From Chrysochromulina tobinii (taxonomy: Eukaryota; Haptophyta; Prymnesiales; Chrysochromulinaceae), in contig JWZX01003029.1 of the NCBI GenBank assembly GCA_001275005.1, positions 1 to 28,976 of the forward strand: 28,976 bases of DNA. The letters run 5' to 3'. The notes beneath the pieces are model-generated. The model ran no database searches. It saw only the letters and a program-made list of their open reading frames with translations, and was not told the origin of the DNA. Shown here piece by piece: positions 1-28,976 of this stretch (position 1 is the stretch's first letter; each line of letters starts with the position of its first letter). A program made the translations under genes and the position numbers.

Positions 1-359
1 CCGCCGCCACCGCCGCCGCCGCGAGAGCCGCCGCCGCCCCGCCGCCCGCGACCGACGCGGCGCCCTCGCCGCCGCCCTCGCCGCCCTCGAGCGAGTCCGA
101 GGCGCGGGCGGCGGCGGCGGAGGCGCATCTGGCGCAGCTGCAGCGCGCGCACGACCAGCAGGCGGCCGAGCTCGTGCAGCTGCAGCGCGCGCTTGGCACG
201 GCGAGCTACGAACGCGACGCAGCCCTCGATCAGCAGCGCCATCAGACCGACGCACTCACTCGGTTGCAGGCGACCGTCGCTTCGCAGGCGACCGTTATTC
301 AGCGTCTGGACACGGAGAGGGCGGCGGCCGCGGCGGCACGAGCCTCTGGCCCGCCATGA
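1..359 (+). CDS. 3' end of an Ala/Pro/Gln-rich coiled-coil protein (partial)
   Basis: An open frame (codons from base 3) runs in from the left edge and ends at a TGA at 357-359. The first part is an Ala/Pro/Ser low-complexity stretch coded by GCC/CCG triplets. The last 80 or so residues are rich in Ala, Gln, Leu, Arg and Glu, with regularly spaced Leu and repeated Leu-Gln pairs, as in a coiled coil. No catalytic motif is visible and I do not recognise the family. The start and most of the protein lie outside the window. The frame could also belong to a last exon, since the left edge gives no splice information. Confidence 0.55.
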   Translation, partial: AATAAAARAAAAPPPATDAAPSPPPSPPSSESEARAAAAEAHLAQLQRAHDQQAAELVQLQRALGTASYERDAALDQQRHQTDALTRLQATVASQATVIQRLDTERAAAAAARASGPP

Positions 360-1706
360 CGGCCAGCCAATCAGCCAGCCAGTCAGTCAGTCAGTCAGTC
401 GTTCAGTTACCCCGATCCGCCAAGATTGGAGAATGGACGCGTGCGTGAGCAGACGGATACCGGCTCGGCCTGCCGCAGGTAACCACACTGGGCATCGTGG
501 AGGGGCAAAGAGCCAGAGCCCGTGACAACGCGGCAGCTTTGGGCAGCATGTTTGAAAGGTGCGGCGCTGGCCGTAGTGTTCAGCAGTCGACCTTTCGCCT
601 GTTGCACCTTCGTGTACGGGGGTCCTGGGAGTCAGACAAGACGTCGGGAGAGATTGGCCCCCAGGGGGAGACGGCCCATCTCGAACCTGAACCGATGTTG
701 CACATATATGCGCCGCTTGTATCGTCGGGTGCGTTCCGTGATGGGTGCGTGCTGCGTGCGTGGTGGGCGTTTTCGAAACGTGCTCAGTGCTCTCGCGTCT
801 CGGCGCTCCGGCATTTTTTTTGCCCGTACCCGGGATAAACGTAAGATAAACGAGAAATAGCGAGTGCGTTTTAATTACGGCGGTATCGTATCGTGCTATC
901 GTAAATTCGATTATACCGCGCGCAGGCGGTGCTGGTGCTGCCCCCCGCGCCCCGGCATACACTCGGCACGCGTACCCGCTATGCCCAAGCTATGCCCTAT
1001 GGTACGCTAAGCGCGCGCCTCGTGCGCTCGGGTTCGCGAGAGTGGTGTACGGACAGAGCGTACAGCGCGCACGGATACCGACTACGAACGGGAACGCCAA
1101 AACGGCGTCCACAATTACCAACAGTGCAACACTACAGCAACCTCGGCCACGCCGCCGCCATAGGCATATAGCGGAAAGCGCTAGCGGGATCATGCCGAGG
1201 TGGTACCGCGCACCAGCAATCATGATATCATACGATATAGGACGATCTCGGACATTTTTTCTCTCTGGGAGAAACCCGGTCTCGCGTACATTATCCAGAT
1301 GGTCCATGTGCCCACGACTTAGGCAATCAGTGGGTTTCGTCACTAGGTCTACCGGTACGCGGTAGTAAATCTCCGTATGATATAGGTGGTGAGGGCACAT
1401 AGGATTCGCTGGGCATTCGAAACGTCGAGGGGTTGTGCCTCAGGTTGTGCCCTCTCCTCTGGGCTCGGACGTTTTAGGGTGAGATGGCTTTGCCTTTGGG
1501 TATATAGCCTTAGGTATAGCCTTTGGGATGAGCCTAACTGCCGGCATGTGGGGGCGGCTGCTCGGTAGCTGCTCGGCAGGGGCAGTCGCAGCAGGAGATG
1601 AGCAGTCTTCTGTTCCACGCTTCCACCTCCGAGGCTCCGAGCCCTCGCGGGCCGTATCGGACCGCTCGGTCTCTGCTTTTCATACGGTCTGCTCGGTTGA
1701 CGAATT
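360..1706. other. Intergenic region between the partial gene and the K+ channel 3' end
   Basis: No convincing gene is seen. It starts with an imperfect CAGT tetranucleotide array at about 366-405, just after the stop of the first gene. Base composition falls in places, for example the CGTAT-rich stretch at 870-915 and the ATGATATCATACGATATAG stretch near 1221. Open frames on both strands lack family motifs and look like chance frames in GC-rich DNA. The region should hold the 3' UTRs of the two flanking convergent genes. Confidence 0.5.
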
Positions 1707-3416
1707 CTACTGCGAAGGAACCAGCCTTTCGAGCGGCAGTGGATCTGCAAGCGCTGCCAGCTCGTCCGCATCTAGCATCTTTAGCAGGTCTTTGCTTGCT
1801 CCTTCCCTCACTAAAATGACGCTTGAACCTCGACGCTTCTGCTTCTTGGTGCACACGCGGCTCATAGTGATCACTTTGCGAGTCATGCGCAGCAGGTCCA
1901 GCTCTGAGCGCAATATGAACTGCTTCAAGTGTTCGCCGGCCGCATGCTTGGAGTCATCGAGCAGCCACTCGCACTGCGCAAAGCCCAGGACTGAAGGGCT
2001 GGTAGGCCTGCGATCATCGGGGCTGTGTCTCATCTCATTATGTTCGGGGCTCGTCCGGCGGAGGGTTCGAGCGATTCTCTTCGCGATGCGGGACACATCT
2101 CTCTTGATGACTCTCTCGAGTCCCATGTGGCCCGGCGGCGCCTGCTCGCTCGTGACCCGATCCTCGAGCTTTCCCTGCTCGAGCTCCGATCTTCGATCCG
2201 ATCTCGCGCCCTCGAGCTCCGATCTCGCGCCCTCAAGCTCCTCCTGCTCGAGCAGCTTGCGGATCCGTCGATCACGCTGATCGATGCGCTTCATTTCCTC
2301 GAACTCCTCTGCAAAGGTTTGGCCAATGACCGTGATGGGGAGCGAGAGCGTGACGATGCCCAGCAAGATGGTGAAGATGCCTACCAGCTGGCCGATGGGC
2401 GTCTCCGGGAATAGGTCGCCGTAGCCCACTGTCGACATCGACGTCATGCAGTAGTACATGGCCTGCGGGATCGAGTAGAAGGGAGAACCGGCGCCGCTCT
2501 CGCGCAGGTAGTTGCGAACCTCCTCATTGTACTTGCCGTGCTCCAAGACGGCGATGATAGCGCCCCAAAAGAGCATGAAGATCAATACGGCAACGCACAG
2601 CAGCGAGATCGCCAAGCCCGAGCGTTGCAACGTGAGCCCGAGCACACGCATCAACTTCATCTCCTTGGAGGCCTTGAAGATGCGAAAGATGCGGGCGAGC
2701 CGAATGAGGCGCACGATGCTAAAGAACTGGCCAGCACCTCCCTCGAGAATCTGGGTGATGTACCAGGGCATAATGGCGAGCAGGTCGAGCAGGTTGAGCG
2801 GGCTGCAGAGGAATCTCCCCACCGGCATCACCATGCCGCATGTGAGGAGCCTACCTACGTACTCGCCAGTGAAGGCGAAGATGCATGCAGCCTCGATCCA
2901 CACCGAGATGCTCGTCTCCTCGATGCGCGAAGCCGAGCACTGGCGCCTTGCATCGGGCAAGATGTTGGACTCGCCATCATACCTGGGAGTCCACTTGCAG
3001 AAGTCGTCTGGGAATGAGCCAATCACGAAGTTACCGATTGAGGTGAGGATGACGGCCATCATCACGTACGAGTAGACGGATGCCAGTATCGACGAGCTCG
3101 GCTCGTTTAGGGTGATCCATATGGCGTATCGCAGCTCTTGTAAACGGCCGGCTCGTCCAACCGAGTGTGTAGAGCTTGAGGTGCCGTCATCTACCCAGCT
3201 GCTGGTGCTAGTGCTGCTGTATCCTCGTGCACATTCCGGAACAGCCGCGCCCGCTTTCGCGGCAAGTTTTCGTGAGCTGTGGCCCCGATAGGCCGCCTGC
3301 AGTTTGGCCACAATTCTGTCGAGCCTGGCGATTTCCTGGTCTATCACCGGCGGCTCATTGGCCGCCATGGGCTTGGCCTCGCTACCTTCTCTCGCTTGTT
3401 GCTCGGCTCCACTCAC
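1707..3416 (-). CDS. Voltage-gated K+ channel alpha subunit with N-terminal IQ-like motif
   Basis: This single-exon, 569-residue protein has the full 6-TM Kv layout: S1 about 108-132, S2 170-190, S3 202-223, S4 232-250, S5 268-291, pore loop 315-338 and S6 341-368. S4 carries positive residues every third position (R236, R239, R242, R245, K248). The filter reads TVGYGD at 329-334, which indicates K+ selectivity. By family knowledge it should act as a voltage-opened, tetrameric K+ channel in the plasma or an internal membrane. S6 has LPITV in place of the animal Pro-Val-Pro hinge. An IQ-like segment at about 39-54 could bind calmodulin; this is inferred. The roughly 200-residue C-tail is charged, includes a short internal duplication (LEGARS twice, near 394-406), and shows no cyclic-nucleotide-binding domain. 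The ATG at 3416 is the first in frame. Confidence 0.93.
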   Translation of the reverse strand: MSGAEQQAREGSEAKPMAANEPPVIDQEIARLDRIVAKLQAAYRGHSSRKLAAKAGAAVPECARGYSSTSTSSWVDDGTSSSTHSVGRAGRLQELRYAIWITLNEPSSSILASVYSYVMMAVILTSIGNFVIGSFPDDFCKWTPRYDGESNILPDARRQCSASRIEETSISVWIEAACIFAFTGEYVGRLLTCGMVMPVGRFLCSPLNLLDLLAIMPWYITQILEGGAGQFFSIVRLIRLARIFRIFKASKEMKLMRVLGLTLQRSGLAISLLCVAVLIFMLFWGAIIAVLEHGKYNEEVRNYLRESGAGSPFYSIPQAMYYCMTSMSTVGYGDLFPETPIGQLVGIFTILLGIVTLSLPITVIGQTFAEEFEEMKRIDQRDRRIRKLLEQEELEGARSELEGARSDRRSELEQGKLEDRVTSEQAPPGHMGLERVIKRDVSRIAKRIARTLRRTSPEHNEMRHSPDDRRPTSPSVLGFAQCEWLLDDSKHAAGEHLKQFILRSELDLLRMTRKVITMSRVCTKKQKRRGSSVILVREGASKDLLKMLDADELAALADPLPLERLVPSQ

Positions 3417-3834
3417 AACCGTCTCTTTTCAAACAACTTTGCATGCAAACGGTTATTCGTCACCAAGCAAGCAATGCTTCGTCACCAAAGACACTTCGCA
3501 GGTTCCCCTGAGCCCTGTGTCTCGACGCATTGTTCACTAATTGTTCACAAGAAAGCCCAACTGGATAGGTGGTCTAGCTTTGGTCTAGCAGCACAGAGCT
3601 GTGCGGTCAGTGAGACAGTTTCCGATGCAGGCCTCATCTTCTCATCAGTCTTGTCTCCTTGTGTCGTGAAGAGAACGTGGGAAAAGAGGAATATCGCTGT
3701 TCTTTTGATTGTTTGGGGCTCATGGAGAGGGTAGGTGAGTCCCTATCGTTGGTTTTGTGTGAAAAGTGGGTGTGAAATACCGCGCTTCACGAAGGTGGAC
3801 AGCCCCGTCGACGCGTGAGGGCCGAGTCGACGGA
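3417..3834. promoter_or_regulatory. Divergent intergenic region, K+ channel / UBL-RPB12
   Basis: These 418 bases separate two divergent start codons, so the promoters and 5' UTRs of both genes should lie here. The sequence is less GC-rich than the flanking coding DNA. I could not pick out a convincing TATA box or a repeated operator, so this call rests on gene orientation only. Confidence 0.4.
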
Positions 3835-4484
3835 ATGGAAGTCACCGTCAAGAGCATCGAGGGTAAAGCGCCACGACTTGCAGCGCCGCCACCTCTTCGC
3901 CCTGTTCCGAGTTTTCTGAGTATGCCCCGGGGTAAATCGCGCGCTCAGGTGTTGCTCTTCAGCTCGCCGTCGAGCCTACGACGCCGATCTCGAAGCTGAA
4001 GGACCTGGTCGAGCAGAGCGGCTTGGGAGTGCCCGCCGACCAGCAGCGGCTCATCTACGGTGGCAAACTGCTTGAGGATGAGCGCACCCTCGCCGACCAT
4101 TCCGTGGATCATGACGCCACGTTCCACCTGCTCGTGCGCCCACGCGGCGGCACAGCCTACCTTTGCGGCGACTGCGGGCAGACGAACGAGATCAAGCCCA
4201 AGGACCCGATCCGCTGCCGCTTCTGTGGGTACCGTATCCTCTACAAGATGCGCACCAAGAACTGTGCGCCGCGCTCCGCCTCGGTCGAACCCTGCGTTGT
4301 GGGCTCTTGCGCTCGCCGTGCGCTTTGCATGGTGCAGGGCGCTCCCAAGCTTGCCTTCCTCGCGCACGCGCTGCGCCTTTGTGTGCGCACCCGCTCCCAT
4401 CACTGGCAGGGGCCGACTGACGCATCCACCCGTGCTTGCGCGCTCTCGCTGCCGCGCGCAGTAATCCAATTCGAGGCGAGGTAG
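3835..4484 (+). CDS. RPB12: Ubiquitin-like domain fused to RNA polymerase subunit RPB12 (RPABC4), three exons
   Basis: Exons are read as 3835-3862, 3949-4263 and 4462-4484, giving 121 residues. Residues 1-77 are a full ubiquitin-like fold. The start [10 protein letters not shown] aligns with ubiquitin residues 1-10, LAVEP with its LEVEP, and [17 protein letters not shown] with its QQRLI...LEDGRTL. The domain ends VRPRGG. Residues 78-121 are a complete RPB12: zinc ligands C82, C85, C99 and C102, then [13 protein letters not shown] and the family-typical ending QFEAR. RPB12 is a shared zinc-binding subunit of RNA polymerases I, II and III. The Gly-Gly junction resembles the cleavage point in ubiquitin-ribosomal protein fusions, so the UBL may be removed by a deubiquitinase; this is inferred. 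Relative to ubiquitin, K11 and K63 are lost, while K6, K27 and the K48 equivalent remain. Both splice joins restore gap-free alignment. Confidence 0.88.
3863..3948 (+). other. Intron 1 of the UBL-RPB12 gene
   Basis: The donor is GTAAAG after GAGG and the acceptor is GCTCAG before GTGTTG, 86 nt, phase 1. Splicing gives [13 protein letters not shown], which matches ubiquitin positions 7-19 without gaps. Another AG at 3961-3962 would leave the wrong phase. Confidence 0.8.
4264..4461 (+). other. Intron 2 of the UBL-RPB12 gene (198 nt, open in frame)
   Basis: The donor GTGCGC follows AAGAACT and the acceptor CGCGCAG precedes TAATCCAATT. Joining them gives RTKNLIQFEAR then stop, the standard RPB12 ending. 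The intron length is a multiple of three and has no in-frame stop, so a retained intron would insert 66 residues before the same C-terminus rather than end the protein. Confidence 0.82.
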
Positions 4485-4957
4485 CATCAAGTGACGCGAT
4501 GAGAGGGGGCAAAAATAGTCGAGTAGCTCGCTGGGACAACACGGAGACATGGACACACAAATGCACACGAAGTATGATAGGTACAGACGAGCGCCCGCAG
4601 ACGCGGGTCAGAAGGAGATCACGGAGAGAGGTAGGAGAGAGGTGGCCCGATGCGGCGTGTTCTTCTTCTTGCGAGTTCGCGATCGTCAGACGAGACTCGA
4701 GAGGCAGGTGATGCAATTGTGTCTCATTCGTGCTCTCTCTTTTGCAGTCTTCACACACTTCAGGCCCTCCGACGATTCGAAAAACCGTTTTATCAACCGA
4801 GAGACTGATTCGCATACGTCAATCAAGTTCGCGGGTGCCAGAGGCATGGCCGGAAATAGCACTTGCCCGTGAACACGAAAAGCCGTGGACGCGCTACAGC
4901 CAATGGCGTCTGCCTTCGACACTAATCAAAAGCCACTCTGCTCCCCACAGCACAGCC
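4485..4957. other. Gap between UBL-RPB12 and the Trp-repeat membrane protein
   Basis: No gene is recognised. A frame open from a GTG at 4730 continues into the next gene, but it has no ATG before 4958, so I treat it as 5' UTR or promoter. Pyrimidine-rich stretches ending in TTTTGCAG (near 4746) and CCCCACAG (near 4950) look like splice acceptors. An unseen upstream leader exon is therefore possible. Confidence 0.4.
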
Positions 4958-5089
4958 ATGACGGCAAAGCCGCTGCCTGCCCAGCCGTCGCCCGAGGTGA
5001 TCCTCACCCTCTGCAGCCGCTTTGGAGAGCCTTCTAGGCTCGAGATGCTCAAGATTCTTTTGCCAAAGCCAGTGTTGGAGGAGCCCCTG

Positions 5090-5169
<80 letters not shown>

Positions 5170-7446
5170 TCCCGCGCCTCCCAGCCCAACCTGGAGGGAC
5201 GAGCTCTGGCCAACGAGTGATGAACCCTTTTATGCCCACTGGCAACTCAAGTGTCAGGCCCTGCCTGTGCGCTTCGGTCTCTATCTGATGCACTTGGCGC
5301 GCAAGCGCCTCGCTGAGCTGTCGACGGCGACTGGCGAGGCGCGCGACGCGGCCGTCCAATGGTGCATCTGGAGTCGACACATGTTGGTATGGCAGCTCGA
5401 GGCGCGGCGCGACGCGGCGGTGTGGCAGGTGCACGCGTGGCTGCACGAGGCGGTATGGCAGCTCTATGCGTGGCGGCACGAGGCGGGATGGCAGGTGCAC
5501 GTCTGGCGGGACACGGCGAGATGGCAGGTGCACGTCTGGCGGGACACAGCGAGATGGCAGGTGCACGCATGGCGGGACATGGCGATATGGCACGTCCAGA
5601 CGTGGCGAGACGCGACGGTGCGGCGGATCGAGGCATGGCGCGTGGCGTTGGTCCGGCGGGTCCAGTCGTGGATGCGCCTGACGATCGCCACCATCTATGC
5701 CACCATCGACGCCATCGGCCGCTGCATCCAAACCACCGTCCGATGCATGCGAGAGTGCTGCAACTCGACGCGCCGGTGCGCGAATGAGTTCACCACCGCC
5801 TTCTTCACCTGCTTCCGGAGCTGCGGCGACGCGCTCGCGCAGTGTAGCCAGGCCAAGTACGACGATTGGCGCACGAACATGCGTGTCTATTGGCCGCTTT
5901 CCTCCCAAAGGCGTCTCATCAAGTTCTGGACGGAGCTCCAGTACCAGCTCGGAAGACTCTGGGCGCTCTGCCTCATCGCTCTGTTCACCCTGGTACTCGT
6001 CTCCGAGTTCTCGCTCCTCTCGCAATTCTCGGCGACAGTCAGCTGGTTTCCCGAGCCGCCGCCGTATGACAATGACACGCTCAACGGTCTACCGTCTCCC
6101 ACTCCGATCGGCTTTGTCCTCGCGCGCGGCGGCCGGCCGCAAGACACGGCAGAGGAATGGCTCTTTGCGCTCGGTGTGGTCATGATCCTATGTTGCGCGT
6201 GGTCTTTACGCCACCTCGAGCTCTCGATCGTGTGGTACGCAAGCTGATTGCCACCGACTGCCATCGACTGCCATCGATTGCCATCTATTGCGCCTCTGAT
6301 TGCGCCTCTGATTGCGCCTATGATTGCATCGCTCCTCAGGTACCGGATGGCGCGACCGCACGCAACTGACACCTCGTCGCTCTCATACAACTCGGCGATC
6401 TTCTGCCGCATCGCCGTGATGCTCGTCTTCAACACCAACTTGCTTGTGCTCCCGTCCGAGGTCTGATGATCTCTGATGACCTCTGATGGCCTCTGATGGC
6501 CTCTGATGACCTCTGATGACCTCTGATGACCTCTGATTGCCTGCCTCATCAGGTCGACGGCGTACGTTCGGACCAGACGCGCTTCTACTGCACCTTCGCA
6601 CCCAAAGGCCGTCTGCTAGTGCCCTCTGTGCAAGGGCACGACTACTACATGCTCCTCGTGCCCCTGCTCCTGCTGCTCATCTGCCTCTCGCTCTATTTTG
6701 ATGTGCTCGCGCGGCTACGGCTGCGCCTCGCGACTCTCTTCTCCGGTGCCGAAGTAGCCAACCAACGCGTGGCTGCCTTTCGTTGGGGCCTCGAGTCTCG
6801 CACGTGGCACGAGCTGCAGGCCAAGCAGCTGCTCCATGACCTGCAGGATCGCCATCGAAGCTGGGCGCGCGGCGTGCTGCTGCGCGCAGCCAAGCAGAGG
6901 CTGCTCCAGCTGCGCCCAACACGGCGCCTCTGCTTGGCCTCCGAAAGTGTCGACGCGCACCTCGACACCATCGAGCGCGTCGAGCCGCCAATCATCGATA
7001 CGGTGCCCAACACGGCGCCCCACGCGCCGCCGCCGCTCCCACTGCGCTTGAGGGCAGCCCGCCGCTCCATTTCCTGCGACACTGCGCTCCCATCTTTCCC
7101 GCACGCGTACTTGGCGGGCACGCTCGAACAAAGCTCGCCCAGCAGTGACGCGCAACCTCTCGCCGGCCGGCGGCCGACGCCGGGCGGCGCGACGCCGTCT
7201 CGCCATTTGCGGCACCACTCCGTCGACTCGAGCTCAACGTCCGAGTTCAAGCTCGACGTCGCCGCCTACCGCCTCATGAGCCGCAATGACGCGCGGCAGG
7301 CCGCGATGGGCCTGGGGGCTCAGGGTAGTCACCCGCCAGCCGAGGAGGCGACCGCAGGGCGCGTGGTGAACGAGGCCAACCCTTTGCGGCGCGTTAGGTG
7401 GGAGGCGTCAAGGCCGGCGGCCGGCAGCGCGACCGAGCTTGTCTGA
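4958..7446 (+). CDS. Multi-pass membrane protein with poly-Pro tract and 11-residue Trp-rich repeats, three exons
   Basis: I do not recognise the family. Proposed exons 4958-6234, 6340-6460 and 6553-7446 join in frame to give 763 residues. Residues about 45-75 are nearly pure Pro, coded by a CCG run. Residues 145-232 are eight tandem 11-residue units with consensus WQVHxWRDxAx, followed by a partial ninth unit. A Cys-bearing segment follows. Likely membrane segments are WALCLIALFTLVLVSEF, WLFALGVVMILCCAW, a weaker one in the middle exon (FCRIAVMLVF) and MLLVPLLLLLICLSLYF after the second intron. The roughly 250-residue tail is Arg/Ala/Ser-rich with no motif and is probably cytosolic. The two introns are supported by frame, by GT/AG ends and by the in-frame stop at 6245 being removed. 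The start is the first ATG in the frame. Confidence 0.68.
5092..5175 (+). repeat. CCG trinucleotide run coding for poly-proline
   Basis: About 28 CCG/CCA/CCT codons in a row lie inside the 4958-7446 gene. They code for Pro in frame. The number of units is likely to vary between strains by replication slippage. Confidence 0.9.
5390..5677 (+). repeat. 33-bp coding tandem repeat (11-residue Trp-rich units)
   Basis: Eight complete 33-bp units and a partial ninth code for units such as WQVHVWRDTAR. Two adjacent units (about 5489-5554) differ at a single base, while the outer units have diverged. Trp at unit positions 1 and 6, with Arg/Asp between, would give an amphipathic helix with an 11-residue period. 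Confidence 0.85.
6235..6339 (+). other. Intron 1 of the Trp-repeat membrane protein
   Basis: The donor is GTACGC and the acceptor CTCCTCAG precedes GTACCGG, 105 nt, phase 2. Splicing gives SIVW-YRMARPHATD and removes the TGA at 6245. The 3' half carries three close copies of ATTGCGCCTCTG, each with a CTGAT-type branch-point-like word. Confidence 0.65.
6461..6552 (+). repeat. Intron 2 of the Trp-repeat membrane protein, built from an 8 x 10-bp array
   Basis: After the exon end CCGTCCGAG the intron begins GTCTGATGAT. It runs as eight 10-bp units of the CTCTGATGAC type through 6540, then ends CTGCCTCATCAG. Apart from the last 12 bases the whole 92-nt intron is tandem repeat. Its 3' end closely resembles that of the repeat-built intron in the Argonaute gene at 28623-28760. 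Confidence 0.75.
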
Positions 7447-8294
7447 TACCGATCTCTCAGTGATACCAAGAACTTTCGCGTGTGGTCCACACTCGCTCTT
7501 GTATGAGTGGTGGGCGACAGACCACACTTTTATCGTCAGATCGTAACTTAGATGAAAAAGATGTACCGTACGGTAGCGTACGGGCCCCAGCATCACAACG
7601 GTAGCAATACTCCAATCGAGCTCGCAGTATACGGCACTTTTACCGAAAACCGTTCTACCGAAAACTCAGTAAACAGACTGTACGTCCTCGAGACTGCGTA
7701 ATCCGTAAATCCACGACCCTTGGCGGGGCATGGTCCGTCACCACAACAAGATGTACACATGTAAGGGGGGGTGGCTGTGCGTCGGGTCTGCTGTGCCGTA
7801 ACCACAATCATCAAGCATGATTCGCGCACACCTTTTTGTCGCGTACGCGTCGTGATACTTTTTTAACGTTCACACCACGGTTTCAGTGAGTCCGCTTTCG
7901 TTAGAAACTGCGATGCACGACGGTTCACAGTATGGACACCCACACAGTCACACTGAGCCTTCACTCTCGCAGCTAATACTTATGCTGGAGAGCTATATAC
8001 GTCGAGTAGGGCGCGAAGGCTCGACATTCTGCGCGTTGACGCGCGAGATGTGATTGCGCGCGGCTGGCGGCCGTGGCCGTCGCGCGCGCGCGCGCGGCTC
8101 TGTTTTGCACGGGAGCATTGCTCGTGCTCCCAAAAGAATCAAGGAACGTTTCGTCAGTTTCATTTCGTTTCCGAGTTCACTGAAGAAACCCGCGAGCCTT
8201 CGTCTCGCACTTCCAACATTTTCGTCGCGTCCCAGTGGATCAGTAATATCCTTAAATCCGGATACGAGCGCTTCCAAGAAGCCCCAGGCACGGC
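7447..8294. other. Intergenic region before the FkbM-type gene
   Basis: No gene is recognised. The region is markedly less GC-rich than its neighbours, with several TACGG/CGTAC words near 7565-7690 and a CG-alternating run near 8085-8098. It should contain the 3' UTR of the membrane protein and the promoter and 5' UTR of the methyltransferase. Confidence 0.5.
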
Positions 8295-9155
8295 ATGAGC
8301 ACACGTCCTTCACTGTCGGGGTATTTTGTTTCAGGGGCGCTTACATCTCTTGGCATGGCAGTCTTCAAAAACTCAGATGTGCCTCCCATTCTGAGCAGCC
8401 CTTTGGCTGCACGGCATCGCAACCTCCCAGTTGTTGACATCGGAACAAACGTAGGAACGGACCTCACCATCCCAGCTGCACAGCTTGGGCACACCGTGTA
8501 CAGCTTCGAGCCAACTCCGGCCACGTATGACAAGTTGCTCCGCAACTTGGGCCACCACAACATTTCTTTCAACCGGGATCTCCGCGACCAAAATCTCCAG
8601 CGGCAGCAACGCAACACGGTCAATAAAGGAAATGCGAGACGGGGACACGTGTTTGCCCTTAACATGGCAGTGTCTAACCGCTCAGGTGTGGCTGTGCTGG
8701 TTCAAGACCGTGTGGGAGGATTTTCCAACAGTCTGAACGGAGCAGCAGCCCTTCCAAGGAACTGGAACCATAGCACGGTTTCAGTTAACGTGGCGACACT
8801 GGATTCCATCCTGCAGCATGAAGAGCAGGGATTGTTTTTGCTCAAGATAGACTCGCAGGGTCACGAGTACCACGTATTGACAGGAGCCCTGGAGTACATT
8901 AAGACACATCCGATATATGCCATACTGCTTGAGTACTACCCGAAGGGAATGGCAGCGGCGGGTGTGGACCCTTTGGACCTTCTCTACTTATTGTACGGAC
9001 AGCTGGGACTACAGTGCTTTGACACAGGTCCATCCGCTGCTAAGACCTCACTGAGTCTTGAAGACTTTGCTCACAAGGCGTACCCTGTTGTCATCGGAAC
9101 ACCTCATTTTGGGAGGTGGACCGATCTGCTGTGCCTGAACTTCCGACTCGTATGA
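8295..9155 (+). CDS. FkbM-family SAM-dependent methyltransferase
   Basis: The protein has 286 residues. Motif I, VVDIGTNVGT at 46-55, is the SAM-binding Gly loop. SFEPTP at 70-75 supplies the acidic residue that usually holds the SAM ribose. KIDSQGHEYHVLTGA at 184-198 matches the FkbM signature Asp-x-x-Gly-x-Glu. Family members O-methylate sugars or other small molecules; the substrate here cannot be told. No clear signal peptide is present. Base composition is visibly lower in G/C than in neighbouring genes and codon use is more mixed, which fits lateral transfer or a recently placed gene (inference). The start is the ATG at 8295. However, a strong acceptor-like string (TATTTTGTTTCAG, ending at 8334) just inside the frame raises the alternative of an upstream exon joined near 8335. 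The ATG at 8355 would be a shorter start. Confidence 0.82.
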   Translation: MSTRPSLSGYFVSGALTSLGMAVFKNSDVPPILSSPLAARHRNLPVVDIGTNVGTDLTIPAAQLGHTVYSFEPTPATYDKLLRNLGHHNISFNRDLRDQNLQRQQRNTVNKGNARRGHVFALNMAVSNRSGVAVLVQDRVGGFSNSLNGAAALPRNWNHSTVSVNVATLDSILQHEEQGLFLLKIDSQGHEYHVLTGALEYIKTHPIYAILLEYYPKGMAAAGVDPLDLLYLLYGQLGLQCFDTGPSAAKTSLSLEDFAHKAYPVVIGTPHFGRWTDLLCLNFRLV

Positions 9156-9813
9156 CGAACTTCATTTCTCACATGAGGTGCTATGCCCCACCCCAGTTTA
9201 ACCTGCTTTGGTTACCAAACAACTCCATTTGTCCTCTCTTCTCATCGCCTTCTCATCAGCGCGGGGAGGGTGCAGTGCCGGGTGTTACGTCTTGGGTGGG
9301 TTCTAGCGCGCTTGCGCTAGATTGAGGTTGTCTCCCAGAGCGAACAACGTTAAGGGCGGCAGGCGCAACACCTCGACCCGTACTGTCGAGCCCGGAGCGC
9401 CGGCGGGCGGGTGAAACCAACAAGCATGCAACTCGCATGCATAGGGGTTTAGGGTGGGTATTAACGTATTATACAAAAATAACAGTAAAGTAACTGTAAA
9501 GAAACCTGTGCCTATGTCTTTAGGGGTTAGGGGTCAGGGGTTACATCTCCTTAGTGACACTCCGTGTCACTCCCTTCGTTTAATTAGTGTCCGAGACGAA
9601 TCTTTGGCAAGTTGCGTACTCACTTTGCTAACCAATCTCCCGACCCTTTACTGTACGACAATGTATCTTCAGAACTTCCACAGTTCCACGTGCTCCAGGC
9701 ACGCGTGCTCCGGCTGGATAGCGCAAGCAAAGCCCCACGAGCCCCTGCAACGAGACCCGACATTCCTCGGGTTGCCTCGTCCATTTTCCAACGGAGCTGA
9801 CTTTCCAAATCCT
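9156..9813. other. Gap with TTTAGGG-like words
   Basis: No gene is recognised. An open frame leads into the CPBP gene from a GTG at 9454 and contains in-frame ATGs at 9514 and 9661, but its composition is not coding-like and the signal peptide at 9814 marks the better start. Telomere-like G-rich words lie at 9441-9460 and 9517-9543. Confidence 0.45.
9441..9543 (+). repeat. Short degenerate TTTAGGG-like clusters
   Basis: Two clusters, ATAGGGGTTTAGGGTGGGTA at 9441-9460 and a TTTAGGGGTTAGGGGTCAGGG-type run at 9517-9543, resemble the TTTAGGG telomere repeat of plants and many algae. They are too short and irregular to be a chromosome end. Confidence 0.35.
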
Positions 9814-11181
9814 ATGAAGATCATCCTTCTACTATGCGCGATCGTCGTGGCCGCTGCCATCGCCGAGGAGCCCAAATCTGTGCTGGGCCAGCTTGTCCAC
9901 GCGCGTGGCAGCGTCCACACGATGAACCGCGCCGAATTGGAAGCGGAGCTCGACGAGCGCAACGCACCTCACCTTATTACAGACACCGAGGACGAGCTGC
10001 GCATGCGGCTCTACCACGCTCGCGGAGCGCTGCTGCAGCACCGCACGTCCCACGTGATGCACGCCGAGTCCATCCTCGCCGAAGTTAACCAGTGCAGCGA
10101 CGAGCGAGCCTTGGCGGGCATGTCGCTCGACTCAGTGCTGGCCGACGATAACGCCATCTTCATGAATGCGATGGGCAACCGGATGCTCGAGGGTCTCAAG
10201 ACTCAGGCAGGAATCGGCGCCATCGTCGGCCTGGTCCTTGCTTATTTTGCGCCGCTCGGCCGCTTGCGGCGTCCGCCGAATGCACTGGCCTCGCCGCTCG
10301 CGCAAACGGCGGCGATGTGCGCTGCTGGTGGAGCGATTCTAGGTGTCTTGCAACTCGCGCTGCGGCACGTCCGCCGGCTGGCCGGCGCGCCCTCCTACTT
10401 TTGCCAGAAGCTCGCCTTCGTCACCTGCCGCGATGCCACCGTGAGCTGGCTCCTGGAGCGTGATGAGCAGCAGCAGCAGCAGCAGCGAGCCACATCCACG
10501 TGGCTGGCATCGTCTTCGTCAGCGCCGCTGGTGGTGCCGTTGTGGCAGCGGCGTGGCGTGCTCGTACCGGTAGCCATCCTGGCGACGGGCAGCTCGGTCT
10601 TTGAGGAGGTCGTCTTTCGCGGCATTCTGCTCCACGCGCTCGTCGCCAAGGCCCGCTGGCCTGCGGGCCTCGCGGTCGTGCTCACTTCGGCGCTCTTCGG
10701 CTGGATGCACCTGAAGAACGACGAAGGCCACCCCCACGGAGCCATCTACGCTGGGTGGACGTTTCTGGGCGGCCTCGTCTTCAGCGCCTCGTACCTGGGC
10801 ACGCAGGGAGGCCTGATTGCACCCATCGCACTCCATTTCGGTCTCAACGCCATCATCTTCGGTGACTCCGTCCTCCGCGTGGGCGCCAAGCTGTGGGAAG
10901 ATCGGCAGGGCTTCTTGGCCGTTTCGTCACGCTTCGAGCAGTCGAGGGCGGCACGGCGTGTGGCCGATACGGCGGTCCCGACGGCGGCCGCTCCGACGGC
11001 CGCTCCGGAGCCGCGAAATACGGCCAGTCACGTCGGGCGTCATGGCGGGCTCGCGCAGCCCGCGGCGCAGTCACCGACCTCCTCGGCAGCAACTCCGTCG
11101 GGCACTGATCCGAACGGCAACGGACAGCCGCTCAGCCGCCTGGGATTGAGTCGTTTGACGACGCCCCCTCCATCCGGATAG
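9814..11181 (+). CDS. Secretory-pathway CPBP (CAAX-type) intramembrane protease
   Basis: Starting at the ATG at 9814 gives 455 residues. It opens with a clear signal peptide (MKIILLLCAIVVAAAIA, then EEP). Residues about 36-70 (AELEAELDERN...DELRMRL) resemble a SAP-like helix-turn-helix. Later hydrophobic segments form the membrane core. The CPBP/Rce1 signature is complete: EEVVFR at 264-269, FGWMH at 295-299 and HFGLN at 341-345, supplying the Glu-Glu, His and His/Asn catalytic set. Such enzymes cut prenylated CAAX proteins in the ER or other substrates in plastid membranes; the substrate is unknown here. The signal peptide points to the ER or, in a secondary-plastid alga, possibly the plastid. 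A CAG run codes for Gln before the core. The last 100 or so residues are Ala/Pro/Ser-rich and have no motif. No intron is needed. Confidence 0.87.
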   Translation: MKIILLLCAIVVAAAIAEEPKSVLGQLVHARGSVHTMNRAELEAELDERNAPHLITDTEDELRMRLYHARGALLQHRTSHVMHAESILAEVNQCSDERALAGMSLDSVLADDNAIFMNAMGNRMLEGLKTQAGIGAIVGLVLAYFAPLGRLRRPPNALASPLAQTAAMCAAGGAILGVLQLALRHVRRLAGAPSYFCQKLAFVTCRDATVSWLLERDEQQQQQQRATSTWLASSSSAPLVVPLWQRRGVLVPVAILATGSSVFEEVVFRGILLHALVAKARWPAGLAVVLTSALFGWMHLKNDEGHPHGAIYAGWTFLGGLVFSASYLGTQGGLIAPIALHFGLNAIIFGDSVLRVGAKLWEDRQGFLAVSSRFEQSRAARRVADTAVPTAAAPTAAPEPRNTASHVGRHGGLAQPAAQSPTSSAATPSGTDPNGNGQPLSRLGLSRLTTPPPSG

Positions 11182-11969
11182 GCTTTTTTGATTCGATATC
11201 GATTGTGGGGACGGGTTCGGCAGACGTGTTATGAGAGTCTTGGAGAAAAAGTGGAACAAGAAGTGGAACGCAAGTCGAGTCTTAGTCGTCGAGTCGCAAG
11301 ACGCAACTAACACAAGAGCGGGGGAGGTCCGGCGCGTTACCGGCGCGCCCCCCCCGCGCGCCCCGTGGGGCGCGGCGATGACGCGCGCGGCTCATGGGAG
11401 GCGCAGGCGGCCGCCAGACGCGGTTGCGAACGGCCACGCATGCCGCACGCGGGCGCCATGTCGGGCGCGGGGCCGCACGGCAATACACAACCATGTCGTG
11501 TCGCATACGCGCAACCATGGACTCCATGCCTATCCCCGCACATGCTGGCGACATGCATGCGCGCATCTCAGTGAGTGAGTGAGTGAAGAGTGAGTGAATG
11601 ATAAGAGTCCATAAGAGTGAGTGAGTGAGTGAGTGAGTGAGTGCGAGTGAGTGAGTGAGTGAGCGCATCTCCCTACAAGGAAAGTTGCTTGCTTGCGCTT
11701 GAACCCACACATGAGCGGGCAGTACATGTACTGGGGCGCGTCTGTCCGTTCACGCGCTTATGCGCGCTGTAACGTAATGTCCAGTTTCGTCGTGTGATTG
11801 ACTCCTTTCTTTTCTGCATCGACTCTTTCTCGCACAAGGTGTGCTCCTTACTCAAGACGTCGCCGCATTTGAGGCCCGTCCGTGGGCGCAAAGTGGAATC
11901 TGGCAACTCACGCGCGCTCGGAACCCCTCCGCAGGCGTCAGCACCACTGGTCGACCCAACGTCGTCGAG
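11182..11969. other. Intergenic region with a GAGT microsatellite
   Basis: No gene is recognised. It contains the 3' region of the protease gene, a GC-rich CGCG-dense patch at about 11331-11420, and the GAGT array at 11571-11663. Open frames on both strands lack motifs. Confidence 0.5.
11571..11663 (+). repeat. Interrupted GAGT/GTGA tetranucleotide microsatellite
   Basis: The stretch is almost wholly GTGA units, broken by a short AAGAGTGAGTGAATGATAAG-type segment and a GTGC variant near 11641. It is a simple-sequence repeat with no sign of coding use. Confidence 0.9.
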
Positions 11970-14824
11970 ATGCCCCTACCACCCATCAAGGTGCGCAGCT
12001 GATGCTTACCGAATGATTTTATTCCGCCATTATGCTTCGCCGCAGGCCTGAAACGCGCGCTGCGAGGCTGCACGCGTCGGCAAGGCGTGTATCGTGCTAC
12101 CCCCTGCCGCATGCGCCTGCTGCGCGCCTTTCGCGCTCGCCTCCTGCCTGATGCCAACCCCTCGCGCGCGGCTGTCCCCTTCGCATGCATCGATGAGCCT
12201 CTGCGCTGGTTGTGGGTCTGAGCGTACCTGAGTCGCCTGGCTGCTCGATTTCTGCTCGCAGGGTGACCACAATCTCCTGGCCAACAGGCCCGCCAAAGCC
12301 ACCAATGCCGCCGCCAGCACGCCGACCACAGCAGCTACCGCGCCGACGCCTCCGTCACGCAAGACACCCTCGCCCAAGCCCCCGTCGCCGATGGCTGGCA
12401 AGCCGCCATCGCCAGTGCCGCCGCCCTACCACAGCAGCCACCGCAAGACGCCAACGCCGCCGCCGCCGCCCGAGCTGACCCGCGGGCGCGCCAGCCCCGC
12501 GCGCGCCCTTGCCGGCGCCAGCTCGGCGCGTACGTTGGCGTCCGACCGTACGAGCCCCACGCAGTCGTCGAAGGGATCGGGCGGCACCTCGCCCGTGGTG
12601 GAGGTGCAGAGTGGCAAGAGCATGGGGGCAGCGAGCTGGCGGCAGGCGGCGCGCAGCATGTCCGCCACGCCCTCGCCCGCTCCTTCTCTTCACCCTCCAG
12701 CGTCGCCGAGCGCTCGCGTCTCGATGATCGGCCCTCGGAGCAAGTCGGTGGCTTCCGAACCCCATCAGGCACGCTGCCAGGGCGAGGCGCGGCGGCCCGA
12801 GGCGCGCCGGCCGGTGCCGTGCGAGACGCTCGACAATTGGACACAGACTGACGAGGAGCTCAACACGGCGCCCGCCGATGGAGCCGCGGGCGCATGGGAC
12901 ACCGGGGGGGAGGTGGCGTACCAGGTTGATGACTTGGCCGACGAGCCGCCGGGCACAGCGGCGGGCGCAGGTGGCGACGTGGCGCCTTCGTCAGCGTCGA
13001 CCTTTTTGAGGCGCCCGATGGAATACATGGCCGAACTCGAAATGGCCATCCGCTCCACGGTCGAGGTCTTCGCCGAGAATATGGAGATCAGCCTTCAGCG
13101 CCACGCAGTCACGTTCCCGGAGCCACGCGCCCCAGCCCACGGCGTCCGTTCACATGCGTCGCAGAGCCGCGCCGCACGCTTCCTCGGGCTGGGACGGCAG
13201 CTGACGGGCGCGGCCGCGTCTTCGCCCGAGCACCACCATCGCGGTACCCCTCTCGCCGAGGAAGGTTCCGACGGTGAGGATGGTCACGCTGACGATGCCG
13301 AGGTGAGCCGCCTCACCCCACCCCGATTGCATGCTGATTGCGCTGACAACGCCGAGGTGAGCCTCACCCCACCCCGATTGCATGCTGATTGCGCTGATGA
13401 CGCCGAGGTGAGCCTCACCCTTTTAGCGACACCCGCCTCATTGCGAGAGGTGCCCCCTCATTGCGAGAGGTGCTCCTCTGGGGGGGGGCGTGGCCTCATT
13501 GCGTGTGATACTCCTGTGCGGACCCTGTCCGCCCCGACGCCGGACGCCACGCGCTCGCCCCTCCTCCCTCCTGTTCCCGGCGTGCCTACCGCCGTGACTC
13601 CCTCACCCCCGCCCTCTGCCCCCCCCCTCTCTCCCTTCTCGCGACTGCCCTTAGGTCAAGTCTCTTGCGCTATCAGAAGATGGGCCTGTCATTCGGCGCT
13701 CCGTCTCGGAGCCGTACTATAACTTCTTCCCGCGCCAGACGGGCGAGTCATCCAACCGGAATGTCCTCGCTCCCGACCCGCTCGCGATGCTCTCGGATGG
13801 CGAGCGCACCGTTGGTGGCGAGCGTGCCATCGGAGGACGGGGCGAGCCTGTCCTCGCTTTCAGGAAACACCTGCCGCTCCCGCTCCTTGCTGGCCTACGC
13901 GACGAGCGCGACTTGGCCGACGACGTCGATGAGCATGTGGAGAGAGAGCGCGGACTGGGCGGTGCGCCAGCCGCGCCCGGCCGCGCCCGCTCCCCCGCAC
14001 AGCGCTGCAGCAGCTACTCCTCCTCGCGCTCGGGAGATGCCTTCTCCCCCCAGATGTTTTCTCCCCCCCAGATGCCTTCTCCCCCGCCAGTGCCATCTCC
14101 CGCCAGTGCCACCTCCCGCATACCGTCTGTCCTCAGCCTCAATTACTGTCCGCCCCCACCCCCCTCGCCCCGCCCCCGCCCTCTGACCTCCCCTTGCTCG
14201 TTTTGGTTCGTTGCAGAGTTCGGCGACACGCTCGACGGCGAACCGTTGGGCTCCGACCGCTCCGCACCCAATGAGTCGGACCACTCGGCTGACCACTCGG
14301 GCCTCTCGGGCGCCACCACACACGTGGCGCATGCCCGGCTGGGGCTCAGCTCCCTCGATCCCGACCAGCAGATTCTCATCAATAACCTCGACTCAGACCT
14401 CCTGCCTATCCTCGAAAAAGTCGCATGCAGCGGAGGCATGCCTCCGGGCGTGCGTTCCGGGCGGCGCGCGCCCAACCCTCGCACCACCGCGTTGGCGCAG
14501 CGCGGAGACGAGACTGATGGCTACAAGCGGGTGCCCGCCAAGCACGGCGCGACCGTGGCCGATCTCAGCCAGATCTCGCGCCTGCCCATCCCGCCGGGCT
14601 CGGTGGAGCGCTTCGGCCGCCCGCACTCGAGCCGCTCCGACAACGCGTCTCAGCTCTCCTTTGGCTCTGCCAACTCGGCCTTCTCGCCTCCCTCCTCGCT
14701 CCTCTCGCCATCGTCCTCATCGTCGGCGCTCGCGTCGCCGCGCCCCCCAACCGGGCTCAAAGCCTCGCAGAGCACACCCACAATACACGTATCCACTCAC
14801 AAGAGCGCGCACCAGGGCAGGTGA
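11970..14824 (+). CDS. Ser/Pro-rich protein of unknown function, four proposed exons
   Basis: I do not recognise the family. Proposed exons are 11970-11990, 12262-13302, 13655-13961 and 14217-14824, which join in frame to 658 residues. The first exon codes only MPLPPIK; it fits a GTGCGC donor and the phase, but is the least certain part. The ATG at 12391 is the alternative start. The N-terminal third is low-complexity Pro/Ser/Ala with Ser-Pro and Thr-Pro pairs, so it is probably disordered and phosphorylated. A short ordered-looking segment (RRPMEYMAELEMAIRS...VFAENMEISLQ) precedes the second intron. The third exon has a compact segment, EPYYNFFPRQTGESSN. The last exon has a likely helix (SLDPDQQILINNLDSDLLPILEKV) and a Ser-rich tail. 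No membrane segment or catalytic motif is seen. It may be a scaffold or regulatory protein. Confidence 0.55.
11991..12261 (+). other. Possible first intron of the Ser/Pro-rich gene
   Basis: The donor GTGCGC follows CATCAAG and the acceptor CTCGCAG precedes GGTGACC, 271 nt, phase 0. A stop at 12229-12231 in the downstream frame means some splice at 12262, or a start after it, is needed. The donor choice rests on phase and on similarity to other donors in the window. Confidence 0.4.
13288..13416 (+). repeat. 51/54-bp tandem repeat spanning an exon-intron boundary
   Basis: Two full units and part of a third cover the end of the exon (CTGACxAxGCCGAG), the donor GTGAG and the following CCTCACCCCACCCCGATTGC stretch. 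The first unit has an extra CCG compared with the second. All spacings are multiples of three. Confidence 0.85.
13303..13654 (+). other. Intron of the Ser/Pro-rich gene with three tandem donor sites
   Basis: GCCGAG followed by GTGAGC occurs three times, with donors at 13303, 13357 and 13408, each in phase 0. The single good acceptor is CCCTTAG at 13654 after a long pyrimidine tract. Donor choice changes the protein by 18 or 35 residues without shifting the frame. Confidence 0.65.
13962..14216 (+). other. Last intron of the Ser/Pro-rich gene (255 nt, open in frame)
   Basis: The donor GTGCGCC follows CTGGGCG. The acceptor TTCGTTGCAG comes after a C/T-rich stretch with repeated TCTCCCCCCAGATG words. 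Phase 1 joins give GLG-EFGDTL. The length is a multiple of three with no stop, so the unspliced frame is also open; the Pro/Ser-rich composition of that translation argues for an intron. Confidence 0.6.
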
Positions 14825-15903
14825 CACTGGCGGGTGCATGCCTGCTTCGGTGACACTGGCAGGTGCGGGCGAGGAGTGGCGCCGCCATCGGCGCCGGCCC
14901 TAGCCGCATCACTCCCTTGCCGCATGGGCCCCTTGCTGCGCCTCAGAGAGGGGGCAGGCTGCTGCCGGTCAGGCGTGGTGGCCTCTCATGCGGTCGCCGT
15001 GTGGAAGGTACCCACGCCCCGTGCGGCTGTGTGAAACGGCCGTCGGAAAGACCTTCCACGCCGGCCCCTTCTGCACATGCTGCGTGAACATGAGTGATGG
15101 TTGTGCGTGCAACGCGGCCTTGAGCATGCGAAGGAGTCAAGGGGCGCGGCCGCCATGGGGCGCGGCCGCCCTTTCGACAATTCCACCTGCTCTACCGCAT
15201 GGAGTATTGCGGCCGCGTCGTGTCGACTGATGGCGAGCAGCGATCATGAATGAGCATTCGCTAGATCGCCGGCGTGTGGTGGGTGGTGCGGGCCCGAGTG
15301 AGTGGCGAGCCCGCGGCTCTTGCGGCGTGATGACGGCATGAGGTGGCGGCGTGTGCGCTCGATCAGGGAGGCTTGTTGCCTCGTGGACGTGGACATCTCA
15401 GTTGCGGGTAACTTGTGGCATATATTCAGACCGGCAGACAGTCCAGCTGTCGTGTCGTACCGTACGGCGCATGCGCGTCGGTTTTTAATCGGTTTTGCGC
15501 CTTTCAGTTTGAGTTTCACGGTCGTCGGTCCGAACGTCCGATCACGCGCCGCGCCGCGCTCAGCGCGCTCGCCGGGGTCGGGGGCCGGGGAAAATGTGTC
15601 TGCGGATCGATCGCCCCGACAGCTCGCAAGTCGCATTTGCGTGTATTGTACGGGCTATGATAGTATGATATTTAAAGCTCGGCTTTTAAGGCGATAAGGC
15701 TGCCTATGATCGTATGAATCGTCGCATAGATACAACAAAACGAATTGCGCTTCCGATACCTACGGTCGATATAGTATTCGTCGAGGGGTGGGTGTACAGA
15801 AAAAGCATTCGTCCAAGCACCATTTGACGAAACGGAAAGTTCAAACTTGAAACTTGAACCGAGGACTTCCGAGATCATGCGTGGCAGCGACTAGGAAAGT
15901 GAG
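14825..15903. other. Intergenic region between the Ser/Pro-rich gene and FKBP-TPR
   Basis: No gene is recognised. A GTGACACTGGCxGGTGC word occurs twice (near 14822 and 14851). A 15-bp direct repeat, GGGGCGCGGCCGCCx, sits at 15141-15155 and 15157-15171. The last 250 bases, before the FKBP start, are distinctly AT-richer with several TATGAT/CGTATGA words, and probably hold the promoter. Confidence 0.5.
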
Positions 15904-17256
15904 ATGCCGGCGGAGTGGACAGAGGAACAGATAAAAAAACGGCGCTCTCACACGCACGGGCCGGGTCCAAACGACGAGCCACCCGATGAGGAGGAGGAGG
16001 CGCGCATCAAGGCCGAGAAGGCTGCGCAGAACGAGCGCGAGCTGGAGGAGTCTAAGCGGATGGAGCGCGAGCAGTGGGAGGCGCGCGAGCGTGAGTTGGA
16101 GGCATCGTGGACGAAGCGCGTGCGCACCAAGGGCGCGGGGCCGCAGTGCTACGCGGGCGCCTTCGTCCGCCTCCACCTGACCGGCCGCGCCAAGCTCGAT
16201 CAATCGTTTGTGAGTCAGCGAGCGCTTGAGACAGGCTTCAAGGATAACTCCATTTTCGAGGACTCTCGCGAGCGCGGCGTGCCCAACATGCTGCTCGTCG
16301 GTCGCGGCATCCTGGTGCCCGGTCTTGAGAAGGCGCTGCTCTCCATGTGCGCGGGCGAGCACGCCGAGGTGACCATCCAGCCCGAGGGAGGCTACGGCGC
16401 CGCGGGCAGCGTCTCGAATCCGGTCGTGCCGGGCTCGGCGACGCTCACGTACGACGTCGAGATCCTGACGGTGGAGAAGGAGGAGGAGTTGTGGGAGCTC
16501 TCCTTTGAGACCAAGGTCGAGCTCGCCGACGAGCGCCGCCGACGCGGTAACACGCTCGTCGGCACCAAGTTTTTCATGGAGGCGAACGAGGAATACGAGC
16601 AGGGGATGCGCTATCTGATCTTCAATCCGCACCCCACCGAGGAGCAAGCGGCGGTGCTACAACCGGCGATGCTCACGCTCCACCTCAACCTTGCCGCGGT
16701 CAAGTTGCGACTCAAGCGCGAGGACGACGCGATCAAGCAAGCACATGATGCTCTCAAGATCTCGGCTGACCACCCGAAAGCCCTCTACCGAATCGGGCAG
16801 GCTTATACCCAATTAGGCAAGTACACGCTCGCGCGCTTTCACCTCGAGAAGGCCGAGGCCGTCGTGAGCGCAGGCCACCCGTCCGTGCCCAAGGGCGACG
16901 ACAGCTCGCTCCGCGCCATCCACGAAGAGATGGATCGGCTCTCGAAGCGCATGGAGCGCCACCAGCGGGATCGAAAGAAGGCGGGCTCTCGCATGGGTCT
17001 GGGCAGCGGTGAGGAGTTGGACAACTCGCGCTTCGCGCGGGCCAAGCGCGCCCTCGGGCTCGAGAGGCTCTCGCAGCTGACCGCCAAGAGCCTAGGCCTT
17101 ACCGAGGGCTGGATGTGGGGCATCGGCCTCCTCGTCACAGGTGTGGCACTCGCCTTGGGCGTCATCGACGCGCGCAGGAGGGCGGCAGATGCCCAAACGC
17201 TCGACGCGCTCGAGCTCGCAGTCGAGGAGCCGCCCGGAACGCTGCAGGGATCGTGA
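15904..17256 (+). CDS. FKBP-type peptidyl-prolyl isomerase with TPR domain and C-terminal membrane anchor
   Basis: The protein has 450 residues and a single exon. Residues 1-75 are highly charged (Glu/Arg/Lys) and probably helical. Residues 84-191 are an FKBP domain: FVRLHLTGRAKLDQSF, then GRGILVPGLEKALLSMCAGE, EGGYGAAGS, and PGSATLTYDVEIL at the end. The Trp that lines the pocket floor in classic FKBPs is Leu (PGLEKAL), as in several divergent large FKBPs, so drug binding and catalysis may be weak (inference). Residues about 210-335 hold TPR helices (ALYRIGQAYTQLGKYTLARFHLEKA), the usual Hsp90-binding module. WMWGIGLLVTGVALALGVI at 403-421 followed by a 29-residue tail is a tail anchor. The layout matches animal FKBP8/FKBP38 and plant FKBP42: a membrane-bound Hsp90 co-chaperone on ER, mitochondria or plasma membrane. 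Confidence 0.92.
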   Translation: MPAEWTEEQIKKRRSHTHGPGPNDEPPDEEEEARIKAEKAAQNERELEESKRMEREQWEARERELEASWTKRVRTKGAGPQCYAGAFVRLHLTGRAKLDQSFVSQRALETGFKDNSIFEDSRERGVPNMLLVGRGILVPGLEKALLSMCAGEHAEVTIQPEGGYGAAGSVSNPVVPGSATLTYDVEILTVEKEEELWELSFETKVELADERRRRGNTLVGTKFFMEANEEYEQGMRYLIFNPHPTEEQAAVLQPAMLTLHLNLAAVKLRLKREDDAIKQAHDALKISADHPKALYRIGQAYTQLGKYTLARFHLEKAEAVVSAGHPSVPKGDDSSLRAIHEEMDRLSKRMERHQRDRKKAGSRMGLGSGEELDNSRFARAKRALGLERLSQLTAKSLGLTEGWMWGIGLLVTGVALALGVIDARRRAADAQTLDALELAVEEPPGTLQGS

Positions 17257-17760
17257 AGTTGAATTGTTCGACCTAAGTAATGGCCGCGTTCCATCGTGCC
17301 AGCTTCGTCACCGCACCAACACGGCGTTTAGGAAATCAGGCCCTATGAAACGTGAGACCGGGGACCGTCGCCCGAATCTACAACCCGGTACCAGGATCCC
17401 CCGGTATCTCATTCTTAGGGAAATGAGCCCTAGATGCTGGTTCATAAACTTAATGGCAAAATGTGCTTTTCGGCGGGGCGGAAGGGTGGGGAAAGCGGGG
17501 GATCATTGTGTGCACTGGGGACGGTGCGGGACCACGCAGTCCGCAGATGATCGATGATGCATTCGTCGGAGAATGCTCCTTGCATGGACAAATGTATAAG
17601 CCTGACAGTGTCAGTGAAATCAAACTGGATCTAGGGACTTCCCAGCGCTCGATTTTAGGGTGTTGAGGCTCAAGACTATAGAGAAACAACAGACAACCAA
17701 ACTTGACTAGACTTGACTTGACTTGACTTGACTTTTGTGAAACTTGCATGTTTTCGGTGT
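17257..17760. other. Gap before the GST gene, with an ACTTG microsatellite
   Basis: No gene is recognised. An ACTTG pentanucleotide run, with one ACTAG variant, lies at about 17701-17730 just upstream of the GST start and probably in its 5' UTR or promoter. The rest is the 3' region of the FKBP gene. Confidence 0.55.
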
Positions 17761-18477
17761 ATGAATATCGACCAAATGGCGGGCCTCCTTCTCCCCCTCA
17801 TGGCCACCAAGCCGAAGCTCACGTATTTTGCCGGATGGGGACTCGCTGAGCAGGCTCGCTGGGTGATGGCCGCCTGCAAGATCGAGTGGGATCAGGTCGC
17901 GCTCTCGCAGCACTCGCAATTCACGGCCATGCGCGATGGCGGCGAACTGCTCTTCGGCCAGCTGCCACTGCTTGAAATAGACGGGCTGCGTTTGGTGCAG
18001 AGCCAGGCGATGGTCCGCTACGTCGCGCGCCGAGGCGGGCTTGTCGGCGTGAATCCGGCCGAAGAGGCCTTGATCGACATGGTGGCCGAAGCCGTTCGAG
18101 ATTCACGTGGTGGAGTGACGGGCTATCCCTTCTCGGACGACAAGCGTTCCCATACAGCGCAATGCAGGACGCGCCTGCTAGGCAAACAGCTCCCCTATCT
18201 CGAGGCTGTCGTTCAGAAAGGTGGCGGCACCACTGTCCCATCGGGGCTCTCGTATGCCGACATTTTGATCGCCGAGATGTTGGAGGGCTACAGTGGTTTC
18301 CTTGAAAAGGGCTTCCTCGACGCCTTGCCAGGGCTCAAGGCGCTCCACGCCACGGTGCTCGCGCACGAAGGTATCGCCGCGTATTTGAGCTCGCAGCGCC
18401 GCTACCCCTTCCCAGAGGGGGCGGTTGGGCAGGAGTACGTCGCCAACGTGAATGAGGTCCTGTACGGTGGGAAATGA
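17761..18477 (+). CDS. Glutathione S-transferase, sigma/alpha-like
   Basis: From the ATG at 17761 the protein has 238 residues. The ATG at 17800, which gives MATKPKLTYFAGWG and 225 residues, fits the usual GST length better and is a good alternative. The N-terminal thioredoxin-like domain shows KLTYF (likely catalytic Tyr), then GQLPLLEIDGLRLVQSQAMVRYVARRGGL. This contains the cis-Pro and the Gln-Ser glutathione-binding pair typical of sigma-class enzymes. The helical C-terminal domain follows, with YADILIAEML at the position of the conserved N-capping Asp. It should conjugate glutathione to electrophiles or isomerise lipid products in the cytosol. The Arg common after the Tyr motif is replaced (GWGLAEQARW). 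Confidence 0.88.
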   Translation: MNIDQMAGLLLPLMATKPKLTYFAGWGLAEQARWVMAACKIEWDQVALSQHSQFTAMRDGGELLFGQLPLLEIDGLRLVQSQAMVRYVARRGGLVGVNPAEEALIDMVAEAVRDSRGGVTGYPFSDDKRSHTAQCRTRLLGKQLPYLEAVVQKGGGTTVPSGLSYADILIAEMLEGYSGFLEKGFLDALPGLKALHATVLAHEGIAAYLSSQRRYPFPEGAVGQEYVANVNEVLYGGK

Positions 18478-19433
18478 GCCATGGAAATGAGCCCGCGGTT
18501 TTGTGGTTGAATCCTGTTCGTCGTCGCTCGACGCGGTGCGTGTGGGCGTGCTGTGTGCCAGATAAGTGGGGCCTCTTATATCTTATATGAATGGCTTGTG
18601 GTGGACTCGCCCGCGCGGTCTCGCTCTCCGATTCGTACCGGTCCGACTGCCACGTATAGGGTAAATCGCGACTGGACCCCGACGTGCGGCCCGCGGCCCC
18701 TGCGCGGTTTGAGCTCGTGTTCTCGGACGTGAGCTCGTTAAGGGATTGAATGTTTAGAATGCCGCGGGAGCTTGTTACGAGTGAAAAACTCCATGAAACC
18801 CTCTCGCCTCTCCCTCCCCCGAAGCGCGACGGTCAGCATGACAACATCTTGCGCCCACCCAGCCGCACAACGTGGAGGTGTTGGCTCAGGCGACAAGGAG
18901 AAGGAACGCACAGCGAACGCACAACGACGCCTCGCCATGTGGCCGCCGCTCGCGCGCACGTCGCGGCCGCAGCTCCACCTACGAGCTCGCGCGCATTGCG
19001 GAAACATTACGGAAACATACGATACGAGGCGAATCGAAAAAACGATTCTTAATTGTTACTATCGCAATAAAAACGCAATATTATCAAGCCAAGTATGTTC
19101 ATTCACCATTACACGGTGCACGACCGTCGACTTTGCTTGCGATGTGCATGTGGTGCGATCTAGTATCAGTCGTCTGTCTAAGTGTCTGTCTGTTCTGATC
19201 AGAGCGCTCTCCCGCCAGAGCGCAGACTCACCCGCTCGCCCCCGCATCGCCTTCGCGCATGACGATGACGATGATGCACATAATTCCTCGCGGCGAAAGA
19301 GCGCAGTGCTACCGGACCACTGCAGCATCCTGCACCCTCAGGTGCCGTCCACGATCCTTGCTCCGCGGCGACCCCTCTGCCGCCCGAACGTCACAACCCT
19401 CGCTTGTCCTCGCCGAACCGGCCGACGCGGTGG
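18478..19433. other. Intergenic region between convergent GST and WDR54-like genes
   Basis: No gene is recognised on either strand. The frames present lack motifs and overlap each other. A short GATGAC/GATGATG run sits near 19261-19277, and an AT-richer stretch at 19015-19115 could hold 3'-end signals. As the flanking genes converge, both 3' UTRs should lie here. Confidence 0.5.
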
Positions 19434-20450
19434 TTACATCTTTTCGCACCGCCATGATTGGATGAGCGCCTGATCGTAAGCGCTCGCGGCGAGGTGCGTG
19501 CGCTCCGTGCCGCCTGCAAACGAGACGCCCGTTAGCAGCCAGTCCTGCACCGGAATGTGTGCTACATGTACTACCTTACCCTCTGGCTCGATGAGCTTCC
19601 ACACACCGAGGGTGGTGTCCTCGGAGGCGGTGACGAAGAGGTCGTCGCGGCACGGATGAACCTCGAGCGCGTTGATCCAGCGCGCGTGCGCCGCCACGCT
19701 GACGCTCAGCAGGCCCGCCATCACGTCAAAGATGCGCACGTGCCCCGTCGAGTACGCGCAATAGAGGCGCTGGCCGCGAAGGCGCAGCGAGGTGCAGAGG
19801 GCAGGTGTCTCATCCGATGTCATGAAGGGGAAGGTGACGGAGTGGCTCCACGTGCCATCGGCCTCGAGCACGTGCACGTGCACGTCGCCCTGCGCATCCG
19901 CCGAGCACACGAGAGCGTGGTTCGTGTCGTTCGGCGGCGCCGGACCCGCCGTGATGTCCACAATCTCGAGGGTCGACGCAGGGCTCAGGAGCGGGTCGAC
20001 GAAGGTGTGACCGTTACCGGGCGAGAGCGGGATGATGCAGATGGCACCCGTCGAGCAGCCGCCGCACACGTACTCCACCTGCCCTGTTGAGCAGGACGCG
20101 ATCCCACGGTACGTCGCAGGTGGCTCGCCTGACGGCACGCCCGCAGTGACCACGTGCAGGAGGCGCTTGCCGTCTGGCGTATACAGCTGTAGGCTGCGCA
20201 TCGATGCAACGACGAGCAGCTCGCCCGCGTTCAGCTGAACCCAGCGGATCTGCTGGATCTGTGCGCCATCTGGTTCGTTGATCACCAAAGAGCCCGCAGT
20301 CGCGGAGGTCGATCCGTTCGTGACGGCTGAGTCTGGGATGACGCAGACAGAATTATGATGCACGTAGCCCGTGTGGGTGCGGCCGGAGGCGAGGTTGTTG
20401 AAGAGGTTCGAGCACGACATCGGCACCATGGCGGTGGTAGCTTTCTTCAT
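19434..20450 (-). CDS. WDR54: WD40-repeat protein, WDR54-like
   Basis: This single-exon protein has 338 residues, close to the length of animal WDR54. The start CSNLFNNL corresponds to the LCNNL near the N-terminus of WDR54. The C-terminal repeats [15 protein letters not shown] and [11 protein letters not shown] match the INAHARAICALDL and GEDTFVHIWKL segments I recall from the animal protein. The ending [13 protein letters not shown] matches its AVTGYDLAEIRRF. The fold should be a beta-propeller acting as a protein-binding platform. WDR54 is common in ciliated organisms and poorly understood, so a flagellum or signalling role is only possible. It is divergent from the DnaJ gene. Confidence 0.8.
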
Positions 20451-20621
20451 TGCCGCCTTTGCGCAGCACGAGGGTTCACAGGAGGCGGAAACATGAGTTC
20501 AAAACGTTCACAGACCCTCACGACTGAAAAAGAACGCGAGTGGTGTAACCTCGACTTGAGCTTCTCGTCTCGTAGTCGCGAGATCATCTCGCACGTGTAC
20601 TTGCACGCTCGGCGCTCTGCA
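20451..20621. promoter_or_regulatory. Short divergent promoter region, WDR54-like / DnaJ
   Basis: Only 171 bases separate the WDR54-like start from the preferred DnaJ start, and 42 bases if the in-frame ATG at 20493 is used. The two genes very probably share a bidirectional promoter. No sequence element could be named. Confidence 0.4.
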
Positions 20622-21797
20622 ATGAAGCTACAGGCGCTGCTGCTGGCGGCGATACAGGCCTTTCCGCTGGTGACTTCCGAACACCTTCATGGCTGCGGCA
20701 GCCATGTGCTGCCGAGAAATCCTGCTTCGGCGAGGCCAGCCCTCCTGGGCTTGCGCGGCGGCAGCAGTCAGCGCGACTACTATGAGGTGCTGGGCATTGA
20801 TAAAAGTGCGAGTAACGCTGACATCAAGCGCGCCTACAAGAAGCAAGCAGCCAGGCACCACCCGGACAAGAACCTCTCGGATAAAGCGGGCGCCGAGGAG
20901 AAGTTCAAGGAGGTGAATGAGGCTTACAATGTGCTTTCTGACGAGCAAAAGCGGGCGGTCTATGACCGGTATGGCGCGGATGCCCTGAAGCAGCAGCAGA
21001 TGGGCGGCGACGGCGGCGCGGGCGGCTTCAGTGGCTTCAGCGGCTTCCCGGGCGGCATGGGTGGCTTCCCTGGCGGCATGGGCGGCTTCTCCTTTGGCGG
21101 CATGCCAGGCGGTGCCTTTGGTGGTGGTGGAGGTGGCATGGCGGGGCAGATCAACCTGGAGGAGATGCTTGCGCAACTCTTTGGTGGCGGCATGGCAGGC
21201 GGGGCGGGTAGCATGCCAGGCGGCGCCTTTGGCGGCTTCGGCGGCATGTCCGAGCAGCAACGCCGATACCAGCAACGACAGCAGCAGCAGCAGCAGCAGC
21301 AGGCTGACGTGGTGCCCTCGGGGAGTGCGGTGGTGCTCGTGTCTCTGCGCTCGGCGCCGCAGCTCAACGGCGCGCGCGCACGCGTCGTGCACTTCGATGC
21401 GCGCCAGCAGCGCTACACCGTTCAGCTCGAACGTGTCGGCGAGACCCTCAGTGTACGACGTGAGAACGTGCTTCAGCGGCTAGAGGTCGAATTGACCGGC
21501 GTCAGCAGCCAGCCGCAGCTCAACGGTCAGAGCGGCCGGATCGAAGGCTTCGACGACGCGAGCGGCCGCTACCTGGTGCGAGTGATGGGCAGAATGGCCG
21601 CGCTGCTGATGAGTAGTATCATCCTGCCGCCGGGCGCGCGCGTGAAGCTGGTGAGCTTTGTTGGCAAAGGTGCCACGTACAACGGGCTGGTGGGCACCGT
21701 GGTCAGCGTTGACCGAGACGAGGGCCGGTACATCGTGCAGGTCCCCGAGGGCAGCCGGCTATCTGTCGGCATGAAAAACGTCCAACTGCGAGCGTAG
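20622..21797 (+). CDS. Secretory DnaJ (Hsp40) protein with Gly/Phe region and three C-terminal Leu-Asn-Gly repeats
   Basis: From the ATG at 20622 the protein has 391 residues and begins with a signal peptide ([19 protein letters not shown]). The J domain is at 51-118, with the HPD triad at 80-82 needed to stimulate Hsp70 ATPase. A long Gly/Phe/Met region (about 128-250) and a Gln run follow. The last 120 residues are three related units built around a Leu-Asn-Gly (Tyr-Asn-Gly in the third), a Gly-x-Val/Ile pair and RYxVQL/RYLVRV/RYIVQV. These look like small SH3-like barrels and recur in many algal proteins. They replace the usual DnaJ substrate-binding domain. It should act in the ER lumen with BiP or, since LLGLRGG follows the signal peptide, be routed to a secondary plastid. 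An ATG at 20493 would add 43 residues and bury the signal peptide, so I prefer 20622. Confidence 0.88.
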
Positions 21798-22022
21798 CGG
21801 TCCTAGTAGAGCACACCAGGGGCGCTCGCATACCCAAATTTGGCACCACGCGGCCAGCCGGCTGCCGCGCCGTGGCGTCACGGGCCCCACCGGCCCGCGC
21901 TCGTATAGCATACTTGAGAAACCGCACAAGTCGACGTAGTCGGTCCGGTCAATCGAGTGAGTCAGTCAGAAATGGTGAGCTGGGGGAACCCCTATACCTC
22001 TTTTATTTTCTAACAATATTGT
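21798..22022. other. Short gap between the convergent DnaJ and glycosyltransferase genes
   Basis: This stretch holds the two 3' ends. An AT-rich patch (TCTTTTATTTTCTAACAATATT) near 22000-22020 lies just past the minus-strand stop. Nothing else is seen. Confidence 0.4.
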
Positions 22023-22985
22023 CTATGGTCTTATCGTGTGTGCGCCTGCGCCCATGCGTGTGCAAACTCTGGCACCTCCACGGCCGAGCGCCGCGAGCGG
22101 TTCCACGTACGAGTTGCTGGCGCGCTCCGTTGTGAACAGCGTGCCGTACAGCCATGACTTGCCCATTCGCCACGTTTCCTTGCCGACGGTCGTATTCTGC
22201 AGGTAGGCGGCTACCCCTCGCGCCCGCACGTCAAACGCTTCGTACAGAATGATGGAGAGTGCGGATTGGTCGCCACGATGGCAGTGGCCAGAGAGCCCTG
22301 GTTTGCACCTGGTAGAGAGCCCGATGTGGTTGTCTTGGCCATCAGCGCCCACTGGCAAGATGCATGATCGGCGGTTGGTGCAAGACTCCCAAGGCGCGAG
22401 CAGCTGCTCGAGCACGAAGCGCGTATTTGCCCACAGCAACAAACAGCCACAGACCATCGGTGCCGTGCTGTACTCGCTTATGTTCGCGGCGGCAACGACG
22501 CTATCACCGCCTGTGCGTGCTGCTCGATCGCGGGCCAGCTCGAATGCCATTCCTGGGTGCGTGTACATGGCGATTGGCGATGCAGTCTGACGTCCAACGA
22601 ACCCATGCTCTTGCACAGCAAAAATTAACGCCGGCCCAAGTGGCTCGTGCAGGCGAATCGACGTGTCCGCGTACACCACCAAGCCACCAGCGGGAAGCTC
22701 ACGCAAGCAATCGCGAATTATGGACGGCTTCCACACGCTGAGAGTCAAGTACCGCGGAAACCATGTTGAGTTGTGCACACGCTGTGCGTCAAAGATACGG
22801 TACTCGACCCCGCACCAGCCTGCAAGTCTACGCTTGTCTTTTGGCGCGAGGTCACCAAGAAGGTCGTAGACGACGATGCGCCACGTATCAGGTAGGTGGC
22901 GCTGTGCCGAAGCCACGAGGCCGTGCAGCTGCGAGAAATGGTTGGATGACGTCCCAGTGACTAGGATTCCGGGTGGGTTTGCCAT
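22023..22985 (-). CDS. Putative GT-A-type glycosyltransferase (DUF1647-like)
   Basis: The protein has 320 residues and a single exon, starting at the ATG at 22985. It begins with ILVTGTSSNHFSQLHGLVASAQRHLP and WRIVVYDLLGDL, the nucleotide-sugar-binding opening of GT-A folds. WFPRYLTLSVWKPSIIRDCL and VVYADTSIRL follow; the Asp-x-Ser may serve as the metal-binding acidic motif. HRGDQSALSIILY near residue 240 matches the conserved His-x-x-Asp-Gln-Ser of DUF1647-type sequences. These look like Golgi transferases, but the sugar is not known and no N-terminal anchor is seen here, so a leader exon may be missing. Base composition is somewhat lower in G/C than the next gene. Confidence 0.65.
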   Translation of the reverse strand: MANPPGILVTGTSSNHFSQLHGLVASAQRHLPDTWRIVVYDLLGDLAPKDKRRLAGWCGVEYRIFDAQRVHNSTWFPRYLTLSVWKPSIIRDCLRELPAGGLVVYADTSIRLHEPLGPALIFAVQEHGFVGRQTASPIAMYTHPGMAFELARDRAARTGGDSVVAAANISEYSTAPMVCGCLLLWANTRFVLEQLLAPWESCTNRRSCILPVGADGQDNHIGLSTRCKPGLSGHCHRGDQSALSIILYEAFDVRARGVAAYLQNTTVGKETWRMGKSWLYGTLFTTERASNSYVEPLAALGRGGARVCTRMGAGAHTIRP

Positions 22986-23080
22986 ATGCCGAGTTGTACT
23001 TTCCTGTGCGAAATGAAGTGCGTGTGAAGTCAGGAGCGAAGGGAGGCTTTGCAGCCGGCCTTCGCGTTCACCCCGTGGTC
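22986..23080. promoter_or_regulatory. Short divergent promoter region between two glycosyltransferase genes
   Basis: About 95 bases separate the two divergent start codons. If the starts are right, both genes share one small promoter. No element could be named. Confidence 0.35.
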
Positions 23081-24470
23081 ATGTCCGAGTTAAAGTTGTG
23101 TCGCTGTCGGGCGAATATTCGGGATTCCCTAGGCCGCTTTTCTCTCCTAATGGACCGGGATGTCAAGGCTGACACCGCGGCCTCACTGCGTGCCACCACG
23201 CACCGGAAGCGAGGGGAGCGCGCACCCTCACAGTCAGAGCCGAGTGACGCCGATTGTCCAAAGGACCAGCGCGCTTCTCTAGATGGTGGATCGCGATGGC
23301 CTCAGTCCTTCCATGGGAGACGCCGCATCCGCGCGTGTGCCTTGGTGGCAGCCGCGATGCTGCTCGTGCTGCACTTGCTGCTGTGCTGCGTCCTCGCGGC
23401 TCGCGAGCATGCGCTGCGATGGGAGCCGCGTCCACACAGTGTCGCTGCAGGAAGCTCGCCGCACGTGGTTCCCAAGATCATCCACCAGATGTACAAGACC
23501 GCCGACCTGCCTGCCAAATGGGCCGACGTTCCTGGCGCATGGGCCGCGCTCCACCCGGCCCCCGAGTACCAGTATGTGCTCTGGACGGACGCGACACTGC
23601 GTGAGCTGATCGCTCGCGAGTATGCGTGGCTGCTGCCCACATACGACGCGTACCCGCACCCGACGCAGCGCTGGGACGCCTCGCGATACGCCGTGCTCCA
23701 CCTGTACGGCGGCCTGTATGCCGACCTCGACGTGCATCCAGTCCGGCCGGTCGACGAGCTGCTGCGAGGTCAGACGTTACTCCTGCCGTACACGCCGAAC
23801 ATCGGCTTGACGAATGCGATCGTAGCGGCCACGCCAGGCCACCCCTTTCTGAGCTTCGCGCTGCGCGAGCTGCCAACATACGCGCGCCGCTGGTACCACG
23901 TGACGCGCCACTTCGAGGTGCTCACCTCCACAGGCTCCACCTTTATTTGGGCGATGCACATGCGCTGGGCACGCATGCATTCGCGCGAGGTCGCGGCGTC
24001 GCTCATCCCCGCGCCCGACTGGGGTAAGTGCTCGTATTGCGAGGCGGGTCGCGCTGCGGCCGCCCCCGCCCGCCGCCGCCATCGCTGCAGCCTCCGCCGT
24101 CGCCAGCACCGGCAGCGCGTCACCTCTCGGGTCCGTGTCATCACGCCATCTCGGGCTGCCTCCAAGCGCCGCCCCGGATGGCAGCAGCGCTGACGCCTCT
24201 GCGACCCGATGGGTTTCACCTCTAGCCCATGGCGAGGGCTCCTCCTGGCATGCGAGCGACTCGACGATCGTGCTGCTCGCCTTCTGCCACTCGCACACGG
24301 TCCTGGCCCTCGCCCTCGTCGTGCTCACGTGGCGATGGACCGGCAGCCGCCGCAGGGCGGCGCTCGTCGGCCTCGCAATGCTCGTCTCCGTCAGCGTGCA
24401 GCACGCTCTGGGCCTCGTACTCCTCGAGACCTTCGTCGGTCGGCCCATCGTGTGGCTCCTCATGAGCTGA
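23081..24470 (+). CDS. GT32-type glycosyltransferase (OCH1 / MIPC-synthase-like), two exons
   Basis: Exons 23081-24023 and 24091-24470 join in phase 1 to give 440 residues. A charged N-terminus leads to a signal anchor at about 85-107 (ACALVAAAMLLVLHLLLCCV), as in a Golgi type II protein. The GT32 core follows: PKIIHQMYKT at 121-130, YQYVLWTD, RWDASRYAVLHLYGGLYADLDVHP with the DXD motif at 205-207, and a later DWG. After the intron comes GSSWHASDS at 364-372, like the Ser-Ser-Trp-His ending of yeast inositol-phosphoceramide mannosyltransferases. Two C-terminal membrane segments follow (373-396 and about 403-437). Family members transfer mannose or a related sugar to glycans or sphingolipids in the Golgi. 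The ATG at 23150 is a possible shorter start. The unspliced frame would end at 24193 without the membrane tail. Confidence 0.85.
24024..24090 (+). other. Intron of the GT32-type gene
   Basis: The donor is GTAAGT, a perfect consensus, and the acceptor is ATCGCTGCAG, 67 nt. The phase 1 join opens a frame encoding GSSWHASDS and two membrane segments, which fits the family. Confidence 0.75.
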
Positions 24471-24706
24471 CCTCCTCTGAAAACACTTATAAAGTTATGA
24501 ATACCCGTATCGAATCTTTCGACCGTATTCTTTCGAGAGACTCGCCCGGCGCGAGCGGACCCGTGCGACGGGATTGCGCGCGCGTCGCTCCGTCGACGCG
24601 ACCTCGCACCTTCGTCTGTCGGCGGAGGTGCGAGGCCGTCGGCAGACGAAGGTGCGAGGTCACCGGACGGACAGCCGCCACGCGACCCACGGCCACGGCA
24701 CGCTGC
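24471..24706. other. Gap between convergent GT32 and PIP kinase genes
   Basis: This stretch holds the two 3' ends, an AT-rich start (AAAACACTTATAAAGTTATG near 24480) and the inverted repeat listed separately. No gene is seen. Confidence 0.5.
24600..24661. repeat. 19-bp perfect inverted repeat (hairpin)
   Basis: GACCTCGCACCTTCGTCTG at 24600-24618 is matched exactly by its reverse complement at 24643-24661, with a 24-base loop that can pair further. A third partial copy (GAGGTGCGAGG) sits in the loop at 24625-24635. It lies between two convergent genes. A 3'-end structure, a small-RNA precursor or a remnant of a mobile element are all possible. Confidence 0.85.
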
Positions 24707-27041
24707 TCACGCAAACCACTTGCGCATGGCCCGCTCGAACCGATCCGCGTACCGGCGCGGAGGGACACATGAGTGGACGCTGGGCGTGTGGGGATGCTGC
24801 AGCGTCTTGAACCAGTTCTCCGAGGCCTTGGCGCATGTCCAGTCGGTGAGGATGTCGATAATGCCGATGAAGTAGATGGCCGGCTCGGGCACAAACCGGC
24901 CGTCGACTACTCCCGCGTCCGGCGCCATCTCGAGCAGCGCCTCCATCGCGCCGTCGTCGAAGTCCGTCCATGGCGGCCCTTGCTTGCCCGCGATCGTCTG
25001 CCCGCCTGTCCGCCTGATCTTGAACGGCGAGTCGCTCACAGGCGGTAGCACAGGCGAGGCTGGGGCCGTGGGCGAGGGGCTGCTGCCTCTGCTGCTGCTA
25101 CTCGTGTTGCCGCCGCCGCCCATCCGCAACGCGGTCGCACCCTTGCCAGTGGCGGCTGCAGCTGGCGTGAGAGACTGGTCGTAGGAATCCGGCGGCTCAC
25201 CAAAGCAGCCCTGTGATGAATCGCGCGACGCCCCACCTGACAACCCGCCTGCAGCGACGCAGGAGACCATCTCTATCCCCACCTGATCAGGAGCGATGGG
25301 CCCCGCCTTGCCGCTGCTGCCGCTGCCGCCGCCGCCGCCGCCGCCGCCGCTGCTGCCGCCGCCGCCGCCGTTGCTGCCCTTGCTGCTGCTGCTGCTGCCG
25401 CCACCGTTGCTGCCCTTGCTGCTGCTGCTGCTGCTGCTGGTCCCTTCTTCGCGGGCGGGAAAATGCACGCCGATCAGCATGGAGTAGTCCATCGTGTAGA
25501 CCGCGCGAAGGAAGTTGAGGTCGCTGCGCACCTGCAAAGGAGGGGCGGGCGCTGTGATGAGCACTTGCATGCAAAAAAGTGGAGATCGGTGCACACACCT
25601 GCGCGGTGAGAGCGTCCCTAGCGGCCGGCTTCAGCTGAAATGGTTTCAATACGTCGAGATCCTTGCGCACCATATCAGGGTGCTTTTTGAGGACCTTCTC
25701 CCCTGTGGTTCGGCCCTGTGTCGAGCCCTTAAGGTCATACCGATGGTGGATCGCGCGCGACGTGTTGAAGACGTTCGTCATCACGATGAAATGCACCTTG
25801 CGTACCCTCTTGCTGTGGCCATGCGGCAGCATGAGGCGGTGGGCGCCCATGAATCGCGGCAGTAGCGTGTGCGGCTGGCTCTCCACGTGCACCACATACT
25901 GCGGCAGGATGTGGATGAGCGAACGCAGCTCGCGATGCGGAATCGTCTTGATCAGGTACCGCCCATCATTCGAAAAGTAGAAGAAGGATCCACTCTTGCC
26001 CTCCGAGAAGAGCTCGGACAGCGATCCGATCGTGCCGAGGAGGAGCTCGCCGAGGATCTGCTCGGGCCCGAGGGAGAGCATGTAGACCGAGTCGGAGATG
26101 CCGAAGAGTTGACGAACCCGTCGGAAGGCGAGCGGCGCGTAGTCCTTGAAGTTCACCGTCGTGTCCTGTCCGCGAGAATGCCCTGGGACCTTCTTGTGCC
26201 ACACGTCGCGGTAGTGCTCGTCGCGGAGCGGGAAGCTGCTGCTGCTGCAATCGGGCGAGCTTGTGGCCGTCTTGCCAAGGGAGGCGGAGGCGGTGGCCGC
26301 AGCGGCGGCAGCGGCGGCGGCGGCGGCGGCGGCAGCGGCTTCCTCCTCCCTACTTAACTTGGCCGCGCGTCCCACCGAGAGCCTGATGGCGAGCATCATT
26401 TGGACGACGAGCTCCCAATTCTTGTGCCCAAACGAGATCGTCGTGCCGCGTCGCTCGAGTGTCGGCCTGGCCGGTGGCACGCCGTATCGCGCTCCGCCGC
26501 CCTTTACGCTCGGCTTCGAGAGCGCGGGAGCGCCGCCCAGCCCAACCTTCTTGAGCATGTCTGGGTTGTGCGTCGCGAGGTAAGCGTAGTCCTCCTTGGT
26601 CACATATCCCTTGTTATCGATGTCCATGCATCTGAAGAGCTCCCTGGCGGTGTCCTCGGCCGAGGCGGACATGTGGTCCCTGATTCCCATCTTCTCCATG
26701 GTCGCAAACAAAGAGCTGATCACGTGGTAAACCTCCGGCAAGACGAGCCTGCCGTCCTTGTTGGTGTCGTATGCGTCAAAGGCCAGCTGGATCTGCGCGT
26801 CCCGATCGGCCGGATTCAGCATGGCGGCCATCGACGCGAGGAATTCGTTGCGCTCGATCTTTCCGCTGCCGTCCTTGTCAAACGAGTTGAATAGGATCCT
26901 GACGAAGCTCTGGTCCAGGCCGAGAGTGCCAAGTCCGTTGCGGAACTCGTCAAAGTTGAGCTGCCCATCGCCGTCGGAATCCAGCTTAAAGAAGTGCTCC
27001 GTCAGATCCTTCCTCTGCTTCTCACCCTCTAGCGACGACAT
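24707..27041 (-). CDS. EF-hand phosphatidylinositol phosphate kinase, two exons
   Basis: Exons 27041-25599 and 25531-24707 join in phase 0 to give 755 residues. Four EF-hand loops lie at 21-32, 55-66, 92-103 and 140-151 (DSDGDGQLNFDE, DKDGSGKIERNE, DTNKDGRLVLPE, DIDNKGYVTKED); the first two look fully able to bind Ca2+. After a linker with a poly-Ala run comes the PIPK domain: FKDYAPLAFRRVRQLFGI, GKSGSFFYFSNDGRYLIKT (nucleotide loop and Lys), YDLKGSTQGR (catalytic Asp) and, after the intron, MDYSMLIGVH. A long Gly/Ser insert follows and then FIGIIDILTDWTCAKASENWFK. The product should be PI(4,5)P2 or a related lipid, with activity probably tuned by Ca2+. A similar Ca-sensor-PIP5K fusion is known in Plasmodium. 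The Gly/Ser insert sits within the kinase core where the family has a variable loop. Confidence 0.92.
25318..25440. repeat. Triplet repeats coding for Gly/Ser runs in the PIP kinase
   Basis: GCC/GCT-type triplets on the plus strand, read on the minus strand, give alternating poly-Gly and poly-Ser with Lys-Gly-Ser-Asn-Gly spacers. They make up the insert in the PIPK domain. The block with two KGSNGGG units is a short duplication. Confidence 0.85.
25532..25598 (-). other. Intron of the EF-hand PIP kinase gene
   Basis: On the minus strand the donor GTGTGTGC follows ACCGCGCAG, and the acceptor CCTTTGCAG precedes GTGCGCAGCG. It is 67 nt, phase 0, the same length as the GT32 intron. The join gives ALTAQ-VRSDLNFLRAVYTMDYS, as expected for PIPKs. 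Confidence 0.85.
26296..26340. repeat. GCG/GCC triplet run coding for poly-alanine in the PIP kinase
   Basis: Plus-strand GCG/GCA/GCC triplets read on the minus strand as about 15 Ala codons in a row, in the linker between the EF-hands and the kinase domain. Confidence 0.85.
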
Positions 27042-27267
27042 GGGCAGAAGTTCGCAAAAAACTAAATTCGCGTCACGAACGGTTGTCGTTGTTTATGAAA
27101 AGTCATGAAAGCCTTGAGGGCTCAGATTCGTCCGTGCGACCGAGATTGCGCGATCTCTATGTCTCGACAATCTCCGTGTTCGCAGGTTTCTCTCAAAAAG
27201 GTTCCCGTGACGCAAGGGTCGCAAGGTCCCGGGCTATCTTTTTGCGCGGGGCCAGCCGCGCGCGATC
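27042..27267. promoter_or_regulatory. Divergent promoter region, PIP kinase / Argonaute
   Basis: These 226 bases lie between the two divergent starts and should hold both promoters. The sequence includes AT-richer stretches (AAAAAACTAAATTCG near 27056 and GTTTATGAAAAGTCATG near 27089). No element could be named. Confidence 0.4.
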
Positions 27268-28976
27268 ATGGATGATCTTGTCCGGGATGCCATCTTCAAG
27301 ATCCTGAAGCCCTTGAAAGACCGAGACAACATCTCACGAAAAGAAGCTGAACGGATAGAGGACGATGTGGCCGAGTCGGTGAGCTTTGCATTCTGATCCC
27401 CCTAAAAACCAACTTGCACTGCACATATCATTAACATTCCAATGCCTCGCGCCGCGCGCAGATACTTCGCGATATGCATCACGACGGGCGCACGCACCTC
27501 AACTCCGATGATCTGAGTGCTATCCAGCGGCGTGTCACCAGAAAGGTGGACCACCTTCTCGAGGATCGCGGCTCGGGCGGCCACCAGCAGACAAATGTGC
27601 GACGCGACGAGCCGCGGCACGTCGAGCGCGATGTGCCACGGCGGGACCGCGATGAGCCACGGCGGGAGCGAGACATCCCGCAGACCACAAGCGGCCCGAC
27701 TCCGCGCTTTGCCAGTGAGCAGCAGCTCGGGGGACACAAGCGTGGGGGGAACTTTGCCGACAACGACGGGGGCGAGCGCGGGGCGCAGCGACCGCGACCG
27801 GACCCTCCGTTCACGGGGATGGCGTCGCAACCATTTGGCCAAACAGGGACCTCGTCATCCTCTGGCCCAGGGCGCGCACCGGGCTCCGGGCAGAAGGTGC
27901 GTGTGATGACCAACTTCGTGCCTCTTGGCGTGCGGCCGACCTTGGTGGTGACCCAGTACGACGTCTTCTTCGAGCCCGACGTGAAGAACGAAGAGGGACG
28001 CCAGGAGGTGATCCAGGCCCTGGGCATCATGGAGCTGCTCGGCGGCGGGCATGCGTCCGGCTGGTGCTTCGATGGCAGCAAGATCCTCTACTCTTCCACT
28101 GCGCTCGCGCTGCCGATGGGGAGCACCATGGCCACGTGGCAGGGCGGGGAAGAGAGGCTGACGGGCTTGGCCTTCGCAGGCACGAAGCGCCAGGTCACTG
28201 TGACGCTCAGCTTCGCGGCCACCCTGCAGGCAGGCGAGCGCTTCGCGAGCACGGACTTTGGACTTCGCGCAGACGACCGTAAGCACCTCGCTGTCCTCGA
28301 CGTGTGCTTCAAACATGCGGCGACGAGCGTGGGGCTCAAGGCCCTGGGCACGGCTCTCTTCGATACTCGCAGCCAGCGCGCGTGGGCCTCTATCCGGGCC
28401 ATCGGGCAAAACAAGACTTTCGAGCTGTGGAAAGGCAAACGGCAGACGATTGTGATGACAGCCAAGGGCCCGATGATGCAGCTCGACGCGGCGGCGCGAG
28501 TGATGCTTTCGGGCCTCAAACTCGACGACTTCGTGTCCAAGCTGGTGAGGAAGCAACCTGAGCAGCTCCAGATGGAGGACTTCGCCAAGCTCGATAGGAT
28601 GCTGCGCGAGAAAAAGTTCAAGGTCAAGATCAGCTCCACCCACTGCCTCTGATGACCCTTCGATGACTACTGATTGCCTCCCTCATCACAGGTCAAGATC
28701 AGCTCCACCCACTGCCTCTGATGACCCTTCGATGACTACTGATTGCCTCCCTCATCACAGGTCAAGATCAGCTCCACCCACTGCCGGCGATCCTTCATTC
28801 TACGCGGCATCGCCAGCGAGCCATGCTCCCGCTCGATGTTCCCTTGCACCGACGCCGACGGCAAGGAGACGGAGATGAGCGTGGCCGCCTACTTTGCGGC
28901 AAAGTACCCCGACCATCCGCTGAAGCGCCCCACCCAGTGGCCCTGCGTGTGCGTGGGCCCCGCCAACGACCCGCAC
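27268..28976 (+). CDS. Argonaute/PIWI-family protein, 5' part (N, linker and PAZ domains)
   Basis: Proposed exons 27268-27378, 27462-28622 and 28761 to the window edge give 496 residues so far, all joined in phase 0. Exon 1 encodes a charged helix (MDDLVRDAIFKILKPL...). A disordered Arg/Asp/Pro/Gly stretch follows, with RDEPRRERDIP-type units. The ArgoN domain begins near RVMTNFVPLGVRPTLVVTQYDVFFEP. FDGSKILYSSTALALP matches the FDGxxxLYT segment of Argonautes. The linker helix and ELWKGKRQTIV lead into PAZ: KFKVKISSTHCRRSFILRGIASEPCSRSMFPC, then MSVAAYFAAKYPDHPLKRPTQWPCVCVG, the family's YF-x-x-KY and LPCLxVG region. PAZ binds the small-RNA 3' end. MID and PIWI should follow beyond the window, so slicer residues cannot be judged. 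AGO versus PIWI clade is not decided. Confidence 0.87.
27379..27461 (+). other. Intron 1 of the Argonaute-family gene
   Basis: The donor GTGAGC follows GAGTCG and the acceptor CGCGCAG precedes ATACTTCGC, 83 nt, phase 0. The join gives DDVAES-ILRDMHHDGR. It removes the TGA just after the donor at 27391. Confidence 0.7.
28623..28760 (+). repeat. Argonaute intron made of two perfect 69-bp tandem units
   Basis: The 69-bp unit starts GTCAAGATCAGCTCC and ends CCTCATCACAG. It occurs at 28623-28691 and again at 28692-28760 without a change; the first 24 bases recur a third time as exon at 28761-28784. The donor is AAG before GTCAAG, and either copy of CATCACAG can be acceptor. Only removal of both units gives the full PAZ domain. 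The first acceptor, or retention, leads to the stop at the CTCTGA inside the unit. Confidence 0.82.

What the first reader, a model, noticed from the sequence alone, without database searches (positions are those of the whole stretch)
3835..4484. Ubiquitin-like domain fused to RNA polymerase subunit RPB12
Seen: a complete 77-residue ubiquitin-like domain ending VRPRGG runs straight into a complete RPB12 with four zinc Cys and the QFEAR end, in one three-exon gene whose splice joins restore ungapped alignment to both families. Known: ubiquitin is made as fusions to ribosomal proteins eL40 and eS31, and FUBI to eS30, and is cut off after Gly-Gly. I know of no described fusion with an RNA polymerase subunit. 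Inference: the UBL may act as a folding partner or keep RPB12 supply tied to proteolysis, or may stay attached and mark the polymerase. The Pro before Arg-Gly-Gly could slow cleavage.
Basis: partly seen in the sequence, partly recalled or inferred. Interest (0 to 1): 0.8.

Follow-up and report, generated by a model that had tools for sequence, protein, structure and literature searches.

The report
Ubiquitin-like carrier fused to polymerase subunit
In haptophyte algae a small subunit shared by the nuclear RNA polymerases is encoded as the tail of a ubiquitin or ubiquitin-like protein, the way two ribosomal proteins are made in most eukaryotes, which suggests that the ubiquitin-carrier trick was extended from the ribosome to RNA polymerase.

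Summary
Exons 3835-3862, 3949-4263 and 4462-4484 encode 121 residues: a ubiquitin-like domain (UBL) ending VRPRGG, then a complete RPB12. One exon carries most of the UBL, the junction and most of RPB12. The identical protein is deposited for the haptophyte Chrysochromulina tobinii, misnamed 'poly-histidine-tagged ubiquitin'; it is the only RPB12 match in the genome copy held. The fusion recurs in Chrysochromulina rotalis, Chrysotila carterae and many unnamed sequences; 31 of 31 proteins labelled with both domains have Gly-Gly at the junction. Six carry near-authentic ubiquitin (87-97%), fifteen a diverged UBL (43-62%). Thirteen free-standing relatives read Met-Thr-x-Tyr where fused ones read Gly-Gly-Thr-x-Tyr. 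I infer a cleavable, degenerating ubiquitin carrier for RPB12, like FUBI for eS30; cleavage is untested. The Pro before Arg-Gly-Gly sits at ubiquitin position 73, where Leu-to-Pro blocks many deubiquitinases, so slow or failed cleavage here stays open. Five aimed literature searches listed no polymerase-subunit fusion. New variant of a known kind.

The parts
3835..3862 (+). Exon 1: Met1 to first base of codon 10 of the UBL; no in-frame ATG upstream before a stop
   Evidence: identical deposited protein P0001
3863..3948 (+). Intron 1, 86 nt, GT-AG, phase 1 inside the Gly10 codon; protein letters of read-through ORFs P0009, P0013, P0022, P0025, P0026 fit an intron at the same site and phase (their DNA was not seen)
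   Evidence: a true-ubiquitin gene of the same genome (L005) has a phase 0 intron one base away
3949..4263 (+). Exon 2: UBL residues 10-77 and RPB12 up to the first base of codon 115, uninterrupted
3949..4151 (+). UBL domain, exon 2 part; predicted to fold as ubiquitin (TM by target 0.90-0.97 in the listed rows aligned over 75-77 columns)
4140..4142 (+). Pro codon at the position of ubiquitin Leu73 (P4 of the presumed cleavage site)
   Evidence: effect of L73P from papers
4146..4151 (+). Gly-Gly codons, presumed cleavage after the second Gly
   Evidence: GG in 31 of 31 dual-labelled proteins
4152..4263 (+). RPB12 (RPABC4) body, Thr78 onward, four zinc Cys
   Evidence: match to solved RPB12 chain 9mu7_L
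4264..4461 (+). Intron 2, 198 nt, GT-AG, phase 1 in the Leu115 codon, no in-frame stop
4462..4484 (+). Exon 3: rest of Leu115, IQFEAR and stop TAG (4482-4484)

Best explanation
The gene is the only RPB12 gene found in a haptophyte (Chrysochromulina tobinii). RPB12 is made as the C-terminal tail of a ubiquitin-derived carrier. Shown from sequence: one open frame, no other start codon before the zinc ribbon, Gly-Gly at the junction in every dual-labelled relative, and free-standing relatives in several of which Met takes the place of Gly-Gly. Inferred: a deubiquitinase or UBL protease cuts after Gly77, leaving a 44-residue RPB12 that starts with Thr; before the cut the UBL helps synthesis and folding of this very small zinc protein, as ubiquitin does for eL40 and eS31. 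In some relatives the carrier is still near-authentic ubiquitin, so each RPB12 would release one ubiquitin; in the window's species it has diverged and probably serves as carrier only. The Pro at position 73 probably slows the cut or restricts it to one enzyme.
For: Intact two-domain gene. Single PF03604 match in the 53.15 Mb genome copy. Met occurs only at positions 1 and 110, so no internal start can give RPB12 alone (sequence). 31 of 31 dual-labelled proteins keep GG and Thr follows in 29 of 31 (not all independent: P0002 is the window's own ORF, P0023/P0025/P0026 are near copies). Mean column entropy 1.59 bits in UBL residues 1-75, 0 at GG, 0.48 in RPB12 (31 rows); in the 24 divergent rows (7 ubiquitin-like rows left out) four UBL columns are invariant among aligned residues: G10, G48, G76, G77. 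Thirteen free-standing relatives (P0034, P0037-P0044, P0047-P0049, P0084) carry Met-Thr-(Asn/Gln/Ser)-Tyr. The same genome's only eL40 match is also fused to a strongly diverged UBL ending MVGG. Proteases are present: one UCH-type match, 40 USP-type matching stretches. Published analogues, passages read: FUBI-eS30 processing needs GG and USP36 (PMC8354635); USP36 and USP16 accept the diverged Fubi tail by a different recognition mode (PMC10611586); ubiquitin as cis-chaperone of eL40/eS31 (PMC6721733); archaeal subunit P from a strong promoter replaces yeast Rpb12 at 25 C (PMC2680338).
Against: No protein evidence of cleavage. The Pro at position 73 argues against efficient cleavage by ordinary deubiquitinases in this species; Leu73Pro ubiquitin as sole source did not support viability of yeast (PMC5706963). 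P0028 and P0029 have 30 and 10 more residues between GG and the zinc ribbon, and P0014 has Phe-Pro-Lys. Other free-standing relatives start differently (P0035 Met-Asn-Tyr, P0053 Met-His-Tyr, P0036, P0045, P0046, P0050), so Met-for-GG is not general; in P0034, P0042 and P0043 the ORF runs further upstream, and P0043 reads ...SQ-MTNY, which could be a splice acceptor before ATG, so a 5' exon cannot be excluded. Yeast lacking the first 5 or 10 residues of Rpb12 grows slightly worse in heat, so a short N-terminus has a cost there. Direction (loss or gain of the carrier) is unresolved: at least 8 changes on a poorly resolved tree of 42 columns.
Confidence: 0.7

Rival explanations
1. The UBL stays attached in this species: the L73P-like tail has made the junction resistant, and the nuclear polymerases carry a built-in UBL on RPB12.
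For: VRPRGG at the junction; L73P in ubiquitin and NEDD8 blocks many deubiquitinases, CSN and SENP8. Pro recurs in P0007, P0013 and P0018, and P0007 sits away from the other three in the weak tree, so it may have arisen more than once. Yeast Rpb12 has an N-terminal extension of its own, so that end is not tightly buried (inference).
Against: GG itself is kept in all four Pro-bearing sequences; C. rotalis, whose RPB12 is identical to the window's over the 37 core residues compared, has LRLRGG; only Thr-Ala separates GG from the Tyr before the zinc ribbon, leaving little room; uncut FUBI-eS30 harms 40S maturation and removal of ubiquitin is stated to be a general requirement for eL40/eS31 function.
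Confidence: 0.15
2. Slow cleavage is a timer: the UBL blocks incorporation of RPB12 until a dedicated protease removes it, gating polymerase assembly.
For: Non-cleavable FUBI-eS30 is hampered in incorporation and disturbs late 40S maturation; P4 is Pro in some, and the two residues before GG vary in others (LF, LC, LV, LL, LQ, QR), as if read by a specialised protease.
Against: No assembly data; free-standing relatives do without it; the variation could be plain decay.
Confidence: 0.09
3. The UBL is a new modifier that is conjugated to other proteins after release.
For: GG terminus and ubiquitin fold kept. L73P does not forbid conjugation: L73P ubiquitin was joined to FANCI:FANCD2 with similar efficiency (PMC7156235) and L73P NEDD8 to cullins (PMC5419743).
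Against: The UBL body is poorly conserved between relatives; L73P ubiquitin is poorly passed to the HECT enzyme NEDD4 (PMC10667490).
Confidence: 0.04
4. Artefact: misassembly, or a mis-predicted join of two genes.
For: None beyond the lack of mapped reads.
Against: Same architecture in 29 dual-labelled proteins beyond the window's own two forms; both domains lie in one exon.
Confidence: 0.01

Closest known systems
Ubiquitin-eL40 and ubiquitin-eS31 precursors
   Same: N-terminal ubiquitin fold ending Gly-Gly, directly followed by a small subunit of a large RNA-handling machine (zinc binding of eL40/eS31 is recalled)
   Different: Partner is an RNA polymerase subunit; in the window the ubiquitin part is only 35 of 76 identical to ubiquitin. 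Cleavage not shown
FUBI-eS30 (FAU)
   Same: Diverged UBL with retained Gly-Gly as N-terminal partner
   Different: Ribosomal partner; holozoan; cut by USP36 (PMC8354635, abstract and passages)
Diverged UBL-eS31 of Caenorhabditis (mentioned in PMC6721733, passage)
   Same: Ubiquitin carrier that decayed to a UBL while fused
   Different: Ribosomal partner
Unusual algal ubiquitin fusions: NiSOD, HMG box, P1/P2, zinc RING, membrane proteins (PMC6332867, passages)
   Same: Ubiquitin on non-canonical partners in algae, haptophytes among them for NiSOD
   Different: The words polymerase and RPB do not occur in the main text
Ubiquitin with zf-AN1, zf-RRN7, eS8, eS19, uL1, eL41 (PMC8122580, passages)
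   Same: Pfam survey of odd ubiquitin architectures; zf-RRN7 is a zinc finger of a Pol I factor (recalled)
   Different: RPB12/PF03604 not named in the passages seen; its Table S2 was not readable here

Membership tests
RPB12 / RPABC4 | PF03604 zinc ribbon above cut-off | tested here: met
   59.9 bits against 24
RPB12 / RPABC4 | Four Cys and conserved C-terminus (QFEAR) | tested here: met
RPB12 / RPABC4 | Incorporated in nuclear RNA polymerases | not testable with these tools
   inferred: only PF03604 match in the held genome copy
Ubiquitin / UBL carboxy-extension precursors | N-terminal beta-grasp ubiquitin fold | tested here: met
   (mean pLDDT 84.2 over 121 residues)
Ubiquitin / UBL carboxy-extension precursors | Gly-Gly at the end of the UBL, followed directly by the extension | tested here: met
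   window: [10 protein letters not shown] in 31 of 31 dual-labelled proteins, 28 of them with Thr and two residues more before the zinc ribbon Cys motif, the others P0014, P0028, P0029 longer
Ubiquitin / UBL carboxy-extension precursors | Extension is a ribosomal protein (classical members) | tested here: not met
   extension is RPB12
Ubiquitin / UBL carboxy-extension precursors | Post-translational cleavage after Gly-Gly | not testable with these tools
   indirect support only: GG constancy and free-standing Met-Thr relatives
Ubiquitin (as modifier) | Near-invariant ubiquitin sequence with LRLRGG tail | tested here: not met
   35 of 76 identical, VRPRGG
FUBI | Fused to eS30 | tested here: not met
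   partner is RPB12; the eS30 of this genome reads as ATG, intron, then GKVHGSL, without a UBL, by splice signals

The most novel reading that the evidence does not exclude
In Chrysochromulina tobinii and the other Pro-bearing relatives the UBL is a naturally deubiquitinase-resistant (L73P-like) tag that remains on RPB12 for a long time or for good, so that RNA polymerases I, II and III carry a permanent or timed ubiquitin-like domain; while in relatives with near-authentic ubiquitin each new RPB12 releases one ubiquitin and ties the ubiquitin pool to polymerase output.
Probability: 0.15. Interest if true: 0.85.

Novelty: new variant of a known kind. Interest (0 to 1): 0.64.

Why it matters
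Why ubiquitin is fused to eL40 and eS31 in particular is an open question: coupling of protein degradation to synthesis, or help in making small proteins. A further conserved partner outside the ribosome, again a very small four-Cys protein, with the carrier ranging from near-authentic ubiquitin to a decayed UBL and to no carrier in close relatives, is a natural experiment: it favours the folding/delivery reading over the ribosome-coupling reading and gives matched pairs to test. The L73P-like tail is a natural version of a laboratory deubiquitinase-resistant mutant.

Tried and rejected
Considered and rejected: gene-prediction join of two genes (both domains share exon 2; relatives); near-canonical ubiquitin in the window (46% identity); a NEDD8 origin (window UBL 26 of 75 identical to the NEDD8-like L011, 35 of 76 to the genome's ubiquitin); a viral source (viral-contig scan with the alignment: 14 pattern matches, none confirmed as a relative). 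Intron 2 as proof of one origin of the fusion: dropped, because P0155 (Physcomitrium) and P0157 (Pelagococcus) show a similar read-through before the last residues, so that intron may be old. Intron 1 is the better mark, but not clean: P0012, which reads through intron 2, is continuous across the intron 1 site, so it either lacks intron 1 or is a part-spliced transcript. The tree of the RPB12 part (61 rows picked by hand out of 157 proteins, 42 columns) is too poorly resolved for direction of change: 7 of 44 inner branches starred, and one outgroup row (P0086) falls inside. No eS31 was found (PF01599); a split exon or missing contigs could explain that.

Limits: G000 is 53.15 Mb in 2,253 contigs, while the published assembly is 59 Mb in 3,472 contigs (PMC4580454, passages), so a second RPB12 in the missing part is not excluded. 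Protein searches reach only relatives sharing exact words, and within a length window. Named fused haptophytes are three; the rest come from sources labelled ena, jgi, lgn or merc without organism names, so 'environmental' and 'haptophyte' are inferred for those. Two regex attempts failed and were not used (and the free-standing count); the GG count uses the 31 proteins that bear both Pfam labels, not the 35 that a GG-requiring pattern found, two of which (P0085, P0108) have GG in leaders that are not UBLs.

Papers: passages only were seen of PMC6332867, PMC5419743, PMC2680338, PMC8354635, PMC10611586, PMC8122580, PMC6721733, PMC4580454, PMC5706963, PMC12440824, PMC10667490, PMC7156235. Bekes et al. 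2013 was seen only as cited there. Nine literature searches were run; others were aimed at a polymerase-subunit fusion. I saw listings only: 20 of 79, 10 of 29, 0 of 0, 10 of 67 and 4 of 4 papers; no listed title or abstract start reports one.

Full report
WHAT IS THERE. The window (62% G+C) is contig C1870 of a 53.15 Mb eukaryote assembly. Joining 3835-3862, 3949-4263 and 4462-4484 gives a 121-residue protein: residues 1-77 are a ubiquitin-like domain ending VRPRGG and residues 78-121 are RPB12, [44 protein letters not shown]. Pfam calls both halves (PF00240 E 3.6e-19; PF03604 E 1.9e-16), and the solved-structure search matches ubiquitin chains over residues 1-78 and an RPB12 chain of RNA polymerase II over 79-121. 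The identical 121-residue protein is deposited for Chrysochromulina tobinii under the name 'poly-histidine-tagged ubiquitin' (P0001); so the source is that haptophyte and the fusion is in public databases under a misleading name. A JGI name for relative P0016 is 'large subunit ribosomal protein L40e'.

CAN THE TWO HALVES BE MADE APART? From sequence, no. Exon 2 holds UBL residues 10-77 and most of RPB12 without a break, and Met occurs only at residues 1 and 110. PF03604 has one match in the genome copy held. That copy is smaller than the published 59 Mb assembly, and a gene split inside the domain could be missed.

IS IT WIDER THAN ONE ALGA? Yes. Three protein searches returned 157 proteins in all (count); 31 carry both Pfam labels (30, plus P0057), one of which (P0002) is the window's own intron-retaining ORF. 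Named ones are C. tobinii and C. rotalis (Prymnesiales; for C. rotalis) and Chrysotila carterae (placed in Isochrysidales); P0004 bears an MMETSP name, a transcriptome project (recalled), so the fusion is transcribed in C. rotalis. Read-through ORFs P0009, P0013, P0022, P0025 and P0026 enter the UBL at Gly10 with a preceding residue that fits xCA-G, that is the same phase 1 intron as in the window (protein letters only), while a true-ubiquitin gene of the same genome has a phase 0 intron one base away and another has one after residue 12. That favours one origin for these fusions; P0012, continuous across the site though it reads through intron 2, speaks against a shared intron 1 in every fusion.

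WHAT IS CONSERVED. In the 31 dual-labelled proteins the junction keeps Gly-Gly in 31, and the next residue is Thr in 29 (Phe in P0014, Ser in P0029). The four residues before GG vary: LRLR 16, LRPR 3, LRLF 3, VRPR 2, LRLC 2, LRLL 2, LRQR, LKLQ, LRLV 1 each. Among 31 aligned rows (A1) mean entropy is 1.59 bits for UBL residues 1-75, zero for GG, 0.48 for RPB12; in the 24 divergent rows (7 ubiquitin-like rows left out) the only invariant UBL columns are G10 (14 rows with a letter), G48, G76 and G77 (24 rows each). A1 and the 31 dual-labelled proteins are not the same list: A1 lacks P0002 and P0057 and holds P0020 and P0031. If four of 76 positions are invariant, two named positions are both among them by chance about 0.2% of the time (my arithmetic); G10 and G48 (ubiquitin G47) are probably kept for the fold. 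Of the 21 sequences with at least 69 residues aligned to ubiquitin (out of 35 rows), six are 87-97% identical to human ubiquitin and fifteen 43-62%; the window's is 46%. So the partner ranges from near-authentic ubiquitin to a decayed UBL while the cut site stays.

THE FREE-STANDING RELATIVES. Thirteen proteins (P0034, P0037-P0044, P0047-P0049, P0084) have RPB12 without a UBL and read Met-Thr-(Asn, Gln or Ser)-Tyr-Leu-Cys-Gly, and fused P0010, P0019 and P0020 read Gly-Gly-Thr-Asn-Tyr-Leu-Cys-Gly. In P0034, P0042 and P0043 that Met is not the first of the ORF. Methionine before threonine is normally removed (recalled), so the mature proteins would be the same as the product of cutting after Gly-Gly. 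P0035, P0036, P0045, P0046, P0050 and P0053 have other starts. Intron 2 sits at the same place in fused and free forms, but similar read-through in a moss and a pelagophyte suggests that it is older than the fusion. On a weakly resolved tree of the RPB12 part (61 rows, 42 columns) the fused/free state changes at least 8 times; direction cannot be told.

THE SAME THING IN A SISTER GENE. The only eL40 match in the genome is also preceded by a strongly diverged UBL, ending ...RMVGG-VIEPSL (25 of 76 identical to the genome's ubiquitin). So this alga has let two ubiquitin carriers decay while keeping Gly-Gly in both. That is what one expects if the carrier's job is to be attached and then removed, and not to supply ubiquitin, which a polyubiquitin gene (L002/L003) can do.

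MECHANISM. Most likely: synthesis as a fusion, folding help in cis, cleavage after Gly77 by a UCH or USP enzyme, incorporation of the 44-residue RPB12. Steps shown: architecture, conservation of the cut site, free-standing equivalents, presence of UCH (one match) and USP (40 matching stretches) genes. Steps inferred: cleavage, chaperone effect, identity of the protease. Precedents seen in passages: ubiquitin assists synthesis of eL40 and eS31 in yeast and SUMO partly replaces it (PMC6721733); FUBI-eS30 needs intact Gly-Gly and USP36, and uncut forms harm 40S maturation (PMC8354635); USP36 reads the Fubi tail in a mode of its own (PMC10611586), so altered tails can be cut; archaeal subunit P from a strong promoter supports yeast without Rpb12 at 25 C with slower growth at 37 C (PMC2680338), so a short RPB12 can work, at some cost in heat.

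THE PROLINE. Residue 74 aligns with ubiquitin Leu73. L73P makes ubiquitin resistant to a wide range of deubiquitinases and NEDD8 resistant to CSN and SENP8 (PMC5419743; also PMC12440824), fails as sole ubiquitin source in yeast (PMC5706963) and is poorly passed to the HECT ligase NEDD4 (PMC10667490), though it is conjugated normally in another system (PMC7156235). Pro is present in P0001/P0002, P0007, P0013 and P0018; P0007 groups with other sequences than the rest in the weak tree, so it may have arisen twice. I read this as a brake or a change of protease, since GG is kept in all of them and the congener C. rotalis has LRLRGG; a retained UBL remains possible (0.15).

STRUCTURE. AlphaFold2 with 24 sequences gives mean pLDDT 84.2 (86-94 per ten-residue block over residues 1-70, 75 for 71-80, under 50 for residues 115-121) and pTM 0.60; the UBL superposes on ubiquitin chains at 0.8-1.9 A rmsd in the listed rows aligned over 75-77 columns. 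Foldseek's best rows by E-value are linear di-ubiquitins, aligned over about 100 columns at high rmsd, so they say little about the RPB12 half; no RPB12 chain is among the 50 rows shown.

NOVELTY. The five aimed literature searches (listings only; see Tried and rejected) gave no ubiquitin or UBL fusion to an RNA polymerase subunit. The algal survey PMC6332867 does not contain the words polymerase or RPB in its main text; the review PMC8122580 names zf-AN1, zf-RRN7, eS8, eS19, uL1 and eL41 as odd partners, but its Table S2 could not be read. It works like the ubiquitin-ribosomal-protein and FUBI-eS30 precursors, if it is cut; it is not one of them by partner. Hence: new variant of a known kind.

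Noticed in passing
L032 (contig C1717:27922-28281, minus strand): The only eL40 match in the genome is fused to a strongly diverged UBL ending MVGG-VIEPSL, so the eL40 carrier has decayed too.
   Followed up: partly
L005 (contig C1268:4222-4422 and on): True ubiquitin runs into an eL41-like tail (GHKSNPWKKAHSK-MGWKWKKKRTRRLQRKRR, then, by splice signals, KMRQRSK); the eL41 likeness is recalled, and a ubiquitin-eL41 fusion is mentioned in PMC8122580.
   Followed up: partly
L008 and L020 (contigs C1835, C1991): Two loci encode ubiquitin running into a thioredoxin-like stretch (RLRGGVQMLTSKAEFD...WCGPC; likeness recalled); L020 is cut by the contig start.
   Followed up: no
L033 (contig C288:11776-11949): eS30 appears to be free-standing (ATG, intron, GKVHGSLARAG), without FUBI or ubiquitin; no PF01599 (eS31) match was found in the genome copy.
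   Followed up: partly
window 4264-4461: Intron 2 is 198 nt and open in frame; its retention would insert 66 residues into RPB12. The ORF cluster with it (P0002) counts 14 member sequences on 17 contigs.
   Followed up: partly
window 1710-3428 (-): ORF of 573 aa with an ion channel domain (PF00520).
   Followed up: no
window 25290-27092 (-): EF-hand pairs and a phosphatidylinositol phosphate kinase domain (PF13499 with PF01504) in one ORF.
   Followed up: no
window 27435-28649 (+): ORF with an Argonaute N-terminal domain (PF16486) near the contig end.
   Followed up: no
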